Shown here one piece after another: positions 1 through 64,000 of a stretch of DNA of 64,000 bases (within the stretch, counting starts at the first letter, position 1; every line of letters begins with the position of its first letter). The translations under genes were made by a program, and so were the position numbers. The stretch is from Spirochaetota bacterium (lineage in GTDB: Bacteria; Spirochaetota; UBA4802; UBA5550), in contig JALOTL010000004.1 in the NCBI GenBank assembly GCA_025457915.1, positions 124,001-188,000 of the forward strand, given 5' to 3'. The notes under the pieces are model-generated. The model was not told where the DNA came from. It saw only the letters and a list, made by a program, of their open reading frames with translations, and made no database searches.

Positions 1-779
1 CGGCCGGCATCACGACGAATATAGACGTCTATGATTCGCAGGGAAAAGCCCACAGGCTGACAATGCTCTTCTGGAAAACCGGATTCAACCAGTGGAGCGC
101 CTCGGCCGCGGTGACGGACTCCATGGGCCAGGTCACCCTCGATGTGCTGCCCGGCGCCGGACAGGCGAACCAGGCAAATCCGTCAAGCAGGATAAATCTC
201 AAATTCTCTCCGGACGGCAAGCTCGTATCCGTGGGCGACGAATCCTCCGCGGATGAGCTCAACCAGGGCAAGCTTTCAGTAAAGGCGAACTACAGGGTTC
301 CCGGCGATCCCACCGTGAGATCAATCGAGCTCAACCTCGGCAAAGCCGGCGTGCTCGAGGGCATAACTCAGTTCGCGTCCCAGACGACCACGAAGGCCGT
401 GGAACAGGACGGCTACAACATGGGATACCTTGAATCATTCAACGTCGACAATTCCGGAAAGATTACCGGGGTCTACACGAACGGCACCAAGCAGTTCATA
501 GGCCAGGTCGCCATGGCCGTTTTCACCAACCCGCAGGGGCTCACCGCGAACGGGGAGAACCTCTTCGAGGTCTCGAACAACTCCGGCCTGCCGAACGTGG
601 GACCGGCGTCCGAGGCCGGCAGGGGAAAGGTTGTGGCCGGCACCCTCGAGATGTCGAACGTCGACCTCTCCGACCAGTTCACCGACATGATCGTCACGCA
701 GAGGGGCTTCCAGGCGAACTCGAAATCGATCACGACATCGGACCAGATGCTGCAGGAGCTTCTTACCCTGAAACGCTGA
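1..779 (+). CDS. flgE: Flagellar hook protein FlgE, C-terminal part (5' end outside window)
   Basis: The frame is open from base 3 with no start, so the gene begins upstream of the window. Structural subunit of the flagellar hook. The visible ~258 residues begin with a TNIDVYDSQGKAH segment typical of the FlgE D2 region and end with the conserved rod/hook C-terminal helix (MSNVDLSDQFTDMIVTQRGF, then QANSKSITTSDQML). The ATG at 63 is internal. The stop at 777-779 is followed by a strong hairpin terminator, so this is the last gene of its transcript. If the organism is a spirochaete the hook is periplasmic and chemically cross-linked; that cannot be read from this fragment. Confidence 0.93.
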   Translation, partial: AGITTNIDVYDSQGKAHRLTMLFWKTGFNQWSASAAVTDSMGQVTLDVLPGAGQANQANPSSRINLKFSPDGKLVSVGDESSADELNQGKLSVKANYRVPGDPTVRSIELNLGKAGVLEGITQFASQTTTKAVEQDGYNMGYLESFNVDNSGKITGVYTNGTKQFIGQVAMAVFTNPQGLTANGENLFEVSNNSGLPNVGPASEAGRGKVVAGTLEMSNVDLSDQFTDMIVTQRGFQANSKSITTSDQMLQELLTLKR

Positions 780-800
780 TCGGGATAGCGGTTTAAACGT

Positions 801-851
801 GAAATGAAAAAAGAAAGCCCGCCATACAGGCGGGCTTTCTTTTTTCATTTC
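801..851. terminator. Bidirectional intrinsic terminator between flgE and the DUF2892 gene
   Basis: A perfect 23-bp inverted repeat (801-823 and 829-851) with a 5-base loop. The GC-rich top AAGCCCGCC/GGCGGGCTT is flanked by A-rich and T-rich tracts, so it can terminate in both directions between two convergent genes. Confidence 0.92.
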
Positions 852-912
852 ATGAAGCCTTAAGGACAACAGGGAAATTATGATGCCCCTGCTACATCAA
901 TTATATCCGCGT

Positions 913-1152
913 CTATTCAGCCTTTCCCTCTGCCTGAGGCGGGCAATCCCTCCCTGCCGTACAGATCTTGAACGGCAAGTAAGCGGGACAGTGTCCGGTT
1001 ACGGATGATTTAATCATCAACAGGCCAAGCACGAGAAGGATGACGAGCCCGAGAAATCCCGGCTCGATGATGATAATGTTTAAAAGAAAACCGACGCCCA
1101 GCAGAAACCTGATGTAGCGGTCTGTCATGCCCATATTCTTATTGTTGTCCAT
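913..1152 (-). CDS. DUF2892 (YgaP-type transmembrane) small membrane protein
   Basis: 79 residues. Starts MDNNKNMGMTDRYIRFLLG, the usual N-terminal signature of DUF2892 membrane proteins, followed by two hydrophobic segments (about residues 17-30 and 33-47) and a C-terminal CPAYLPFKICT motif, as in the family. Role unknown; such proteins often accompany rhodanese or sulfur genes, but none is adjacent here. The start at 1152 is chosen over upstream codons because AGGAG lies 7 bases before it. It converges on flgE across a shared terminator. Confidence 0.8.
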   Translation of the reverse strand: MDNNKNMGMTDRYIRFLLGVGFLLNIIIIEPGFLGLVILLVLGLLMIKSSVTGHCPAYLPFKICTAGRDCPPQAEGKAE

Positions 1153-1310
1153 AATCAACTCCTGGAATAAATTAAATATTATGCCGGAACTGCCGGTTTC
1201 GACTGATTTATTTTCAGGAAAGGTTAAATAATCTGCAAGAAAAATTTTATTATTGACTATTTTTTTTCCGAAGAAATTCTCATCCATATTCCTGAAAGGC
1301 GGAACCAAAA

Positions 1311-2282
1311 ATGGCAAGAATATTATCCGGTATACAGCCCTCCGGCACTTTCCACATTGGCAACTATTTCGCAATGATGAAGCCGATGATAGAATTCCAG
1401 AGGGAACACGAGCTCTTCTGCTTCCTGGCAAACTACCATGCCATGACCACCATCCAGAAGGCCTCCGAGCTCGAATCGTATACCATCGAGGCCGCCATAG
1501 ATTTTTTGGCCCTCGGGCTCGATCCTGAAAAATCCCACTTCTGGGTGCAGTCGGACGTTCCAGAGGTGACCGAGCTCACATGGATCCTTTCCTGCCACAC
1601 CTCGCTCGGCCTGCTGGAACGGAGCCACAGCTTCAAAGACAAGGTCGCGAGGGGCATCGTGCCGAATTCCGGCCTGTACATCTACCCGATACTCATGGCC
1701 GCGGACATCCTCATCTTCAAGTCCGACATCGTGCCGGTCGGCAAAGACCAGAAACAGCACCTCGAGATAACCAGGGACATAGCCACAAGGTTCAACAACA
1801 CGTTCGGAGAAATTTTTACCGTGCCGGATCCCCTGATAGAGGACGAGATAGCGGTCATCCCGGGAACGGACGGCCAGAAAATGTCGAAGAGTTACGGCAA
1901 CACCATAGGAATGTTCGAAGATGAAAAAACCCTGAAAAAAAAGGTGATGAGGATAGTCACCGACTCGACGCCGGTAGAGGACCCCAAGGACCCTGAAAAG
2001 TGCAGCATCTTCGCCCTCTACAGGCTGTTCGCCGACGAGGAACAGACCCAATCAATGAAGGAAAAATACCTGAAGGGAGGAACCGGATACGGCGAGGTCA
2101 AAAAGGAGCTCGCCGAATTGATGTGGAGGCGTTTTGAGCCCTTCAGAAAAAAAAGGCTGGAGCTTGAAAAGGACAGGGGCGAGGTTGCCAACATACTCAA
2201 AAAGGGGGCGGAAAAGTCCCGCGCGACGGCCGTGAAAACCCTTGACGAGGTCAAGAGAGCGGTCGGGCTGATTTACGGCTGA
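1311..2282 (+). CDS. trpS: Tryptophan--tRNA ligase
   Basis: Class I aminoacyl-tRNA synthetase that charges tRNA-Trp in the cytoplasm. 323 residues, normal for bacterial TrpS. The ATP-binding HIGH motif appears as HIGN at residues 15-18, preceded by GIQPSGT, and the KMSKS loop is intact at 190-194 (GQKMSKSYGN). The QSDVPEVTEL and MAADIL segments of the Rossmann core are recognisable. The start has AAAGGCGG upstream. A hairpin follows the stop, so the gene is probably monocistronic. No T-box or other leader was recognised upstream. Confidence 0.97.
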   Translation: MARILSGIQPSGTFHIGNYFAMMKPMIEFQREHELFCFLANYHAMTTIQKASELESYTIEAAIDFLALGLDPEKSHFWVQSDVPEVTELTWILSCHTSLGLLERSHSFKDKVARGIVPNSGLYIYPILMAADILIFKSDIVPVGKDQKQHLEITRDIATRFNNTFGEIFTVPDPLIEDEIAVIPGTDGQKMSKSYGNTIGMFEDEKTLKKKVMRIVTDSTPVEDPKDPEKCSIFALYRLFADEEQTQSMKEKYLKGGTGYGEVKKELAELMWRRFEPFRKKRLELEKDRGEVANILKKGAEKSRATAVKTLDEVKRAVGLIYG

Positions 2283-2341
2283 GAAGCCCCCGCAGCCTCT
2301 CTATCAGCAGGTAGATCATAAAGTAAACAAGGCTGAGATTG

Positions 2342-2373
2342 TTAAACAGGCCTGGTCAGCCAGGCCTGTTTAA
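2342..2373 (+). terminator. Hairpin terminator downstream of trpS
   Basis: Perfect 14-bp inverted repeat (2342-2355/2360-2373) with a 4-base loop, centred on the arms CAGGCCTGG/CCAGGCCTG, followed by AT-rich sequence. It is 60 bases past the trpS stop. Confidence 0.7.
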
Positions 2374-2479
2374 AATATTAATTTCAAGAAATTTCGCTTT
2401 TTCAATGGATCCGTGAAAAAGACCGGCAGTGAGCCAGGCGTATATAAACGCACCGCCTTCTTATAAATACTGACCGCGG

Positions 2480-3124
2480 TCAAACCGGACTGGGAAACAG
2501 ACGCCTTTTTATGTATTTCAACGGAACGAACATGGATACTTTTTCCTGGTATTCAACATAAACATTGCCGAATTCCCCCAGCAGCTTTTTTTCTTCAAGA
2601 TATGTTCCTATGATGACATACAGGGTAATTATGCAGCTCACGATCAGCCTGGGGGCATCAAGATCCCTGGCCCAAATGAGCACGATGACCCCGGAATAAA
2701 AAGGGTGCCTGATAAGCCCGAGTATGCCAGACGAATCCAGGCGGCCGCTTCTGTTTAAAAGCCCGTGCTCCATGCCTTCCCTGGCCTGCTTAATACCTAA
2801 AAAAACCATCATGCTATAATGCCTGCCTCCCGCGATGAAAAGACCCACCCCGAGCGCCAGCATGGCATATTTTACAAAAATAAAATTACCTTCCCATTTG
2901 AAGAAAACCTCTCCCTTCACCGATGTCGAGAATAAAAGCACCGGGACAAGGGTGGCGACGGCAAAGGCATTGAAAAAAATCCGGTAATACCTGTAGCGGT
3001 CTCCGAGCTTTCTCGACATGAAGCCCGAGAAAGCGTTTGAAATCATCGCGCTGTGCACCGCCAGATACGCGATCCATAAAGCGCCCAGCACCAGATAAGT
3101 ATAAAGTTCATCATCGTAAAACAT
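2480..3124 (-). CDS. Isoprenylcysteine methyltransferase/NnrU-like integral membrane protein
   Basis: 214 residues with about six hydrophobic segments. The C-terminal half carries the signature of membrane SAM-dependent methyltransferases of the ICMT/PEMT/MddA superfamily: RHPFYSGVIV near residue 140, a GTYLEEKKLL stretch and FGNVYVEYQEKV near the end. Family members methylate thiols, phospholipids or isoprenylated cysteine; the substrate is unknown here. It is the third of three same-strand genes (ECF sigma, 75-residue membrane protein, this gene). NnrU-type proteins share the fold, so the exact subfamily is open. Confidence 0.7.
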   Translation of the reverse strand: MFYDDELYTYLVLGALWIAYLAVHSAMISNAFSGFMSRKLGDRYRYYRIFFNAFAVATLVPVLLFSTSVKGEVFFKWEGNFIFVKYAMLALGVGLFIAGGRHYSMMVFLGIKQAREGMEHGLLNRSGRLDSSGILGLIRHPFYSGVIVLIWARDLDAPRLIVSCIITLYVIIGTYLEEKKLLGEFGNVYVEYQEKVSMFVPLKYIKRRLFPSPV

Positions 3125-3191
3125 CCCCCGATCCTCCCTTGATTAATGATTAAAGAAATTTCATGCAGCAAAGCCGTGTATTGCCGGTCCT

Positions 3192-3419
3192 TCACTGCTT
3201 GTCGGCCGCGACACTACGCCTGGAGCAGGACGCGGTCAGGAGCCATAAACCGGCAATCATCATGGCAGCCGGCCAGATAAACTTCAATATTCCCGTACCC
3301 TCCGGGATGAATCCGAGGATCCTCCCCATCCATAAAAATCCCTCCGCCAGCAGCATTATTCCCATAACTGCGGCCATCCAGCAGAACAATCCCCTTTTCG
3401 CGGTTTTCCTGATATTCAT
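3192..3419 (-). CDS. Small two-helix membrane protein
   Basis: 75 residues. A basic N-terminus (MNIRKTAKRG) is followed by two transmembrane segments (about residues 10-30 and 43-62) and a Cys/Arg-rich tail ending in AADKQ. A very good ribosome-binding site (AAGGAGGC) lies 5 bases before the ATG, which supports expression. No family recognised. It lies between the ECF sigma factor and the methyltransferase-like gene; a role as membrane partner of the sigma factor is only a possibility. Confidence 0.6.
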   Translation of the reverse strand: MNIRKTAKRGLFCWMAAVMGIMLLAEGFLWMGRILGFIPEGTGILKFIWPAAMMIAGLWLLTASCSRRSVAADKQ

Positions 3420-3730
3420 ATTATGCCTCCTTAATTTTCCTTGGTTTATCAGTTATATTTCTAATGACGGACACGGCATTTGAAAAGATACTCAGCAACA
3501 TGAATTTTTTTTGAAAATATCCCTGCTTGCGTTTAGGGCAAAATCAGCATAAGCTGCCTGATGCCGGCAGGACCGGGCGATTTGCTTAAAATCAGCCAAC
3601 TACAGGGAAAAAATGCTCATGGTATAGGGGTAAATGCCTGACAGCCGCAAAACCGTCCAGGGGAGGGAAACGGCACTATCTAAAAAATAAATCAGCAATC
3701 CAGGCAAGCTTCAGGCGGAAACCGGAGGCA
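3420..3730. other. Intergenic region of 311 bases, no gene seen
   Basis: Lies between the ECF sigma gene and the 75-residue membrane protein, both on the minus strand. I found no ORF with a ribosome-binding site, no tRNA and no riboswitch fold I could name. The part nearest the small gene holds its strong ribosome-binding site. Confidence 0.5.
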
Positions 3731-4309
3731 TCAATCATCATTATCGCGGGGAAGGGCCAACAATTCGCCGTCCTTGGTGTAAAAGCTGGTGCAGCCCTTT
3801 CTTAACTCTTCATACAGCCGCACCCTGGCCCTGTGGAGCCTAATTTTTACCGTCTCGATCGACAGGGACAGCCTGTCTGATATTTCCTCGTTGGACAGGC
3901 CGTCGAATTCGCTGAGCACGTAGATGTCATAGTAATTGCTCGGCAGTTTCTTCACGAATTCCACGTAACACTGGACCATTTCCTTTCTCATGATGGCGTC
4001 ATCATGAGATTTGTGCCTTTTATCGGCCAGGTTTTCCAAATCCGCGCCGCTGCTTCCATCAGCCGCGGCCAGGGGTTTTACCGACACGATCCTCCTGGTG
4101 CTCCTGATGCTGTCCCTTGCCGTGTTCAGCGCGATTTTATACAGCCACGAGGAAAGGCTGGATTCGTCCTTGAGGGAATCCAGCGTCCTGCTGACCTTGA
4201 TGAAAACCTCCTGGGTAAGGTCTTCAGCCATCTCCCCGCCGACTATGCCTTTGAGATATCTCAGTATCTTTTCGTGATATTCGGTATAGATTTCATCGAA
4301 GTTCAACAT
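3731..4309 (-). CDS. RNA polymerase ECF sigma factor (sigma-70 family)
   Basis: 192 residues. Region 2 is clear near the N-terminus (FDEIYTEYHEKILRYLKGIV, then AEDLTQEVFIKV and SSLSSWLYKIALNTARD), followed by region 4 with a helix-turn-helix (LSNEEISDRLSLSIETVKIR). It redirects RNA polymerase to a small regulon. No anti-sigma factor with a zinc finger is adjacent; the downstream two-helix membrane protein is the only local candidate. A 9-bp inverted repeat lies just upstream of the start and could be an operator. Target genes cannot be told from the window. Confidence 0.93.
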   Translation of the reverse strand: MLNFDEIYTEYHEKILRYLKGIVGGEMAEDLTQEVFIKVSRTLDSLKDESSLSSWLYKIALNTARDSIRSTRRIVSVKPLAAADGSSGADLENLADKRHKSHDDAIMRKEMVQCYVEFVKKLPSNYYDIYVLSEFDGLSNEEISDRLSLSIETVKIRLHRARVRLYEELRKGCTSFYTKDGELLALPRDNDD

Positions 4310-4325
4310 GATTTTCCACCGTCAA

Positions 4326-4359
4326 TTATATGATTATAGTATCATTATTCATCATATAA
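4326..4359. promoter_or_regulatory. Candidate operator upstream of the ECF sigma gene
   Basis: Perfect 9-bp inverted repeat TTATATGAT (4326-4334) and ATCATATAA (4351-4359), spaced by 16 bases. It begins 17 bases before the sigma-factor start and lies in the divergent region shared with the lipase gene. The function is inferred from position only. Confidence 0.35.
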
Positions 4360-4447
4360 GTCAAGAAATCATTTACCCGTGCAGGAACAAGAACAGGTGA
4401 CGGCAGTAAAAAAAGCCTGCCGCAGCAGCACGCGAATTCATATTGTC

Positions 4448-4477
4448 TTGACGTTTTTGATAAAGATTTATTATTCT
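4448..4477 (+). promoter_or_regulatory. Sigma-70-like promoter of the lipase gene
   Basis: TTGACG (4448-4453), 18-base spacer, TATTCT (4472-4477). The expected transcript start near 4484 leaves no leader for an ATG at 4487 but a 27-base leader for the ATG at 4511, which has GGAAAG upstream; this decides the lipase start. Confidence 0.5.
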
Positions 4478-4510
4478 ATTTATTAAATGAAAATCGGCAA
4501 ATCGGAAAGA

Positions 4511-5821
4511 ATGAAGGCATTAAAGAACAATAAAGTAACGACGGTTTTTCTGCCGCTGCTTCTTATCCTTGCAATATTCTCCTGCAGGGATTCAAACAGG
4601 GAATCCAATCTCCAGGTGCGGCAGCCTCAAATGCTGTCAGCCATATCCGTGTCGATCGGGCTCCCGTTTGTAAACGGTCCTGTAATCGACTATTCCGGCA
4701 GGGAAGCAAGCCGGCGGGGCAGACTTCTTACGTCCCAGCAGATCTGGAACCTTCCCGTAAATTATGCCTCCTTGTTTTCGTCGATGTATGTCGGCTATAT
4801 GGGGAAAAACATCAACAGCTTCCCTTCCTTTTTCCCGGACTACGGCGCAGCCTACTACAGCATAACATACGAAACCGTCGACCCCGACGGCGGCATCGTA
4901 ACGGTATCCGGCGCAGTATGGGTCCCGTCAAAAAGCGGGCCATTATCCCTTCTGACTTACTGTCACGGCACCAATACCGGCACAGACCTTTCCGAGGGAA
5001 GGATAGTCCCGGGTCTCTTCGCAGGCAAGGGGTACATGTCCGCATCGCCCGATTACATTGGATACGGAAAAAGCGCCGGGATGGATCACCCGTACCTGCA
5101 TGCCTCGACCCTCGCATCATCCACGGTGGACATCATCCGGGCAGCCAAGAAATTCGCCGAATACAATTCAATACCTCTCAACGGCAAACTCTTCATAACA
5201 GGCATTTCGGAGGGGGGCATGGCCGCAATGGCGACCGTAAAGGAAATACAGGCGAATTATTCAGCGGTGCATCCGATTACAGCAGCCGCGCCGATTTCCG
5301 GACCGTACGACATCAGCGGAACCTCGGCCGCCTATATAGTCCCGAACAAGAACGTGAGGACCGGCTACCTGGCCTTCGTGATCCCCATCTACAACTTGAT
5401 TTACGGAATAGGCAAACCGCTATCTTATTACATGAAGGAACCATACGCCACGTGGTTCGAGACGGACAGGCTTCCGAGAAGCGACTCTTCCCTGATTCTG
5501 GATGATCTGCCGACGAACACGAGCGATCTGCTTACGGATGGTTTTCTCACAAGCTTTACGGGCGCGGGGGAGCCGGAAATGAAGGCCGCCATGCAGTCGA
5601 ACGATACCTATAAATTCGTTCCAACCATGTATATAAAAATGTACGCGGCTGAGGCCGATACGACCGTGCCGCCGTCAAACGCACAGACCGCGCTTTCATA
5701 CTTCCAATCGCACGGCGCGCCGAACGCGCAGGTTGAAATTCTGCCGGCAAGCTACGGGGGCCATTCGGAAAGCGCAATCCCGATACTCGACAGGGTGATT
5801 CCCTGGTTTTCCGGGTTCTGA
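4511..5821 (+). CDS. Secretory-lipase-type alpha/beta hydrolase lipoprotein
   Basis: 436 residues from the chosen ATG; an in-frame ATG at 4487 would add 8. The N-terminus is a lipoprotein signal with a lipobox ending LAIFSC, so the enzyme is probably anchored in a membrane. The fold is alpha/beta hydrolase of the secretory lipase (LIP) type: an oxyanion segment LLTYCHGTNTGT, the nucleophile elbow GISEGG with Ser at residue 233, a likely acid in AEADTTVPPSN and His in YGGHSES near the C-terminus. Probable substrates are esters or acylglycerols. It stands alone, divergent from the ECF sigma gene with which it shares a promoter region. Confidence 0.8.
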   Translation: MKALKNNKVTTVFLPLLLILAIFSCRDSNRESNLQVRQPQMLSAISVSIGLPFVNGPVIDYSGREASRRGRLLTSQQIWNLPVNYASLFSSMYVGYMGKNINSFPSFFPDYGAAYYSITYETVDPDGGIVTVSGAVWVPSKSGPLSLLTYCHGTNTGTDLSEGRIVPGLFAGKGYMSASPDYIGYGKSAGMDHPYLHASTLASSTVDIIRAAKKFAEYNSIPLNGKLFITGISEGGMAAMATVKEIQANYSAVHPITAAAPISGPYDISGTSAAYIVPNKNVRTGYLAFVIPIYNLIYGIGKPLSYYMKEPYATWFETDRLPRSDSSLILDDLPTNTSDLLTDGFLTSFTGAGEPEMKAAMQSNDTYKFVPTMYIKMYAAEADTTVPPSNAQTALSYFQSHGAPNAQVEILPASYGGHSESAIPILDRVIPWFSGF

Positions 5822-6008
5822 ATTTTTATCCTTGAAATCCAGCGTGAAAAAAAATAAATTCAGCCGTCATCAGGCCAGTAATTCAAAAGACGTTTTTTTC
5901 TTTACATTCCCCGGAACATTCTTTATTATTAAAGCATACGATGAAAAAGGCTCTTTGCAGGATCCCCGTCAGTGTTCCGGCGCCGAGCGAATCATCCGGA
6001 GGAAAAAC

Positions 6009-6287
6009 ATGAAAAAATTGGCAGTATCATTCCTGATCTTCGCGGCGATTTTCCCGCCGTTGACTCACGCTAAATGCATGAGCGGATACAACTGGATCAA
6101 GGACGGGAAAAAAATAGTGGTATGCCTGAAAGGCGATGCCTATACCAACAGGAAGAAAGGCGAGGATGTCTGCAAAAAAATAAAGGGCGGAAATTGCGGG
6201 GCGCCGAACACATTTTCGTCATCCTGCAGCAACGGCGAGTGCTACGATGAATCCGGCAAGAATTACTTTTCACTTTCAGGGTTCTGA
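6009..6287 (+). CDS. Small exported cysteine-rich protein
   Basis: 92 residues. The start at 6009 is chosen for its GGAGG ribosome-binding site, in preference to an in-frame ATG 59 codons upstream. A classical signal peptide (MKKLAVSFLIFAAIFPPLTHA) precedes a mature domain of about 71 residues with six cysteines, spaced as three disulfide bonds might be, including the KCMSGYNW and CSNGEC segments. No family recognised. It lies downstream of the lipase and converges with the chemotaxis receptor gene. Confidence 0.65.
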   Translation: MKKLAVSFLIFAAIFPPLTHAKCMSGYNWIKDGKKIVVCLKGDAYTNRKKGEDVCKKIKGGNCGAPNTFSSSCSNGECYDESGKNYFSLSGF

Positions 6288-6312
6288 TCCCGGAAACGGC
6301 GGAGTTGGACCG

Positions 6313-7872
6313 TCAGCTGGTTTCCTGGTCGAATTTCTTCTTTAAAGAATCGGAGAGAGTCACAAGCTGTCCGGCGCTTGAACTGAGATTCCGTGTGTTC
6401 TCAACGTTATTCTGCACTATCCCGTTGACAGATTCTATCGTCCTCACCAGGTCCTCGATCGAAACCTTCTGCTCCTTCATGGCCCGGTCGATCCTCTCGG
6501 AATTCTTTTTTACCGCGGCGGTCTTTTCGTTCATGCTGCTTTTCAGCCTTTCCTGACTTTCGATGACGCCGACGAGCTCGGAAGATTTCCGCTGCATTTC
6601 CTTCATGCTCTGCAGCGTCGTTTTTATGAAGGAAATGATGTCCAGGATGACGGTGCTGCCCTTTTCAACATCCGACTTGTTTTTCCCTATGAGCTCGGTT
6701 ATCTGCTTGAGCTCCCCGGCGGAGTTGTCCGCCAGCTTGCCTATTTCCTCGGCCACGACGGCAAAGCCCTTGCCCTGCTCTCCGGCCCTGGCCGCCTCAA
6801 TCGTGGCGTTAAGGGATAAAAGGTTAATCCTGTCGAAAAAATCCCCCATGATATTGATGACAGAAAGGATCTCGTTGGAGTTCTGGTTGATTTTCCTGTT
6901 TATGTCCTCGAGAAGCGCCGAGGATTTGTCCCCTCTCTCTGCAAGCTCGAAAAATGTCCTGAACATGCCGGACATTTCCTCGCCGTTTTTCTCCACGGTA
7001 TCGATCAGTCCGGAAAGTTCGTCGAAGCCGTCAAGGAGCTCGACGAGGGACCTGTTCTGATCCACCGCGTCGCTTACAACGCAGTCTGCGCCGGACAAAA
7101 GCTGTTCTATCGTGGCCGTGAGCTCTTCGACCGAGGCTGCCTGCCTGAGGGAATTGTCAGTGTAGCCGTCGATCGCCAGGGACGTGGCGCTCAGAGAACC
7201 GGAGATCCTGTCGGAAATGTCGCGTATCACGCCGTTGAGGGATTTTATAAATTCATACTGTTTCCTGTTGTTATCGGCCTCCGTCCTGCTCAATTCTATC
7301 GCTCTCGCGAGAGATCTGCTGGAAACTGAAGAAAGAATGAATGTTAAAATAAGCGTGAATATTCCGTCTATCAGCGCCGTCCTTGTTGTTTCTGCGAGAA
7401 TGCCGGCCGCCGCGGGACCGGACATGAAAAAATATGCGACATGTGCCGAAATGAAGATCAGGAGGATCGATCCTGTTACGGCCACCGAGCAGAAAATATT
7501 GGTAAACACCAGCGCCACGTACATGAAATATCCGAGCGATACCCCGGCCATGTGGACCGGCTTGGTCATGAAGCCGGCAACGGTCACGGCTGCGGAAAAA
7601 TAAGCCATGACCAGTCCGCCGGCCTCTGTCTTACCGATCCTTATAAGCACCAGTATCACGATCCCGCTTAAAAAAGCGGGTCCGGTTATCATCGCCATCT
7701 CCATGAACCTTTCGAATCCATAGGATAAAACGGCACCGGTCATGACCGTCAGCAATACCATATAGATGAACATGAAGTTCATGAGGAGTATTGATTTTCT
7801 GTATTTTAAAAAATCCGATTCATCATACCTTTCAAGAAAAAAGCCGGAAAGTCGCTGATAGAATTTTTTCAT
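6313..7872 (-). CDS. Methyl-accepting chemotaxis protein with six-helix membrane sensor
   Basis: 519 residues. The first ~185 residues form about six transmembrane helices with short loops, so sensing is within or at the membrane and there is no large periplasmic domain. The rest is a long coiled-coil signalling domain with the receptor tip [20 protein letters not shown] followed by [15 protein letters not shown], which contacts CheA and CheW. Thus it is a transducer feeding the flagellar motor. No che genes are adjacent. The start has AAGGAAATTCC before the ATG. Confidence 0.93.
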
Positions 7873-8261
7873 GGAATTTCCTTAACATAAAACTTACAGA
7901 TAATAATATTTACCATGCACATCCATGCTGAAAACGCAAATAGTTTTTTAAAAAAGAATAATCATGGATTCAAAAGTATTTTATAAAAATCTCCGGGTTT
8001 GTTATTATATTATTGGCATCTCAATAAATTAGATTTTTCATTATATAACTATTAAAAAAATCTAATGGGTGATCACAAAAACTACCGTTTTTGTGCCTAC
8101 CATAAGGCGCTAGTATTGAAAAAATCAGCTTTTTTGTTAGTTTTAAAATGAAGAAGCTGGTTTTCTAACCGCCCAAATTTATACATTGAAGGTGCCCACA
8201 AGGGAACATACTGATTTAATTATTAGAGGTTCACTTATATTAATTTCAAGGAAGAATAATA
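7873..8261. other. AT-rich intergenic region with inverted repeats
   Basis: About 390 bases, much more AT-rich than the flanks. It holds two small inverted repeats: ATTAGATTTTT (8028-8038)/AAAAATCTAAT (8056-8066), and CACAAAAA (8074-8081)/TTTTTGTG (8088-8095). Either could be a transcript end or a regulatory site. I see no convincing gene or structured RNA. Confidence 0.45.
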
Positions 8262-8395
8262 TGATCAAGACCATTATAAAAATTCTTTTAATATTCTCGC
8301 TGGCGTATGAATTTTCAATGGAATATGCGTGGGATTGCCGCAATCTTGACCTGCGGGCGGCGACCCGGACCTTGCGTCAAGGGCTGGCGGGATAA
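8262..8395 (+). CDS. Possible short ORF with signal-like N-terminus
   Basis: About 43 residues starting MIKTIIKILLIFSLAYEFS, which resembles an export signal or a membrane helix, preceded by AAGGAA. The second half (LDLRAATRTLRQGLAG) has no recognisable feature. It could be a remnant or chance ORF; the AT-rich start and GC-rich end differ in composition. Confidence 0.2.
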
Positions 8396-8442
8396 TAGAG
8401 ATGCGGGACGAAAAAATCAGCTGAAAATCCGGTCCAATACCG

Positions 8443-9084
8443 TCAAAGCCTCTCGATGATGTCAAGAAAACCCGCAAGCGGTCCGGCACCGACCATCTCC
8501 TCCCTGTCGTTGAAAACTATCTTCGGTACGCCCGAAACAGAATGCTTTACCGCCAGTTGCGGAAAGACCGCCGCGTCTATCATGTCGGCCCTTATTCTTT
8601 TATTCTCGAGGGCCAGCCTGTGCGCCATGGCAACCGCGGACGGGCAGTGCGGACAGGTGAGCCCGACAAAAACCTGGATGTGGACATCCCTGTCGACCGC
8701 CATGATCCTTTTCATCAGGTCGTCCGGGATCGGCTCCTTCTTCCCGGACACCTCCAGCAGGCTTGAAATGAAGCTGTTGATCTCGTATCCGCCCGGCAGG
8801 CCGTAAAATTTTATTCCCGTATCATCGCCGCCTGCGTCCAGGACGCATATACACGGTATCTTGTCCACTCCCAGCCGCCCGGCCTCCTGGCCGTCCTTGA
8901 GGAAATCATATACCTTCAATTTTATTTTTTCGGACAGGGAGGAAAATTCCTTTAAGAAAGCCCCGGTGTCCTGGCAGATGCGGCATTCAAATTCCTGGGT
9001 AAAAAACGCCAGGTTCACGGCACCATCCATGTTTTTCAGGATGTCCCCGAGCTGGGCGCTTATTTTTTCATCGAATAATGGCAT
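8443..9084 (-). CDS. Protein disulfide oxidoreductase with two thioredoxin folds (glutaredoxin-like PDO)
   Basis: 213 residues, the usual length of archaeal/bacterial PDO proteins made of two tandem thioredoxin folds. The N-terminal unit has CRIC (C34, C37) and the C-terminal unit CPHC (C144, C147), with cis-Pro contexts DKIPCI and SGVPKI. It would exchange disulfides in the cytoplasm and be reduced by the thioredoxin reductase encoded 104 bases upstream on the same strand; this PDO-TrxB pairing is well known. The first CxxC, with an Arg-Ile centre, departs from the typical CPHC or CQYC. Confidence 0.87.
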   Translation of the reverse strand: MPLFDEKISAQLGDILKNMDGAVNLAFFTQEFECRICQDTGAFLKEFSSLSEKIKLKVYDFLKDGQEAGRLGVDKIPCICVLDAGGDDTGIKFYGLPGGYEINSFISSLLEVSGKKEPIPDDLMKRIMAVDRDVHIQVFVGLTCPHCPSAVAMAHRLALENKRIRADMIDAAVFPQLAVKHSVSGVPKIVFNDREEMVGAGPLAGFLDIIERL

Positions 9085-9188
9085 ATCATCCCCTCCATTT
9101 TTTTATTTAAATCCCCGGTGAAAATTTGCCTCAATACGGACGGGATGCCCGCATATCATCATAAAAATATAATAAGATGAAAAAATTT

Positions 9189-10169
9189 TCAAGTCAATCT
9201 CATTACGTATTCACAGGCCGAAAGAGCTGCCTTCGCCCCCTCGCCCCCCGCGATGATTATCTGTTTGAATGGCACGGTCGTTACGTCGCCCGCGGCGAAA
9301 ATCCCGGCCTCGCTGGTATTGCAGGAACAGTCGATAATTATCTCTCCGGAACCGTTCATGCTCACGACGCCTTTTACAAAACCGCTGTTCGGCACAAGGC
9401 CTATCTGGATGAAAACGCCCCCGGCGCTGATACTGCTTGTTTTTCCTGTCTTCCTGTCCCTTACCTCCACAGACTCTACCGATGATCCGCCCCGGATCTC
9501 CGCTACCTCATGCTCATACAGGACCTCAACATTGCCGTAAGACTCCAGCTTGTCAATTAGGACCCTGTCCGCCGTAAGGCTTTCGAGGAACTGGACGATT
9601 ATGACCCGTGACGCGATGGGGGCCAGGTCGTGGACCGCTTCCATCGCCGAGTTCCCTCCCCCGACAACCACCACCCTTTTCCCGGAAAAAAAAGGCGCGT
9701 CGCATATTGAACAGAAGGCCACTCCCTTCCCGGTAAGCTCCCTCTCTCCCGGAACTCCCAGCCTCCTCATGTCCTTTCCGGTGGCGATTATCAGGGCGCG
9801 CGATGAAAACGACCTGCCGTCGTCCAGGACGACCCCCTTCATCGGGCCGGACGATACAGATTCGATCCTGCGCCCCTCCTCGTAGTCTATTCCGAACTGC
9901 AGGACCTGCTCCTTGAATTTCTGGACGAGCTCCACTCCGTTTATGTGCCTGTAGCCCATGTAGTTTTCAATGCCCGAAGTCCAGGCCACCTGGCCGCCCA
10001 CCTCGTTTACTATTATGCCGGTGGACATCCCCTTCCTGATGCAATAGACCGCGGCGGTAAGCCCGGCCGGGCCGCCTCCGAGTATCATGATGTCGTATGT
10101 TTTTTTGATATCGAGACGGGAAAAATTTTTTTCAGCAATGAACGATACGGCATTGAGGTTGAAATCCAT
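9189..10169 (-). CDS. trxB: Thioredoxin reductase
   Basis: 326 residues from the start at 10169, which has GGAGGG 5 bases upstream. FAD/NADPH disulfide reductase. The FAD-binding GGGPAG is at residues 31-36, the redox-active pair is CSIC (C153, C156; most family members have CATC), and the NADPH site GGGNSA is at 170-175, with the closing FAD motif GIFAAGDVT near the C-terminus. It lies between a DUF362 iron-sulfur protein (16 bases away) and the PDO oxidoreductase, its likely substrate; the thioredoxin at 42.5 kb is another. Electron donor specificity (NADPH, NADH or ferredoxin) cannot be told from sequence alone. Confidence 0.93.
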   Translation of the reverse strand: MDFNLNAVSFIAEKNFSRLDIKKTYDIMILGGGPAGLTAAVYCIRKGMSTGIIVNEVGGQVAWTSGIENYMGYRHINGVELVQKFKEQVLQFGIDYEEGRRIESVSSGPMKGVVLDDGRSFSSRALIIATGKDMRRLGVPGERELTGKGVAFCSICDAPFFSGKRVVVVGGGNSAMEAVHDLAPIASRVIIVQFLESLTADRVLIDKLESYGNVEVLYEHEVAEIRGGSSVESVEVRDRKTGKTSSISAGGVFIQIGLVPNSGFVKGVVSMNGSGEIIIDCSCNTSEAGIFAAGDVTTVPFKQIIIAGGEGAKAALSACEYVMRLT

Positions 10170-10185
10170 AATCCCTCCAGGGCAT

Positions 10186-11247
10186 TCAGGACTCTTCGAG
10201 CTCGTATCCGGCGGATCCGAACCCGAGCTCCTTTGCGTATTCCAGCTGGAACCCGCAAGGTATATTGTAAGCCATCTCGGACAGCTTTTTGCCCGCGGCT
10301 TTCTCGACCAGGTCAAGCGAAGCGGCGTCTATGGCCACCGGGTCCCTGGAAACCAGTATTCCCGCGTCCGGGACAATATTTTCATAAACGTCCATGCAGT
10401 CGCAGTCTTTCGAGATCCTCGTCAGGAAATTTATATAAAGCGCCCTACCCCCGAGAAGGGCGGAAAGGCCCATGGCGTGCTCCACCACCTTCTTTTGAAG
10501 GTCTTCATATGTCGCTCCCCAGTTATATGCGACCGCGTCGAACCTGCAGACCGCCAGGCACTGTCCGCACCCTATGCATCTGGACTGGTCGATCCGGGCC
10601 CCCTTTTCCTCCATGTCGATCGCATCGGCCGGGCACCATTTCACGCACACCCCGCACCTGGTGCATAATTTCTGTTTAACCCTGGGCTTTGCGGTCGAAT
10701 GCTGCAGCAGTTTGCCCTTCCTGCTTGAACAGCCCATCCCCATGTTTTTCAAGGCGGCGCCGAAACCTGCCGCGAGGTGACCGGTAAAATGGGAAACGAT
10801 TACCGCGCCCTGCACCCTGGAAAAAAGCGCCGCGATTTTAACCGATGTATGTATTTTCCCGGGGATGGGAACCTCGACCTCTTCGTCGCCGTAAAGTCCG
10901 TCCGCCATTATGATCGGCATGCTGGAATTCTCGCTTCCGAAACCGTGCCTGACGGCTGTCATTATATGATCAAGCGCGTTGGTCCTGTTTCCCCTGTAGA
11001 GGGTGGAGGTTTCGGTGAGAAAAGGCTTGCCGCCCCGTCCCTTGACCAGGTCGCCCACGGCCTTGATGAAGACCGGACGAACGTACCCGCTCTTCGTGCT
11101 TTCGCCGAAATGCGTCTTCAAGGCGATGATGTCGTTCGCTTCAATGAAATCAAGCAGGCCGCTGGAGTCCAGGAACGCGGACAGTTTCGCGGAAAGTTCC
11201 GGGTCGGATTCGCCGGAGGACCTTATTAAAAAAACCTTTTCTTTCAT
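10186..11247 (-). CDS. DUF362 protein with two 4Fe-4S ferredoxin clusters
   Basis: 353 residues from an ATG at 11247, 13 bases after the plsC stop; an upstream in-frame start would lie within plsC. The N-terminal part is DUF362 (KTHFGE near residue 55, FTGHLAAGFG later). A ferredoxin insert near residues 190-235 has two CxxCxxCxxxC motifs (CTRCGVCVKWCP and CIGCGQCLAVC), and the C-terminal DUF362 lobe holds DPVAIDAASLDLV. Biochemical function of the family is unsettled. Position between plsC and trxB in one transcript suggests an electron-transfer role, perhaps delivering ferredoxin electrons to the thiol system; this is inference. Confidence 0.85.
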   Translation of the reverse strand: MKEKVFLIRSSGESDPELSAKLSAFLDSSGLLDFIEANDIIALKTHFGESTKSGYVRPVFIKAVGDLVKGRGGKPFLTETSTLYRGNRTNALDHIMTAVRHGFGSENSSMPIIMADGLYGDEEVEVPIPGKIHTSVKIAALFSRVQGAVIVSHFTGHLAAGFGAALKNMGMGCSSRKGKLLQHSTAKPRVKQKLCTRCGVCVKWCPADAIDMEEKGARIDQSRCIGCGQCLAVCRFDAVAYNWGATYEDLQKKVVEHAMGLSALLGGRALYINFLTRISKDCDCMDVYENIVPDAGILVSRDPVAIDAASLDLVEKAAGKKLSEMAYNIPCGFQLEYAKELGFGSAGYELEES

Positions 11248-11260
11248 GGGTTCCGGATCC

Positions 11261-12025
11261 TCAGGAATTCGACTCCTGGACATCCGGGTACATGGAAGCC
11301 TCGAGGATTTTCAGGTTCTTGATGATGACCTGCCTTACCATCTCGGCCGTTTCCTCTATTGAAAGATTAGCAAAGGCCTGGTAAGGGATTTCATCGAGCA
11401 CCCTCATGCATATTTTCTGGATGCCGTGGAAATTGATGCTGTACTTGGGCAGGGCCTTCATCGTGCCGGTTATAACGATCGGCAGGATCGGCACCTTGCA
11501 TTTCTTGGCGAGCGTGAAAGCGCCGTGTTTAAAGGCCTTTACCTTTCCGTCATGGGACCTGGTCCCCTCGGGGAAAAAATAAACGGAGCTGCCCTCGCCC
11601 AGCCTTGCTTCGGCGTCTTCCATCATTTTTTCAATGCTGTCCTTCACTCCCCTTTTTATCTTGATGTACCTGTTGAGGGCCATGTTCCAGCCTATGAGTG
11701 GCACCTTGAATATTTCAGCCTTGGATACCCATTTGAAATGCCTGAAGAGCCTGAAAGCGACTAAAATATCCAGCTGTGACTGGTGGTTGGATACAACCAT
11801 GTAAGTTGTATTGTTTTTGAATTTCTCCCTCCCCTCGATCCTTATCCTCCACGGAAATATCCATGTGTAAAGAGAGGCCCAGAAGCAGGTTAACTGGTGC
11901 AGCGCCCTGAGCCTTTTATCGAATGGATATGTGACGAACCTCAGGATCGCCGCAATGATGAAAAACAATATCGATGTTGTCGAAACAGTAAAGAAAAAAA
12001 GAAAACTGACGAATCTCTTATGCAT
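11261..12025 (-). CDS. plsC: 1-acyl-sn-glycerol-3-phosphate acyltransferase
   Basis: 254 residues. Transfers an acyl chain to lysophosphatidic acid to make phosphatidic acid at the inner membrane. An N-terminal hydrophobic segment (about residues 8-30) is followed by the acyltransferase motif NHQSQLD (NHX4D) and the substrate-binding FPEGTRS block, plus a later VPILPIVITGT motif. First gene of a probable plsC-DUF362-trxB transcript. Length and motif spacing fit PlsC. Confidence 0.93.
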   Translation of the reverse strand: MHKRFVSFLFFFTVSTTSILFFIIAAILRFVTYPFDKRLRALHQLTCFWASLYTWIFPWRIRIEGREKFKNNTTYMVVSNHQSQLDILVAFRLFRHFKWVSKAEIFKVPLIGWNMALNRYIKIKRGVKDSIEKMMEDAEARLGEGSSVYFFPEGTRSHDGKVKAFKHGAFTLAKKCKVPILPIVITGTMKALPKYSINFHGIQKICMRVLDEIPYQAFANLSIEETAEMVRQVIIKNLKILEASMYPDVQESNS

Positions 12026-12101
12026 TCATTCCCCCGAAAAAAAAAATTAAATAACTTTTAAATAATAATATTTTCGGCACGGTCCGTCAAGGGATTCACC
12101 G

Positions 12102-12992
12102 CTAAAGTGTCGGGATGTTTGAGGCCCTTTCCCTTTTTTCCTTTTCCTTCATGATCTTTTCATTTTTTTCCTTTTCGAGCCTGTCCCTTTCAGCCTGTTC
12201 CTTCGCGGCTTTTTCCTCTTTTATTTTATCAAGGGCCTTCTTCCTTTCTTCCTTGAGCTTATCATTCTTGTCATCGCCGGATGTTTTCTGGATCTCTTCC
12301 CTGTATTCTTTTTTGGCGTTGTCTTCAAGTTTTTCAACGACATCGGACTTGATGTCATTGAATTCGTTTTTGATCTCACTTATTTCCTCGGGCTTAAGAA
12401 CGGCGACCTTGATTTCGGCCTTCTTGTTCACTATCTCCTGGACTTTTTTCATGGTGATATCCGTCGTCTGGGATGACTCAACCACCTTTTCAACGTCCTT
12501 GATCACCATGCCCTTCATGACGGGATTGACGGAAACCTTTCCCTTGAGGACGTCGATCCTTGAGGAATCGTCGGCGACAGACACCCTGAAGCTCGTGCCC
12601 CTGACTGAAGCGACGGCTGTGGGCGTTTTCACGCTGAATGCGCCCTTGCTCAGCTTGGATAGGGTTACGTGCAGTTTGCCCTTATCCATGTCCATCTGTG
12701 TTTCATTTCCAATTTTATCTATGAGCGATGATATCTTGACGCTGGTGTTCTCGGATACCCTCACAAGGCAGCTGTTCGACAACGTGAGGTCGGCCAGCGA
12801 CTTGGACCCGGTAATTATCCTGTCGTTCGCCTTGAGAACATCGCCCTGGCTTGCGGTCTTTTCAGCCTTATTAATGGAAACCTTGACATCGCCTATGATG
12901 TTCTGCACCATGAAGCTTTCTTCAGCGTCCTTCTTGCAGGATAATGAAACTGCCGCGGCCATGGCAAGAAGCATGATAAATAATCTTTTCAT
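12102..12992 (-). CDS. FecR-domain lipoprotein with charged C-terminal tail
   Basis: 296 residues. Lipoprotein signal peptide with lipobox ending VSLSC (Cys at about 19), then a FecR domain (about residues 30-160) with TGSKSLADLTLSNSCLVRV and the hallmark VKTPTAVASVRGTSFRVSV. The last ~100 residues are a Lys/Glu-rich coiled coil. FecR domains outside iron uptake, as here with no FecI or TonB receptor, are common in spirochaete lipoproteins, where the role is unclear; they may bind envelope polymers or relay signals. A related protein lies at 50.6-51.5 kb. Confidence 0.85.
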   Translation of the reverse strand: MKRLFIMLLAMAAAVSLSCKKDAEESFMVQNIIGDVKVSINKAEKTASQGDVLKANDRIITGSKSLADLTLSNSCLVRVSENTSVKISSLIDKIGNETQMDMDKGKLHVTLSKLSKGAFSVKTPTAVASVRGTSFRVSVADDSSRIDVLKGKVSVNPVMKGMVIKDVEKVVESSQTTDITMKKVQEIVNKKAEIKVAVLKPEEISEIKNEFNDIKSDVVEKLEDNAKKEYREEIQKTSGDDKNDKLKEERKKALDKIKEEKAAKEQAERDRLEKEKNEKIMKEKEKRERASNIPTL

Positions 12993-13253
12993 AAAAGGTC
13001 CTCCCTTATTGTTTTCCTGATTTACTTGTCCGGTCGGAATATTGCATAAATCGTACCGGAACGAATCCGAACGTGATTAATACTTCATATGGAACGATGA
13101 AGTGCATAAATTTATACAATCGGTTAAAAATTGCAATAACAAATTGCCCGGCAGACAAGCGTGTTTTTCCCTGCAAATAAGGCCCGTTTTTTTATAATCC
13201 GCAAACAACAAAATGACATGATCATTAAAATGAATCCCGGCAGCGTTAAATCT

Positions 13254-13928
13254 TCATTTGAACATCCAGCTTTTATGCCTCATGAGAAAATCCCTGTAAA
13301 AAAGGGCCCCTGAACCGATTGAAAGGATGACCCCGGTTATGAACAGGAACCAGGAATATGAACCGTGGCGGGCTGCCATGCCCTGGCCGCCGTTGTTAAG
13401 AAAAGATATAATCCATAATGACAGAGCCAGAAGCACAGGCGCCCAGTGATAAAACCTGAGGGACACCCTTCCGCAGTAATCCAGGGTTTTTACTGAAAGA
13501 ATGCTGAGCGCTACGCCGATTAAAGATATTAAAACAGGGACCAGAACCGGGGCAAGCCAGGGTGACGGGATCAAAAACAGCATGTCCCAGTCGAGAATGG
13601 ACGCGGGCCATCCCAGCCTGATCTTGAGGAATACATAATATGATATGTCCCAGACGGCAAAGGTAAATACAAAATAAGAAGCCCAGTAAAAAAATGAGGC
13701 TGCGGCGGCCGCGGCTGCGGCGCCAATAAGCGCGATCGTGGCCGCCTCCCGGAGAAATTCAGTCTGGAGCAGCATCCTCTGGGTTGCGGTCAGAAATTCC
13801 GCGTTGAAAATATTGAGGGAAAAATCCTCCTTCCCGTAATTGAGAAGCGGACGCAGGTAAACGACGACCGCTCCTTCGACAATGCCGAACGCCGCTCCGA
13901 GAAAAAACAGTGGAAAAAGCTTTTTCAT
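13254..13928 (-). CDS. Multi-pass membrane protein of unknown function
   Basis: 224 residues with about six transmembrane helices. Polar motifs inside the membrane region stand out: GAAFGIVEGAVVVYLRP near the N-terminus, and a central FAVWDISYYVFL followed by WPASILDWDMLFLIP. These suggest a conserved, possibly enzymatic or transport family, but I cannot name it. An Ala run (about residues 69-77) sits in helix 2. It begins 17 bases after the tautomerase stop, so the two are probably co-transcribed. Confidence 0.6.
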   Translation of the reverse strand: MKKLFPLFFLGAAFGIVEGAVVVYLRPLLNYGKEDFSLNIFNAEFLTATQRMLLQTEFLREAATIALIGAAAAAAAASFFYWASYFVFTFAVWDISYYVFLKIRLGWPASILDWDMLFLIPSPWLAPVLVPVLISLIGVALSILSVKTLDYCGRVSLRFYHWAPVLLALSLWIISFLNNGGQGMAARHGSYSWFLFITGVILSIGSGALFYRDFLMRHKSWMFK

Positions 13929-13945
13929 GCCAGAAGATTCCGGTA

Positions 13946-14134
13946 TCAGGATTTTTCCGAAAGAAGCCTTCCGCCAACGGCCCAGTTGTCCCTTTCCACT
14001 TCGCTGAATACGACATACGTCGTATCCGGTTTTTTGCCGGCAACCTCGTGAAGAATATTCGTAATTCCTTCGGCGATCCTTTTTTTCTGATCACCGTCAA
14101 GGCTCCCTGCCACCATTACATTAACATACGGCAT
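13946..14134 (-). CDS. 4-oxalocrotonate tautomerase family protein
   Basis: 62 residues, the standard length for the small tautomerase subunits. The catalytic proline is residue 2 and becomes the N-terminus after Met removal; the start at 14134 is fixed by this and by GGAGG 5 bases upstream. The body (DQKKRIAEGITNILHEVAGK, then TYVVFSEVERDNWAVGG) matches the beta-alpha-beta fold. It probably assembles into a hexamer in the cytoplasm and isomerises a 2-hydroxymuconate-like or other enol substrate, here unknown. Confidence 0.9.
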   Translation of the reverse strand: MPYVNVMVAGSLDGDQKKRIAEGITNILHEVAGKKPDTTYVVFSEVERDNWAVGGRLLSEKS

Positions 14135-14359
14135 CAAGCACCTCCGGAAATAAAAAACAGGCGTCAGCCTGTTGGAAAATATTATCCTCATCCCGCCGGT
14201 CAAAGTCAACAAAAAATATGATCCGCGGCTGAAAAGCGCGGAATAACGGGACTAACGGAGGTTAAAGGCAGCATGCACCCGGCCATTTTTTTGTTTACAA
14301 TGCGGGCATCGCGGATATGATGTTCTGTCAATATTATAATCCGGGAAACATGAAACCCA

Positions 14360-15769
14360 ATGACCGATGAAGACCTGAAAACTGGCCCGGCTGACGGGAG
14401 CGAACTTGAACTCGAAGGCGGGCTCGACTATGCCGAAGAGGAAAATATTCTCCAGAAGGAGATAATTTCAAGACGGCATAATGACATAACTCAGATATCC
14501 GAATTCATGGATTATGTCTCATTCAACAGGGTGATAAACAAGATAACCGATTATGCCGAAATCATGACCGAGGGTCGGGTGGCGGGATTTATCAACTTCG
14601 ACTACAGGCTTTCCAGCAACCAGACCAACAAGGTCATCGAACTGCTCATGAACATACAGGCGCTTTCAAGGATCTTCACCATGGCAATGAAGGGTTCCAG
14701 GGACCTGGAGGTTGAATACATTTCGAACATATATTCAAATCCCTCTGAACCGGAATTGATAACAGCTTATCTCAACCTGAAAAACATCCTGGAAAACAGG
14801 CTCACACATCAGATCCAGCAGTACAACATCAACATGGGAAAAAACAATACCACGATGTCCATGCCACTCCATGAACTGCGAGGACACGCAACGACATACA
14901 GGGACATGAGCGAACACAAAATGATAATGTCTTCAAAGGTGCAGCACGGCGTAATAGCCGCCTCGCTGCATGACGCCTACTCCATACTTGTGAACAAGTT
15001 CAATTTCTACAACGAAAAGACCTACATTAAATACTTCTTCAACGAGGACGATTACCGCAACAGGAACAACCTGATACTGTCCGGGGAAGCCAGGATGTCG
15101 CTTCAATCGATAAATAAAAACGTCAGCGAGATAATGGACGAACTGGTCCAGATAAATACGAACAGGCTGCCGCAGAGGCTGCAGAAAGCGCCGGAACAGA
15201 GACTAAAAAAATTGCCGGAGATGCCGTCGAACGTCAGGCAGTTCAACGACCGAATGCTGATGACGCCCTTCGGCAGGCAATACGGCGGGAAGATCGACGG
15301 GATAATCAGCAGTATTTTCTCTCCGGTAAGGAGGACCAAGTACGCGGCCTTTTCCGAATCCCAGATGAAGGACCTTATAACAAGACTTTTCGATTACAAT
15401 GAAAGATCGCATAAGATATCTGATTACCAGAAGGAAATCTCTGAAATCGCAGAATACCTGCTTCAGCAGGACTATGGGGTAAAAAGCTTTACCGAAAAAT
15501 TCATATACACGAAAAAAGAGGCTTTCAATAAATTTTACACGGCAGAAATGAAAGAAAAGGTGGAAAATTTCTTATACACGGTCTTTTCGGTATACTACGA
15601 GGAAGAGTTCAGCCCGGTTTTCAGGATCATCAAGAGCCTGGACCTGAAAAAATTCGCATGCGCCTTCATCATAAAAAGGTTATATCTGCTGATCGGGGAA
15701 AACCTGACTACCTTCGGGTTCTTTTTCATAAAAACCATAGCCAGGATAGGCGGGATAAAGGCGGAATAA
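14360..15769 (+). CDS. Large hypothetical protein, possibly spirochaete-specific
   Basis: 469 residues, no recognised domain. The N-terminal ~30 residues are acidic (LKTGPADGSELELEGG); the rest is mostly helical with many Tyr and Asn. The C-terminus is hydrophobic (FACAFIIKRLYLLIGENL, then TTFGFFFIKTIARIGG) and could be a membrane-associated helix pair. A perfect TATAAT lies 20 bases before the ATG, giving a very short leader. It stands alone, converging with the PAS/EAL gene. Confidence 0.7.
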   Translation: MTDEDLKTGPADGSELELEGGLDYAEEENILQKEIISRRHNDITQISEFMDYVSFNRVINKITDYAEIMTEGRVAGFINFDYRLSSNQTNKVIELLMNIQALSRIFTMAMKGSRDLEVEYISNIYSNPSEPELITAYLNLKNILENRLTHQIQQYNINMGKNNTTMSMPLHELRGHATTYRDMSEHKMIMSSKVQHGVIAASLHDAYSILVNKFNFYNEKTYIKYFFNEDDYRNRNNLILSGEARMSLQSINKNVSEIMDELVQINTNRLPQRLQKAPEQRLKKLPEMPSNVRQFNDRMLMTPFGRQYGGKIDGIISSIFSPVRRTKYAAFSESQMKDLITRLFDYNERSHKISDYQKEISEIAEYLLQQDYGVKSFTEKFIYTKKEAFNKFYTAEMKEKVENFLYTVFSVYYEEEFSPVFRIIKSLDLKKFACAFIIKRLYLLIGENLTTFGFFFIKTIARIGGIKAE

Positions 15770-15775
15770 GCAGGG

Positions 15776-17956
15776 TCATTTATTCCCCTCTCTTCCGCCT
15801 CCCTTTCCAAACAGATTGAATTCAAGAACGCTGATATATTCATCCATTGAGAGTGGCCTGTAATAGTAAAAGCCCTGTATCTTGTCGCATTCCATTTCGG
15901 AAAACAGTTTTTCCGCCTGCTCCTTGAACTCCACGCCCTCCGCGACAACCGTGTAACTGAAACCGTGCGCCATTTTTATGGTATAATTCACAAGCTTTTC
16001 GTAATCGGTATCAACCGCTATTTTTTCAATGTAGGATTTATCGAGCTTGATAGTGTCGATGGACAGCTTCGGGAGCCTGCTCAGGGCCGAGTAATCGATG
16101 CCGAAATCATCCAGGGCGATCGAAATATTTCTATTCCTGATCGCACTGAGTATCGCGGCGTTTTTTTCCTTAACGGATTCCCTTTCAGTTATTTCAAGCT
16201 CCAGGAATTCGGGCGGAAGGCCGGTCGCTTTCAATACGCGGTCGAGGTATTCCAGGAATTCGGCATTGAGCTGGCTTGGTGAAACATTGACCGCGACCTG
16301 GAGGTTTCTGAATCTCGCGTCCCGCGCGTGAAGCCCGACCGTGTGGCCGCACGCCTGTTCCAGGACCCAGTTCCCTATCTCGGCTATCAGCCCTATGTCC
16401 TCCGCCACCCTGATGAACCTGGACGCGTCGACGAAATCGCACCCGGGGTTGTTCCATCTAGGATGGCTCCATCTCGCGAGCGCCTCCATGCCCACTATGA
16501 TGCCCGCGCTGTTCACCTTGGGCTGGTAGTGAACCATGAAGTTCTTGAAATTTTCCAGCTTGACCGAGATTATCAGATCCTTTGCGAACTCCATGCTTTC
16601 CCTTGTGTCCCTGTAGGATTTTTCATCATAAAACATGTAGTTCCGGTCGCGGCTTACCGCCTCCCCGCACGCGTACTTGCAGTTGTTGATCACCGGGTTC
16701 GGATTGTCGGTCTTCAGGTCGTCCGGATAAAAAGTCACCCCGGCAAACACGTTGAGATGGATTCCGTTCACGAATTCCATCGAGAAGACATCGAGAATCT
16801 TGTTGATGAGCTTCATCGTTTTCCTGGAATCATTCTCGGCCGGGAGCAGGTTCAGTGTCATGTATTCGGTCTCACCGGTCCTGGCGATGACGTCGTCGGC
16901 GAATAGCACGGAATTCAATCTCTCGGCGATCTCCAGGGGTATGGCGTTTATGAGGATTTTCTCAAGCGCCGGGTCGAGGTTTTTAATCACGGAGTACGCC
17001 TCCTGCCCGATCTTGATGCACATCACCGCGAACCTGACCCCCTTCGCATCCGTAGTCCTGATCATATCCTTCAGCTTTCTCGAGAACCCCCTGCCGTTGT
17101 AAAGGCCCGTCAGTTCATCGTGGTCCTGCAGGTATTCAACTTTTTTCCTGTGGCTTATGTCCTGGCCCACCACGGCGTAATATTTTTTCCCGGCCTCGAT
17201 GAAAACCCTGGAAATGAACTCGAGATCGAACACGGTCCCGTTCGATTTTATCGCCCTGATCTCGCAGGGGCCTGTTTTCCTGCATCTTACATGGTCGAGT
17301 ATGATGTCCCGGTATTCCGGAACGGCCAGGCTTATCAGGTCGGCGCCGATGAGATCATCCAGGTTGAAACCGAACATCTCCGTGAAGGCCTTGTTGGCAT
17401 CGACGATTTTCCCTTTTTCATGGAACACTATGGCCTCCAGAGCCATGTCGGAAATCCTCCGCAGTCTTTCCTCTCTCTTCCTGATCTCAGTCTCCAGCGC
17501 TTTCCTCTCGGATATTTCCGTAACGACGCCCCGTATGCCGGCAACTGCCCCCGAAACCGTCACGGGATTGATCGACAGTATCACAGGCAGGGAGACGCCG
17601 CCGCCAATCATGATTTCGCATTCGTGGGCGATGCTCTTTCCATCCTTCATTACCGCGAGCAGAATGCTTTTTATTTTTTCCATGTTCTCGGGAGAAAAAA
17701 GGGCGGAAATATCCATACCGAGCAGTCTGTCAGGTCCGCATCCTGCGGCCTCGCACATACGCCTGTTCGCATAACAAAACCTCCCCTGCCCGTCGAGCTC
17801 GAAAACCGGCACCGGAAGATAATCCACCAGGTCCCTGAACCTGGATTCGATGTCAGCGGATGAATTCATAATAAACCGTTTTTTGCCTGAGGCCGGATCG
17901 TTTTTTGATTCCAATACCGGTTCGACTGGTTCCGGACTGATGAAGATTAACTCCAT
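15776..17956 (-). CDS. PAS-PAS-GGDEF(degenerate)-EAL c-di-GMP phosphodiesterase
   Basis: 726 residues, no transmembrane segment, so cytoplasmic. Two PAS domains (about 40-150 and 160-270), a GGDEF-like domain (about 280-430) and a C-terminal EAL domain (about 450-710). The cyclase signature is lost: the GGDEF position reads RTGETEYMTL, so this domain should not make c-di-GMP but may bind GTP. The EAL domain keeps EALARW, the catalytic LEITE and LDDFG, the KLD of IKLDKSYI and the VVAEGVE loop, consistent with an active phosphodiesterase. Thus signals sensed by PAS would lower c-di-GMP, acting on motility or attachment. The start is uncertain; a second Met at 17869 is possible and neither has a clear ribosome-binding site. 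Confidence 0.88.
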   Translation of the reverse strand: MELIFISPEPVEPVLESKNDPASGKKRFIMNSSADIESRFRDLVDYLPVPVFELDGQGRFCYANRRMCEAAGCGPDRLLGMDISALFSPENMEKIKSILLAVMKDGKSIAHECEIMIGGGVSLPVILSINPVTVSGAVAGIRGVVTEISERKALETEIRKREERLRRISDMALEAIVFHEKGKIVDANKAFTEMFGFNLDDLIGADLISLAVPEYRDIILDHVRCRKTGPCEIRAIKSNGTVFDLEFISRVFIEAGKKYYAVVGQDISHRKKVEYLQDHDELTGLYNGRGFSRKLKDMIRTTDAKGVRFAVMCIKIGQEAYSVIKNLDPALEKILINAIPLEIAERLNSVLFADDVIARTGETEYMTLNLLPAENDSRKTMKLINKILDVFSMEFVNGIHLNVFAGVTFYPDDLKTDNPNPVINNCKYACGEAVSRDRNYMFYDEKSYRDTRESMEFAKDLIISVKLENFKNFMVHYQPKVNSAGIIVGMEALARWSHPRWNNPGCDFVDASRFIRVAEDIGLIAEIGNWVLEQACGHTVGLHARDARFRNLQVAVNVSPSQLNAEFLEYLDRVLKATGLPPEFLELEITERESVKEKNAAILSAIRNRNISIALDDFGIDYSALSRLPKLSIDTIKLDKSYIEKIAVDTDYEKLVNYTIKMAHGFSYTVVAEGVEFKEQAEKLFSEMECDKIQGFYYYRPLSMDEYISVLEFNLFGKGGGREGNK

Positions 17957-18313
17957 ATGCCGGGCATTTACATGTTTTTAAAACGTCAAGAGCACCCGGT
18001 GATTATTAATTCGCTTTCATAAACCGGGAAATTAAAGACAACACAGAATATATATATTAACAGATAAGACAATCATTTTTTCTTTAAATAAATTCCGGGA
18101 TTATAATCCTGAATGACTGAAATGGCATCTTCCATTTATCATACAACCCGCCCTGATGATTCTCCGGGGCATTTACCGGGAACCGGGGTCTTGATAAATT
18201 TCAGGCCGTATAAAGATAATTATAAAATGGCTTGACCGAGAAGCACGGACTGCATCATAAAACAGTAAGGACATAAAAATCCATTTAAATAATCATCGGC
18301 AGGACAAGAAACC
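17957..18313. other. Divergent intergenic region, 357 bases
   Basis: AT-rich spacer between the divergent PAS/EAL and methyltransferase genes. It holds the probable methyltransferase promoter at 18232-18260. I see no ORF or structured RNA in the rest. Confidence 0.5.
18232..18260 (+). promoter_or_regulatory. Sigma-70-like promoter of the methyltransferase gene
   Basis: TTGACC (18232-18237), 17-base spacer, TCATAA (18255-18260), leaving a leader of about 47 bases that contains AAGGAC and AGGACAAG before the ATG at 18314. Confidence 0.45.
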
Positions 18314-19318
18314 ATGATACTTCAAACACTGAAAAACCTGATTCTTGCAAAAGACAAATACGTCAGCATCCTCGGCATGGGGCTGATGAAATCGGAGGCC
18401 CGTCTCATGTTCTATTACGGCGGACTTGAAACGGGACTCTTCCGCCTGTTGCGCAGATCATCGACCCATTCGGAGATATCGAAGGAACTGAAAATCAGGA
18501 ACGGCGTCCTGCTCGAATCGCTCCTTTCCCTGGGCCGATCCCTCGGCGATCTATCGCTTAAAAACGGCAGATACTCCCTGAAGGGCGGTGTTTCGCGCGC
18601 GCTCGCCGCGGAGGAACCCATCGCGGACCTGGTGCGCGAGATAATCATCTATCATACGGAGGTCGCGCGGAATTTGAAGACGCACATGAAAAAAGGATCG
18701 AGGGGCAAATACCTGGAGAACCTTGGCGGCGTGATAGCGGGGTCGTCCCGCATCTCCGAGTTCCTCATTAAATCATACATCGACCGGGAAATTAAAAGTT
18801 CGGAAACCCGCCGCATCCTCGAGATCGGGTGCGGCTCGGGAGAATACCTGAAGTACTACTGCGCCATCAATCCCGGGAACAGCGGAATCGCGGTGGAAAG
18901 GGACCGCTCCGCCTCCGTAATAGCCGCTAGAAGCCTGTCAAAAAACGGGATTGCCGACAGATTCAGGGTGCTGAACCAGGACTTCCTGAAAACGAATTCT
19001 CTTGAAAAGGAGTCGTTCGATATCGCCACGTCATATTCAAACGTATATTATTTTTCGAATGAAAACCGTCTGAAATTTTTCAGGAAAACCCTGGGCCTTC
19101 TCCGGAAAGGGGGCAGGTTCATGCTCGCAACCATGGTAAAGGATTCAAGGCCCATGTCGAATTATTTCGACCTTTTATTCACGGCAACAGAGGGCCTCTA
19201 TCCGCTCATTTCAGCTGATGAAGTAGCATCCGACATGAAAAAGGCGGGATTTAGAAAAACGAGGATAATAAACATCCTTGGTAGCGCCTCGTTCATGGGC
19301 GTGGTGGGCGAAAAATAA
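18314..19318 (+). CDS. Class I SAM-dependent methyltransferase with winged-helix N-terminus
   Basis: 334 residues. The N-terminal ~130 residues resemble the dimerisation/winged-helix part of small-molecule O-methyltransferases (THSEISKELKIRNGVLLESL, a short beta wing NGRYSLKGG). The Rossmann domain starts with motif I RRILEIGCGSGEYLK, followed by an acidic residue in GIAVERD, FDIATSYSNVYYF and LRKGGRFMLATM. Substrate unknown. AGGACAAG precedes the ATG. No biosynthetic neighbours point to a pathway. Confidence 0.82.
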   Translation: MILQTLKNLILAKDKYVSILGMGLMKSEARLMFYYGGLETGLFRLLRRSSTHSEISKELKIRNGVLLESLLSLGRSLGDLSLKNGRYSLKGGVSRALAAEEPIADLVREIIIYHTEVARNLKTHMKKGSRGKYLENLGGVIAGSSRISEFLIKSYIDREIKSSETRRILEIGCGSGEYLKYYCAINPGNSGIAVERDRSASVIAARSLSKNGIADRFRVLNQDFLKTNSLEKESFDIATSYSNVYYFSNENRLKFFRKTLGLLRKGGRFMLATMVKDSRPMSNYFDLLFTATEGLYPLISADEVASDMKKAGFRKTRIINILGSASFMGVVGEK

Positions 19319-19514
19319 AAGATCCCGCGATGGGGGAGTATTTCCGTCCCGCGCGAAACATGCACCCAGTTATACGGCGAAAAGCGAAAGATAATTGACA
19401 CTGCCGGCCGTTTTACTGCAATATAATAATTGCCGGCAACTCATTCCGATCAAGGAAAAGGCTGCGCCCCGTTACAGTTTTCGGCTGCCGTCCGGGAAGG
19501 AAAAAGTTTAAAAA

Positions 19515-20120
19515 ATGAATGAATCGCAGGAATTCCAGCTGAGGATTTTTTACCTGAAAAAGAAAATTCTTTTCCCGGGATGCATGATCAATGTCTCGAT
19601 CAACCCGTCGGATATTTCGGACCAGCTCAAAAAAGGGGAAAAAATACTCGCCTATTCGATAAGAAACTATTTCGACATTATTTTCTGCCGTAACCGCACA
19701 GCGACGCTTTCCGAGGTCTCAGAAATAGAAACCGGCGAATCCGTAAAAATCCAGCTGAAGGGCCTCATGAGGGTCAGGATAAAAAAAATCAGCAAAAAAC
19801 AGAACGCGTTTTTCAAAGTGATAACGGATGAAACCCGGGAGGTCCAGGAAACCCTCAGGGAGGAACTGAGAAAAAAATCCCAGGAGCTGGTTTTTCTGAT
19901 AAACGTGGAGGAATCGGACAGGCTGATCAACCTCCTTAACTTCATGGTCGAGCCGAGCCAGCTGACGGATTTCCTGGCAAATTACTTCATCCTGGATTTT
20001 CCGCAGAGATACGTTCTGTATTACGAGCTCGACGTGAAGAAGCGCTCATTAAAACTCATAACGATTCTGGATGCGCTGATAGAAAAACTGAAAAAAAAGA
20101 GGGAATCCGAATCCAAATGA
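19515..20120 (+). CDS. Stand-alone LON substrate-binding-domain protein
   Basis: 201 residues that match only the N-terminal domain of Lon protease (PF02190): the opening LKKKILFPGCMINVSINPS (Lon has PLRDVVVFPGMVxPL), ATLSEVSEIETGESVKIQL, RVRIKKI, and the helical end NLLNFMVEPSQLTDFLANYF with DFPQRYVLYYELDVKKRS. There is no AAA+ or protease domain. LON-domain-only proteins exist in many bacteria; they may act as adaptors or substrate selectors for Lon, but this is not established. It overlaps the next gene by 4 bases (ATGA), so the pair is translationally coupled. Confidence 0.8.
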   Translation: MNESQEFQLRIFYLKKKILFPGCMINVSINPSDISDQLKKGEKILAYSIRNYFDIIFCRNRTATLSEVSEIETGESVKIQLKGLMRVRIKKISKKQNAFFKVITDETREVQETLREELRKKSQELVFLINVEESDRLINLLNFMVEPSQLTDFLANYFILDFPQRYVLYYELDVKKRSLKLITILDALIEKLKKKRESESK

Positions 20121-20563
20121 AAAAAACGGCCATAGGAAAAGACGCCTACTACCATATAGCATGGTCGCCCGTGCACAAATACGACAAGTATTCCGCAACC
20201 AGGATTGTCCCTGACCTTGCCGGGATATTCTGCCTTCTCGGCAAAGAGGGCGACAGGTTCAGGTACCTTATTTTCTACAGCTGCTGGAGGGACGGGTGCA
20301 GGGTCGGGCTAAAAAAATTTCTCGACCAGGACATGTCGAAACACATCGAGATCGTGAGGCAGCTTGACTTCAACAACCTTTACTTCAGGTTCACGGTGAT
20401 AGAGGAAAGCCTCAAGGACATGCAGGACATCATGTACTGGCTGGTGCAGACCTACTCGCCTGAATTCAACAATGCCGAGGGCATCCAGGACTCGAAAAGA
20501 TACGCCAGCATATACCTGAAGGAAACTGAAATCGAAGGCGACTCCATCATAGAAAGGCTTTAA
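20117..20563 (+). CDS. Hypothetical protein coupled to the LON-domain protein
   Basis: 148 residues. Starts at the ATGA overlap with the preceding gene. No secure family. The PDLAGIFCLLGKEGDRFRYL segment followed by LKKFLD faintly recalls the GIY-YIG nuclease fold, but the catalytic residues are not evident, so I do not call it one. No signal peptide or membrane helix. Probably works with the LON-domain protein. It converges with the next gene, the two stop codons overlapping. Confidence 0.65.
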   Translation: MKKTAIGKDAYYHIAWSPVHKYDKYSATRIVPDLAGIFCLLGKEGDRFRYLIFYSCWRDGCRVGLKKFLDQDMSKHIEIVRQLDFNNLYFRFTVIEESLKDMQDIMYWLVQTYSPEFNNAEGIQDSKRYASIYLKETEIEGDSIIERL

Positions 20564-21201
20564 TCTCCGGAAAGCAGTATCATCTCCCTCGTGAAGATAT
20601 GACCCAGGTCATATTTGATGAGGAAAAATTCCAGTATGTATTTCAGCCTGGCGGCCGTGTCCAGCGGCGATGACAGCCTTTCGTCGGAGTGCATCGAAAA
20701 CTGCTGGAGCCTCTTCACGTTAAGGCTCCTCTTCCCCGGATCGCTCGTCATTATGTCGCCCTTTATAAGCCTGTATGTTTCATAAACGGATTTTATTATC
20801 TGGTCGGAGGTAATCAGGTTTGCCAGGTACAGGTTCGTATCGGGATTGTTGATGTTCCTTGTAAAAAATTTCAGGATGTAGAGAATGATCTCGGGAAAAA
20901 GGTTGTTGTTCATGATCTCTATTACCTTTTTTTCAAGCTCCGTATCCATCATCCTCTTGGTCGGGTAGGCCAGGTTGGGCACATAAAGGTTCCCGTTCTG
21001 GACCTTGTAGTATATGAAGTCCAGGAACCTGTCCAGAATGTTCTTCATGATGAAATCGTGCTCCTCGGTGGACTTCTCAAGAAGTATATCCGCGACCTCG
21101 GCCGGATGCCTTGATTTAAGCAGCTCCTCGAAATCCACGAAGCTCACCTCGCTGAAGTCGAATTCACCCCTGTATTTGTAGCGGAACCTTTTGTTCATCA
21201 T
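20560..21201 (-). CDS. Hypothetical helical protein at the end of the por-yidD run
   Basis: 213 residues, cytoplasmic, mostly helical, with no recognised domain. Features are an aromatic N-terminus (MMNKRFRYKYRGEFDFSE), a Tyr/Leu-rich centre (NNLFPEIILYILKFFTRN) and a C-terminal LKYILEFFLIKYDLG. It begins 20 bases after the TPR gene stop and so may belong to the same transcript. A second Met at 21198 is an alternative start. Confidence 0.65.
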   Translation of the reverse strand: MMNKRFRYKYRGEFDFSEVSFVDFEELLKSRHPAEVADILLEKSTEEHDFIMKNILDRFLDFIYYKVQNGNLYVPNLAYPTKRMMDTELEKKVIEIMNNNLFPEIILYILKFFTRNINNPDTNLYLANLITSDQIIKSVYETYRLIKGDIMTSDPGKRSLNVKRLQQFSMHSDERLSSPLDTAARLKYILEFFLIKYDLGHIFTREMILLSGD

Positions 21202-21221
21202 GGTATAAACGGAAGCGGCCG

Positions 21222-22070
21222 TTAAAATGAAGTGCCAATGGACAGTTTCACGCTTTTAAGAAAATCCGCGCCGTTATTATATTCATCGACATTTTTTACC
21301 GCGCTGTAAACAGAATACTGGTAAAAAGTGGCCCCGGCGAGGGAAAAAAACACGAGCTGGTAATAATTCTTGTTCCTGTACCCGTTATAAATCAAATACC
21401 CGCAGGCGGCGTTCGTCGCCAGTGTGACGAAACCCAGAAAATGCTTCCCGGTGTAAAAGTGCCCGAACCCTGGCAGGACAAGCGATCCGAGAACGGATAC
21501 AAGGGCGCTTTTCCTGCCCCTCTGCTTTTCGGCGCTTATCATGTCGCCCAGCCTGCGGAGCTCTTCAGCGTGGATCCCGGAAGGATAGAGATCATGGTAG
21601 TTCTTCATTTCCCGCTCCGCATTCGCCAGGTCCATTGAAAGCGCGGCCGCGTAGCACATGTCCCTTCCGGCCTTCTCACCGAACCGTCCCCGCGGATAAT
21701 TCTTACTGTACTCGAGAAATTCGAAAAAGGCGCTCTTGACGTTTCCCGTCATAAGGCTGATCCTTCCAAGCGAATACAGGGACTCCTCGCCTTCAGGGGA
21801 CCCGGGATATTCCGTCATGCAGACCGCGAGCCTTTCCCTGGCTACGGCCGCATTCCCGCCGTGGAAATAAGCCTTGCCCATCAGGAGAAGGCTCTTCCCG
21901 TAAAACCTGCCCGCGGGATACAGAACCTGGTATCTCTTCAGCTCCGTGATGGCCTGGTAGTATTCACCGTTTCTCATGCTCATGCCGGCGAGTTCCATGA
22001 TCTCGATTTCTCCGGCCTCGAGGAAGGAACAGCACAGCAGCAGAAGCGCGGTCGCGGCCGTTCTTTTCAT
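21222..22070 (-). CDS. TPR protein with C-terminal two-helix LPGxGxxYxGK module
   Basis: 282 residues. A signal peptide (MKRTAATALLLLCCSFLEAG) precedes about five tetratricopeptide-like repeats (residues 25-175), for example NGEYYQAITELKRYQVLYP. The C-terminus has a short pair of membrane helices introduced by LGSLVLPGFGHFYTGKHFLG, a motif seen in TM2/DUF5683-type proteins. Thus a periplasm-facing TPR domain is tethered to the inner membrane by its C-terminus. The start overlaps the previous gene stop by 4 bases. The upstream gene encodes a protein with the same C-terminal module. Confidence 0.75.
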   Translation of the reverse strand: MKRTAATALLLLCCSFLEAGEIEIMELAGMSMRNGEYYQAITELKRYQVLYPAGRFYGKSLLLMGKAYFHGGNAAVARERLAVCMTEYPGSPEGEESLYSLGRISLMTGNVKSAFFEFLEYSKNYPRGRFGEKAGRDMCYAAALSMDLANAEREMKNYHDLYPSGIHAEELRRLGDMISAEKQRGRKSALVSVLGSLVLPGFGHFYTGKHFLGFVTLATNAACGYLIYNGYRNKNYYQLVFFSLAGATFYQYSVYSAVKNVDEYNNGADFLKSVKLSIGTSF

Positions 22071-22939
22071 TTAAAAATCCTTTTAAAGTCAATGTCCCTC
22101 TCGGGCCTGTAATCCGGAACGCAGCGCCTTTTGAATTCCCTCCTGAATTCCCCGATGGCCGCTTCATTCGATGAAGCGGCGGAATTGTATGCCCCGTAAA
22201 GCCCGCCCGCGTAAAAAAGCGCGGAGAAAAAAACCATGGTGTAGAACATCTGATCGTTGCCTTTTCGATGGAAGGCATAGGCTGCCGATGCCGTCGATGC
22301 CACGCCCGCGAGGGTGAGCAGGCCGGCGATGTACTTGCCTGAATAGACCTGTCCGAGGCCCGGCAGCACGGCGGAAAGGCCCACGGCCAGTCCCCTTGAT
22401 TTCAATCCCGGATTTTCACAGGCGCGGAGGGCACTCGCAAGATCGGCCGCGTCATCAAAAACGCCGTAAAGGGCGATCTCCTCTTTCATCTTTACGCAAT
22501 CCCCGGACCATGAGTAAATCTCGGTCCTTCTCAGCAGGAGCTCGCGCCTCAACGGAGAGTCGAGAGACGCATAATCGCCGGAGAGGGGGACAAGGGCCGC
22601 GTCGCGCATGCCCAGCATCAGGAGCGACTGGGACTCCAGCATCCTGTACCTGAATTCGCTCCTGTCGGCGCCGCGCGACTTGATGTTCTTCAAAACGGTT
22701 TCGTACTGGCCGCCCAGGAAATAGCAGGCGTCGATGAAGAATGTCATCTCCCTCCCGGATACGGTCTTCCCTTCGTATGAAGAAAGCCTTCTCGCCTCGG
22801 AGATGGCGTCGAAATATCTTCTCTCCGAAAAAAGCTCCCTTATGAATCTTTTCTGCCTGCCGCTCCAGCCGTCATCCGCACGCGCATGCTGAATCGGGAG
22901 AAGGGCGAAAATGAGCACAATGCTTGTTATGTATTTCAT
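22067..22939 (-). CDS. TPR-like protein with C-terminal two-helix LPGxGxxYxGK module
   Basis: 290 residues. Signal peptide (MKYITSIVLIFALLPIQHARA), a helical repeat region (about 25-175) with weak TPR character such as SERRYFDAISEARRLSSYEG, then GLSAVLPGLGQVYSGKYIAG and two hydrophobic helices. It is a paralogue in layout of the next gene and overlaps it and yidD by 4 bases each, so the three proteins are probably made in fixed ratio and may form one complex. Confidence 0.73.
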   Translation of the reverse strand: MKYITSIVLIFALLPIQHARADDGWSGRQKRFIRELFSERRYFDAISEARRLSSYEGKTVSGREMTFFIDACYFLGGQYETVLKNIKSRGADRSEFRYRMLESQSLLMLGMRDAALVPLSGDYASLDSPLRRELLLRRTEIYSWSGDCVKMKEEIALYGVFDDAADLASALRACENPGLKSRGLAVGLSAVLPGLGQVYSGKYIAGLLTLAGVASTASAAYAFHRKGNDQMFYTMVFFSALFYAGGLYGAYNSAASSNEAAIGEFRREFKRRCVPDYRPERDIDFKRIFK

Positions 22940-23331
22940 TTCCCCTCGAAATCCGGGAGCGGGTCCGGTCCGGGTTTACTGGAGGGATTGCACCTGAGGA
23001 TCCTGTCGCCGGCCATCAGGGCCCCGGCGAGCGCGCCGTATTTTTCGACCGCCGACCTGCCGTAAACGCTGCATACCGGTCTGTACCTGCAGTTAGGCCC
23101 GTCCTGCGGCGAAATGAAAACCTGGAAGAACCTTATCATGAGGTAGGCACCGCCCTGGATCCCCCCGAACAGGGAGGAGCCGCCGTGACCGTGCGCGTGC
23201 GGGGATCCGCGCATCTGGCCGTCGGCCACGAGAACGTCCGCGTCCCATGGCGCGAACCCGGTCCCGGTCCGGGCGACCGCGCATGTCGATATTAAAATTA
23301 TTGCCGCAAGAGCCGCGTATCGGATTGTCAT
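22936..23331 (-). CDS. yidD: YidD-family protein with N-terminal export signal
   Basis: 131 residues against 70-90 for usual YidD. The YidD domain (about 63-125) is intact: LMIRFFQVFISPQDGPNCRY, RPVCSVYGRSAVEKYGALAG and ILRCNPSSKPGPDPLP, with the three conserved cysteines C81, C87 and C114. Ordinary YidD is cytoplasmic and assists YidC insertion, next to rnpA and yidC. This one has an added signal peptide (residues 1-20, IILISTC, perhaps a lipobox) and a His/Gly-rich linker, and sits between porB (12 bases away) and two TPR membrane proteins. An outward-facing YidD with a new role is likely. Confidence 0.85.
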   Translation of the reverse strand: MTIRYAALAAIILISTCAVARTGTGFAPWDADVLVADGQMRGSPHAHGHGGSSLFGGIQGGAYLMIRFFQVFISPQDGPNCRYRPVCSVYGRSAVEKYGALAGALMAGDRILRCNPSSKPGPDPLPDFEGK

Positions 23332-23343
23332 CGGTACAGGCTT

Positions 23344-24252
23344 TCAGTCCGTTTCACAATATCCCATTTTTTTATAGGATTCCCATTTTTTGTCAACCCA
23401 TTCCTGGAGCATTTCAACGACTTCCATGGAAACGTCCCTGTACCTGTTCTGGGCGCGGATGTAGGCCTCTACCGGCTCCCTGGGTTCGCCCGTCGCGATC
23501 CTGAGCGAGGGGCCGTAAAACGAAAGTTTGCCGTTTATTATCTCGTACAGGTCGAACATGCCGCAGAGAACGGCCATCCTGCCGATCTTGACGGTGTACC
23601 TGGGGTCGTAGCCCCAGCCCGGGGGGCACGGAATGAGCAGGTGAAGGTACCTGGTACCTTTCATATGCTTCGCGGTAGTGAACTTCTCGTACAGGTCTAT
23701 CGGATACGAGGGGCTCACAGTCGCAACGTAGGGGATGTTGTGGGCGGCCATGATCATCGGCATGTCCTTTTTATGCTCGAGCTTGCCAGACGGGCAGGTT
23801 GATGTCACGGCGCCGTAAGGCGTGCTCCCGGACCTCTGGGTGCCGGTGTTCATATAGCCCTCGTTGTCGTAGCAGATATAGATGAAGTCCGTGTTCCTCT
23901 CCGCCGCGCCGGACAGGGCCTGTATGCCGATGTCCGAAGTCCCGCCGTCGCCGGCCCATCCGACGACGGTCACGTCCCTTTTCCCCAGTGCGTCGAGGCC
24001 GGCCCTTATCCCGGCCGCTGAAGCCGCGGTCGTCTCGAAGGCCGTATTGAGGCACGGGACCAGCATTGAAGAAACCGGGTACATTCCCTGCAGCACCGTC
24101 AGGCAGCTGGCCGGGACGGTAAGTATCACGCTGTCGCCGAGGGCCTTGAGACCGTGCCTGTAGGCGATGGAAAGCCCGCATCCGACGCAGGACCTGTTGC
24201 CGGGAAGCATGTATTCCTTGTCCGGCATTGTTACCGCTGTTAGCTTCTTCAT
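23344..24252 (-). CDS. porB: 2-oxoacid:ferredoxin oxidoreductase, beta subunit (PorB type)
   Basis: 302 residues. Binds thiamine diphosphate and Mg: GDG motif in GWAGDGGTSDIG and NEGYMNTG further on. The N-terminal CVGCGLS and a later Cys (PASCLTVLQG) with a C-terminal Cys provide the cluster ligands typical of PorB. Catalyses oxidative decarboxylation of pyruvate or a related 2-oxoacid to the acyl-CoA with reduction of ferredoxin. Last por gene in the order G-D-A-B, as in Thermotoga-type four-subunit enzymes. The start at 24252 gives the family N-terminus MKKLTAVTMPDKEYM. Confidence 0.9.
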   Translation of the reverse strand: MKKLTAVTMPDKEYMLPGNRSCVGCGLSIAYRHGLKALGDSVILTVPASCLTVLQGMYPVSSMLVPCLNTAFETTAASAAGIRAGLDALGKRDVTVVGWAGDGGTSDIGIQALSGAAERNTDFIYICYDNEGYMNTGTQRSGSTPYGAVTSTCPSGKLEHKKDMPMIMAAHNIPYVATVSPSYPIDLYEKFTTAKHMKGTRYLHLLIPCPPGWGYDPRYTVKIGRMAVLCGMFDLYEIINGKLSFYGPSLRIATGEPREPVEAYIRAQNRYRDVSMEVVEMLQEWVDKKWESYKKMGYCETD

Positions 24253-24318
24253 ACCGTATCCCTGTCTCCGATCATAAACATCGAATAGAACCAATCATTG
24301 TATTTCATAATACCCGGC

Positions 24319-25569
24319 TCAGACCCGGCAGTTTATCCACTCCTGTCCCTTTATCCTGTCCGGCCCCTTCTTCTCAAGATATCCGTAGCTCCGGTTCAGG
24401 GCCTCCTCTATGTCAGACACGCTGACGTTCCTTCCCCCGAGACCCAGGATGTACGAATGCGCGAACACGTCCACCCCGTGGTCGAACAATGCCGCCTTCA
24501 GGTCGCTGCATACCGCGCCCTCGTATCCGTAGCTGACGTTTTTTTCCAGCACGGCAACGCCCCTGCAGCCGGTCTCCCTCACGGCCTTCGCGATAACTTC
24601 AGCAGGGAAGGGCCTGTACAGCCTGAGGTGCATCACCCCGATCTTCATGCCCGCGGCCCTCATGTTGTCCACCGTGTCCATCGCCTCGCTCGCGAGGCTG
24701 CCGATGGACACCATCAGCAGGTCGGCGTCCTCGGTCCTGTACGAATCATATATCCCGTATTCCCTTCCGAATATTCTTCCGAATTCCCTGCCGGCCTCGG
24801 CAACTACAGAAACGGATCCGAGCAGTGATTTCTGCAGAAGGCTCCGGAGCTCCATGTATCCGTGGCAGAGGACCCCCTCGGCGTTCATCCTCGGATCGGC
24901 GAGCGTCACGGGATTAATGTTCCTCGGACTCTTCGGGTCCAGGACCGTATGGGGCCTGTAAGGGGGAAGGTATTCCCTGACCAGTTTTTCATCCGGCATG
25001 TTCACCGGCATCAGCGTGTGGGAAAGAACGTACCCGTCGTAGCAGACCATGACCGGCGCCATGACGGTTTCCGCTATCCTGTAGGCCTGTATCACGGTAT
25101 CGAGTATTTCCTGGTTGTTGCGGCAGTATATCTGCATCCATCCGGTGTCCCTCTGCGAAATGCTGTCCTGCTGGTCGTTCAGTATGTTCCAGGGCGCGGC
25201 CACCGCCCTGTTGGGAATGGCCATCACTATGGGAAGCCTGGTACCGGCCGCCCAGTGCAGCATCTCGTGCATCAGCGCGAGACCGTTGGCGCAGCTGGCA
25301 GTGAATACCCTGGCGCCGACTACGGAAGCCGAGATGCAGACCGTGATGGCGCTGTGCTCGCTTTCCACGGCGACGTATTCCGCCTTCATCTCGCCGCTCT
25401 CTACGAACTCCATGAGTTTCTCGACGACCGGGGACTGCGGCGTAATCGGGTACGCGGATATTACCTGCACGTCGCAGAGCTTGACGGCATAGGCCGCGGC
25501 ATGATTGCCGGTCATTATTAAAACCTTCTCTGCGCAGGTCATGCAGTCGCCTTTCTTTTCAATTGACAT
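24319..25569 (-). CDS. porA: 2-oxoacid:ferredoxin oxidoreductase, alpha subunit (PorA type)
   Basis: 416 residues. Opens with TGNHAAAYAVKLCDVQVISAYP and the hallmark YPITPQSPVVE, followed by ESEHSAITVCISASVVGARV and the PNRAVAAPWNI loop; the C-terminal domain contains KIGVMHLRLYRPFPAE and GYEGAVCSDLKA. Forms the active site with PorB at the domain interface. The start at 25569 has AGGGGGAAC upstream. Substrate could be pyruvate or an aryl/branched 2-oxoacid; two phenylacetate-CoA ligase genes elsewhere in the window make aryl-pyruvates possible. Confidence 0.9.
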   Translation of the reverse strand: MSIEKKGDCMTCAEKVLIMTGNHAAAYAVKLCDVQVISAYPITPQSPVVEKLMEFVESGEMKAEYVAVESEHSAITVCISASVVGARVFTASCANGLALMHEMLHWAAGTRLPIVMAIPNRAVAAPWNILNDQQDSISQRDTGWMQIYCRNNQEILDTVIQAYRIAETVMAPVMVCYDGYVLSHTLMPVNMPDEKLVREYLPPYRPHTVLDPKSPRNINPVTLADPRMNAEGVLCHGYMELRSLLQKSLLGSVSVVAEAGREFGRIFGREYGIYDSYRTEDADLLMVSIGSLASEAMDTVDNMRAAGMKIGVMHLRLYRPFPAEVIAKAVRETGCRGVAVLEKNVSYGYEGAVCSDLKAALFDHGVDVFAHSYILGLGGRNVSVSDIEEALNRSYGYLEKKGPDRIKGQEWINCRV

Positions 25570-25584
25570 CCGTTCCCCCTGGAA

Positions 25585-25890
25585 TCACTCGCCGCTCTCC
25601 TGGACCATCGTTATGGCCTTGGACGGGCACTCCTCCGCGCAGATGCCGCAGCCCTTGCAGTATTCGAGGTTTATTTCCGGAGGGACGGTCTTACTGATGA
25701 CGCCCTCCGGGCAGAACATCCAGCACATGTAGCACATGGGCTTGCCCGTCTTCGCCACGACGCATCCGTCCCTGCTTATGACGGGATACAGGACGCGCCA
25801 GTCGCCGGTACGCCCTCCCTCGCCGGTCGCGGGAGTCGAAGACGCCGTTATGTGATCGCACCCGGAGGTGGGCCCTTTATCCTCTTTCAT
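25585..25890 (-). CDS. porD: 2-oxoacid:ferredoxin oxidoreductase, delta (ferredoxin) subunit
   Basis: 101 residues with two 4Fe-4S motifs, CYMCWMFCP and CKGCGICAEECP, as in PorD. Passes electrons from the ThDP site to external ferredoxin. The start overlaps the end of porG by 14 bases, so translation is coupled. About 30 residues precede the family GGRTGDWRVLYPV segment. Confidence 0.9.
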   Translation of the reverse strand: MKEDKGPTSGCDHITASSTPATGEGGRTGDWRVLYPVISRDGCVVAKTGKPMCYMCWMFCPEGVISKTVPPEINLEYCKGCGICAEECPSKAITMVQESGE

Positions 25891-26482
25891 AAATCCTCGT
25901 GGAATCGTAAATGATCCTGGCAGCGGCGAGGTTCCTTTCGGCCTTTCCGCCGCCGAACTTGTTTTTTATCGCGGTCTCAATGGACGGCATTCCGATCAGG
26001 TCGGTAAGACGTACGAACGCACCGAGTATCGGGGTATTGAGTATCGCAACCCCGGCTATCGTCAGCCCGTTTTCCACCGCTACGCTTGTTATGTCGGCAA
26101 TACCCATCTTCCTGAACCCGTCGAGATGGAGCTCGACGGGATCCCTGGTGGAGTTTACAATAACCGTGCAATTTTTATCGAAACGCGTCCGCAGGTCGAG
26201 GATGGGGAGCAGTGTCGGGTCAAGGACTACGATGATGTTCGGATCGGTCACCTGGGAAAATATCCTTATGGGCTCCCTGGAGAGCCTCAGGAACGCGGCA
26301 ACGGGAGCGCCCCGTCTCTCCGCTCCGAAGGAAGGCGCGGTCGTAATGCCCTTGTATCCCTCGATGCAGGCGGCTTCAGCCACGAGCTGGCTTGCGGTGA
26401 TGGCGCCCTGTCCGCCCCTTCCGTACCAGATGACCTCGGTATACTTTTTTGCTTTTCCAGGTTCATCAGCCATTTGAATCAC
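25877..26482 (-). CDS. porG: 2-oxoacid:ferredoxin oxidoreductase, gamma subunit
   Basis: 201 residues. Signature EVIWYGRGGQGAITASQLVAE near the N-terminus and FGAERRGAPVAAFLRLS further on define the gamma subunit, which binds CoA in the complex. The annotated start is a GTG at 26482; an ATG at 26473 is an alternative, and GGAGA lies before both. First gene of the por-yidD-TPR run. Confidence 0.9.
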   Translation of the reverse strand: MIQMADEPGKAKKYTEVIWYGRGGQGAITASQLVAEAACIEGYKGITTAPSFGAERRGAPVAAFLRLSREPIRIFSQVTDPNIIVVLDPTLLPILDLRTRFDKNCTVIVNSTRDPVELHLDGFRKMGIADITSVAVENGLTIAGVAILNTPILGAFVRLTDLIGMPSIETAIKNKFGGGKAERNLAAARIIYDSTRIYERG

Positions 26483-26939
26483 AGGTCTCCCACGTCAATT
26501 ACACCGTTAAATACGCCGTACCCATTGTCAAGATAAAGATATCGGGAAGACCATTAATTTTACCCCGCGCGGAATCGGGGAAATAATCCGTCCCTCCCGA
26601 CGTCCGATGAAAGCAAACATGGCTCTCCGGGCTCCATATGGGAATGATCACGGAGAAAGGACCGCGGGAATTCCACCTGCCGACAAACACGCGGTCGTTT
26701 ATACGCCGGGTTCCCGGGAGTCGCATGCCGGTCCCGCAGCGCTCAATTAATACTTGACACGCATGGCGCCCGATTAGAGTAAAATTAATCATTACATGTG
26801 GCCAGCGGCTGAAAAAATCAGGGTTGCGTCGCAATCGGGGCTTTCCTCCCGACTGGTTAAAAAACATCGGCCGATGAAATCAGCCGCGCTTTTTTTTAAA
26901 AACATTCACGGATATTCGCGCAACAAGAGGCAAAGCGAA
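26483..26939. other. Divergent intergenic region between por run and psd
   Basis: 457 bases. Each side has a TTGACA box: minus-strand at 26526-26531 for por and plus-strand at 26754-26759 for psd, the latter followed by TAAAAT at a too-wide 20-base spacing. A psd ribosome-binding site (AGAGG) is near 26927. Several ORFs cross the region but none has start signals or recognisable protein features. Confidence 0.45.
26504..26531 (-). promoter_or_regulatory. Possible sigma-70 promoter of the por run
   Basis: On the minus strand, TTGACA (26531-26526), 16-base spacer, TAACGG (26509-26504), ending about 22 bases before the GTG of porG. The -35 box is perfect, the -10 box weak. Confidence 0.3.
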
Positions 26940-27785
26940 ATGAAAAAAAACCGCAGTCTATCGATTTTTTTATTCAAAATAACCCCCACCATATTTCTCT
27001 CAAGGATTTTCGGATACGCGGCCCTCATTCCATTGCCGGCGGCCGTAATGGCCTCCCTTCTCAGATGGTATTCGAAAAAATTCGGGGTAACCGCCGAATA
27101 CATCCAGCCGGTAACCGGATTCAGGAACTTCAACGAGTTTTTCACCCGCAGGCTGAAGCCCGGCGCGAGGCCCGTTGATTCCGGCAGTAAATCCATAGTA
27201 TCCCCGGTCGACGCGCGGGTGGACCAGTACGGGGAAATCGACGGCAACAGCATCCTCCAGGCAAAGGGCGTACATTACCGCCTTGATGATCTTATACCGT
27301 CAGAATCGGCCGGAGATTTTACAGGCGGAAGCTTCATAACCCTCTACCTGTCGCCGGGTGACTACCACAGGATCCACTCTCCGGCCGGGGGAAGAATAAC
27401 CGGCTACATGAGCATACCGGGAAGGCTTTACACCGTGCAGGAATACATGGTAAAGGGGCTGGCCGGCCTTTTTTCCATCAATGAAAGGCTTATCACCTTC
27501 ATCGAATCAAGGTCCAGAATAGCAGTGTGTAAAATCGGCGCCATGAACGTGGGCAGGATCACGCTGTCCTATGAAAAAGCGTCCACGAACAGGTTCCCGA
27601 GAAAAAAACGCGAAATCAGGTACCAGAAAAAATCAATGATTGAAGTCGGTCCGGGCGATGAAATCGGCGCATTCAACCTGGGATCAACCATCATTTTGAT
27701 TTTCCAGAAAGGGGCTGTTAAATTCGAAAAACTGACTCCCGGCTCAAAAATCAGGATGGGCGAAAAAATAGCCTCATTCAAATGA
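26940..27785 (+). CDS. psd: Phosphatidylserine decarboxylase proenzyme
   Basis: 281 residues from an ATG with AGAGG upstream. Makes phosphatidylethanolamine at the inner membrane. The self-cleavage site LGST is present near the C-terminus (GAFNLGSTIILIF); Ser becomes the pyruvoyl group. Also seen are FNEFFTRRLKPGARP, VSPVDARV and the SPGDYHRIHSPAGG block with its conserved histidines. An in-frame extension of 48 codons upstream lacks family features. No pssA is adjacent. Confidence 0.95.
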   Translation: MKKNRSLSIFLFKITPTIFLSRIFGYAALIPLPAAVMASLLRWYSKKFGVTAEYIQPVTGFRNFNEFFTRRLKPGARPVDSGSKSIVSPVDARVDQYGEIDGNSILQAKGVHYRLDDLIPSESAGDFTGGSFITLYLSPGDYHRIHSPAGGRITGYMSIPGRLYTVQEYMVKGLAGLFSINERLITFIESRSRIAVCKIGAMNVGRITLSYEKASTNRFPRKKREIRYQKKSMIEVGPGDEIGAFNLGSTIILIFQKGAVKFEKLTPGSKIRMGEKIASFK

Positions 27786-28064
27786 AAGAGAATTGAAATT
27801 TAATCTATTAAGGTTTCCTTGTCCTGCTGAACATCAGAGAAAAGCAGGAATAGTCATTTTACTTTCAGAAAAATATCCCCACGGCAATGAATTTTTTTCA
27901 GGAGAATCTGTATATTATTTACAGGTATCCGATTTTAAATAAAAACACCGAAAAGTTCTTGATCTTTAAAATGATTTTTAAAAATATACAATCTTATTAA
28001 ATATGAATATATCTGCTCAGAGCTTAAGCAGTTAATTGTTATCTTATAAAGAAGGAGCAAAATC

Positions 28065-28772
28065 ATGCCCTACAAATCAATGGAAAAATACATCAATTCG
28101 CAGGTTACATGGTGGCGGCAGCAGAAGGCAAAAATCGATAAAGTCGAGAAAAAAAGCATATTCCCATTCATAACCATTTCGAGGGAATACGGCTGCGGCG
28201 GATACGAACTGGCGTTGAAACTTATCGAGATCCTCAACACCGAGCACAAGCATGATCCGTTGTGGGCGGCATACGACAGACAGCTTCTTGAAAGGGTGAT
28301 GGAAGACATGGGACTCTCTTCATCCCTGACGGAAACCCTTACGAACAAGGCCAGGGCAGACCTCACCAACCTGATACAGACTTCATTCTCAACCTTCCCT
28401 CCGCAGGTGGTGGTCTACAGGAAACTCGTCGAAACAATCAGGATACTGGCCTACAACGGCAACGTGGTAATAGTGGGAAGGGCCGGCAACGTCATAACCA
28501 AGGACATGGAAAACGGGTTCAACGTCAGGCTGGTCGCAGCCATGGACTGGAAGGTTGAAAGGATCAGGGCCAAGCTGGACCTCACCAGGCAGGAAGCTGA
28601 AAAAATAATAATAGAAAAGGAAAAAACCAGGGAAGAGTTCATGGAAAAATACGTGAGGTTCAGGCTTTCCGATCCGCACAATTACGATATTTTCATCAAC
28701 AATACGAATTTCACGATGGAGCAGGCCGCGAGATTGATAATAGAGGGCATGAAAATCAAGGGTCTTATTTAA
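28065..28772 (+). CDS. Cytidylate-kinase-like family protein
   Basis: 235 residues, cytoplasmic. Belongs to the Cytidylate_kin2 family: PFITISREYGCGGYELALKL (a P-loop-like GxGG without the usual GK[ST]), YDRQLLERV, VIVGRAGNVI near residue 142 and a C-terminal helical part with RFRLSDPHNYDIFINN. The family is found next to sensor and stress genes and its substrate is not known, so CMP kinase activity should not be assumed. Strong ribosome-binding site AAGGAGC. The next gene starts 8 bases after its stop. Confidence 0.85.
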   Translation: MPYKSMEKYINSQVTWWRQQKAKIDKVEKKSIFPFITISREYGCGGYELALKLIEILNTEHKHDPLWAAYDRQLLERVMEDMGLSSSLTETLTNKARADLTNLIQTSFSTFPPQVVVYRKLVETIRILAYNGNVVIVGRAGNVITKDMENGFNVRLVAAMDWKVERIRAKLDLTRQEAEKIIIEKEKTREEFMEKYVRFRLSDPHNYDIFINNTNFTMEQAARLIIEGMKIKGLI

Positions 28773-28780
28773 CGTTCCTG

Positions 28781-29263
28781 ATGGACGTGACCGATTCTCA
28801 GATATTCGAACTCGAAAGCGACGTACTGGCCTACGACCGGGAAAAATCGATACTGCTCTGCAGATCAAAAAGCAGCGGCAGGAAAAAGTGGGCGAAGAAG
28901 ATAGAACCGTGCCTGATAAATCACATAATTGAAGACGATGAAAGATATTATATATCCTGCGAATACGGGGAAACAAGCGGGCAGTACCTGGCCCTGGGCA
29001 GGGAGGACGGAATTACGGTCTGGTTCATTCCCGGCAGGTCATTCCTCCACCTGATATTCGAGGGGCACGTATACAGCATTTTCGTAGACGACAAAGACAA
29101 CTACTACCTTCTTAAAATCGACAGGGAAGACGGAAAAAAAATCTGGCACTACCCGGTGGACAGGGACCTGAGCGAATACAGCTTTAAAAAAGACAGGATC
29201 CTCCTGAAATACCTGTCCGGAAAAACAGAAAAAATATCGGTCTCAACCGGCTTCAATATTTAA
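28781..29263 (+). CDS. PQQ-like beta-propeller repeat protein, short
   Basis: 160 residues without signal peptide. Two or three repeat units resemble PQQ-like beta-propeller blades, for example YLALGREDGITVWFIPG and YLLKIDREDGKKIWHYPVD. A full propeller needs seven or eight blades, so this protein must form an open sheet or assemble as an oligomer. It follows the kinase-like gene by 8 bases and probably is translated from the same mRNA. Function unknown. Confidence 0.65.
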   Translation: MDVTDSQIFELESDVLAYDREKSILLCRSKSSGRKKWAKKIEPCLINHIIEDDERYYISCEYGETSGQYLALGREDGITVWFIPGRSFLHLIFEGHVYSIFVDDKDNYYLLKIDREDGKKIWHYPVDRDLSEYSFKKDRILLKYLSGKTEKISVSTGFNI

Positions 29264-29330
29264 GGGGCCGTTATCGGTTCCGCAATCATGATCGTTTTCA
29301 ATCTCGAAATAATTAAACGCAGGAGACGCC

Positions 29331-29792
29331 ATGTTAAACTATGAAACAGAAGACGCGTCGAAGACCCTGGCGATTGCCAGGTCGCTGAAGAACTACAAAT
29401 CACCGTTCACGGTAATCGGCGGCTACAAACTCATAGACAACGGCATCGATCCGGAAGCTACCGTGCAGATCGAGGCCGACGGCAAGGTCATCCACGAGGC
29501 GTCGACAGGCAACGGCCCGGTAGACGCGCTCGCAAAGGTCCTGAAAAAAAGCCTCACGCCGCTCTTCCCGGAAATATCCGAAGTCAACCTGGTTGACTAC
29601 AGGGCAAACATCCTGGACGCGCACAGGGGAACAAGCACCGAGGTCGAGGTGACGATAATATTCACCGACGGGACCGACGTCTGGAAGGTATACTCGATGT
29701 CGGAAAACATCAATGCCGCGTCGTTCAAGGTGCTTATCGACGGCTTTGAGTTTGCAATACTGAAAAGAAGAATCCAGAAAAAAATTGGCTAA
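29331..29792 (+). CDS. Free LeuA allosteric (dimer) domain protein
   Basis: 153 residues that correspond to the C-terminal regulatory domain of 2-isopropylmalate synthase and citramalate synthase (PF08502): YKLIDNGIDPEATVQIEADG, then GNGPVDALAKVLKK, VNLVDYRANILDAHRGTSTE and a final KVLIDGFEFAI. The catalytic TIM barrel is absent and no leu gene is near. In the full enzymes this domain binds leucine or isoleucine; a free copy could be a small amino-acid sensor. AGGAGACGCC precedes the ATG. The next gene overlaps its end. Confidence 0.85.
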   Translation: MLNYETEDASKTLAIARSLKNYKSPFTVIGGYKLIDNGIDPEATVQIEADGKVIHEASTGNGPVDALAKVLKKSLTPLFPEISEVNLVDYRANILDAHRGTSTEVEVTIIFTDGTDVWKVYSMSENINAASFKVLIDGFEFAILKRRIQKKIG

Positions 29793-30678
29793 GAAGGGAT
29801 CAAGAAAAAATCTCAAGACGGAAAAATCGGCCCTCGTCGCCGAAGGCGGCGGAATGAGGGGCGTATTCGCTGCCGGTGTGCTGGATGTCTTTTTCGAGGA
29901 AAAATTCGACCCTTTTAACATCTACATTGGCGTATCCGCCGGCGCCTGCAACCTCTCGTCTCACCTGGCCGGCCAGTACGGCCGCAACCGCAGGCTTTAT
30001 ACCGACCAGATGACCAGGGACGAGTTCATCAGCATCGGAAAATTTCTTGCCGGAGGGCACATGATGGACCTTGACTGGCTCTGGGACATCATGGCAAAAG
30101 AGGAGCCCCTCGACACGCGCGGCGCGGCATCGAACCTCTCGAGGAAAAAAAAAGAATTCATCATAGTCGCGACATCCGCGGCCACGGGCGAACCCATGTA
30201 TCTCTCGCCGGGCCCGGAAAACATGCTCGATTTTCTCAAGGCCTCAAGCTCGGTACCGCTTCTTTACCGCGGATTCATAGAGATAGATTCCGTCCAGGCG
30301 ACGGACGGCGGGGTGTCTGACCCCATACCAGTGGCCAGGGCGTTCGAGATGGGCGCATCCAGGATCGCCGTGATCAGGACCAGGCCGTCGGGATACGTAA
30401 AGAGACCCGGTCTGGAAACCTTCATAAGCTCACGCCTCCTCCGTCGCCATCCGAAACTGTCGCTCGCGATAATGAAACAGGCGGGAACGTACGGCAGGTC
30501 CGTCGAATTCATCGCCGATCCTCCACCGGGCGTCAGTGTGATCGAGATATCGCCGCCGCGCAAACTCCTGTCGGGAAGGACCACGAAAGACAGGATGCTC
30601 CTGACGGCCGATTACGAAACGGGACGCGAGTCGGGCAGAAATGCCGTCCGGACCTGGCGGGAAATTTTCGAACAATGA
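29785..30678 (+). CDS. Patatin-like phospholipase
   Basis: 297 residues starting at a TTG that overlaps the previous stop by 8 bases. The Ser-Asp catalytic dyad of patatins is intact: oxyanion glycine loop GGGMRG (21-26), nucleophile elbow GVSAG (Ser 51) and DGG near residue 173 (QATDGGVSDPIPV). No signal peptide, so cytoplasmic or membrane-associated. Likely a lysophospholipase or acyl hydrolase. Coupled to the LeuA-domain gene. Confidence 0.9.
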   Translation: MAKKGSRKNLKTEKSALVAEGGGMRGVFAAGVLDVFFEEKFDPFNIYIGVSAGACNLSSHLAGQYGRNRRLYTDQMTRDEFISIGKFLAGGHMMDLDWLWDIMAKEEPLDTRGAASNLSRKKKEFIIVATSAATGEPMYLSPGPENMLDFLKASSSVPLLYRGFIEIDSVQATDGGVSDPIPVARAFEMGASRIAVIRTRPSGYVKRPGLETFISSRLLRRHPKLSLAIMKQAGTYGRSVEFIADPPPGVSVIEISPPRKLLSGRTTKDRMLLTADYETGRESGRNAVRTWREIFEQ

Positions 30679-30686
30679 TTTTTTGC

Positions 30687-30716
30687 TTGAGAAAACCGCG
30701 GACCGGCCTTTATCCT
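30687..30716 (+). promoter_or_regulatory. Sigma-70-like promoter of the histidine kinase/NtrC operon
   Basis: TTGAGA (30687-30692), 18-base spacer, TATCCT (30711-30716); the leader to the ATG at 30743 would be about 20 bases and holds AGAGGAAG. Confidence 0.5.
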
Positions 30717-30742
30717 AATCCGCAAAAAGAGGAAGTATCCCC

Positions 30743-32257
30743 ATGAGACCGTTTCCCGCATCAGGCGTTTTTTTGAAAATAAAAGACAGCGCGGTTTTGC
30801 AAAAATTCCTGAAACTGGACTTCATACGGGACATAAAGATCTGGCACAAGATGATCATCCTCCTCCAGATACTCTTCATACCGATGATCCTCATCTTCCT
30901 GGTTTTTCTCCTCATGATGAATAAAATGCACGACATGGGGAACAGGATACTGTCCGAAAACGTTTCAAACATAAGGGCGGCCTACAAGGTCGAGCTGTCG
31001 CTCCTGAACCTGAAGGGGATCAACGCGAACTACATACTCGACAGCGATAAAAGATGGCTTGCGAGGTTCGAGACCAACGTCAAGGACTTCAACTACTGGT
31101 ACAACAGGGCCTTCATCGCGGCAAGGACGGAGGAGGAGCACCACATCCTAACGGGCATTTCCCTGAACTTTGAAAAATACTGCAGGTATCACGAGATGAT
31201 CGTGAAGCTGGTGGACAGGGACAGGGAGCTGGAGGCGCTCAGGCTTCACGTAAGCGATTCATCGAATAATTTCTACGCCGCCTACCAGGGATGCGAGGAC
31301 CTGATAAAAAAGAACGAGGAGCTGATCTCCAATTCGGAGAGGGAGGCCGAAATATACCTCAGCCGGACCATGAAGTTCGGCTACCTGACGATCGCCTGCT
31401 TCATAATCCTCGGCATAATGAGCGCCATGCTCATTACAAAAAGCATACTTGACCCAATAATGGAAATGGAGAAGGGAAGCGACTCGGTGGCGCCGCTGAA
31501 AAGCGACAAGGTCGAAATCGAAAAACTGAAGGAGCGGTTCCAGAACATGGTTAAAACCATAAAGGACAGCCAGCAGAAAATGATTTCGTCCGAAAGAAAG
31601 GCGGCGATCGGGGAAATATCGGCCGGACTCTCTCATGAATTGAACAATCCGCTCGGCATAATATGCGGATTTTCAGAAAGGCTGCTGCAGAGCGAGTCCC
31701 TTCCAAAAAAGAACAGGGAGGCCGTCCAGACCATACATCACGAGGCACTCAGGTGCAGGGACATGCTGGGCCAGCTGCTGAACTTCGCGAGGCAGCCGGA
31801 GCCGAACTACAACCTGACCGGGATCAAGAGCCTGCTCAGGCAGATGGCAAAAATTTTTGAAAACCAGGACAAGTATAAAAACGTGAATTTTTCCATCGAT
31901 GTTCCCAGGGACCCCGTCAAGGTATACATGGACAGCGTCCAGATGCGGCAGGTCCTGCTGAATATTGTTTTGAACGCCTGCGACGCGATCAATAACAGGG
32001 GAAAGGTTTCAATCAAGCTTGAAACTGAACGAAAAAATGCTGTCATCCGGATCAGGGACAACGGATCGGGCATCAGGCCTGAAATTAAGGATAAAATCTT
32101 TACTCCCTTCTTTTCAACGAAACCCAAGGGAGTAGGTCTGGGACTCGCCGTCTGCAGGGATATAATTGAAAAGCACAGCGGGAGCATCAACGCGGAAAGC
32201 GAACCGGGAAAATTCACAGAATTCATCATAAGGCTTCCCAGGGGGAGACATGGATAA
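30743..32257 (+). CDS. Sensor histidine kinase (NtrB-like) with periplasmic four-helix sensor
   Basis: 504 residues. Two transmembrane segments (about 35-58 and 213-236) frame a helical periplasmic domain of about 150 residues resembling a four-helix-bundle sensor. The cytoplasmic part has the dimerisation and phospho-acceptor His in SAGLSHELNNPLGIICGF (H box), then the ATPase domain: N box LNIVLNACDAINNRG, G1 DNGSGIRPE and FFSTKPKGVGLGLAV. The ELNNPL context is that of kinases paired with NtrC-type regulators. Its stop overlaps the start of the response regulator by 8 bases. Confidence 0.93.
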   Translation: MRPFPASGVFLKIKDSAVLQKFLKLDFIRDIKIWHKMIILLQILFIPMILIFLVFLLMMNKMHDMGNRILSENVSNIRAAYKVELSLLNLKGINANYILDSDKRWLARFETNVKDFNYWYNRAFIAARTEEEHHILTGISLNFEKYCRYHEMIVKLVDRDRELEALRLHVSDSSNNFYAAYQGCEDLIKKNEELISNSEREAEIYLSRTMKFGYLTIACFIILGIMSAMLITKSILDPIMEMEKGSDSVAPLKSDKVEIEKLKERFQNMVKTIKDSQQKMISSERKAAIGEISAGLSHELNNPLGIICGFSERLLQSESLPKKNREAVQTIHHEALRCRDMLGQLLNFARQPEPNYNLTGIKSLLRQMAKIFENQDKYKNVNFSIDVPRDPVKVYMDSVQMRQVLLNIVLNACDAINNRGKVSIKLETERKNAVIRIRDNGSGIRPEIKDKIFTPFFSTKPKGVGLGLAVCRDIIEKHSGSINAESEPGKFTEFIIRLPRGRHG

Positions 32258-33638
32258 AAAGAGGCTCAAGGTTCTTATAGTAGACGATGAAGCTGGAATG
32301 TGCAAGCTCCTGAAGGAGATAATACAGGACCTGGGCTATTCGCCAAAGCCCTTCACCTCTCCCAGGAGGGCCCTCGCCGCGGTAAAACAGGAAAAGTTCG
32401 ATATCGCGATAATCGACGTTAAAATGCCGGAGATGGACGGCCTGGAGCTGCTGAAAAACGCCCGCGAGATCATCCCCGATCTCGACGTGATCATGATAAC
32501 CGCCTACGGAAGCATAGAAAGCGCGGTAGAGGCCATAAAAATCGGCGCGTTCAACTATATCACCAAACCCTTCCGGCAGGAGGAGATAAAAATAGCCGTC
32601 GGAAAAATAGTCGAAAGGAAAAACCTGATAGACGAGAACGCGAGGCTGAGACAGGAGCTGATCGACATCCAGAGCGGCGGAAGCATCATAGGAAAAAACA
32701 GCAAGATGATGGAGATCATAAAATTCTCCAAAAAAATCGCCGGCTCCAAGTACAGCGTGCTCGTAACCGGCGAGAGCGGAACCGGCAAGGAGGTGTTCGC
32801 GAAATTCATCCACACCCAGAGCGGGAGAAAGGATTCGCCGTTCATCGCCGTGCAGTGCAACCTGATCCAGAAAAATCTCCTCGAGAGCGAGCTTTTCGGC
32901 CACAAGAAGGGCTCATTCACCGGGGCCGATTCCGACAGGGACGGACTTTTCGCGGAGGCCAACGGCGGGACGATATTTCTCGACGAGATAGGCGACATCG
33001 ATCCCGATATCCAGGGAAAACTCCTCCGTTTCCTGCAGGACCATGAAATCCGCAGGGTTGGAGAAACCAAATCCAGGGTGCTGGAAGTGAGGATGATTTC
33101 CGCCACGAACAAGAACCTGGAGGACCTCGTGAAGAAGGAACGCTTCAGGGAAGATCTTTATTACAGGCTCAAGGTAATAACCATACACATACACCCGCTA
33201 AGGGAGAGGAAGGAAGACATACCCCTGCTGGTGCGTCATTTTCTCGACGAGATCGCAAAGGAATCAAAAATGCCGGTCGAAATCGACAAGGACTGCTTCA
33301 GGCACCTTGCCGCCTACAACTGGCCGGGCAATGTCCGCGAACTCAGAAACTGCATAGAAACCGCCTCCACCATCTGCGATGACGGCGTTATAAGGCCTTC
33401 GGACATCTCGAAGATCCTTTCATTGAACGAACTGGTTCTTCCCTCAGACAAGCACAGCTTTAAAGAATCGAAGGAGGCCGTACTGAAGGAATTCGAAAGG
33501 AATTTCATCACCAACCTTTTGATGAACAACAAGGGCAACATAACTGTATCGGCCAGGGACGCGGGAATGGATAAAAAAAATTTCTGGGACCTCATGAAAA
33601 AACACGGGATAAAACACGGCGATTACAAGGATAAATAA
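32250..33638 (+). CDS. NtrC-family sigma-54-dependent response regulator
   Basis: 462 residues. Receiver domain (1-120) with the acidic pocket D12/D13, phospho-acceptor D56 (IIDVKMPEMDG), T84 and K106. Central AAA+ domain (about 148-375) with Walker A GESGTGKE (174-181), the sigma-54 contact loop GSFTGA (221-226; most family members have GAFTGA) and FLDEIGDID. C-terminal Fis-type helix-turn-helix (GNITVSARDAGMDKKNFWDL). Works with the overlapping kinase. Two palindromes and a sigma-54 promoter lie directly downstream of the gene, which points to the adjacent small repeat protein as target. Confidence 0.95.
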   Translation: MDKKRLKVLIVDDEAGMCKLLKEIIQDLGYSPKPFTSPRRALAAVKQEKFDIAIIDVKMPEMDGLELLKNAREIIPDLDVIMITAYGSIESAVEAIKIGAFNYITKPFRQEEIKIAVGKIVERKNLIDENARLRQELIDIQSGGSIIGKNSKMMEIIKFSKKIAGSKYSVLVTGESGTGKEVFAKFIHTQSGRKDSPFIAVQCNLIQKNLLESELFGHKKGSFTGADSDRDGLFAEANGGTIFLDEIGDIDPDIQGKLLRFLQDHEIRRVGETKSRVLEVRMISATNKNLEDLVKKERFREDLYYRLKVITIHIHPLRERKEDIPLLVRHFLDEIAKESKMPVEIDKDCFRHLAAYNWPGNVRELRNCIETASTICDDGVIRPSDISKILSLNELVLPSDKHSFKESKEAVLKEFERNFITNLLMNNKGNITVSARDAGMDKKNFWDLMKKHGIKHGDYKDK

Positions 33639-33645
33639 TCTGTAG

Positions 33646-33682
33646 TGGTATTTGTACCAAAATACCGTTGGTATAATTACCA
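33646..33682. promoter_or_regulatory. Two tandem palindromes TGGTA-N4-TACCA, likely enhancer sites for the NtrC-type regulator
   Basis: Site 1 at 33646-33659 and site 2 at 33669-33682 each consist of TGGTA, four bases and TACCA, with centres 23 bp apart (about two helical turns). They lie 84-120 bp upstream of a sigma-54 promoter, the usual place for an upstream activating sequence bound by dimers of an enhancer-binding protein. Confidence 0.7.
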
Positions 33683-33765
33683 CTGATTAGTTATTTAAAT
33701 CCGTCAAAAATCAATTTTTGCCAATTTAAAACTTCAAAAAACCTTTTTTCAGTCTTAATCAATTC

Positions 33766-33780
33766 TGGCACGCTTTATGC
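33766..33780 (+). promoter_or_regulatory. Sigma-54 (-24/-12) promoter of the Lys/Pro/Ala repeat gene
   Basis: CTGGCACG at 33765-33772 and TGC at 33778-33780 match the consensus TGGCACG-N4-TTGC with one mismatch, and GG and GC are exactly 10 bp apart. Transcription would begin near 33792, giving a leader of about 56 bases with AAAGGAGAC before the ATG at 33848. Confidence 0.75.
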
Positions 33781-33847
33781 ATTATATATGGTATTACGTT
33801 GAACCCATAATGGGAAAACGATATATAAAAAATAAAAGGAGACTTTT

Positions 33848-34126
33848 ATGAAAAAGATTACAAGCATGATGGTTGCTCTCGTATTTGCGCTGAGCATGGC
33901 CGTTTTCGCAGCCGACAAAGCTGGCAGCGACAAACCTGCTGAAAAAGGCAAACCTGCTAAAACTGCTGAAAAAGGCAAACCTGCCAAACCAGTAAAAGGC
34001 AAACCTGCTAAAACTGCTGAAAAAGGCAAACCTGCCGAAAAGGGCAAACCTGCTGAGAAGGCAAAACCTGTTAAAGGCAAACCTGCTGAAAAAGGCAAAC
34101 CTGCCGAGAAAGGACAGGCTATGTAA
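33848..34126 (+). CDS. Exported Lys/Pro/Ala-rich repeat protein under sigma-54 control
   Basis: 92 residues. Signal peptide of 21 residues ending AVFA, then a 71-residue mature chain made of imperfect copies of EKGKPA or KTAEKGKPA. GKPA occurs seven times. The mature chain has 22 Lys against about 7 Glu and 2 Asp, no Cys and no aromatic residue, so it is strongly basic and probably unfolded. It resembles the low-complexity KPA tails of histone-like or polyanion-binding proteins, but here it is exported. Strong ribosome-binding site. Directly preceded by the NtrC-type sites and a sigma-54 promoter, so it is probably the main output of that two-component system. Confidence 0.8.
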   Translation: MKKITSMMVALVFALSMAVFAADKAGSDKPAEKGKPAKTAEKGKPAKPVKGKPAKTAEKGKPAEKGKPAEKAKPVKGKPAEKGKPAEKGQAM

Positions 34127-34167
34127 TTTTGCAGATCAGTTATTTTTTTAATTAACTGGCAAAAAAA

Positions 34168-34198
34168 TTGTATGAGGGGATGATATCCCCTCATACAA
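34168..34198. terminator. Hairpin after the repeat-protein gene
   Basis: Perfect 14-bp inverted repeat (34168-34181/34185-34198) with a 3-base loop. The T-run lies on the minus strand (A-run 34161-34167 on plus), so it may terminate minus-strand transcription best; on the plus strand it could protect the mRNA 3' end. Confidence 0.55.
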
Positions 34199-34220
34199 AA
34201 CTCTTTAATCAACCATTAAA

Positions 34221-34520
34221 ATGACAAAAAGAATCCGGACAGCATTAATAATTACGACTTTTCTCATACTCGCAAACGCTTCAGGCCATGCCCTTGCCGG
34301 ACAGGATGATGAAACCAATCTCTCCGTTTCCGGAGTCCTGATAGCCGTAAACGAAAAAAACAGCTTCATTATTATAAAGCATGATGAAAGGGCGGCAAAA
34401 TTCAAGGCCAGCAAGGAAATCTGCGGAAAGCTGAAAAACAGGCTGAACCAGACGATCAGGATATTCTACTACAAAGCGCCGGATGGATCACTGTACGTGA
34501 AACAGTTCACCCTCGAGTAA
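34221..34520 (+). CDS. Small exported protein of unknown function
   Basis: 99 residues. Signal peptide (MTKRIRTALIITTFLILANASGHALA) then a short beta-rich domain (LSVSGVLIAVNEKNSFIIIK, ending DGSLYVKQFTLE) that could be an OB-like barrel. One Cys. It follows the repeat protein on the same strand and might be co-expressed by read-through, but the hairpin between them argues for separation. Confidence 0.6.
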   Translation: MTKRIRTALIITTFLILANASGHALAGQDDETNLSVSGVLIAVNEKNSFIIIKHDERAAKFKASKEICGKLKNRLNQTIRIFYYKAPDGSLYVKQFTLE

Positions 34521-34534
34521 AAAACCCGCACCCA

Positions 34535-35998
34535 TCACTTTCTTCTGCAGTAATATCGGGAAACAGCCCCGGCCGCTTTCATTGCGTCCCTCAGGTCGTC
34601 AAAAACCGGGATTCCCTTTTCCAGAAAAAGCCTCCTGGTATCCCTTATCACCTCCTCTATCTCCATGGCTTCCGGTTCCCTCTTATAGTTGGGAAGAACG
34701 AGGAGAACGGGTTTGCCGGTGGCTTTCATCGCATCAGCGCAGGCCTCGGCAAGGCCCCTTGTTGGAGTTATTTCCCTTACGGATCCCGAACCTAACATCA
34801 CGGAAAGCGCCCTGTAATGATACAGTAGCTGGACGACAACCTGCAGGTCGATACGGTCATCGCCGCCCGCACAGACGAGGATTTCCCTCAACGCATCGGG
34901 CGGTACATAAGGATTCGCGATGTCGACCGGATTGGCCGGGCTAGATCCAGGGCCGGGCAGGTGCTTCAGTATCCTGGCCTGGATATCCGCACCCAGCCCG
35001 GGGATGCTGAACCCGAACTCCTCCGCGAAATCGGCAGCGGCCACGCCGAGGGCCCCGCCGCCGCCGATGATGGAAATACCGTTGAATGATTTACGTGGCA
35101 GCATGGAAAAAGCCAGGGCCGCATCAGAAAGCTCGCGCATGTCCATGGCCCTTACCGCGTTGCACTGGTTAAGCGCCGCTTCCCATATGGCCCTGGCCCC
35201 GCCCATTGACGCGGTATGGCTTGCCGCGGCCCTTCCCCCTGCTTCAGAAAGTCCGCCCTTGAGAACGATGACGGGCTTTACCGATGCGGCATTCCTGAGC
35301 ACCCTCAAAAACTCCCTGCCGTCGTCGACGCCCTCGATGTACATTCCAATCACCTCGGTCTCCGGGTCTTCAGTGAAATATTCCAGGAGCTCGGTTTCCC
35401 TCAAGTCCGCGCCGTTCCCGAAACTCACGACCTTGCTGAAGCCTATCCCCTTCCATTTGCCCACGTGAGAAAAGTCAATGGAATGCCCGCCGCTCTGCGA
35501 TATGAAGGACACGCCCCCGGGCCTCCTGGAAAGGTCCGGTCCGGGAAGGAGGGTGAGTCCGGACCTCGGGCTGTATATGCCGAAGCAGTTGGGGCCCAGC
35601 ACCCTGATTCCCCTTCCGGCAATATCCCTTATCCTTTTATCCAGCTCCATACCCTCCGATGTCCCGGTCTCGCCGAACCCGGATGACAGAATCTCCGCTC
35701 CGGCCGCCCCCTTTTTCATGCACGATTCCAGCGCTTCAGGGACAGAATCCGCGGGCACCGCGATTATGGCGAAGTCGATGTCCCCGGGTATGTCATCGAT
35801 GCTCTTATGGATCTTCAATCCGCAGATCTCGCCCCCCCTGCGGTTGACCGGGAAAAGCTCCCCGCTGAAACCGATGGAAAGAAGCGACAGGAGTATGCCC
35901 CTCCCGAAACCGAAACCCTCCGCCGCCACTCCTACAATCGCCACCCTTTCCGGGGCGAAAATCCTTTTAAACCGGTTTTTTGATTCTTCCGTCAGCAT
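34535..35998 (-). CDS. ADP-forming acyl-CoA synthetase, alpha subunit
   Basis: 487 residues. N-terminal CoA-binding Rossmann domain (VAIVGVAAEGFGFGRG), succinyl-CoA-ligase-like domain with SFISQSGGHSIDFSHVG, and the conserved phospho-histidine region AASHTASMGG near residue 265. Converts acyl-CoA, ADP and Pi to the free acid, CoA and ATP with the beta subunit. The beta subunit is encoded separately at 36.8 kb on the other strand, with a TetR gene between, so the locus is a divergent acd-alpha / tetR-acd-beta unit. Substrate could be acetyl-, branched-chain or aryl-acetyl-CoA. Confidence 0.87.
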   Translation of the reverse strand: MLTEESKNRFKRIFAPERVAIVGVAAEGFGFGRGILLSLLSIGFSGELFPVNRRGGEICGLKIHKSIDDIPGDIDFAIIAVPADSVPEALESCMKKGAAGAEILSSGFGETGTSEGMELDKRIRDIAGRGIRVLGPNCFGIYSPRSGLTLLPGPDLSRRPGGVSFISQSGGHSIDFSHVGKWKGIGFSKVVSFGNGADLRETELLEYFTEDPETEVIGMYIEGVDDGREFLRVLRNAASVKPVIVLKGGLSEAGGRAAASHTASMGGARAIWEAALNQCNAVRAMDMRELSDAALAFSMLPRKSFNGISIIGGGGALGVAAADFAEEFGFSIPGLGADIQARILKHLPGPGSSPANPVDIANPYVPPDALREILVCAGGDDRIDLQVVVQLLYHYRALSVMLGSGSVREITPTRGLAEACADAMKATGKPVLLVLPNYKREPEAMEIEEVIRDTRRLFLEKGIPVFDDLRDAMKAAGAVSRYYCRRK

Positions 35999-36086
35999 CA
36001 GTCCCTCCCCCGTTCCGACTCGGCGGCTGGTTTCTTAAAAATAAATTCCATCCGCGGTAAAAAATTATTGACCTGCTTGAACCATG

Positions 36087-36120
36087 ATATAAAAACATAC
36101 CATAAGGTATGTTTTTATAT
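36087..36120. promoter_or_regulatory. TetR operator: 15-bp perfect inverted repeat overlapping the start codon
   Basis: ATATAAAAACATACC (36087-36101) and its exact reverse complement (36106-36120), with the 4-base centre ATAA. The inner part ACATACC-ATAA-GGTATGT is a typical TetR-family site. The repeat includes AAGG, the likely ribosome-binding site, and the first two bases of the tetR ATG, so binding would block tetR and probably the divergent alpha-subunit promoter. Confidence 0.75.
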
Positions 36121-36661
36121 GACCGTGTCAAGAAAAAAAACCGACCGGAGCATCCCGTGGCTGGAAAAAGGCCTCAGAATCCTCACGGAACATGGGCCGG
36201 CCCATTTATCGATTGATGCCCTGTCCGTATCTATGGGCAAGACGAAAGGGGCCTATTACCATCACTTCAGGGACAGGGAGGATTACATCGTCAAACTCAT
36301 GCGGTATTACACGAAAAAAACCACGGAGGAAATCATAAAAAAAAGCGTTCCCGGCGCCAGGCCCGAAGACGAACTGAAAATCCTGCTCGAAAAGGTGCTG
36401 GAAATCCCCGGGAAAACCGAACTGGCGATAAGGGCATGGTCCCTGTACGAACCGTCCGTAAAAAAATTTCAGGACAAAATCGACTTCGAAAGAATCCGGC
36501 ATCTCGAAAGGCAGTTATTCAGGGTGCACAATGACAGAGTCAAGGCGTACTCGACGGCATTGAGGCTTTATTCCACGTATCTCGGCTTCCAGCAGCTGAA
36601 GGACAAAGCCTCGAGCGTGATCATGAAAAAACTCATAAGGGATCTTTTTTTAAAAATTTAG
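36119..36661 (+). CDS. TetR/AcrR family transcriptional regulator
   Basis: 180 residues. The N-terminal helix-turn-helix (HLSIDALSVSMGKTKGAYYHHF, with the YYHHF end of the recognition helix) is followed by an all-helical ligand and dimer domain. The start at 36119 is chosen because upstream codons lie in the operator. It lies between the alpha and beta subunits of the acyl-CoA synthetase, so an acyl-CoA or acid is a plausible ligand. The operator over its own start implies autorepression. Confidence 0.9.
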   Translation: MTVSRKKTDRSIPWLEKGLRILTEHGPAHLSIDALSVSMGKTKGAYYHHFRDREDYIVKLMRYYTKKTTEEIIKKSVPGARPEDELKILLEKVLEIPGKTELAIRAWSLYEPSVKKFQDKIDFERIRHLERQLFRVHNDRVKAYSTALRLYSTYLGFQQLKDKASSVIMKKLIRDLFLKI

Positions 36662-36664
36662 CGG

Positions 36665-36684
36665 AAAACAAAACGCTTTGTTTT
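36665..36684 (+). terminator. Weak AT-rich hairpin after tetR
   Basis: AAAACAAA (36665-36672)/TTTGTTTT (36677-36684) with loop ACGC, 4 bases after the tetR stop. Low GC makes it weak. Confidence 0.3.
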
Positions 36685-36826
36685 TCACAAATTCCATTAT
36701 GACCGGTTATTTTTCCGGACAGAGGCCTTCTTCAATATAACAGGCTGAAGCGTCCTTTTATTTTTATTGACTGCGGCGTAATGGAAAATTATGATAACAA
36801 TCAAACGCCCTCACCAAGAGGTTAAT

Positions 36827-37504
36827 ATGAAGGAAATTATAAAAAAAGCGATTTCAAAAGGCCAGAAGGCCCTTTCGGAATACGAGTCCAAGCTGGTGAT
36901 AAAGAACGCAGGCGTCATCATCACCAGGGAGGGTCTTGCGGAAACAAAAGAAAAGGCGGTAAGTCTCGCGGAGGAAATCGGTTTTCCGATTGCACTGAAG
37001 GGTTCATCCGACAAACTCACCCATAAAACGGAAATGGGCATGGTCAAACTCAACCTTTCGAGCAGGGAAGACGTCTCAAGGGCCTTCGACGAGATTAAAG
37101 GATCCGGGATCGAAATGGACGCCGTCCTGGTCCAGGAAATGATAAAAGGAGACAGGGAATTCGTCATAGGCCTCACCAGGGACCCGCAGTTCGGACCCTG
37201 CGTGATGTTCGGCCTGGGCGGGATTTTCACCGAGGCGTTAAGGGACGTGAGCTTCCGCGTGGCCCCTATCACTGACGGCGACGCCGAAGAAATGATTGAT
37301 GAAATAAAAACGAAGAAGCTCCTCGGGGAGTTCAGGGGAAGTCCCGCGGTGGACCGTTCGGCGCTCATAAAGGCCCTGGTTGGAATATCCAGGCTGGGAG
37401 CCGAATACGATGACATCGCGGAAATCGACATAAACCCGCTTAAAATCACGGGCGATAAACCTGTGGCAGTGGACGCGCTAGTGATTTTGAAAAAAATTCA
37501 GTGA
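36827..37504 (+). CDS. ADP-forming acyl-CoA synthetase, beta subunit (ATP-grasp)
   Basis: 225 residues from the ATG with AGAGG upstream. ATP-grasp_5 domain: GFPIALKGSSDKLTHKTEMG, VLVQEMIKGDREFVIGLTRD, FGPCVMFGLGGIFTEAL and the metal-binding EIDINPL near the C-terminus. Partner of the alpha subunit at 34.5-36.0 kb. Together they conserve energy by substrate-level phosphorylation. The last bases overlap by 7 the end of the convergent zinc-ribbon gene. Confidence 0.88.
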   Translation: MKEIIKKAISKGQKALSEYESKLVIKNAGVIITREGLAETKEKAVSLAEEIGFPIALKGSSDKLTHKTEMGMVKLNLSSREDVSRAFDEIKGSGIEMDAVLVQEMIKGDREFVIGLTRDPQFGPCVMFGLGGIFTEALRDVSFRVAPITDGDAEEMIDEIKTKKLLGEFRGSPAVDRSALIKALVGISRLGAEYDDIAEIDINPLKITGDKPVAVDALVILKKIQ

Positions 37505-38181
37505 TGCCTGGATTTTTCAGCTGATTTTTCGTCCGGTATGCTTTCAAAAACAACTTTACGCATGTTCCCGGGATCGTATCTCACCAGGATATCAAGCCCT
37601 TCCTTCAATCTGGCAATGCCTTTATCGCTTACCGGCACTATCATTTCCGCCCTGAAACGTCCGCCGTCTTCAGGGGTCACCTCGACATAAAGCTTTACAG
37701 TATGCACGCACCCGCCCCTTACCTTCATTTTTCCGATTGTAAAATATTTCACGACCCGCGCGCCGGCCTTTTTCAATCCCCTAAAGCGGATGGAAGCCGT
37801 GATGGCGCGCGAAAATACCGAAAAGTGGAAAACGATTATTCCGCTCGCGATAATCACCGGAACGATGCCGACGGCACGGAACAGTCATGCGGAGAACAGG
37901 CCGGCCGTGGCAGTGGTCAGTACGGCTAGCAGCGTAAAACCGCCGCGGGAAAGCCTCTGCCCCAGGACGGTCCGGACCGAGATATCATAACCCGGGCGCC
38001 CGACAGCCGCTTCCGCGGCCCTGCGGTCACATCCGGTTAAACCGGCATACATACCGACGGCTTCTTCCCTGGAACCGTCGAGAATCATTTTCTTGAACAG
38101 GTCCATGTCTGGAGACGGGACCGTTCCGGCAAGTTCTGGCGGTGCTCCGCAAGAAGGGCAATATATCATTTCGTATTGCAT
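37498..38181 (-). pseudogene. Zinc-ribbon two-helix membrane protein gene interrupted by an in-frame TGA
   Basis: The frame is open from an ATG at 38181 to a stop at 37498 except for one TGA (37885-37887, codon 99). The first half (98 residues) starts with a zinc-ribbon half CPSCGAP and ends in a hydrophobic segment LLAVLTTATAGLFSA; directly after the TGA the frame continues LFRAVGIVPVIIASGIIVF, a second membrane helix, and a soluble C-terminal domain. Both halves thus look like one 227-codon gene. TGA ends other genes here, so the code is not altered. Either a nonsense mutation (perhaps TGG to TGA), a sequence error or read-through; restart at a GTG (37857) could yield the 119-residue second half. 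Confidence 0.7.
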
Positions 38182-38217
38182 GGGCGAACGGACTTTACGA
38201 TGCAGCGGGACCGGAGG

Positions 38218-41200
38218 TCATTTCTCCCTCTGGTCCTCCCTGTAAACATCGATGCTGTAGGGGATTTTTTCATCAAGGATCGGTTCGCCTTTTTTCGCTC
38301 CGGGCTTGAAGGCCCTGGCCATGTTGACCCTTGCGTACTCGTTTTCCTGGTTGATCCTGGAAGCGTACTCGATCGCGCGCCAGTAGCAGATATTGCTCTT
38401 CGTCTCCGCACCCTGCTGCTGGTAAACGGCCGCCAGATTGTTATATCCGGAAGATAGCGTCTGGAACACCTTGACGTGATCGATCCTGTTCGGGTCGACG
38501 ATGTTTATCTTTTCAGCCATGCGCTCGAATACAGATACGAGCTTGAGGTATTCCCCCCTGGCCGGCTCGAAATTCCCGCTATCCATGCCTGCATGGTAGA
38601 AGGCGTTGCCCAGGGAAAGCATGAGTTCCGGGCTTGAAACGAAGTCTTCGTAAAGGTGTAGCCAGCTGTCCACGGCCTTGCTGTAGAGCTTGTCCATGTA
38701 ATAGATCCTGCCGAGATTATAATAAATCTCAGGGCTTTCATAGCCGCTGGCGATCGCGCCTTCGTACTTGTCCCTCGCTATGTTGTAATTGGTCATTTTC
38801 TCAATGTCCTGGTCCACGATATCGTCCTCGAGTACGTCGTTTTTGATCCTGACCCTGTCGAAGAAATAATAGAATATGTTGCCCAGCATCCCGTAAGATT
38901 TGCCGAGGCTCTCGGTCTCCCTGTAAAATTCGTCCCTGGTGAAGTCCGGCTGGTTGTCGTGCGTCTTCACGGCCTTCGTGAGGGATTCATATGCGCTCAC
39001 CGGTTCCTTGATGTAATAATAATATTCTCCCATTACCGCGAGCGCGCCGAAATAATTGGGGGAGAGGGACAGGGCCTTGTCGAGATATCTTTTCATGACC
39101 CTGTAATTCTTCTGGGCCCTTGCCAGCCTGGCCAGCTGAAGGTGGAGCGGGGGATAGTCAGGGTCCTTTTTATTCAGTGCGTCCAGGGCGGACCTCACGG
39201 CCGGGAAGGTATTGTCGTCGCCGTCCATTATCTTGGAGGAACGGACGCCGTATTCTATCCTTACATTGCTCCTGTCCGTCTTTTTCTTGTCGAGATAATA
39301 GGACGCCAGCTTGGCGAGAAGGTCCGATGGAAGCTCCTCGAGCCTGTCCTTGTCCCTGATCTCGGCATGGATGCCCACCACCTGCGGGAAGGAATCCCTC
39401 TCGATGTAAAGGTCCAGGAGCCCGGAATAACCGACGACCGAATTTTTATCAACCGCCAGGATGTCCTCGTAGTATTTTTTCGCCTTGAGATACTGGCCCT
39501 GGTGATAATAGGCCCTGCCGATCCCGTACATCGCTGTAACGTTGCCCTTGTCCCTGACCAGGACCCTTTTATAAAAATCGATCGAAACCTCAAGCTGGGT
39601 CTTGTCCGCCGCGGTACCCTTGCCCAGGTAATAAGTCCGGTCTATTTCCGGTTTTATCCTTCTGTATTCCTCATCCGGCACCCTTGAAAAAAAGTAACCG
39701 AGGTTGTTCAGCGTATCAGGGTTGAACCTGTCGATCTCGTAGGCTTTGTTAAGCTTGTCAAGGGAATACGCGTATTCGCGAACGTCGAAATAGGCCCTTC
39801 CATAGGAATTATACCCGTAAAGATAATTCTTAATGTAATTCTGGTCGACGTATTTGAAAATCTCCTCGGCCCTGGCGTAATTCCTGGTCTTCTCCACGTA
39901 ATCGCCCCTCTTGACAATGAGGGCGGCCCCTTCCTGGATTTTTTTCTTGGCCATGTAGGGCTTGTAGATAAACTGGTAACCGACTATCGTGAAAATGAAC
40001 GCGGCAACCGCGACCCCCACGAATATGCCGGTCAGCTTAAGGAGCCTCTTCTGCCTCTCGATGCCCTCCCTGCTGTATTCCGGCCTGGACGTGATTACTC
40101 TTCTCGCGCGTCTCTGCACCCCCTCTTTCAGGGCAATAGTTTTACCGAGCTTCTTTTCCAGAAAGCGGTGTATATTACCCTCGGGCTTCCCGTCGATGAT
40201 CATGTCGACAAGGACCCTCATGTCCCCGGGGGAAAGCTCGTCGTTTATAACGCAGTCCTTTACCGCCTGACGGAGTCCCGGATCAAAAAGCAGTATCGAC
40301 CTTTTCAGCCTGTTGAGCTCGCTTATCGAAAGGTCCAGCGATTCCTTTGATTTTTCCTGTCTCGGGGGCGGGGCATCCTGTCTCTTCCCGGGCTTTTCCC
40401 TTGGGGTCCCCGGGACCTCCTCATCTTCGAAGGGCTCGATCTTAATATTTTCATCGTCGAAATGCGAAATGTCCGGTATTGCCGCAAAATCCGAGCCGAT
40501 GTCCTCGGCCGCGGGAGCCGCCTTGATGAATTTTTCCTTCGCGGGGGCCTCTTTCTTTCCGAAACCGTCGATTTCCTCAAGGGAGGCCAGGTCGTCTTCG
40601 TTCAGGTCGAACTCCTCCTCCTGCACCGGCCTTCTGGGACGTTCCGGCTCCTCCTGCGGACCGGCATCCAGCTGGCTGAAATCAATCTCGGGGATGTCGC
40701 TCTCTTTGGCTTCCTGAAGTTCCCTGGACTCGGTTATGGAAATATCCGAAAGATCCGGCAGCTCGCCGTCGGCGCCTTCCCCGATGGACACCTGTTCAGG
40801 CTCCTCAACGGAAGGAGTCGCCCCGATATCGCCCAGGTCGATATCGCCCAGCTCTTCGACCTCGCGGGGCCTCCTGGCAGGGGCCTCCTCCCTGCCCACA
40901 AACTCGCCGACCGGCGCAAGGTCGGAAACATCGAGCGTATCCGGCTCATCCGATGTAAGTGCGTCCAGCTGTCCGACGGTGTCCTCGGGCAGGCCCGGTT
41001 TTTTCTGGGCCCTGGCCGGAACCGGTTCTTCTATTTCCTTTATTTCATCGGTGATGTCCCTGGGGGCCTCCTCGACCTCCTGGACCATATCGGTGATGTC
41101 CTCTATTTCGCTGATTTCTTCGGGGCCCTCTTTCCTGACGCTGCTCAGGTCCGGCGCCTCTATGTCGAGATCGCCGATTTCATCAATGAGCTCGTCCATA

Positions 41201-41427
41201 ACCGGGCCTTCCCCTGCGGACGGTTCGGCCGCTTCAAGGTCGGCTGAAGAAAAATCCGCGTACTCATCCGTTTCCTCCCCGGCTTCAACGACGGCGGTAT
41301 TTTTCGACGACTGATACGGCTGCGCCACTGGCATGGCTGCCGTGTTTTCCTCTACCACCCCGACAATTCTCTTTATCTCTTCAAGCTCGTCTGGAGTGTA
41401 ATCGATCGTGTTTTCTTTATCACCCAT
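38218..41427 (-). CDS. TPR-repeat protein with acidic cytoplasmic domain; FlcA-like flagellar collar candidate
   Basis: 1069 residues. The first ~320 residues are very acidic, with repeats like EEISEIEDITDMVQEVEE; a small helical domain follows (about 350-455, LNRLKRSILLFDPGLRQAVK). One transmembrane helix lies at about 463-486 (LTGIFVGVAVAAFIFTIVGY). The last ~580 residues are TPRs, e.g. AMYGIGRAYYHQGQYLKAKK and IYYNLGRIYYMDKLYSKAVD, which would face the periplasm. This order matches what is known for the spirochaetal collar protein FlcA (Borrelia BB0326), which ties stators to the periplasmic flagellar motor. The assignment is by architecture only; the flgE gene at the window start shows flagella. 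It lies 36 bases past the zinc-ribbon gene start, i.e. upstream of it on the same strand. Confidence 0.75.
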   Translation of the reverse strand: MGDKENTIDYTPDELEEIKRIVGVVEENTAAMPVAQPYQSSKNTAVVEAGEETDEYADFSSADLEAAEPSAGEGPVMDELIDEIGDLDIEAPDLSSVRKEGPEEISEIEDITDMVQEVEEAPRDITDEIKEIEEPVPARAQKKPGLPEDTVGQLDALTSDEPDTLDVSDLAPVGEFVGREEAPARRPREVEELGDIDLGDIGATPSVEEPEQVSIGEGADGELPDLSDISITESRELQEAKESDIPEIDFSQLDAGPQEEPERPRRPVQEEEFDLNEDDLASLEEIDGFGKKEAPAKEKFIKAAPAAEDIGSDFAAIPDISHFDDENIKIEPFEDEEVPGTPREKPGKRQDAPPPRQEKSKESLDLSISELNRLKRSILLFDPGLRQAVKDCVINDELSPGDMRVLVDMIIDGKPEGNIHRFLEKKLGKTIALKEGVQRRARRVITSRPEYSREGIERQKRLLKLTGIFVGVAVAAFIFTIVGYQFIYKPYMAKKKIQEGAALIVKRGDYVEKTRNYARAEEIFKYVDQNYIKNYLYGYNSYGRAYFDVREYAYSLDKLNKAYEIDRFNPDTLNNLGYFFSRVPDEEYRRIKPEIDRTYYLGKGTAADKTQLEVSIDFYKRVLVRDKGNVTAMYGIGRAYYHQGQYLKAKKYYEDILAVDKNSVVGYSGLLDLYIERDSFPQVVGIHAEIRDKDRLEELPSDLLAKLASYYLDKKKTDRSNVRIEYGVRSSKIMDGDDNTFPAVRSALDALNKKDPDYPPLHLQLARLARAQKNYRVMKRYLDKALSLSPNYFGALAVMGEYYYYIKEPVSAYESLTKAVKTHDNQPDFTRDEFYRETESLGKSYGMLGNIFYYFFDRVRIKNDVLEDDIVDQDIEKMTNYNIARDKYEGAIASGYESPEIYYNLGRIYYMDKLYSKAVDSWLHLYEDFVSSPELMLSLGNAFYHAGMDSGNFEPARGEYLKLVSVFERMAEKINIVDPNRIDHVKVFQTLSSGYNNLAAVYQQQGAETKSNICYWRAIEYASRINQENEYARVNMARAFKPGAKKGEPILDEKIPYSIDVYREDQREK

Positions 41428-41680
41428 TAATTGACTCGATTCCCGGGTTGAATTGATATTGGCGACATAATCAGAATATATTCTATCGTTTTAAAAATCA
41501 ATAAAATTAATTTTTTGCCGGCCGGTCCATGGTCCTGTCCGGGTCATAAAATTAATTCAATATTTTCCCTCCAATTATCGACATAATAACCAACGGAAAT
41601 GAGCAAGTATTGCGTCATCTCCGTCCATAATACGGTTTTTACGCCCTTCCGGGCGGTCAATACTTCCTAAAGGAGGGGTG

Positions 41681-42406
41681 ATGAAGCATCTTACCCTCGT
41701 GTTTTTCGCATTGGTTTTCGCGGGTTTTTCACCCGATAAAAGCGGGCTCCGCACGGAAAATTACTATAATCTCATCTTTCTCAGGAGCGCGGCGGAACCT
41801 GAAAGGATGAACATGATAAAAATCGACGGCACAAGCAGGACCCTGCGGCTTAAAAAGGGGATACTGTTCACCTATAAAAACATCGAGGCCAGGGACGTTT
41901 CCATATCAGGCAACTTTTCCGGCTGGAATATCAAAAAAATGGACAGGAGCAAACACGGGGTCTGGTATTTTTTCCTGGATTCGTTCGGTAATGTCGACAG
42001 GGTCGAGTACAAGTATTACGTCGACGGCATCTGGATCATGGACCCTGAAAATCCAGAAAGGGAGGACGACGGGGCCGGATCCTACCTTTCCCTCGCGAAA
42101 AGAATCAAGACAGAGGACAAAAGGCACATCAGCTTCCAGGTCCTCGGCAACAACAGCGTCGAATTCAGGCTTTACAGGCCCGGGGCAAAATACGTTAGCC
42201 TGGTGGGCGATTTCAACCACTGGAACCCGGAAAACGACGTTCTTAAAAAAGACGGAAAGGGAATATGGAGGATACAGAAGCGGCTGGCGAAAGGGCCCCA
42301 CAGGTACAAGTTCGTCGTGGACGGCAAATGGGTCCCGGACATGTACAATCAAAAATCCGCATCGGACAACGCAGGAGAGGTCTGTTCCCTTATCGTCGTA
42401 GAATGA
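41681..42406 (+). CDS. Exported protein with two CBM48/AMPK-beta-like glycogen-binding domains
   Basis: 241 residues. An N-terminal hydrophobic segment (MKHLTLVFFALVFAGFSP) is probably a signal peptide. Two early-set domains follow, each with the CBM48 core: DVSISGNFSGWNIKKM with YKYYVDGIWIMDPENP, and YVSLVGDFNHWNPENDVL with YKFVVDGKWVPD. These bind alpha-glucans in AMPK-beta and branching enzymes. There is no catalytic domain. The start at 41681 has AGGAGG at good distance. A strong terminator follows. Confidence 0.82.
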   Translation: MKHLTLVFFALVFAGFSPDKSGLRTENYYNLIFLRSAAEPERMNMIKIDGTSRTLRLKKGILFTYKNIEARDVSISGNFSGWNIKKMDRSKHGVWYFFLDSFGNVDRVEYKYYVDGIWIMDPENPEREDDGAGSYLSLAKRIKTEDKRHISFQVLGNNSVEFRLYRPGAKYVSLVGDFNHWNPENDVLKKDGKGIWRIQKRLAKGPHRYKFVVDGKWVPDMYNQKSASDNAGEVCSLIVVE

Positions 42407-42441
42407 TTTTCATGATATCACTGTAATAAATTGCCGGCATG

Positions 42442-42480
42442 AAAGCCGCCCGCCCCGGTCAGGGCGGGCGGCTTTTTTTT
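42442..42480 (+). terminator. Intrinsic terminator between CBM48 and thioredoxin genes
   Basis: Perfect 14-bp stem (42442-42455/42462-42475) with GC core GCCGCCCGCCC, 6-base loop and a T-run to 42480. It lies between convergent genes. Confidence 0.93.
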
Positions 42481-42484
42481 GCGG

Positions 42485-42838
42485 TTAATTAATCTTCAGC
42501 AGGTCCCTGATGGCGTCCCGGAAGGCATTTTTAGTCAGCGCACCCGTTGCCATGCCGGGTTTTCCCTCCTTCGGAATGAACAGGATGCTGGGAATGCTCG
42601 AGATCCCGAACGCTCCGGCAAGCTCCCCCTCGATGTCGGTGTTGATTTTATAAATATTCAATTTCCCATCGTATTCCTTCGACAGCTCCTCGAGCACCGG
42701 CGCAACCATTTTGCACGGGCCGCACCAGTCCGCGTAGAAATCGATGATGCAGGGCAGATCGCCTTCAAACTTCCAATCGCCTCCGGCTTCATAATTAAAT
42801 ACCTTTTCCTTGAAGGTTTCTTTTGTCAGATTCTCCAT
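42485..42838 (-). CDS. trxA: Thioredoxin
   Basis: 117 residues. Active site DFYADWCGPCKM with C39 and C42, cis-Pro in SSIPSILFIP. About ten residues longer than E. coli Trx at the N-terminus (YEAGGDWKFEGDLP). Cytoplasmic disulfide reductase, substrate of the TrxB at 9.2 kb. The gene stands alone. Confidence 0.95.
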   Translation of the reverse strand: MENLTKETFKEKVFNYEAGGDWKFEGDLPCIIDFYADWCGPCKMVAPVLEELSKEYDGKLNIYKINTDIEGELAGAFGISSIPSILFIPKEGKPGMATGALTKNAFRDAIRDLLKIN

Positions 42839-43074
42839 TCACGGCTCCATATTAAAAAATTTATTTAATTCTAAAATACTAAATAATCTGGAGGAAGTCA
42901 AGCATCGGTTAAGCTTTTAATTAAATCCCGATAAAAAATCAAGGGATGATATAAAAGGTCTCTCAAAATCGTCTGCGCTTCAGCCGCTGAAAAAAGCAGA
43001 ATTCAATAAAAATATGCGGAAAGATGCTTCCAGGGATGAATTTCCGCAACAAACAGGCCGCGGCTTTTCAATCC

Positions 43075-43503
43075 CTAAATGAGATAAAGCTCCTTGTCGG
43101 AAAGCACCGGGAACCCCTCGTCCCTCAGGATCCTTTCCGTCTTCTGGATGTTTTCGACCTGGAACACGAAGACCGCCTCGTTGCTCTCACGGATGGTGAA
43201 GCCGTACGCGTCCTCGACATTGATCCCGTGCGACGCCAGGATGGATGAGGCACTGTGAAGCCCGCCGGGCCTGTCCTGGATCTTCACAGCCACGATGTCC
43301 TTGAGGGTGGACGCTATCCCGTCGGCGTTCAGGGCGTCGCAGCCCTCGGACGGTTTGTCCAGGAGGAGCTTGATGATGCCGTAATCGCCCGAATCAGATA
43401 TGGTTATGGCCCTGATGTTGATGTCGTTCTTTTCAAGAATAGCCGTGATCCTGTCTATCTTCCCGGGCTTGTTTTCCGCGAATACCGATACCTGCTGCGG
43501 CAT
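43075..43503 (-). CDS. Tandem ACT-domain protein
   Basis: 142 residues, two ACT domains: QVSVFAENKPGKIDRITAIL and VAVKIQDRPGGLHSASSILA. The start at 43503 has GGAGG upstream. ACT domains bind amino acids; this type is regularly encoded next to paaK in arylpyruvate or indolepyruvate ferredoxin oxidoreductase clusters, as here (12 bases after paaK). It could sense aromatic or branched-chain amino acids, but its target is unknown. Confidence 0.88.
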   Translation of the reverse strand: MPQQVSVFAENKPGKIDRITAILEKNDINIRAITISDSGDYGIIKLLLDKPSEGCDALNADGIASTLKDIVAVKIQDRPGGLHSASSILASHGINVEDAYGFTIRESNEAVFVFQVENIQKTERILRDEGFPVLSDKELYLI

Positions 43504-43515
43504 ATCCACCTCCAT

Positions 43516-44811
43516 TTAAATCTTTCTGTTGTCGATGACCCTGACCGCTTTCCCCGTGCTGGGAGGAAGCGAGCCGGGCTCGAGGAGCTCTATCCTCGGG
43601 TTGACGACTATGAGCGCCCTCAGCTCCTCCACGAGCCTCTGGTTGAGGGCCTTGAGTTCCTTCAGTTCGCCGTGGAACATCTTCGAATAAAGCTCCACCT
43701 TTATGTTTATCCTGTCAAGGTTGTTCTGCCTGTCCAGCACGATCTGGTAGTTGTTGCCGACCTCGGGGAACTTCATGAGCACGGATTCAATCTGCGACGG
43801 GAAGACGTTGACGCCCCCGACGATGAGCATGTCGTCCGTCCGGCCCTTTATCCTCTCGATCCGCCTGTGGGTCCTGCCGCAGCCGCACGGTTCCGGTATT
43901 ATCCTGGTGAGGTCCCTGGTCCTGTACCTTATGATCGGCATGGCCTCCCTGTTGATATGGGTGAGCACCAGCTCGCCCTCCTCGCCGTCCGGGAGCGTCT
44001 CGCCCGTATCAGGGTTGATTATTTCAGGTATATAGAAGTCCTCCCAAACATGCATGCCGTCCTTGTTTTCGCACTCGAAGGCCACGCCCGGACCGTTCAT
44101 TTCCGAAAGCCCGTAGGAGTTGTAGGCATCGAGGCCCCACTGGTTCTCTATCTTAGTCCTGGTTTCCTCGGAATAAGGCTCCGCGCCCAGGTAGGCCTTC
44201 TTTATGCCGAGATCGCAGGGATTGATGCCGTTCTGCTCGATGACCTCCACCAGGTGAAGGGAATAACTCGGCGTTATGTGGATCACGGACGTGCGGAAAT
44301 CCTGGATGAGCTGTATCTGCCGCAGGCTGTTTCCGGTCGCGGAGGGTATGACCATCGCGCCGAGCCTCTCCGCTCCGTAGTGCAGGCCCAGGCCGCCGGT
44401 GAAGAGCCCGTAGCTCATCATGTTCTGGAAAACGTCGTCCCTTGTGGTGCCGGTGGCGGTCATGCACCTGGCAACGAGGTCCGCCCATTCGGAAATGTCC
44501 CTGGCGGTGTAGAAAATTACGGTCGGCTTGCCGGTCGTGCCTGAAGAGGCGTGCATCCTCACGATCTCCCCCCTCGCGACCGCGACCATGCCGTCCGGGT
44601 AGCTGAGCCTCAGGTCGTTTTTGGTCGTGAACGGCAGCAGCGAAAGTTCTTTGATGGATTTAATCCCGGAGGCGTTTACGCCATTCTCCCTGAAGATTTT
44701 ACCGTAATACGACGTTTTCGACGCGCCCTCAATCGCCCTGTTCAGCCTGTCGAGCTGGAGCTTTTCGATTTCATTTCTTCCCGCGGTTTCAATTTCCCTG
44801 TTCCAGTACAT
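43516..44811 (-). CDS. paaK: Phenylacetate-CoA ligase
   Basis: 431 residues. AMP-forming adenylating enzyme: P-loop ASSGTTGKPTVIF near residue 93, SYGLSEMNGPG, and GRTDDMLIVGGVNVFPSQIE in the C-terminal part. Joins phenylacetate or another aryl acid to CoA in the cytoplasm. Paired with an ACT gene. A paralogue lies at 57.1-58.4 kb. A good promoter precedes it. Confidence 0.92.
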   Translation of the reverse strand: MYWNREIETAGRNEIEKLQLDRLNRAIEGASKTSYYGKIFRENGVNASGIKSIKELSLLPFTTKNDLRLSYPDGMVAVARGEIVRMHASSGTTGKPTVIFYTARDISEWADLVARCMTATGTTRDDVFQNMMSYGLFTGGLGLHYGAERLGAMVIPSATGNSLRQIQLIQDFRTSVIHITPSYSLHLVEVIEQNGINPCDLGIKKAYLGAEPYSEETRTKIENQWGLDAYNSYGLSEMNGPGVAFECENKDGMHVWEDFYIPEIINPDTGETLPDGEEGELVLTHINREAMPIIRYRTRDLTRIIPEPCGCGRTHRRIERIKGRTDDMLIVGGVNVFPSQIESVLMKFPEVGNNYQIVLDRQNNLDRINIKVELYSKMFHGELKELKALNQRLVEELRALIVVNPRIELLEPGSLPPSTGKAVRVIDNRKI

Positions 44812-44855
44812 GGCGGCTTCCGTTTATTTTGATGTCGATCCTGGCGGACACTGAA

Positions 44856-44885
44856 ATGTTATCCGCAGCAGAAAAAACGTGTCAA
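44856..44885 (-). promoter_or_regulatory. Sigma-70 promoter of the paaK-ACT operon
   Basis: Minus strand: perfect TTGACA (44885-44880), 18-base spacer, TAACAT (44861-44856), about 45 bases before the ATG at 44811. Confidence 0.6.
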
Positions 44886-45033
44886 TAAATATTAATCGCC
44901 CCCGCGCATAAAACTCCGGGAAGGGCCGTGCGGTTTTTGCACTATAAAAGAATTCGGCGCGGTAAAAAAATGATCCGCCGTCAGCAAAAATCCCCCCGGA
45001 CAGCGGTACCGCATTATACCGCTTCTCTTTTGC

Positions 45034-45062
45034 TTGACTTTTTTCGCGATTCATGGAATAAA
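45034..45062 (+). promoter_or_regulatory. Possible sigma-70 promoter of the thioesterase gene
   Basis: TTGACT (45034-45039), 17-base spacer, AATAAA (45057-45062); the leader to the ATG at 45132 would be about 62 bases. Confidence 0.4.
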
Positions 45063-45131
45063 AAAAGAAATGGCCGCTGCCGCAAGAGGGCCGGGGATCA
45101 TATCCCGCCCGCATGCATAAAGGGGGACAGA

Positions 45132-45608
45132 ATGTCAAACGGCGAATCCGATTCCATCGTAATGAAAAAAACCATGACCAGGTCCGAGGCGAACGAGCTG
45201 GGGCTGATCGCCGCGGGAGACGTCGCGAAGATCGCCGACCTCACCGCATCCCTGTTAGCGAGCTCCTTCAGCAAGAAGCCGATCGTCACAGTCTGCATCG
45301 ACCAGATGTTCTTCAGCAGGCCGGTCAGGGTCGGAGAGGTGCTGGTGACCAGGGCGAGCATCAACTGCGTCAAGACATCGTCTATGGAAGTCGGGGTTAG
45401 GATGGAGATAGAAAACTTCAAGACCGGAACAACGGAGCATGTCAGCTCCATCTACATGGTCCTCGTCGCGGTCGACAAAAATTTCAAACCGGTGAAGCTC
45501 CCCCCGCTGAAGCTGAAGACGCCCGAACAGAAAAGACGCTTCAAGGAGGCCATGGAGCGCTTTGAAACCAGGCTGGAAAAAAGAAACCCATCCGGCAAGA
45601 AAAAGTAG
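45132..45608 (+). CDS. Acyl-CoA thioesterase, hotdog fold (YciA/BACH type)
   Basis: 158 residues from an ATG with AGGGGGACAG upstream. Single hotdog domain: GLIAAGDVAKIADLTASLLA (the helix that carries the catalytic Asp), TVCIDQMFFSRPVRVGEVL and SSMEVGVRMEIENF, closing with YMVLVAVDKNFKPV. Hydrolyses acyl-CoA to free acid and CoA in the cytoplasm. Divergent from paaK, so it may act on the same aryl- or branched acyl-CoAs. Confidence 0.88.
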   Translation: MSNGESDSIVMKKTMTRSEANELGLIAAGDVAKIADLTASLLASSFSKKPIVTVCIDQMFFSRPVRVGEVLVTRASINCVKTSSMEVGVRMEIENFKTGTTEHVSSIYMVLVAVDKNFKPVKLPPLKLKTPEQKRRFKEAMERFETRLEKRNPSGKKK

Positions 45609-45609
45609 A

Positions 45610-46836
45610 TCAGCCCCTGTCGGGGTACCTCGAGGATATCGATCTTATAATATCAAGCGAGTCGAAAAAGACGTCCACCAGCTCAGGGTCGAACTTTTTT
45701 CCGGACATGATCTTCATCTCCTTCAGCACGTCCTCCTCCTTCCATGATTCCTTGTAGACCCTCTGCGAAGAAAGCGCGTCGAAAACGTCCGCCACGGCTA
45801 CGATCCGCCCGTAGAGGGGGATCTCCTCGCCCTTCAGAGGCATTGGCCTTCCCGCGGAGTCCGCCTCGACCGGTTCGCCCGTATCCACGTTGACCCTGCC
45901 CGGATAACCGGTGCCGTCCCAGTTTTCGTGGTGGGTCAGGGCGACCTGCGATGAAATCTCGTCGAACTCGGACTGCTTGTTCATGAAAAGCCTGGCGCCC
46001 TGGTACGTGTGCGTCTTCATGATGGCGAACTCCTCGTCGGTGAACTTCGCCGGCTTCTTGAGTATGACGTCGGATATCGCAACCTTGCCCACGTCGTGCA
46101 GCATGGCCGCCATCCTCAGCACGTCCCTGTTCTTGTCTATCTCCTCCCTGGGGACTTTTTTTGTGATCGCCCATTTCTCGTATATTTCAGTGGAATAGGC
46201 GGCGACCCTGTTGACGTGCGACCCGGTCTCCTTCGGGTCGCGGAGCTCCGCCATCCCGATCATGCGGAGGATCAGGGCCCTGGTCATCTGCGCGCGCTGG
46301 AGGATCATGCTGGCCGAGCTGGCGAAGTGCAGGACGTAGAGCTCGTCCTCCGGGTCGAAGGGCTTCACAGCGCCGTTCTTTCCGGTCGCGTTGATCATCT
46401 GCATCACACCGAGCACCTCGCCCCTGTTGTTGACCAGCGGCACGGTCAGCACGGACGTCGTCTTGTACCCGGACTTGCCGTCGTTGGTGGGATTAAACCT
46501 GTACGGGACCCCTTCCGGGATCGCGTATGCGTCCGGTATGTTCAGTATCTCGCCCGTCACGGCCGCGTAGCCCGAAAGGGACGATTTGTCGATCTTCGTC
46601 TTGAAGGTCGTGTAAATGAGCTTCTGTCCCGGAGGGAGCTTCCTCTGCAGGGACTCGGTCTGCACGTGGGAAAAGACCAGCTCGTCCCCGTCCTTTATCT
46701 GTATCGATCCGGCGTCGGCGTTGGTGAAGGTCCTGGCGTTGAACAGGATTTTTTCCAGGAGCATGTCCAGGTCCTGAACTGTATTGAGCTCCGTGCTGAG
46801 CTTTATGATGTCAGAAAGCCTTTCGTATTTGTCCAT
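45610..46836 (-). CDS. GAF plus HD-GYP domain phosphodiesterase
   Basis: 408 residues. N-terminal GAF domain (about 15-180, GSIQIKDGDELVFSHVQTES and LNIPDAYAIPEG). The HD-GYP domain begins near 195; it holds MAAMLHDVGKVAISD (HD pair), HTYQGARLFM and the family motif HHENWDGTGYPG. HD-GYP enzymes hydrolyse c-di-GMP to pGpG or GMP. Together with the PAS-EAL protein at 16-18 kb it is a second potential c-di-GMP sink in the window. No membrane segment. Confidence 0.92.
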   Translation of the reverse strand: MDKYERLSDIIKLSTELNTVQDLDMLLEKILFNARTFTNADAGSIQIKDGDELVFSHVQTESLQRKLPPGQKLIYTTFKTKIDKSSLSGYAAVTGEILNIPDAYAIPEGVPYRFNPTNDGKSGYKTTSVLTVPLVNNRGEVLGVMQMINATGKNGAVKPFDPEDELYVLHFASSASMILQRAQMTRALILRMIGMAELRDPKETGSHVNRVAAYSTEIYEKWAITKKVPREEIDKNRDVLRMAAMLHDVGKVAISDVILKKPAKFTDEEFAIMKTHTYQGARLFMNKQSEFDEISSQVALTHHENWDGTGYPGRVNVDTGEPVEADSAGRPMPLKGEEIPLYGRIVAVADVFDALSSQRVYKESWKEEDVLKEMKIMSGKKFDPELVDVFFDSLDIIRSISSRYPDRG

Positions 46837-47206
46837 CAGGGGTCCTTTTTATTGAATTTAGTGCTTAAATAATAGTTATTCAATAAACGGCGGATCGTCA
46901 AGAAATAAAAATCCCCACAGCAAGCTGCCGCCCGGCACCAGGATTGGTGCCGGGCGGCCGACGCCCCAGGCGTCGGCGGGGTATTTTTGTTCTTCGCGGA
47001 AAAATTTTTCCGCAGCAGAGCTGCTGGGTATTAAATCCCGCTCGAATAAAAAAGACACAGGGTTGGTCGGGGTTTGTCTGATTGTCGTGGCGATTTTTTT
47101 AATCGTTGGCGCAATTCATGAATTGCACCAACGGACGTGCCACGATCCCTAAAAATAAAAGGGCCGCCCAAAAGGACGGCCCCCGGTTAAGCAATTTTTT
47201 TTCTGA
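46837..47206. other. Intergenic region dense in hairpins
   Basis: 370 bases with no ORF of note but at least five inverted repeats in series: 13-bp stem 46928-46940/46945-46957 (loop GGAT), 8-bp stem 46958-46965/46969-46976, an 18-bp perfect palindrome 46996-47013 (GCGGAAAAATTTTTCCGC), a 30-bp near-perfect palindrome 47104-47133 centred on GCAATTCATGAATTGC and enclosed by TCGTGGC (47085-47091)/GCCACGA (47139-47145), and the terminator at 47161-47182. It may encode a structured RNA or hold repeat elements. Confidence 0.6.
47161..47182 (-). terminator. Terminator of the beta-barrel gene at 47.2 kb
   Basis: On the minus strand GGGCCGTCC-TTTT-GGGCGGCCC (one G-U pair), followed by TTTTATTTTT; 25 bases after the stop of the barrel gene. 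Confidence 0.85.
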
Positions 47207-48160
47207 TTAAAATTTATACGCGGCGCCCAGGTTCACGCTGAAAATCTGGTCAGTCTGGTGGTTGATCCACTTCCTGTCGTAGTTGAAATCATACTTGGAA
47301 TAAGTGCCGCCCATGGCCACGTTCCACAGAACCTGGTACCTGAAGCCGGCCCAGACTTCCACTTTGGAAGCAATCAGGATCGATGCGCCAATATAATTGT
47401 CAAGACCTATGGCAAGGTATCCGCCTTTGTAGTTGTAAGGAATCAGCAAAGGCATTATCCCCCATGGAGCACCATAAGTATAAAAACCGCTTTTTTCCAT
47501 TTTATAATGACCATAGTTGAAAACACCGTTGACATTGGCTATGAGCCTGACATTGCCCGGCAGTCCATAGTCGAAACCAACCCCGACAGTAGGCCCGACA
47601 AGCCAGTTGGAATATTCATAAAAAGTTAATCCATTAAACCAACTTGTCCCATTTCCCAATATGTTAATACCTAATTCGCTCGATTTATCAATGGAATTAT
47701 AATTATGTCTTAGTCCAATTATAACCTTAAACAATTCGGCAAATTTTTTATCAAAAGTGACGCTGGTATCAATTCTTCTTGTCTCCGGCTCTTTTATAGG
47801 CAAGTTATAATTAAGTGGAAACAACTGACCCCCAAGAAACGCCCACATGTTTGGTTCAAATCTCAAACTATGATAATCGAATTCATGTTCAGACAATCCA
47901 AATAGAAGTTTGGCATTCATATTCCAGCTTCCGAGACCCAATGTGACCGTTGGACCCAGAAGAAAATCCGAAGCCATGTCAAAATCGCTGGATAATGACC
48001 CGAACTTGTCGTACTTACCGGTATAGAGAGCCTTGAATGCGGGGCTCCACCACATCAATTCCGTCGCGATCCCCGCCTTTACTTCGACAGCGCCCGCGAC
48101 CCCATAGCCGCCGATGAGAAGTGAGCAGACGGCAAGAAGAACAATTAAAATTTTCTTCAT
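47207..48160 (-). CDS. Outer-membrane beta-barrel protein of unknown function
   Basis: 317 residues. Signal peptide (MKKILIVLLAVCSLLIGGYG to about residue 24, AGA). The mature chain alternates polar and aromatic residues in strand-like runs, is rich in Gly, Tyr, Trp and Asn, and ends in SVNLGAAYKF with a terminal Phe, the usual barrel-recognition signal. No named family recognised. It has its own terminator; GGGGGTT precedes the ATG. The leader holds a small hairpin GGGCC-ATT-GGCCC. Confidence 0.72.
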   Translation of the reverse strand: MKKILIVLLAVCSLLIGGYGVAGAVEVKAGIATELMWWSPAFKALYTGKYDKFGSLSSDFDMASDFLLGPTVTLGLGSWNMNAKLLFGLSEHEFDYHSLRFEPNMWAFLGGQLFPLNYNLPIKEPETRRIDTSVTFDKKFAELFKVIIGLRHNYNSIDKSSELGINILGNGTSWFNGLTFYEYSNWLVGPTVGVGFDYGLPGNVRLIANVNGVFNYGHYKMEKSGFYTYGAPWGIMPLLIPYNYKGGYLAIGLDNYIGASILIASKVEVWAGFRYQVLWNVAMGGTYSKYDFNYDRKWINHQTDQIFSVNLGAAYKF

Positions 48161-48329
48161 CGTATAACCCCCGTGAGAATAGTTAAAAATTTTTTTAGGG
48201 CCAATGGCCCTCTTATAAGTGCATCTGGATAAAAAACAACAAGTGTTAAGAAAATACGATTTATATATATATTATTACTCAAAAAAACCAAACGACCCAA
48301 AAAATCAACACTTTTTTATGTCTCGAAGG

Positions 48330-49445
48330 TCAGTAGGCCTCGGTGATGCTCAGGTATATCCCCCAGGCGTCCTTGTCCTTTACTTTGACCCTCGTGTCGT
48401 AAAGCGCGAAGTCGAACCTGTAATTGAGCTTCTTCTCCTCGTGCATCATGAACCGCAGGCCGGCCCCGCCCGCCACCTTCATGCGCCTCAGATCAAACCC
48501 GCCCGGGGTGTGCGCCACCTGTCCCGCGCCGCCGAAGAGCGCGCCGCCGAACCTCCACCAGACCGGGAACCTGTATTCGAGCTGGGCGGCGACCAGGTTC
48601 CTGTCCCTGTACCTTCCCATGTAGAACCCCCTGAGGAGCATGGACCCTCCGAGCATGGACATCATGGGGAACGGCGTATCGCCGTTGCCCAGGCACATGT
48701 AGTACTGGAAGGCTATGACGTGCTTCCCGTAAAATGAAAAATACTGCCTGTGGTCCAGCACCACGTTGTAGAAATCATACCTGCTCCCCAGGTACCTCCC
48801 GTAATGGGTGTACCTGACCTGGGTGTAAATCCCGCTCGTCGGGTAAAACGGGTTGTCCCTGCTGTCCCACCTCGCCTCCGCCCCGGCGCCGGAACAGAGA
48901 CCGCCGGACTTTCCGGGAACGTCAGTGAGCGCGAGCTTCCCGTTCTTTTCCTTCCTGGCAATCGTATAGTAGAACTCCTCAAACCTTGGGCCGAGGTAGA
49001 AATCGCCCCGGACCCTCCTCATCAGGGCACCCATCAGCCTGAACTGCATGGGCGTGTATTTCTCCTCGTCCTGGAGGGACGTGCGCGGCCCGTACCCGAA
49101 ATACCTGTCCGGGAACTTGCTGAACGAAGACGCGCCCCTGACGATCCAGTCCCTGCCGCCGAGGTATGTCTCCGTGGTGAAGCCAGCGATCAGCTGGTTC
49201 TTCAGGGTGTAGACCCCGTAGATGCTGTACGTGTCGGTCTTTCCGGGAAAGGAGTTCGGGGTTTCGATGAAGTAAAGAAGAGTGGCGCCGAACAGGAGGC
49301 TCGTTTCCGGCGTGTAGAATATTATGGGAAGGGGCGCGAGTATGCGCTCCTCCCTGCCGGCCGGCGCATCGGCATCCTTCGCCGCGTCGGCCGCAAGGCA
49401 AACCGATCCCGCGAAAAGGAAAAGGATGATGACGAATTTTTTCAT
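48330..49445 (-). CDS. Omp85-type (BamA/TamA C-terminal) outer-membrane barrel without POTRA domains
   Basis: 371 residues. Signal peptide (MKKFVIILFLFAGSVCLA), a short linker, then a barrel that starts YTPETSLLFGATLLYF. The L6-loop motif of Omp85 proteins is present as MLLRGFYMGRYRDRN, preceded by GNGDTPFPMMSMLGG, and the strand AAQLEYRFPVWWRFG is typical of the surface-antigen domain. POTRA domains are lacking, so it is unlikely to be the main BamA; such short forms may secrete or insert lipoproteins or lipases. The C-terminus is ITEAY. Confidence 0.82.
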   Translation of the reverse strand: MKKFVIILFLFAGSVCLAADAAKDADAPAGREERILAPLPIIFYTPETSLLFGATLLYFIETPNSFPGKTDTYSIYGVYTLKNQLIAGFTTETYLGGRDWIVRGASSFSKFPDRYFGYGPRTSLQDEEKYTPMQFRLMGALMRRVRGDFYLGPRFEEFYYTIARKEKNGKLALTDVPGKSGGLCSGAGAEARWDSRDNPFYPTSGIYTQVRYTHYGRYLGSRYDFYNVVLDHRQYFSFYGKHVIAFQYYMCLGNGDTPFPMMSMLGGSMLLRGFYMGRYRDRNLVAAQLEYRFPVWWRFGGALFGGAGQVAHTPGGFDLRRMKVAGGAGLRFMMHEEKKLNYRFDFALYDTRVKVKDKDAWGIYLSITEAY

Positions 49446-49569
49446 TCAGGTCCGGGGATCCCGTTCTTTATTTTTTTTATCTCCACTGCAGATGATCCGC
49501 GCGGGAAGCTGTATTTGAATATAAATTGTTTTTTGGTCAACAAAAAAAGAATTTCCGGGCGATATTATC

Positions 49570-49598
49570 TTGACTGCGGTCCCTCATGCGCATAATTT
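49570..49598 (+). promoter_or_regulatory. Sigma-70-like promoter of the MBL-fold gene
   Basis: TTGACT (49570-49575), 17-base spacer, TAATTT (49593-49598); leader of about 45 bases to the ATG at 49649. Confidence 0.5.
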
Positions 49599-49648
49599 TA
49601 TAAAAGGCCGGGTATTTTATATCCAGCCGCGGATTTCCGGGACCTGTC

Positions 49649-50539
49649 ATGATAGAAAAAATTAACGATAAGATATCCGTGGTGCTCACCGAGGAGGGGT
49701 TCCTTTCAAGCAACTGCGTGATGGTCAAGGACGGCGGGGGGCTCGCGATCGACAGCGGCGCGGGAAAGATTTTGAAAGAGGTCTCGCCGGAAAAGGCGCG
49801 CACCCTGCTCCTCTCGCACCACCACCTGGACCACATCAACGGGAACGACCTCTTCGTCAACGCGAGGATCTACGCCCACCCCCTCGAAAGGAAGGCCATG
49901 ATGAACCCCGAAAAGACCACAGCGACGTCCGGGTGGCAGGACCTGATGGGCGACGACATCATGAACCACGCTCAGCAGATCGGGGGAGTGAAGCCCAGGA
50001 TACTCGAGCCGTGGGAATCGCACGAAGACCTCTCCGACGGAATGGAGGTCCGGGCCGGGGGCACGCTCATAACCGTCCTCCATACGCCCGGCCACACCGC
50101 GGGCCACTGCTCGTTCTATTTCCCGGACGAGGGGTTCGTCTTCACCGGCGACATCTGCCTCACTAAGGTCGGGCCATGGTACGGCGACCCCGACGTTGAG
50201 ATAGACGGGTTCCTGAATTCCATTCAAAAGATAATCGCCCTCAGGCCGAAGAAGCTCGCCACGGGCCACCTGACCGGGGTGCTGGACGCGGACATAGCCA
50301 AAAGGCTCACCGAGTACGGGGACAGGATATTCAGGAGGGAAAAAAGGATACTGAAGCTGCTGGCCGAAGGTCCGATGACGATAAACGAGCTGGCCGACAG
50401 GAAGCCGATATACCCGCTCCACCCCACGACCTTCGTCCTTTTCTGGGAAAAAAGCATGATAAAAAAGCACCTGGAAAGGCTGGTGAAAACCGGGCTCGCG
50501 GAGGAAGCCGGGAACGGAAAATACGCCGCCGTAAAATGA
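49649..50539 (+). CDS. MBL-fold metallohydrolase with C-terminal winged helix
   Basis: 296 residues. The metal motif HxHxDH is intact (H57, H59, D61, H62 in SHHHLDH), followed by TPGHTAGHCSFYF, FTGDICL and LATGHLTG. The last ~70 residues (LLAEGPMTINELADRKPIYP, then KHLERLVKTGLAEEAGNGKY) form a winged helix as in LACTB2-like and many RNA-processing or glyoxalase II-related enzymes. Substrate unknown. Cytoplasmic. Confidence 0.87.
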   Translation: MIEKINDKISVVLTEEGFLSSNCVMVKDGGGLAIDSGAGKILKEVSPEKARTLLLSHHHLDHINGNDLFVNARIYAHPLERKAMMNPEKTTATSGWQDLMGDDIMNHAQQIGGVKPRILEPWESHEDLSDGMEVRAGGTLITVLHTPGHTAGHCSFYFPDEGFVFTGDICLTKVGPWYGDPDVEIDGFLNSIQKIIALRPKKLATGHLTGVLDADIAKRLTEYGDRIFRREKRILKLLAEGPMTINELADRKPIYPLHPTTFVLFWEKSMIKKHLERLVKTGLAEEAGNGKYAAVK

Positions 50540-50560
50540 CCCGGGGCGGCGCAGCCGGGA

Positions 50561-51547
50561 TTACTTCATCACGACCTTCACTATGCTGGAAATCGGTATC
50601 GTTACGACCCCGGAGGTAGTGTTCATCCTCACGTTCTGGCTGTCCTGCGAGAAAATCGCGCCGATGAGCCTGGACCCGTCGTCGAGGGTCACCTCTTCAA
50701 GCTTATGGTAGTATTCCTTTATCTGGGTCTCGGTCTTAAGGACCGGGGCCTTCTCCATGGCTGGCTGTGCCGGCTGGTCGATTTTCTGTTCAGTTTTGGC
50801 CTGCGGCTCCTTTTTAACAGGGGCATCGGCCTCTTTTTTCTTCTCTTCCGGCTGTTTCACCGAAGAGGCGGGCCCAAGCTTGACCGCGACCTCCTCCTTC
50901 TCCTTCACGAGGACCTCCATCTCGGCCTTTTCCATCTTTTCCTTTTTCCTGACCTTGCCCTCGCTTTCCACGGTGATGCGCTCGCCCGTGGCGATCTCTT
51001 CCTTAACGTTTTTGCCGATCCTGTCCTCGATTTTGACCGCGCCGTCGACCACCCTGAGGGTCGATTTCACCACGTTTTTCTCCGCAGTGGAATCGATCGC
51101 GAAGCTCGTTCCCCTGACGGAACAGACTATGGTCTGCGTCGTCACGTCGAACGTGCCGCCCCTGAAAAGCTTCTTTAATATCACGAAAATCTTCCCCTCG
51201 GTAAGGCCGACGGAGGATTTTATCAGCTCGTCCTTCTCCGTGAGCTCGGCCCTGGTGAGCTTAACGGAGGATTTTTCATATATCTTGATTACCGACCACT
51301 GGCTTATGGCCACAACGACGTGGGAATTGGAGCCGGTCTTAATAATGTCACCTGTTTCAACGGGATCTTCGTAATACAGGGGCATGGTCCTGTCGGCCTT
51401 CTGTATCTTCGCCTCGCCGACGAGTCCGATCACCCTGATCGGGTAATCCTCTTTCTTCTTGCACGATGAGACCGTGAAAAGAAAAATGACGGCAATGCAT
51501 AAACGGACTGCGATCCCGAAAACGGATGCCATGCTTTTATTTTCCAT
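50561..51547 (-). CDS. FecR-domain lipoprotein with Lys/Glu-rich linker
   Basis: 328 residues from the ATG with GGGAGGAG upstream; upstream in-frame codons are not used. Lipobox ends TVSSC (Cys about 27). FecR domain with TGDIIKTGSNSHVVVAI and TQTIVCSVRGTSFAIDS, which matches the RGTSF hallmark also found in the 12.1-kb protein. A Lys/Glu/Pro-rich linker (about 200-285) leads to a small C-terminal beta domain (VTLDDGSRLIGAIFSQDSQN, then VVTIPISSIVKVV). It lies downstream of, and converges with, the MBL gene. Confidence 0.85.
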   Translation of the reverse strand: MENKSMASVFGIAVRLCIAVIFLFTVSSCKKKEDYPIRVIGLVGEAKIQKADRTMPLYYEDPVETGDIIKTGSNSHVVVAISQWSVIKIYEKSSVKLTRAELTEKDELIKSSVGLTEGKIFVILKKLFRGGTFDVTTQTIVCSVRGTSFAIDSTAEKNVVKSTLRVVDGAVKIEDRIGKNVKEEIATGERITVESEGKVRKKEKMEKAEMEVLVKEKEEVAVKLGPASSVKQPEEKKKEADAPVKKEPQAKTEQKIDQPAQPAMEKAPVLKTETQIKEYYHKLEEVTLDDGSRLIGAIFSQDSQNVRMNTTSGVVTIPISSIVKVVMK

Positions 51548-51597
51548 AACTCCTCCCGTACGGACCGGGAAGCTGTTTACATCCCGCCGACAGCCGA

Positions 51598-51627
51598 TAC
51601 ATAACCACCGAATGTAGACTTTGTCAA
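51598..51627 (-). promoter_or_regulatory. Possible sigma-70 promoter of the FecR gene
   Basis: Minus strand: perfect TTGACA (51627-51622), 18-base spacer, TATGTA (51603-51598), about 45 bases before the ATG at 51547. Confidence 0.4.
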
Positions 51628-51846
51628 TACATTTCAATTCTCCCGGGGACAGGCCGATTGCACTGACCTGCCCGAATCCGGAATTAATAAATTATACATG
51701 CTGCAGCCATCCATTCAATCTCCATTTCCTCTTTAACCCTCAGGCAAGGGGCGTGAATTGATGTCTGCATGATGCGGATTATAATTATATTTTTTAAAAG
51801 ACGGTTAACGAGCTTATCAGGGATAATATTATTAAATAACGAGGGT

Positions 51847-51951
51847 CTACAGAAAGGGAAATATATTCATTTTTTTATCGATAATCACCAGGATAATTAA
51901 TATCAATAAAACGAAAATGCCGATCAAAAGCCTTTTCCAATCAAGATCCAT
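51847..51951 (-). CDS. 34-residue single-helix membrane microprotein
   Basis: Reads MDLDWKRLLIGIFVLLILI, then a further hydrophobic stretch and DKKMNIFPFL with a TAG stop. One uninterrupted transmembrane helix (about residues 8-24), preceded by a basic pair KR and followed by Asp-Lys-Lys. The ATG has an excellent Shine-Dalgarno AAGGAG 7 bases upstream, which is unusual for a chance ORF. It stands alone in a non-coding AT-rich region. Small helices like this often regulate transporters or kinases; no target is known. Confidence 0.55.
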   Translation of the reverse strand: MDLDWKRLLIGIFVLLILIILVIIDKKMNIFPFL

Positions 51952-52297
51952 ATGAATTCTCCTTATTTATAAACAAAAATGCTGGTTTATATTATTAATA
52001 AATAGTTAAATTTATGCCTTTTAAATTAATTTATAATGAAATATATGTCAATTATTTTTCCCCCTGTTAAAATATCGAATAATGTGAAAATTTCACTAAA
52101 TTCAGACCTGAGATATCGTCATCCGCACAATGAGGGTGAATGCCTGTTGCGGATAAAATTTTTTCAGGATAAGCCTGTTGCCCCGGCGTCACGGATTGAC
52201 ATCGATTCGAATCCGGAATTCACGTTGAAGGATCTGCCCGGGAAAAGCCCCCCGTTACAAATATCTTCCGCCGGCGTACCGCGGCCCCGGTTATTAC

Positions 52298-52326
52298 TTG
52301 ACACGGCCGGGCTTTTTTCATATCCT
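52298..52326 (+). promoter_or_regulatory. Sigma-70 promoter of the liv operon
   Basis: Perfect TTGACA (52298-52303), 17-base spacer, TATCCT (52321-52326). The leader of about 124 bases to the livK ATG ends in GGAGG. Confidence 0.65.
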
Positions 52327-52456
52327 ATGCCAGTTTCGGCGCCGTTCCCGGATCCCCGGGGCCGGATTTCATCCTTCCGCGCCGGAAAGACCGCTTAAAT
52401 TTACCGGATTAACCGGCCATTGCCGGAAAATATATTTTTTTACGTATGGAGGAAAT

Positions 52457-53617
52457 ATGTCGTTAAAAAAAGTGCTGGCTCTGACGCTGTCCATTTCCGT
52501 CTGCATGGCTGCGGCCGGGTGCAAAAAGGCCCCCGAGGACGCGATAAAAATCGGAGCGATTTTTTCAGTGACCGGGGGAGGCTCGAACCTCGGTGCGCCT
52601 GAATCCAAGACGGCGAAAATGCTGGTTGACGAAATAAACGCTAAAGGCGGCGTCAACGGCAAAATGCTCGATCTCATAGTGAAGGATTCCGAGAGCAGTC
52701 CTGAAAAGGCCATATCCTTCGCCAAGCAGCTCATCGAAGAGGAAAAGGTTTTCGCGATCATCGGGCCGTCCACCAGCGGTGAAACGATGAAGATAAAAAG
52801 CATCTGCGATGAGGCAAAGGTCATAATGCTCTCCTGCGCCGCCGCCGAGGTCATAGTCAACCCGGTAGCGAAATACGTGTTCAAGACGCCCCAGAAGGAC
52901 AGCCACGTCGCGATGAGGATCTTCGACACCATGAAAAAGATGGGGATAAACAGCATCGGGATCATCTCGGACAATACCGGCTTCGGCAACGCGGGCAAGG
53001 ACCAGCTCGAGAAGATCGCGCCGCAGAAGGGCGTAAAGATCGTGATCAGCGAGGTATACGACAAGAAGGCGACCGACCTCTCCGGCGTGCTCACCAAGCT
53101 CAAGGCCAGAAACGTCCAGGCCGTCGTCAACTGGTCGATCGTACCGGCTCAGTCGATAGTCGCCAAGAACATGAAGCAGATAAACCTTAACGTGCCCCTG
53201 TTCCAGAGCCACGGCTTCGGCAACATAAAATACGCCAAGGAGGCCGGAAAGGCCGGCGAGGGCATCATCTTCCCGTGCGGCAGGCTGCTGGTCGCGGAAC
53301 AGCTTCCGGACACCAACAAGCAGAAAACACTGCTCGTGAAATACAAGAAGGACTACGAGGCGAAGTTCAACGAGGACGTCAGCACGTTCGGCGGCCATGC
53401 GTACGACGCCATAACGATCCTGGTAGAGGGACTCAAGAAGGCGGGATCCGCCGACAGGGAAAAGGTCAGGACCGCGATAGAAAACCTGAAGGGCTTCCCC
53501 GGAACGGCGGGAGTATTCAACTTCTCGCCCCAGGACCACAACGGTCTCGGGCTTGATTCGCTCGTGATACTCACCGTCAAGGACGGGAAGTTCGTTCCTT
53601 ACGAAAAACTTGATTAA
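52457..53617 (+). CDS. livK: Branched-chain amino-acid-type ABC transporter substrate-binding lipoprotein
   Basis: 386 residues from an ATG with GGAGG 5 bases upstream. Lipoprotein signal, lipobox AAAGC (Cys about 22). Peripla_BP_6 fold: IKIGAIFSVTGGGSNLGAPE, LVDEINAKGGVNGKMLDLIV, GPSTSGETMKI and GGHAYDAITILVEGLKKAG. Captures the ligand in the periplasm for LivHM. The family binds Leu/Ile/Val, aromatic acids, amides and others; the downstream paaK suggests an aromatic acid as an alternative. Confidence 0.9.
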   Translation: MSLKKVLALTLSISVCMAAAGCKKAPEDAIKIGAIFSVTGGGSNLGAPESKTAKMLVDEINAKGGVNGKMLDLIVKDSESSPEKAISFAKQLIEEEKVFAIIGPSTSGETMKIKSICDEAKVIMLSCAAAEVIVNPVAKYVFKTPQKDSHVAMRIFDTMKKMGINSIGIISDNTGFGNAGKDQLEKIAPQKGVKIVISEVYDKKATDLSGVLTKLKARNVQAVVNWSIVPAQSIVAKNMKQINLNVPLFQSHGFGNIKYAKEAGKAGEGIIFPCGRLLVAEQLPDTNKQKTLLVKYKKDYEAKFNEDVSTFGGHAYDAITILVEGLKKAGSADREKVRTAIENLKGFPGTAGVFNFSPQDHNGLGLDSLVILTVKDGKFVPYEKLD

Positions 53618-53625
53618 TTCGCGCG

Positions 53626-53652
53626 TCGGCCGGGCCGTCACGGCCCGGCCGA
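53626..53652 (+). other. Intercistronic hairpin between livK and livH
   Basis: Perfect 12-bp GC-rich stem (53626-53637/53641-53652) with loop TCA and no T-run after it. It lies in the 48-base gap between the binding-protein and permease genes. Such hairpins stabilise the upstream mRNA so that the binding protein is made in excess. Confidence 0.75.
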
Positions 53653-53665
53653 ACGATTCTCCGAT

Positions 53666-54556
53666 ATGGCATTCGAACAGGTACTTCAATACATACTCTC
53701 CGGGGTGACGAACGGCAGCATCTACGCCATCGTCGCCATCGGCTTCAACATCGTATACAATACCACCGGGATAATTAATTTCGCCCAGGGAGAATTCCTG
53801 ATGCTCGGCGGGATGACCGCCATATCGCTGTCCCAGTTCATGCCCCTTCCGCTGGCGATCCTGTTCGCGGTAATCATCACGTCGCTGGCCGGAGCCATGA
53901 TCGACTTCGTCTTCATCAGGAGGCTCAGGAACCCGTCTGTCCTCATGATGATCATAGTCACCATCGGGCTTTCCATCGTGATAAGGGAGATGGCCCTCCA
54001 CATATGGGACGAAAAGGTAAGGTCCCTCCCCTACTTCACCGGGAGCGAGGTCACGTCGATAAGCATACTCGGGGCATACATTTCGCCGCAGGTGTTATGG
54101 GTGCTCGGAGTATGCGGATTGATGGTCCTCCTTCTCGGGCTGTTCTTCAGGTACACCGCCACCGGCAGGTCGATGAGGGCCTGCTCTTCCAACAAGACGG
54201 CCGCGGGGCTCTGCGGCATCAACACGGGGAACATGGTGACGATTTCCTTCATGCTGAGCGCGGCCATGGGGGCGCTTGCAGGGTGCGTCATATCACCCAT
54301 CACACAGACCCAGTACGACAGCGGAACGTCCCTTGCGATCAAGGGGTTCACCGTCGCCATCCTTGGCGGAATGGGCAACAGCACCGGCGCGGTCGTCGGG
54401 GGCCTGCTGATCGGCATGCTCGAATCGTTCAGCATCAGCGTGCTGCCGATGGCATACAAGGACGCCATATCCCTTGCGATACTGATACTGATACTCTTCA
54501 TCAGGCCGAGCGGCCTCTTCGGAAGCAGGGAAGAATCGGCGCTGAAGGAATTCTGA
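53666..54556 (+). CDS. livH: Branched-chain-type ABC transporter permease LivH
   Basis: 296 residues with eight or so transmembrane helices. Signature segments: GVTNGSIYAIVAIGFNIVYN, TTGIINFAQGEFLMLGGM and the C-terminal IAILGGMGNSTGAVVGGLLI with EAA-loop glycine. Inner-membrane permease half. The stop overlaps the livM start (TGATG). Confidence 0.92.
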   Translation: MAFEQVLQYILSGVTNGSIYAIVAIGFNIVYNTTGIINFAQGEFLMLGGMTAISLSQFMPLPLAILFAVIITSLAGAMIDFVFIRRLRNPSVLMMIIVTIGLSIVIREMALHIWDEKVRSLPYFTGSEVTSISILGAYISPQVLWVLGVCGLMVLLLGLFFRYTATGRSMRACSSNKTAAGLCGINTGNMVTISFMLSAAMGALAGCVISPITQTQYDSGTSLAIKGFTVAILGGMGNSTGAVVGGLLIGMLESFSISVLPMAYKDAISLAILILILFIRPSGLFGSREESALKEF

Positions 54557-55644
54557 TGGACGCCGGAAGATACATACCCGTGCTTATACTCGCGGCCGCA
54601 GTGGCCGCGGTCCAGCTCTTCACGCTGGCCACCGGGAGCGAATACTACCTGACCCAGCTCACCATGTCGGCCTATTACGCCCTCGTCATAATCGGTCTTT
54701 GCACCCTGATGGGTTACGCCGGGCAGATATCCCTCGGCCACGCTGGTTTTTTCGCCATAGGGGGATACACGGTGTCCGTGATGACTACGTACGATTTCTC
54801 CGGGTTCTCCGGCTCCGCCGTCATGGGCCTGCTCGGAACACTGGGGCTCGCATCCGCGTCGGGCGGGGAGCTCCACCTGTCGCCGTGGGTATCGCTGGCC
54901 GCGGCGCTGGTCATCACCGTGGCCGTGGCCTTCATCATAGGGATCCCGATACTTAAGCTCAAGGGACATTACCTGGCAATGGCATCGCTGGGCTTCGGAC
55001 TGATAATCTACAGGATCGTCCTCGGCACCAGGATCTTCGGCGAGGCCGACGGCATCTCCGATGTCCCGGGCTTCGCCATCGCCGGAGGGCTCAGGGTGTC
55101 CGGCAGCCCGGAACTCCGGATACAGAACTACTACATCGCGTGGACACTGGTGATCATCGGTACCGTCATGCTGATCAACCTCGTGAAATCAAGGGCCGGC
55201 AGGGCGCTCCGGTCGATACACGGGAGCGAGGAGGCGGCAATGGCAATGGGCGTGAACGCCTCCAGGTACAAGCTCTACGTCTTCGTGATAAGCGCCGTGT
55301 TCGCGTCCCTCGCCGGCGCCTTCATGGCCCACCTGAACGGCGGGATCGGACCGTCCGAGGCGGACGTGATGAAATCGGTGAAATACGTGGCCATTGTGGC
55401 CGCGGGCGGGATGGCCAACCTCTGGGGCGCCCTTACCATGGGCGTACTTCTGAACTACATTTCCCTCAGGGGATACCTTGGGAGCTACGACGACGCGTTC
55501 TTCGGCGCTATACTGATCGCCATCATGCTCTTCGCGCCGGAAGGGCTCATAAACCCGGCGGTCATGAAGACCGCCGCTGTCAGGGCCCGCTCCCTGATCG
55601 ACTCGATCAAAAAGAAAACGGGACGCGGCGGCCATGCTTCTTGA
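54556..55644 (+). CDS. livM: Branched-chain-type ABC transporter permease LivM
   Basis: 362 residues from the ATG that overlaps the livH stop by one base. About nine to ten transmembrane helices. Motifs: LMGYAGQISLGHAGFFAIGG, GHYLAMASLGFGLII, RALRSIHGSEEAAMAMGVN and AGGMANLWGALTMGVLL. Partner of LivH. Its 3' end overlaps livG by 11 bases. Confidence 0.92.
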   Translation: MDAGRYIPVLILAAAVAAVQLFTLATGSEYYLTQLTMSAYYALVIIGLCTLMGYAGQISLGHAGFFAIGGYTVSVMTTYDFSGFSGSAVMGLLGTLGLASASGGELHLSPWVSLAAALVITVAVAFIIGIPILKLKGHYLAMASLGFGLIIYRIVLGTRIFGEADGISDVPGFAIAGGLRVSGSPELRIQNYYIAWTLVIIGTVMLINLVKSRAGRALRSIHGSEEAAMAMGVNASRYKLYVFVISAVFASLAGAFMAHLNGGIGPSEADVMKSVKYVAIVAAGGMANLWGALTMGVLLNYISLRGYLGSYDDAFFGAILIAIMLFAPEGLINPAVMKTAAVRARSLIDSIKKKTGRGGHAS

Positions 55645-56387
55645 GGTGAAAAACGTCAGCAGGGCCTTCGGCGGCCTCCGCGCGGTCGACGACGTGAGCT
55701 TCAGCGTCCCGAAAAATTCCATCAAGGCGATCATCGGGCCGAACGGGGCGGGCAAGACCACGCTCTTTAACCTGATCTCCGGCAGCCTCCGGCCCGACTC
55801 GGGCAGGGTGTTCTTCAACGGCAGGCAGATCCAGGGACGGCCGCCCCATACCATCGCCGCCCGAGGCGTGTCCAGGACGTTCCAGAACATAAAGCTCTTC
55901 CATAACATGACGGTCCTGGAAAACGTGATGGTGGGCAGGCACACGAGAAGCAGGTCCGGCTTCATGGCCGGCATATTCAACCTGCCATCCTGCTGGCGCG
56001 AGGAGAGGGAGATCGAAAACAGGTCGCGCGGGATACTCGACATGCTCGGCGTCTCCGGCCTGGCCGGAATGAACGCGGGAAACATAGCCTTCGGCAGCCA
56101 GAGGATCGTGGAGTTCGCGAGGGCGCTGGCCCTCGAGCCGGAGCTCCTCCTGCTGGATGAGCCCGCCGCCGGGCTGAACATGCACGAAACCGCCGAGATA
56201 GCGGAGATCATAAGAAAAATCAGGGAGATGGGCGTCACCATACTCATAATCGAACACGACATGTCTCTGATAATGGACATCTCGGACGACATAGTCGTCC
56301 TCAGCTCCGGGAAGATGATCGCAGAGGGCAGGCCCTCGGACATCCAGAAGAACCCGGAGGTCATCAGGATATATCTTGGAGAGGAAG

Positions 56388-56410
<23 letters not shown>
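55634..56410 (+). CDS. livG: Branched-chain-type ABC transporter ATP-binding protein LivG
   Basis: 258 residues. Walker A GPNGAGKT, the signature region FGSQRIVEFARALA (LSGGQ is replaced by FGSQR, common in LivG), Walker B LLLLDEPAAGLN and the switch His in LIIEHDM. Overlaps livM and livF, so the cassette is translationally coupled. Confidence 0.92.
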
Positions 56411-57122
<712 letters not shown>

Positions 57123-57133
57123 GGGAGGCTGAT

Positions 57134-58423
57134 ATGATATACAATCCCGAATACGAAACCATGCCACGCGAGGAGATCGAACAGCTCCAGATAGAGAGGC
57201 TGCAGACCACCCTCAACAGGGTCTACCGCAACGTTGCCTTCTATAAAAACAAGTTCGATGAAATGAAGATCGACATCGGGAAGATAAAAAGCGTCGCCGA
57301 CATGAAGGAGCTCCCCTTCACGACCAAGGAGGACCTCCGCGAAAGCTATCCCTACGGGATGTTCGCCGTCCCCCTCAAGGACATCGTGAGGATCCATTCG
57401 TCGTCCGGCACAACTGGCAAGCCCATAGTGGTGGGCTACACCAAAAACGACATCCAGCACTGGTCCGCCATGACAGCCAGGCTCCTGGCCGCGGTCGGGA
57501 TAAACGAGCACGATTTCGTACAGATCGCGTTCGACTACAGCCTCTTTACCGGCGGGTTCGGGTTCCACTACGGCGCGGAGAGGATAGGCGCGTCGGTAAT
57601 CCCGTCGTCCTCGCACGGAAACATCCAGAAGCAGATATTCATAATGAAGGACTACAAGACGACCGCGCTCCTCAGCGCGCCGAGCTTCGCGGTGGAAGTC
57701 GCAAACAAGATAAGGGAAATGGGCATACACCCGGAGGAGCTGAAGCTCAGGTACGGGCTCTTCGGCGCCGAGCCGTGGAGCGACGAGCTCCGGGGCCGCA
57801 TCGAGGACAATCTGCACATCGACGCCTACGACAACTACGGCCTTTCAGAGGTGATGGGGCCCGGCGTCTCGGGCGAATGCCCCGAAAAAAACGGCCTCCA
57901 CGTCAACGAGGACCATTTCATAATCGAGGTCATCGACCCGAAGACGCTCCTTCCCATGCCTGCAGGGAGCGAGGGCGAGCTCGTCTTCACGACGATAACG
58001 AAGGAAGGCTTCCCGCTGATAAGGTACCGCACCGGCGACGTCGCCTCCCTCATGGAAGGGGTGTGCCCCTGCGGAAGGACCTTCGCGAGGATGAGCAGGG
58101 TCACGGGAAGGACCGACGACCTGATAATAATCAGGGGCGTCAAGGTATTCCCGACACAGGTGGAGGAGATCCTTCTGAAGGCCGAGGGCGCTACGCCCAG
58201 GTTCAGGCTGATCATCGAAAACAGGGATGGACTGGACGAGCTAGAGATACAGGTCGAGGTCTCGGAAAAAATCTTCAACGACGAGATCAAGAACCTGCTG
58301 AACCTCAAGGGAAAAATCGCCGGGCTCATCGAGGAGGAGCTGGGTCTCGCCGTCAGGGTGACCCTCGTGGAGCCCGAGACCCTCGGGGGCAACGGCGAGA
58401 AGCGCGTCGTGACCGGGAAATGA
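57134..58423 (+). CDS. paaK: Phenylacetate-CoA ligase, liv-linked paralogue
   Basis: 429 residues, ribosome-binding site GGGAGG. Same domain order as the ligase at 43.5-44.8 kb: HSSSGTTGKPIVVGYT, NYGLSEVMGPG, GRTDDLIIIRGVKVFPTQVE. Being last in livKHMGF-paaK, it suggests that the imported molecule, or its degradation product, is an aryl acid to be activated to the CoA thioester. Confidence 0.92.
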   Translation: MIYNPEYETMPREEIEQLQIERLQTTLNRVYRNVAFYKNKFDEMKIDIGKIKSVADMKELPFTTKEDLRESYPYGMFAVPLKDIVRIHSSSGTTGKPIVVGYTKNDIQHWSAMTARLLAAVGINEHDFVQIAFDYSLFTGGFGFHYGAERIGASVIPSSSHGNIQKQIFIMKDYKTTALLSAPSFAVEVANKIREMGIHPEELKLRYGLFGAEPWSDELRGRIEDNLHIDAYDNYGLSEVMGPGVSGECPEKNGLHVNEDHFIIEVIDPKTLLPMPAGSEGELVFTTITKEGFPLIRYRTGDVASLMEGVCPCGRTFARMSRVTGRTDDLIIIRGVKVFPTQVEEILLKAEGATPRFRLIIENRDGLDELEIQVEVSEKIFNDEIKNLLNLKGKIAGLIEEELGLAVRVTLVEPETLGGNGEKRVVTGK

Positions 58424-58541
58424 GACCCCGGCCCCGTTCCGGCGGAGGGGTCCTCCTGAAAAAATTCCTGCGCGGCGATTTCCCCCTTCTGAAGCGGTGA
58501 TTTTTCTGTAACAAACAGGCGATTTCTTTCCTAAAGATAAC

Positions 58542-59072
58542 ATGCCGTTAAAATCAGTAAAAAAAATAATCAGGCCGCTCCTGGCCTTCGCGCTTATCCT
58601 GGCCAATATCGGGTGCGACCAGTATACCAAGTTCCTTGCGAAGCGGGAAATCAGGGGCCGGGGCGTGATCAGCGTCATCGGCGACTTTTTCGTTTTCTCC
58701 TACGCGGAAAACGACGGCGCGTTCATGAGCGCCTTTTCCGGTTTCGACAGCAGCCTGAAAATGGCCCTGCTCGTGGTACTGCCGCTTGTCCTGATCGGGG
58801 CGATGTCCGTTTATCTCCTTGTAAACAAAACCCTGTCCAGGGGAAAGCTTACCGCCCTGTGCTTCATCGCCGGAGGGGGAGCCGGGAACCTCATAGACAG
58901 ACTGCTGTACGGCAACAGGGTGACAGATTTCATGAACATCGGCATAGGCGGCCTGAGGTCCGGCATCTTTAACTTCGCGGACCTGTCGATCATGATCGGA
59001 TCGCTTATTCTATTAATATCCGCATTCGAAGAAGAAAGGCTCAAAAAAAAGCGTTCCTCCGCGGTCAATTGA
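58542..59072 (+). CDS. lspA: Lipoprotein signal peptidase (signal peptidase II)
   Basis: 176 residues, four transmembrane helices. Aspartic protease pair D129 (NRVTDFMNIG) and D147 (FNFADLSI), with CDQYTK, ENDGAF and GGGAGNLIDR motifs. Cleaves prolipoproteins before the lipid-modified Cys; four predicted substrates (lipase, two FecR proteins, LivK) are in this window. C-terminus Lys-rich. Confidence 0.95.
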   Translation: MPLKSVKKIIRPLLAFALILANIGCDQYTKFLAKREIRGRGVISVIGDFFVFSYAENDGAFMSAFSGFDSSLKMALLVVLPLVLIGAMSVYLLVNKTLSRGKLTALCFIAGGGAGNLIDRLLYGNRVTDFMNIGIGGLRSGIFNFADLSIMIGSLILLISAFEEERLKKKRSSAVN

Positions 59073-59895
59073 ATGGCGCGAGCCTGGTCTTCTTTCCGTT
59101 GTAGGTGATTTCGGGCGCGTCTCCTGAAATCTCGAGGACGAACCCGTCATTTGACTGCGTGCACACCCTTCCCGCCCTGTTCAATCTCGGGTCGTAGGTG
59201 CCGCGGCAATTTTCAAGATATCTGCATTCGTACCTGTTTGCCTGAAGGCGCCTGCAGCCGCCCCGGGTGGTATTGGGGCAGGTCTCGTCTCCGCACGGCA
59301 CCACGTCGCTGGTAAACACGAAGCCGCGCGAGAAGGTAATCATGCTGCCGGGCATGTCCCCCGCGGTCTCCCAGTTTTTGTCCGCGATCTTGACGTAATC
59401 GTCCGGCCGGTTGAACTCCTTCCCCGGGTCCGAGAGCGCCACCTCGGCGATGCATGTATCGTTCCACTTGCTGCCCCTGTAAACCAAGAGGATCTTCAGG
59501 TCCAGGGAATCAACGGCCCTGCCGGACAGCCCGACCTCCTGGAACCCGGGCGAGTCCTTCAGCGTGTATTTCGAGCCGTTGATGCTTATTTCCTTTACGC
59601 GGTTGTTGGCCTCCCAGTATTTCGACAGGCCCATGCCGTTTTTGACGTAAAGCTTCTTCACCGGAACAAAGGACGACAGCCTGATCAATACGCCCTCGCC
59701 CGTTCCCTCGTCCTTCTTCCCCTCGCACCAGGATTCGTCGGTCAGGTCCATTATATTGCCCTGGTCATAGGCCCCCTTCTCCGGATTGAGCACGGACGAT
59801 GCAATGATGGATTTTATCCATACGGCCTTTTCACCGGCAACCGAACCCGATAAAAGGGCCGCCGCTATGAAAACCGCGAAAAATATTTTCTTCAT
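59065..59895 (-). CDS. Exported NADase-type glycan-binding-domain protein with Cys-rich C-terminus
   Basis: 276 residues. Signal peptide (MKKIFFAVFIAAALLSGSVA). Residues about 25-150 match the discoidin-like NADase-type glycan-binding domain of spirochaete exported proteins: SVLNPEKGAYDQGNIMDLTD, ESWCEGKKDEGTGEGVLIRL, YVKNGMGLSKYWEANNRVKE. The C-terminal part has many Cys (CGDETCPNTTRGGC, CRYLENC) and probably disulfides. No NADase domain itself. Its last bases overlap lspA by 8. Confidence 0.78.
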   Translation of the reverse strand: MKKIFFAVFIAAALLSGSVAGEKAVWIKSIIASSVLNPEKGAYDQGNIMDLTDESWCEGKKDEGTGEGVLIRLSSFVPVKKLYVKNGMGLSKYWEANNRVKEISINGSKYTLKDSPGFQEVGLSGRAVDSLDLKILLVYRGSKWNDTCIAEVALSDPGKEFNRPDDYVKIADKNWETAGDMPGSMITFSRGFVFTSDVVPCGDETCPNTTRGGCRRLQANRYECRYLENCRGTYDPRLNRAGRVCTQSNDGFVLEISGDAPEITYNGKKTRLAPFN

Positions 59896-59946
59896 TATGT
59901 TTCCCTCCGGTAAGCTTTTGACAACGGTCCCATGCCCGACCGGTCA

Positions 59947-61272
59947 TCACGAGTCGAGGCAGATGATGCAGATATCGTCGTCGAATTTCCCGCCGCCGCG
60001 GAATTCGTACAGCTCGGCCACGATCATGCTGATGTAGTCATGGCCAGACATGCTCCGGAACGAGCCGAGCGCGGCCTGGAGCCTTTCATCGCCGAAAAAG
60101 TCCCGGTCGTTCAGCCCGCCCCTCGCCTCGGTCAATCCGTCGGTGAACAGCACCAGTCTCGACCCCGCGGGGATGACGGTCCGGGCGTCCGAGTAAAGCC
60201 TGCCGTGTTTTTCCAGGTCTTCGTTCGACCTGACCCCCAGTGGAGGCCTGCGGTTCTCCTCGGACAGGGCCGACGGATTTCCGCCATCAACCAGGTAGGG
60301 AAGGCAGTGCCCCGCGTTAGCCCACTCGAAGGCCCTGTCCTCCAGGCCGTATATGCCGTAGAAGGCTGTCACGAAGTTCCCGCCGGTGTTGCCGTAAAGC
60401 AGTTCGTTCATCCCAGCGAGAAACTCCGCCGGCCGCTCCCTGAGATTTCCGGACTGCAGTATGAAGCTTTTGATCATGGAGGTGACAAGGGCCGCGGGGA
60501 CGCCGTGTCCGGAAACGTCGCTGAGGAAGATCCCGAGGCGGTCGCCATTGAGGAGGAACAAATCGAAAAAGTCGCCGCCGATCTTCTCCATGGGTTTGAA
60601 GAAAAAGACCGCGTTACGGACCGGGCTCATGCCCGGGACAAGCTGCTGCTGTATCTCCCGTGCCATGCTCAGTTCCTCTTCCATTATGCGGTTCCTGTCG
60701 GCCAGGTTCGTCCTCTCCTCGTAATAACTGTCGATTATCTGCCTCATGATCAGCCCGACCAGCAGGATCCATATCACGTAATTCACGATGAAATCCAGCT
60801 TCCTCTCAAACTCGGAATGAAAATGTTTCACCAGTCCGGGATTCCATGCCTCGACGGCCGTGAGTGCCGCCACCAGGACCGGCGTGAGCAGGAAAAAAAC
60901 GATCCGTATCCTTCCCCGGAGCAGTATCAGGGAAAACATGGCGGGGAATATGAAAAACAGCCCGGCGTATCCGCGCGAACCGTAACCCGTGAACCAGATG
61001 ACGGACAGAAGCACGAAGGCCGATACAACGAAAAAAAGATTGATCTTGAGGTTGCGGAACCTTGACAGGAAATAGAACGTGAAGCCGGTGACTCCGATAA
61101 ACGAAACCGTGATGAAATGCCACATGCCTATCCCGAGATACAGGATGACGGGAAGGAAGAAGACGGTGGACAGGGACGTGAAAAGGATGACCGCGTTCAG
61201 TATGCGGCGCTCAAGGGTAAAGGTCTTCTTGCCGCCGATGAGGTATTCCAGGGAAAAATTCTTCATGTTCAT
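59947..61272 (-). CDS. SpoIIE/RsbU-type PP2C phosphatase with membrane N-terminus
   Basis: 441 residues. About six transmembrane helices in the first ~190 residues, a coiled coil (EELSMAREIQQQLVPGM) and a C-terminal PP2C phosphatase with metal ligands in GGDFFDLF, FLSDVSGHGVPAALVTS, LVLFTDGLTEARGG and DDICIICLD. It dephosphorylates Ser/Thr on an anti-sigma antagonist or similar target; no partner is adjacent. Starts at 61272 and 61266 are both possible; if the promoter at 61284-61312 is right, the mRNA has nearly no leader. Confidence 0.9.
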   Translation of the reverse strand: MNMKNFSLEYLIGGKKTFTLERRILNAVILFTSLSTVFFLPVILYLGIGMWHFITVSFIGVTGFTFYFLSRFRNLKINLFFVVSAFVLLSVIWFTGYGSRGYAGLFFIFPAMFSLILLRGRIRIVFFLLTPVLVAALTAVEAWNPGLVKHFHSEFERKLDFIVNYVIWILLVGLIMRQIIDSYYEERTNLADRNRIMEEELSMAREIQQQLVPGMSPVRNAVFFFKPMEKIGGDFFDLFLLNGDRLGIFLSDVSGHGVPAALVTSMIKSFILQSGNLRERPAEFLAGMNELLYGNTGGNFVTAFYGIYGLEDRAFEWANAGHCLPYLVDGGNPSALSEENRRPPLGVRSNEDLEKHGRLYSDARTVIPAGSRLVLFTDGLTEARGGLNDRDFFGDERLQAALGSFRSMSGHDYISMIVAELYEFRGGGKFDDDICIICLDS

Positions 61273-61283
61273 ATATCGGTTAT

Positions 61284-61312
61284 GGCATAACATCCCCGGA
61301 ACGGGATGTCAA
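61284..61312 (-). promoter_or_regulatory. Possible promoter of the phosphatase gene, overlapping a hairpin
   Basis: Minus strand: perfect TTGACA (61312-61307), 17-base spacer, TATGCC (61289-61284). A small inverted repeat ACATCCC/GGGATGT overlaps the spacer and could be an operator or the terminator of the next gene. Confidence 0.35.
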
Positions 61313-61326
61313 GAGTAAAAAAAAGG

Positions 61327-61689
61327 TCACTCCGACATAATGCGGAACCCGCCCTTCGCGATGAAGGCGGCGAGGTCTTCCATGCCTGGCGTGCCCGTGA
61401 GCGCGGCCGCCATATCGGCGGCATCCGCGTCTCCGACCAGCTGGTCCAGCTTCTCAGTGTAGCTCCCGTTCCAGTTCAGATGGTCCATGTGGATCGTTAT
61501 GACGGTGAACATGTTGGACATCGTGCCGGCCCGGCAATCGTAGTCCCGGTCCACCGTATAGGCGAAATCGAACCTGGTGCCCTCCGGCCTCCAGCCGCGC
61601 TCCTTCGCCGCGTCGATGGCGGCGAGCCACAGCCCGTCAGGACAGACGAACCCGGTGTTCCCGGACCGGTTATGAAGAATGTAAGGCAT
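61327..61689 (-). CDS. Hypothetical protein
   Basis: 120 residues, no signal peptide or membrane helix. Opens MPYILHNRSGNTGFVCPDGL, with WRPEGTRFDFAYTVDRDYDC and a C-terminal helical part (DAADMAAALTGTPGMEDLAA). No family recognised. It lies 54 bases upstream of the phosphatase on the same strand. Confidence 0.6.
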   Translation of the reverse strand: MPYILHNRSGNTGFVCPDGLWLAAIDAAKERGWRPEGTRFDFAYTVDRDYDCRAGTMSNMFTVITIHMDHLNWNGSYTEKLDQLVGDADAADMAAALTGTPGMEDLAAFIAKGGFRIMSE

Positions 61690-61795
61690 GGGCGTAATCT
61701 GCTTGAAGTTTTATATGTACGGTCATATCATCGGGTCAATTCCGGCTGCAATAACGCCGGGGTGTCAAGAATTAATCGGTTGAGAACGGAGAGCT

Positions 61796-62263
61796 ATGCC
61801 GGCTGGATTTAAAAGAATTACGAGTCTCAACGAATACGTCGCGAAGATGATGGCGGCCGCGGCTGAAAGGGGCGCGGAGGAGGAAATCTTCGGCTTCGAG
61901 GAGAGGGGCGGATACGTCCACAGGGGAAAGGCGGACTACGAGATAATCGGCTTCCTGATGAACCCCTACGGCTACGAGCCCGAGTCCGGCAACTACATTA
62001 GAATTTATGTTCCGCGGACGGAAACCGGCGTCCCCCCGCTCGACGAGGCAAACCTGCCATACGGGTGGAGCGGCATGATAAACGAGAAGACCGCGGAAAC
62101 CGCGGTATGGTGGGCCTTCGAGCTCCTGACAGAGGGAGAGGCGCTGCGGTTCATGAGGGAACACGGGCCGGAGGTGATTTTCGAATACGCTAGGGACGGG
62201 AGGATGAACAGGCTCGGGACCAGGCACAGGCGCGGGATGTGGATTGTGGAGGACACAGAATGA
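61796..62263 (+). CDS. Hypothetical protein
   Basis: 155 residues, cytoplasmic. GGAGAGCT precedes the ATG. Possible alpha/beta protein with a WWAFELL segment and an Arg-rich end (RLGTRHRRGMWIVEDTE). No family recognised. Divergent from the 120-residue gene and convergent with the next phosphatase gene. Confidence 0.6.
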   Translation: MPAGFKRITSLNEYVAKMMAAAAERGAEEEIFGFEERGGYVHRGKADYEIIGFLMNPYGYEPESGNYIRIYVPRTETGVPPLDEANLPYGWSGMINEKTAETAVWWAFELLTEGEALRFMREHGPEVIFEYARDGRMNRLGTRHRRGMWIVEDTE

Positions 62264-62264
62264 A

Positions 62265-64000
62265 TCAGTCCTTCTCCTTCGAAGGCGCCTCCCCCTTCAG
62301 GAGGAGGATTTCGGCACTGGCAACGCTGTTTTCAGGGTCTATGGCGAGCAGCCTCTCCCAGACAGATATCGATTCGTCCTTCCTGTTCAGTTTCTTTAAG
62401 GACAGCCCCAGGATGGTAAGGGCGTTCTTGTAGTCGGGCCTGAGATTGCCGGCCTCCGTCGCGTATTCCATCGCAGCCGCGTAGTCCTTGATATTGAAGA
62501 AGGAAGCTGCGATCATGCCCAGCGAATCCGCGTCATCGCCGTTGGACTCGATGTATATCTTCAGGTGGGAGATCGCGGAGGGATAGTCCCTCTTGCTGAA
62601 GTAGCACTTGCCTATCAGGTGGTGGAGCTTGGCGTCCCTGCCGTCGATGTTGAGGGCCTTCTTGAGCTCGCCTATGGCCTCCTCGACCCTGTTGTGGTAG
62701 AGGTGCTCGAGCCCCCTGTTCTTGTACTCGAGGAGCTCCCTGTACGCCGGGTCAATCTCCAGTATCATCAGCGACATGTCGTCCCTCACCGGGGCCTCCC
62801 CCACGAAGGACTCCCATCTCCCGATTATCCCGGCCCTGGCCCCGTCGATCTCCATGGCGCTGGTTTCCATAATCGCATCGAGCAGCCTCTTGTGTCCGAA
62901 CTCCTCCCCGAGGGTGTTCCTTGCTTCGACGATGCCGTCGGTGTAGAGGAAGAGCCTGTCCCCGAAATCCAGGAAGTCCTGCTTTTCTTCGTAAAGCGTG
63001 TTGGCCTCCACCACCGCTCCCACGAAAAGCCCGTTTGTGTCCCACACCTCGAGCTCGCCGGTCTTCTTCCTGAGGAGATAGGCCTTCTGGTGCGAAGCGT
63101 TGGAATAGAAAACCTCGTACGAGGGGCTGATTATCACCACGAAGGCGGTGAGGTACTCCTTCGTCTTCACGATCTTTATCATCTGGTCGTTGACCTGCCT
63201 GAGTATGTCCTTCGGGAACTGGAGCTGCTGGGTGGCCTCGGAAAAGGTTATCTTGGCCATCGCGGTGACGAACGCCGCTGGTATGCCGTGGCCTGAAACG
63301 TCGGCCATTACTATGCAGAGGTGCCCGCCCTTCATCGGGAAAATGTCGTAGAAGTCGCCGCCGATCTTCTCCATCGACCTGTAGTGGGCGGTGATGCAGA
63401 TCCCGTTGTACCTGAGCGGGGTCGGGGGGAGTATGCTCTGCTGGATGTCGCTGGCGATGTCGAGCTCCCTCTGTATCGTATGGTCCTTCTGCTTGAGCTC
63501 CTCCAGCGCGCCGTTGAGCTCGTTGGTCCTCTCCTCGACGAGCCGCTCCAGGCTCTCGTTGAATTTCTCCTGGGCCTCCCTGGCCTGCCTCTCCTTTTCA
63601 AGGAGCTCCTGCTGGGCCTCCATCTGGTCCCTTCTGAGAAGATTGATCCTGTCGCCGAGGGCGACCGACATGGCGAGCGTCTCCACCGCGCAGCCTATCT
63701 GCCACGAATACTCCGTGAAGAAATTGCTGGGCAGGAACCCCCAGACCTTGAGCCCGTAGATCATGCCGCAGAATATGAGCATCGTCCAGGCCACGACGTA
63801 GAACCTGGCCGGCCTGTATCCCCTCCTGACCGACAGCATTCCCGCGAGCCAGTAGAGGGGAGCGGCGGCCATGCCGGAAATCACGCCGATCTGGATCGCG
63901 TAGTGGTAATCGATGAAGAACGAAGCCGCCGCGATCGCCGCGAGCGGCGTCATCAGCCCCAGTATTATTTTATACAGCACCGGCATGTTTTTTCTGAGCT
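62265..64000 (-). CDS. SpoIIE-type PP2C phosphatase with 7TM N-terminus and TPR tail (5' end outside window)
   Basis: Partial: the frame is open to base 64000, so the visible ATG at 63986 is internal. The visible part starts with the last helices of a 7TMR-DISM-like membrane domain, then a long coiled coil (about 110 residues, EERTNELNGALEELKQKDHT), a PP2C phosphatase with GGDFYDIF, VMADVSGHGIPAAFVTAM, LFLYTDGIVEARN and DDMSLMILEI, and about four C-terminal TPRs (YKNRGLEHLYHNRVEEAIGE). Coupling a 7TM sensor to a phosphatase with TPR is a frequent spirochaete design. Probably responds to an extracellular ligand. Confidence 0.9.
   Translation of the reverse strand, partial: LRKNMPVLYKIILGLMTPLAAIAAASFFIDYHYAIQIGVISGMAAAPLYWLAGMLSVRRGYRPARFYVVAWTMLIFCGMIYGLKVWGFLPSNFFTEYSWQIGCAVETLAMSVALGDRINLLRRDQMEAQQELLEKERQAREAQEKFNESLERLVEERTNELNGALEELKQKDHTIQRELDIASDIQQSILPPTPLRYNGICITAHYRSMEKIGGDFYDIFPMKGGHLCIVMADVSGHGIPAAFVTAMAKITFSEATQQLQFPKDILRQVNDQMIKIVKTKEYLTAFVVIISPSYEVFYSNASHQKAYLLRKKTGELEVWDTNGLFVGAVVEANTLYEEKQDFLDFGDRLFLYTDGIVEARNTLGEEFGHKRLLDAIMETSAMEIDGARAGIIGRWESFVGEAPVRDDMSLMILEIDPAYRELLEYKNRGLEHLYHNRVEEAIGELKKALNIDGRDAKLHHLIGKCYFSKRDYPSAISHLKIYIESNGDDADSLGMIAASFFNIKDYAAAMEYATEAGNLRPDYKNALTILGLSLKKLNRKDESISVWERLLAIDPENSVASAEILLLKGEAPSKEKD

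Follow-up and report, generated by a model that had tools for sequence, protein, structure and literature searches.

The window analysed here is a stretch of 64,000 nucleotides from a genome of the Spirochaetota, and its minus strand carries at 21222-23331 a set of three genes, encoding a YidD protein and two helical-repeat membrane proteins (hereafter referred to as TPR1 and TPR2), with open reading frames at 22936-23331, 22067-22939 and 21222-22070, respectively. The overlap at both the yidD/TPR1 and the TPR1/TPR2 junctions is exactly 4 bases, as described in the initial annotation of the locus. TPR2 is followed in most loci (about 25) by a gene for a 213-aa protein (20560-21201, minus strand) that has no apparent signal peptide and belongs to no Pfam family; it is a possible last gene of the operon, and its position may be inherited synteny. 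Window positions 19515-20563 encode a protein that has the Lon N-terminal domain alone, as well as a conserved protein of 148 aa with no Pfam family; both genes are convergent with the triplet and syntenic across the order.

The first gene encodes a YidD paralogue of 131 amino acids, predicted to be exported. Its YidD domain is genuine, with matches to PF01809 (76.4 bits, cut-off 27; 1.4e-21, residues 63-124) and to TIGR00278 (70.9 bits, cut-off 40; 5.7e-20). Residues 1-20 (MTIRYAALAAIILISTCAVA; 23272-23331) constitute a predicted signal peptide with a signal peptidase I (SPase I) site between AVA and RT, and the mature N-terminus carries the motif FxPWxADVxVGDE at residues 26-38 (23218-23256), in which F26, P28, W29 and D37 are nearly invariant in an alignment of 24 sequences. 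The domain itself (22960-23145), delimited by the Pfam match and the alignments, ends at residue 124 and contains three conserved Cys residues and the exported-type signature SPQDGP..C / [AGSTV]DR. The structure model of the protein is of moderate quality (pLDDT 71, pTM 0.49), and neither a sequence search nor a Foldseek fold search returned a PDB match. The His/Gly-rich linker pointed out in the initial annotation is real in the window copy, but it is not a family-wide property, as at least three His residues are present in 7 of 28 relatives only (mean 8.8% His). It was therefore rejected as a defining feature, the mature N-terminal motif, rather than the linker, being the conserved element.

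TPR1 (290 aa) is composed of an N-terminal signal or anchor, a helical repeat domain and a C-terminal membrane hairpin; the hairpin region (about residues 183-250; 22190-22393) bears the motif LPGLGQVYSGK, and S189, P193, G194, G196, Y243 and G245 are invariant in the 27 sequences of alignment A1. TPR2 (282 aa) has a predicted signal peptide, a BamD/YbgF-type TPR domain (residues 21-182; 21525-22010) and a C-terminal membrane hairpin with LPGFGHFYTGK (residues 189-265; 21276-21506), in which P200, G201 and Y206 are invariant. A hydrophobic N-terminus is seen in both partners, as is the LPGxGxxYxGK end with two hydrophobic helices that was first reported. In the AlphaFold2 model of TPR2 (pLDDT 92.4), the TPR helices run from residues 21-33 to 168-182 and are followed by two long hairpin helices (210-232 and 236-265) and an amphipathic tail, and Foldseek matched the TPR part to consensus TPRs, BamD and YbgF. 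Profile searches agree, with YfiO (7.7e-12; 45.9 bits, over the Pfam cut-off of 25) and TPR_6 (1.2e-8) as matches, while the scores against TIGR03302 (BamD; 46.1 bits) and TIGR02795 (47 bits) lie under the respective cut-offs of 81.4 and 90. The helical repeats ascribed to both partners are therefore clear TPRs in TPR2; the profile search gave no TPR match above cut-off for TPR1, though it is a homologue of TPR2.

Matches of TPR1 and TPR2 to DUF5683 (PF18935) are below the cut-off of 26.7 bits (19.9 bits, 7.6e-4, and 13.1 bits, respectively), and none above it was found anywhere in the window's genome. TPR_21 (YfgM, PF09976) gave no match in either protein. BamD is a lipoprotein without a membrane span, whereas the N-terminus of TPR2 has no lipobox with Gly, Ala or Ser before a Cys, and its model shows two long hydrophobic C-terminal helices. 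The last residue of TPR2 is Phe (codon at 21225-21227) in all 28 aligned orthologues, as it is in most partners of exported YidDs in families f18, f22 and f27, and never in TPR1. TPR2 and most of the YidD-paired partners have an alternating hydrophobic tail ending in this Phe, resembling a C-terminal recognition signal (alignment A2).

YidD is widespread, and the canonical protein is a cytoplasmic helper of YidC. Two YidD loci are present in the window's 3.66-Mb genome, and the canonical yidD beside rnpA and yidC, which had been expected in the same genome, was found at L001, where rnpA (1073-1453) and yidD (1450-1716) are followed by a YidC reading frame, the names rnpA and YidC being read off the translations. 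The window's yidD sits outside this context. In a phylogenetic tree of 79 YidD domains, 31 canonical sequences (two of them from Bacillota) were split from all 48 exported ones by a branch with support values of 97/91; the inner forks are weak because the alignment is short (74 columns). Most exported copies have SPxDG ahead of the first Cys, and [AGSTV]-D-R replaces the canonical basic stretch. As regards relatives in other phyla, a single scan of genome contigs yielded YidDs of the canonical type only, from Bacillota, and in a tblastn search of plasmids the matches to the exported YidD were confined to the YidD domain, none of them covering 80% of the query.

Conservation of the triplet in other genomes, on which the initial annotation had made its case depend, was observed within the order. 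YidD was identified in 36 of 39 relatives, most of which have two copies, and in 30 loci, the window included, the second yidD is immediately followed by TPR1. TPR2 comes next after TPR1 in 28 of these 30, the other two being L042, where the contig ends, and L047, where TPR2 is missing at this place. The layout is not a matter of chance, because the gene order is conserved in 30 loci. With start codons chosen mechanically, an overlap of exactly 4 bases occurs nine times at yidD-TPR1 and twelve times at TPR1-TPR2, the window included, and the other junctions are overlapping or short. A tally of 46 genomes of the order, drawn from two phylum searches and counting strong YidD matches, gives yidD together with TPR1 in 36, neither in nine, TPR1 alone in one and YidD alone in none; the genome with TPR1 only is 71% complete and four of the nine with neither are at least 93% complete. 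Part of this co-occurrence pattern is inherited synteny or assembly gaps. Family f3 of the order is without the triplet, which is therefore dispensable there. The genes upstream of the triplet vary between loci, and a link to the upstream 2-oxoacid oxidoreductase genes was discarded since these are not kept in relatives. A long-standing coupling of yidD and the TPR genes is well supported by these comparisons of gene order.

Export of the second YidD copy is supported by several converging features of the sequences. Whereas canonical YidD is short and has no signal peptide, all 28 alignable second copies have a hydrophobic N-terminal segment that ends in an SPase I-type site a few residues before F-x-P-W; one further second copy (L048) is without the FxPW motif. 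The post-signal segment in the YidD domain is poorly hydrophobic, carries a basic residue at a conserved position (Arg, in rare cases Lys) and was scored as non-membrane on an approximate membrane-span scale, which was applied also to the fusions below. The N-terminus thus resembles a signal peptide that is cleaved off, in line with its earlier designation as an export signal rather than a cytoplasmic anchor, and a second span that would return YidD to the cytoplasm is lacking on this scale. At L149, a single chain of 375 amino acids comprises a signal peptide, YidD, a TPR region and a hairpin, and YidD and the TPR region are not separated by a membrane span. Further, in ten f24 genomes (L150:3829-4923, L163-L171) an exported domain of about 250 amino acids is fused N-terminally to YidD without an intervening span, and TPR-hairpin genes, one or two in number, come next after the fusion gene. 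The YidD of L157 has an apparent lipobox (VLGC), indicative of a lipoprotein-like form. The initial proposal of a YidD fold outside the cytoplasm is borne out, as far as predicted signal peptides and gene fusions can tell; export of YidD into the same compartment as the TPR domains is well supported by sequence, and a cytoplasmic position of the domain is unlikely because of the SPase I sites, the fusions without a span and the L157 lipobox.

The association extends to other families of the phylum. An exported YidD adjoins a TPR-hairpin gene in f5 (as a third copy), f10, f18, f22, f24, f27, f28, f30 and f46, and a triplet with two TPR-hairpin genes occurs in f30 and f24, while in f34 (L157, L158) the yidD and TPR-hairpin genes are adjacent in opposite orientations. 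Solitary exported YidDs are found in f22 and f46, and the solitary exported copies at L103, L106, L108, L110, L123 and L124 have Asp (RDNP) where the third conserved Cys would be. The third YidD of f5 (L062:2490-2975 and L119:5555-6001) is divergent, with an insertion near the C-terminus and a TPR-hairpin partner. Operons of f22 and f46 (L109:191-2651, L104, L107, L111, L162) include one or more hairpin proteins, a protein of ~165 aa and an outer-membrane-like protein of ~370 aa upstream of yidD-TPR. At L122:5455-6924 the reading frame of an outer-membrane-like gene continues through a nine-T run into yidD, either as a fusion or as an assembly error; the 489-aa reading frame was set aside as evidence because such a homopolymer may be an assembly error. 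A gene for a Borrelia P13-like membrane protein (L149:2680-3297; PF05628, 1.2e-7) is located just 5' of the YidD-TPR fusion, and in family f43 (L160:1360-1866) a YidD-like domain lies behind N-terminal membrane segments, outside any TPR context.

A third TPR-hairpin paralogue in the window's genome (L095:5097-5993, minus strand) begins 24 bases after the end of secF, which is itself preceded by yajC and secD. TPR1, TPR2 and this paralogue are three supported groups (SH-aLRT 97, 100 and 100). In each of the 24 loci read, its orthologue is directly 3' of secF; ribD comes after it wherever the contig continues, and yajC is upstream where the locus reaches that far; these are not 24 independent events, since gene order within the order is partly inherited. 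In two families outside the order the exported yidD itself is behind secF, in the order secD-secF-yidD-TPR-hairpin at L096 and secD-secF-yidD at L113, which are counted as one or two events, in addition to that of the order, because the two YidDs belong to one shared clade. A pulling action of SecDF on its substrates, exerted from the periplasm, has been proposed (PMC8082313). The secDF linkage, absent from the initial annotation, is the best clue to the function of the module and its strongest functional lead, although the association with SecDF-YajC is genetic only and the module proteins are not homologues of SecDF.

Taken together, the gene content, the predicted export and the secDF linkage favour, with a probability of roughly one half or slightly above, an envelope module in which a Sec-exported YidD and two hairpin-anchored TPR proteins would form one complex at the periplasmic exit of Sec, near SecDF. 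YidD would leave the cytoplasm through Sec and stay attached to the inner membrane on its periplasmic face, lying on the outer leaflet via its amphipathic helix, and TPR1 and TPR2 would be anchored in the inner membrane by their C-terminal hairpins with the TPR domains toward the periplasm. Acting where proteins leave the Sec holotranslocon, next to SecDF, the complex may receive or retain emerging exported or membrane proteins and aid one of the last steps, such as release, insertion or hand-off, in a way that would resemble YfgM-PpiD in E. coli, and the secF-linked TPR-hairpin paralogue may belong to this machinery as a sister unit. That the proteins act as one complex, on which side the hairpin tail lies, the contact with Sec and the role are what we infer from these patterns. 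A wider and more tentative proposal, held at less than even odds, is that the YidD fold is not bound to the cytoplasmic side and may have founded, in the Spirochaetota, an accessory complex on the periplasmic side of the SecDF/Sec holotranslocon that is built of exported YidD and TPR-hairpin anchors, handles exiting proteins and has no described counterpart.

Counting against a site of action at Sec, the f22 pair is near an outer-membrane-like protein and there are LolA-like neighbours and fusions, observations that would suit a role further along the trafficking route. The BamD/YbgF-like TPRs, together with a LolA-like partner, might accordingly serve as a periplasmic relay that carries outer-membrane proteins or lipoproteins to the outer membrane, with the Sec linkage reflecting merely the origin of the cargo. 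BamD, YbgF and CpoB TPRs are indeed the nearest to those of TPR2, the f22 operons include the protein with outer-membrane-like features, a LolA_like gene (4.4e-4, below the Pfam cut-off) is upstream of YidD-TPR in L119, and the f24 YidD fusions show LolA_like and DUF4292 matches in two of ten each (best 0.0012). However, every LolA match (PF17131/PF03548; two of the ten fusions and L119) is below the Pfam cut-off, profile comparison with true LolA gives a probability of 6%, TPR2 is predicted to be anchored in the inner membrane and has no lipobox, and separate LolA genes are present in G000. Such a relay is rather unlikely, though it is the most serious competitor of the Sec-exit complex.

It is improbable that the exported YidD does separate work, membrane-active or related to metals, with the TPR proteins as mere tethers. 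The former name of PF01809, the haemolytic domain (PMC3573977), the solitary exported YidDs that have lost the third Cys and the His-rich linkers of some copies would be in keeping with it, but the strict pairing with TPR-hairpin proteins in the order, the fusion to one of them, the lack of conservation of the linker and the secF linkage are at odds with it. Even less credence can be given to an uncleaved anchor that leaves the YidD domain in, or back in, the cytoplasm as a second YidC helper: the domain does retain the canonical core, including the three Cys, and canonical YidD is a helper of YidC, but SPase I sites in 28 of 28 sequences, the poorly hydrophobic segment with its Arg or Lys, the span-free fusions to exported domains and the apparent lipoprotein form of L157 speak against it. 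Neutral synteny of old neighbours with no joint function is the least probable of all, for although the flanking 213-aa and Lon-N genes are likewise syntenic in the order, the YidD-TPR pairing is kept in distant families where the other neighbours are not, and gene fusion and co-loss are also seen.

The Spirochaetota include the treponemes and leptospires, and envelope assembly in the phylum is poorly known; the three proteins are concrete, testable candidate envelope-biogenesis factors for it. The parts are known folds, and their combination and location match no described system found in the open literature, in which a full-text search (subscription papers lay outside it) returned no paper describing an exported YidD-TPR system.

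Among the known systems, canonical YidD, encoded together with YidC (PMC10941002), shares with the exported form the same domain over curated cut-offs, the amphipathic helix, the three conserved Cys and the (D)PVP end; the exported form differs in its signal peptide, the FxPWxADV motif and the SPQDGP and [AGSTV]DR signatures, in its separate branch outside the rnpA-yidC context and in its linkage to TPR-hairpin genes and secDF. With the same conserved core in an exported paralogue, it seems that the core is able to function across the membrane from the cytoplasm as well, and this would limit the models of YidD that need ribosome or other cytoplasmic contacts. TPR2 is like BamD/YfiO and YbgF/CpoB in the sequence and fold of its N-terminal TPR domain and differs from them by sub-cut-off family scores, the missing lipobox and the C-terminal inner-membrane hairpin, while DUF5683 has the LPGxGQxYxG hairpin in common with TPR1 and TPR2, which match it below threshold and have a TPR domain in front. 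The encoding of the third paralogue and some exported yidDs right behind secF relates the module to SecDF-YajC. In E. coli, the inner-membrane TPR protein YfgM acts together with PpiD at SecYEG (PMC9643414), which offers a working analogy: a periplasmic TPR protein that is anchored in the membrane and has a partner where Sec substrates exit; the number of YfgM (PF09976) matches was dropped as a replacement test, being too noisy as many TPR proteins match. In YfgM a single N-terminal span precedes the TPRs, an order that is reversed in TPR1 and TPR2, where the TPR domain precedes a C-terminal hairpin, and the partner, PpiD in E. coli, is here a YidD fold with a putative contact to Sec.

Follow-up and report, generated by a model that had tools for sequence, protein, structure and literature searches.

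An exported lysine-rich repeat protein of a spirochaete appears to be controlled by an adjoining sensor kinase and a sigma54-type promoter

In Escherichia coli, the acid-shock chaperone Asr is periplasmic and intrinsically disordered, and it is induced about 1000-fold at pH 4.4, as stated in an excerpt of PMC10746267. Control of an envelope-stress response through sigma54 is exemplified by ZraSR, a two-component pair that comes with the periplasmic chaperone ZraP (excerpt of PMC7657598). Repeats of the KPA type are found in the cytoplasmic KPAA tail of AlgP, which binds DNA in vitro as KPAA peptides and differs in repeat number between strains (passages of PMC9239181), and variation of repeat number between strains has also been described for the lysine-rich tail of Hc2 (PMC2848022, in part). 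In spirochaetes, Leptospira possesses the ECF-FecR pair LIC_12757-LIC_12756 (excerpt of PMC12655853). A composition rule for hydrophilins sets glycine above 6% and a hydrophilicity index above 1 (excerpt of PMC7448490). Our search of the openly licensed literature brought up no account of an exported lysine-rich protein from spirochaetes or of one controlled by sigma54, although one may be in print elsewhere, and the excerpt of PMC8118282 describes none.

The KPA gene considered here lies in a window of 64,000 nucleotides, the whole stretch of DNA that was analysed, from a spirochaete whose 3.66-Mb draft genome, in 50 contigs, is 96% complete. FlaA is a marker of spirochaetes, and the genome encodes three proteins of the FlaA type that score over the cut-off of PF04620, a family with members in 0/14 control genomes; on this basis we assign the genome to the spirochaetes. 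The features of the locus are collected in Table 1. The ATG start codon of KPA is preceded at a distance of 7 nt by AGGAGA, and on inspection of the sequence the ORF is headed by a Sec-type signal peptide, for which cleavage after VFA (residue 21) was predicted by eye; signal peptide and K/A/P repeat chain were both judged by composition together with sequence inspection. The mature chain (n=71) is made of K22 A14 P10 G9 E7 D2 T2 V2 S1 Q1 M1. The original prediction had described it as almost only K, P, A, G, E and T, with a net charge of about +13 and neither an aromatic residue nor cysteine, and each of these statements agrees with our figures: these six residues make up 64/71, the computed charge is +13 at a pI of ~10.1, and F, W, Y, H, C, I and L are all absent. 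We infer that the mature chain is intrinsically disordered and that its export would end in the periplasm. Pfam gave no match to the protein at E<=1, a search of 19 other family genomes with its sequence gave none at E<=0.01, and neither did tblastn against plasmids, a search limited by low-complexity filtering. PADLOC reported no defence match for KPA or its partner protein, and elsewhere only generic AAA+ and kinase matches. When the 64-kb window was scanned crudely for exported low-complexity ORFs rich in K, KPA was the sole match, and a scan of the same type over 80 background loci (738,113 bp) found none; thus, KPA is not a chance ORF.

Table 1. Features of the KPA locus (positions in the window)
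Feature	Position	Strand	Description
Sensor histidine kinase	30743..32257	+	Pfam: 4HB_MCP-type sensor domain, HisKA, HATPase_c
NtrC-type response regulator	32250..33638	+	Pfam: receiver, sigma54-activation AAA+ (GSFTGA), C-terminal HTH region
Palindrome TGGTATTTGTACCA	33646..33659	.	Putative enhancer (upstream activator) site 1
Palindrome TGGTATAATTACCA	33669..33682	.	Putative enhancer site 2; starts 23 bp after the start of site 1
-24/-12 sigma54-type promoter TGGCACGCTTTATGC	33766..33780	+	GG-N10-GC; 67 nt from its end to ATG
KPA gene	33848..34126	+	92 aa; signal peptide MKKITSMMVALVFALSMAVFA (residues 1-21) and 71-aa mature chain
Tandem repeats	33932..34113	+	18-nt and 27-nt units coding GKPAEK and GKPAKTAEK
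Strong perfect terminator-like hairpin	34168..34198	-	Between KPA gene and partner; T tract on minus strand
Exported partner, 99 aa, FKASKEIC motif	34221..34520	+	Predicted OB fold; second gene of putative operon

In the repeat region, Tandem Repeats Finder recognized a 27-nt array of 4.0 copies (83% matches) and an 18-nt array of 5.9 copies (77%). The repeats had been called near-identical at the codon level and taken as a sign of recent expansion or contraction, with possible variation of length between strains. The first statement stands in part: GGC AAA CCT is constant in 7/7 GKPA copies, yet the silent variants GCT/GCC, GAA/GAG and AAA/AAG are present. As to the second, codon identity among the GKPA copies (n=7) was 0.857 compared to 0.394 expected from the codon usage of the window, a value reached in 0/2000 simulations; when the expectation was taken from the gene's own usage it rose to 0.70, and 139/2000 simulations reached the observed value. 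Hence the uniform codons are compatible with recent expansion while their excess over the gene's own usage is marginal, and with moderate confidence the evidence fits recent expansion from a founder unit. High expression was considered as a source of the odd codons, using 23 ribosomal and elongation-factor genes as reference, and the outcome was mixed: the log-likelihood ratio per codon, 0.18, leans for it, as it falls among the ribosomal values (0.02 to 0.21) and exceeds those of all 18 window genes, whereas the CAI of 0.685, as against 0.73-0.82 in window genes, leans against it. GC3 is 0.36 in KPA, 0.55 in the ribosomal genes and 0.74 in the window.

The most informative features of the locus are its two-component system, the enhancer-like palindromes and the sigma54 promoter. 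Directly upstream of KPA, the kinase and regulator genes share an 8-nt overlap, and the 209 nt that separate the regulator gene from the KPA start codon hold the two palindromes and then the promoter. The pattern TGGTA-N4-TACCA has exactly two copies in the 3.66 Mb genome, both of them in this gap, and its reversed control gave 8 matches per strand. In Markov simulations of the gap at least one TGGTA-N4-TACCA copy arose in 12/20000, and any 5-N4-5 palindrome was repeated with the same arms in 15/5000; both tests were designed after the palindrome pair had been seen. The short sigma54 pattern had 13 exact matches in the genome versus 37 for its reversed control, that is, no enrichment, and is therefore not diagnostic by itself. 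What makes the promoter convincing is its setting: enhancer-like sites precede it, the start codon follows, a sigma54-type activator is encoded upstream, and the genome encodes RpoN. All the parts of a sigma54 operon are thus at hand, namely RpoN, a -24/-12 element, an activator with a GAFTGA-type loop and upstream sites for which binding is predicted, and the regulator would presumably bind to the two palindromes. Regulation of KPA by the kinase-regulator pair and sigma54 is well supported by the sequence, and we hold it to be very probable; the gene would seem to answer to a membrane-stress sensor of its own. A further exact TGGCAC-N6-TGC site of the genome, at G000:C11:32682-32696 (locus L085), precedes by 115 nt an ORF of 148 aa that has a CGGEC motif, and is a possible second sigma54 target.

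Downstream of KPA lies the gene for the small exported partner, which likewise has no Pfam family at E<=1. Its AlphaFold2 model is a small beta barrel, with mean pLDDT per ten-residue block of 83-96 from residue 31 on and of 92-96 from residue 41 on. The best PDB structure matches to the model were OB folds, the first being SilF (E 1e-3, TM 0.55/0.67), and OB folds of many functions matched nearly as well; in a profile search of solved structures, no match to the partner was stronger than E 0.07. The partner thus resembles the periplasmic metal chaperones CusF and SilF in being a small exported protein with an OB fold, in its case a predicted one, but it is only 14% identical to SilF. Metal binding was considered and set aside, the fold match being only a hint and the domain having none of the methionine/tryptophan residues that form the CusF metal site. 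Between KPA and the partner gene stands the hairpin, and its 94-nt region folds with -30.5 kcal/mol (z -6.9). It lies ~340 nt past the end of a convergent CoA-synthetase-like gene (34535-35998), and as the minus strand carries its T tract, it may end transcripts from that gene or else stabilise the KPA message; it could also limit co-transcription of the partner with KPA. If the convergent transcript runs to the hairpin, it would be antisense to the FKASKEIC gene.

We observed the same module in G015, a genome from another genus of the same family. Of 392 phylum genomes, four matched the kinase sensor profile, and two of these were accepted, the host genome (G000) and G015. Kinase-like matches in G026 (two) and G040 were dropped, as no NtrC-type regulator adjoins them in the stretch examined; the G026:C5 and G040 matches sit among chemotaxis-like genes and the other G026 match adjoins a ParA-like gene. 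The FKASKEIC profile matched the same 2/392 genomes. The kinase-FKASKEIC module is therefore rare, both profiles being accepted in G000 and G015 only, and since the sensor domain has a true member in 2/392 genomes, its conservation comes down to one comparison. In G015 the gene order is kinase, regulator, exported 134-aa protein, FKASKEIC protein and exported K-rich protein; the regulator is 54% identical to that of the window and likewise reads GSFTGA in its activator loop, and the kinase is 41% identical over the N-terminal part. The K-rich protein has K26 of 65 mature residues, a net charge of +10 and its own, different signal peptide, and it shows no convincing alignment to KPA beyond composition. 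The G015 operon is preceded by a GGTATTATACC palindrome (GGTA-N3-TACC) and then CGGCAC-N6-TGC, with a gap of 76 bp compared to 85 bp between palindromes and sigma54-type promoter in the window. This promoter match has one mismatch and was equalled by 84/200 shuffles, so that it is not significant alone, and the N4 palindrome pattern with <=2 mismatches was found once in G015 versus 1.28 times expected by chance. The 134-aa protein (L083:847-1251), encoded by the first operon gene, has no Pfam match and is absent from the window operon. Beyond these genomes, no exported K-rich ORF turned up in a crude scan of the loci (738,113 bp) of the best 80 of 521 regulator relatives; all 80 are <=46% identical and, by title, from other phyla, and hence uninformative on the module.

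A loose profile search with the KPA and G015 K-rich proteins over 46 class genomes gave 38 match rows in 24 genomes, of which 16 loci were inspected. Small exported K/R-rich chains were found in seven further genomes: G012 (two adjacent genes), G021, G027, G028, G031, G041 and G042. The nine chains that were tabulated (G000, G015, G021, G027, G028, G041, G042 and both of G012) have net charges of +6 to +17, and F, W, Y and C are absent from 8/9. Export of KPA, as originally predicted, is thereby favoured on sequence grounds, by its good signal peptide and by the different signal peptide of the G015 protein at the equivalent locus. That KPA-type tails are known from cytoplasmic bacterial proteins is also correct, AlgP with its KPAA tail being one (PMC9239181, in part). 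In contrast, the accompanying view that export of such a chain is unusual is weakened by periplasmic Asr (excerpt of PMC10746267) and by the exported K-rich proteins of the seven further class genomes.

The K-rich genes of G021, G041 and G042 are each paired head to head with an ECF sigma gene, at start-codon distances of 89, 120 and 99 bp, respectively. Pfam sigma-70 regions 2 and 4 are over their cut-offs in 3/3 of these ECF genes, and the three factors are related among themselves, two of them being 42% and 35% identical to the first. The association comprises three genomes, two of them of one genus. A FecR-type gene comes next in G021, and the corresponding G042 gene has no Pfam match. ECF sigma factors are a second regulator type, often tied to the envelope. 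The intergenic regions of the three pairs (L153:3852-6043 in G021, L154:2096-4017 in G042 and L155:659-1573 in G041) share, by eye, a CT(T/C)GATT-N6/7-TACA-like motif in the same orientation.

Several further observations were made at these loci and in the window. The G031 protein (L156:5678-6208), which is outside the table of nine chains, is an exported K/D-rich protein of 176 aa with a YHYH motif and a net charge of ~+22; it contains Y and C, the cysteine being in its C-terminus. In G028 (L150:2104-5501) and G027 (L152:5736-7155) a gene for a related exported protein lies downstream of the K/R-rich gene in the same orientation, with one minus-strand ORF between the two in G028, and the G027 protein has a weak outer-membrane beta-barrel match below the cut-off. 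The window also encodes, at 12102-12992 and 50561-51637, two FecR-like exported proteins whose long charged tails are rich in K and E, and at 52298-58423 a cluster for an ABC transporter of the branched-chain amino-acid type with a phenylacetate-CoA ligase-like gene after it, all of them named by appearance; G031 has a similar order to this cluster at L156:6283-11943.

The ORF with its signal peptide and composition, the gene order, RpoN, the predicted promoter and palindromes, and a partial conservation in a second genus can be read from the DNA itself, and they suggest the following course of events. On a change at the cell surface, the sensor kinase, which has a four-helix-bundle input domain, would phosphorylate the NtrC-type regulator, and the regulator would occupy the two tandem palindromes ~85-120 bp upstream of the sigma54 promoter. 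Transcription by sigma54 would then comprise KPA, as first gene of a stress operon, and probably the OB-fold partner. The KPA chain would leave the cytoplasm by Sec as a disordered envelope polycation, beside a small folded partner, and probably act through charge rather than fold, as E. coli Asr does. KPA would be produced in large amounts when acid, metal or membrane stress affects the envelope, and would serve as a net-charge chaperone and as a polycation that stabilises the outer membrane; both the stress signal and this function are what we infer. We give a rough probability of 0.5 to the whole reading, that KPA is an envelope-stress protein, disordered and polycationic, with Asr as its analogue and a control resembling that of ZraPSR, and for the Asr-like charge function taken separately the chances are about even.

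Other roles would fit parts of the same evidence. KPA could be a structural polycation that, with no chaperone activity, cross-links anionic envelope polymers such as LPS-like lipids, peptidoglycan or polyphosphate and replaces divalent cations on damage. A charge of +13 on 71 residues, with lysines spaced regularly and no hydrophobic clusters, would suit such a protein, as would the retention of composition and not sequence in G015 and seven other genomes; we nevertheless consider it unlikely, because Pfam revealed neither a lipid anchor nor a peptidoglycan-binding domain in KPA, and because the comparable chains (net +6 to +17) also carry many D/E and are more polyampholytes than pure polycations. 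That KPA or the OB-fold partner mainly binds the kinase sensor and damps the signal, like CpxP and ZraP, is suggested by the coupling of these genes to the kinase-regulator pair in two genera, and ZraP is named a periplasmic chaperone and repressor of ZraSR in a title in the reference list of PMC7657598. However, the K-rich chains of G000 and G015 share almost no sequence while the N-terminal parts of the kinases are 41% identical, and since a specific binding partner should be better kept, the OB-fold partner is a better candidate for this task; such feedback is improbable overall.

The mature KPA chain falls under the hydrophilin rule, with 12.7% glycine and an index of 1.51 (GRAVY -1.51), and might accordingly be an exported protectant against water stress or freezing, selected only for hydrophilicity; yet its G015 counterpart is glycine-free and most other chains have <6% glycine, so that the rule is not common to the K-rich group, and we regard this role as distinctly unlikely. 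Neither do we put much weight on a secreted or surface polycation, an adhesin or matrix protein for extracellular DNA or for host or community polyanions: the signal peptide of KPA comes without a periplasmic retention domain, and KPAA peptides of AlgP bind DNA in vitro (PMC9239181, in part), but neither a surface anchor nor a gene of a secretion system was noticed beside KPA, and the kinase-sigma54 operon coupling in two genera favours the envelope, which renders this role highly improbable. Finally, a cytoplasmic nucleoid protein with an AlgP- or Hc2-like tail and a misread signal peptide, or an untranslated ORF, is hardly credible, although AlgP KPAA repeats bind DNA (excerpt of PMC9239181) and an antisense 145-aa ORF (33775-34212) covers the same DNA, as a cleavable signal peptide is found in KPA and, by eye, in 9/9 comparable chains, and the ribosome-binding site and promoter of KPA are on the plus strand.

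Returning to KPA as an envelope-stress polycation, it may belong to a type of envelope protein that recurs in the class, is exported, disordered, lysine-rich and poor in aromatic residues, keeps this composition but not its sequence, and is wired to differing envelope-stress regulators by family, to a kinase-sigma54 pair in one family and to an ECF sigma in two others, a tentative reading that we place somewhat below even odds. If it is true, net charge and length would be the properties under selection, the DNA repeats would allow the chain to lengthen or shorten, and Asr would be one independent case of wider, so far unrecognised "charge chaperones" of the diderm envelope. Since composition alone is kept, such exported K-rich proteins escape homology searches; finding one via its regulator, by palindromes, promoter and kinase-regulator pair, provides a testable prediction of when and why it is made. 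The main interest lies in this conservation by composition alone and in the repeated coupling of K-rich chains to envelope-type regulators, and if exported polycations recur with envelope-stress regulators class-wide, the view of Asr as an enterobacterial oddity needs revision.

Among the known systems, Asr is the closest in protein type: like KPA, it is a small exported basic repeat protein without a fold, and it is stress-induced in E. coli (PMC10746267, in part). KPA displays the corresponding traits, a signal peptide and a basic K/A/P repeat chain. It was rejected as a member of the Asr family proper, with 22.9 bits in NCBIfam NF033636 versus a curated cut-off of 50; one of three mature-chain shuffles reaches 18.6 bits, and real K-rich exported proteins score 18.6-23.9 bits in 6/7 cases given. 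The resemblance to Asr, which is rich in K, A and P, is compositional, and unlike Asr, KPA belongs to another phylum and has a dedicated sigma54 kinase-regulator pair adjoining its gene.

In its control, the locus compares with ZraPSR of E. coli and Salmonella, where a histidine kinase and an NtrC-type sigma54 regulator govern an adjoining gene for a small periplasmic protein (excerpts of PMC7657598 and PMC10848872), and in the window the adjacent histidine kinase and sigma54-activating regulator have their Pfam domains over the cut-offs. The individual proteins are not those of ZraPSR: the regulator scored 347.2 bits against a ZraR equivalog cut-off of 760, the kinase 153.7 bits against 479 for ZraS, and KPA has no domain of the ZraP/Spy type, its 19.0 bits in the Spy model (cut-off 174) falling mostly over the signal peptide and being equalled or exceeded by 2/3 shuffles that retain this signal peptide. 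Spirochaete ECF sigma/FecR-type loci resemble those of G021, G042 and G041, whose K-rich gene is divergent from the ECF sigma gene, whereas the KPA locus uses sigma54 and a two-component system; the window's own ECF sigma (3731-4309) is encoded elsewhere and is 22% identical to the K-rich-linked ECF sigma. The histone H1-like tails of AlgP, PhaF and Hc2 share KPA-type repeats of K, P and A with KPA, but these proteins are cytoplasmic and AlgP has a predicted helical N-terminal domain before its tail, while KPA has a signal peptide, by which it was rejected as a nucleoid protein of the AlgP/Hc2 type, and its entire mature chain is repeat. Thus, the KPA protein is unusual in sequence, not in kind.
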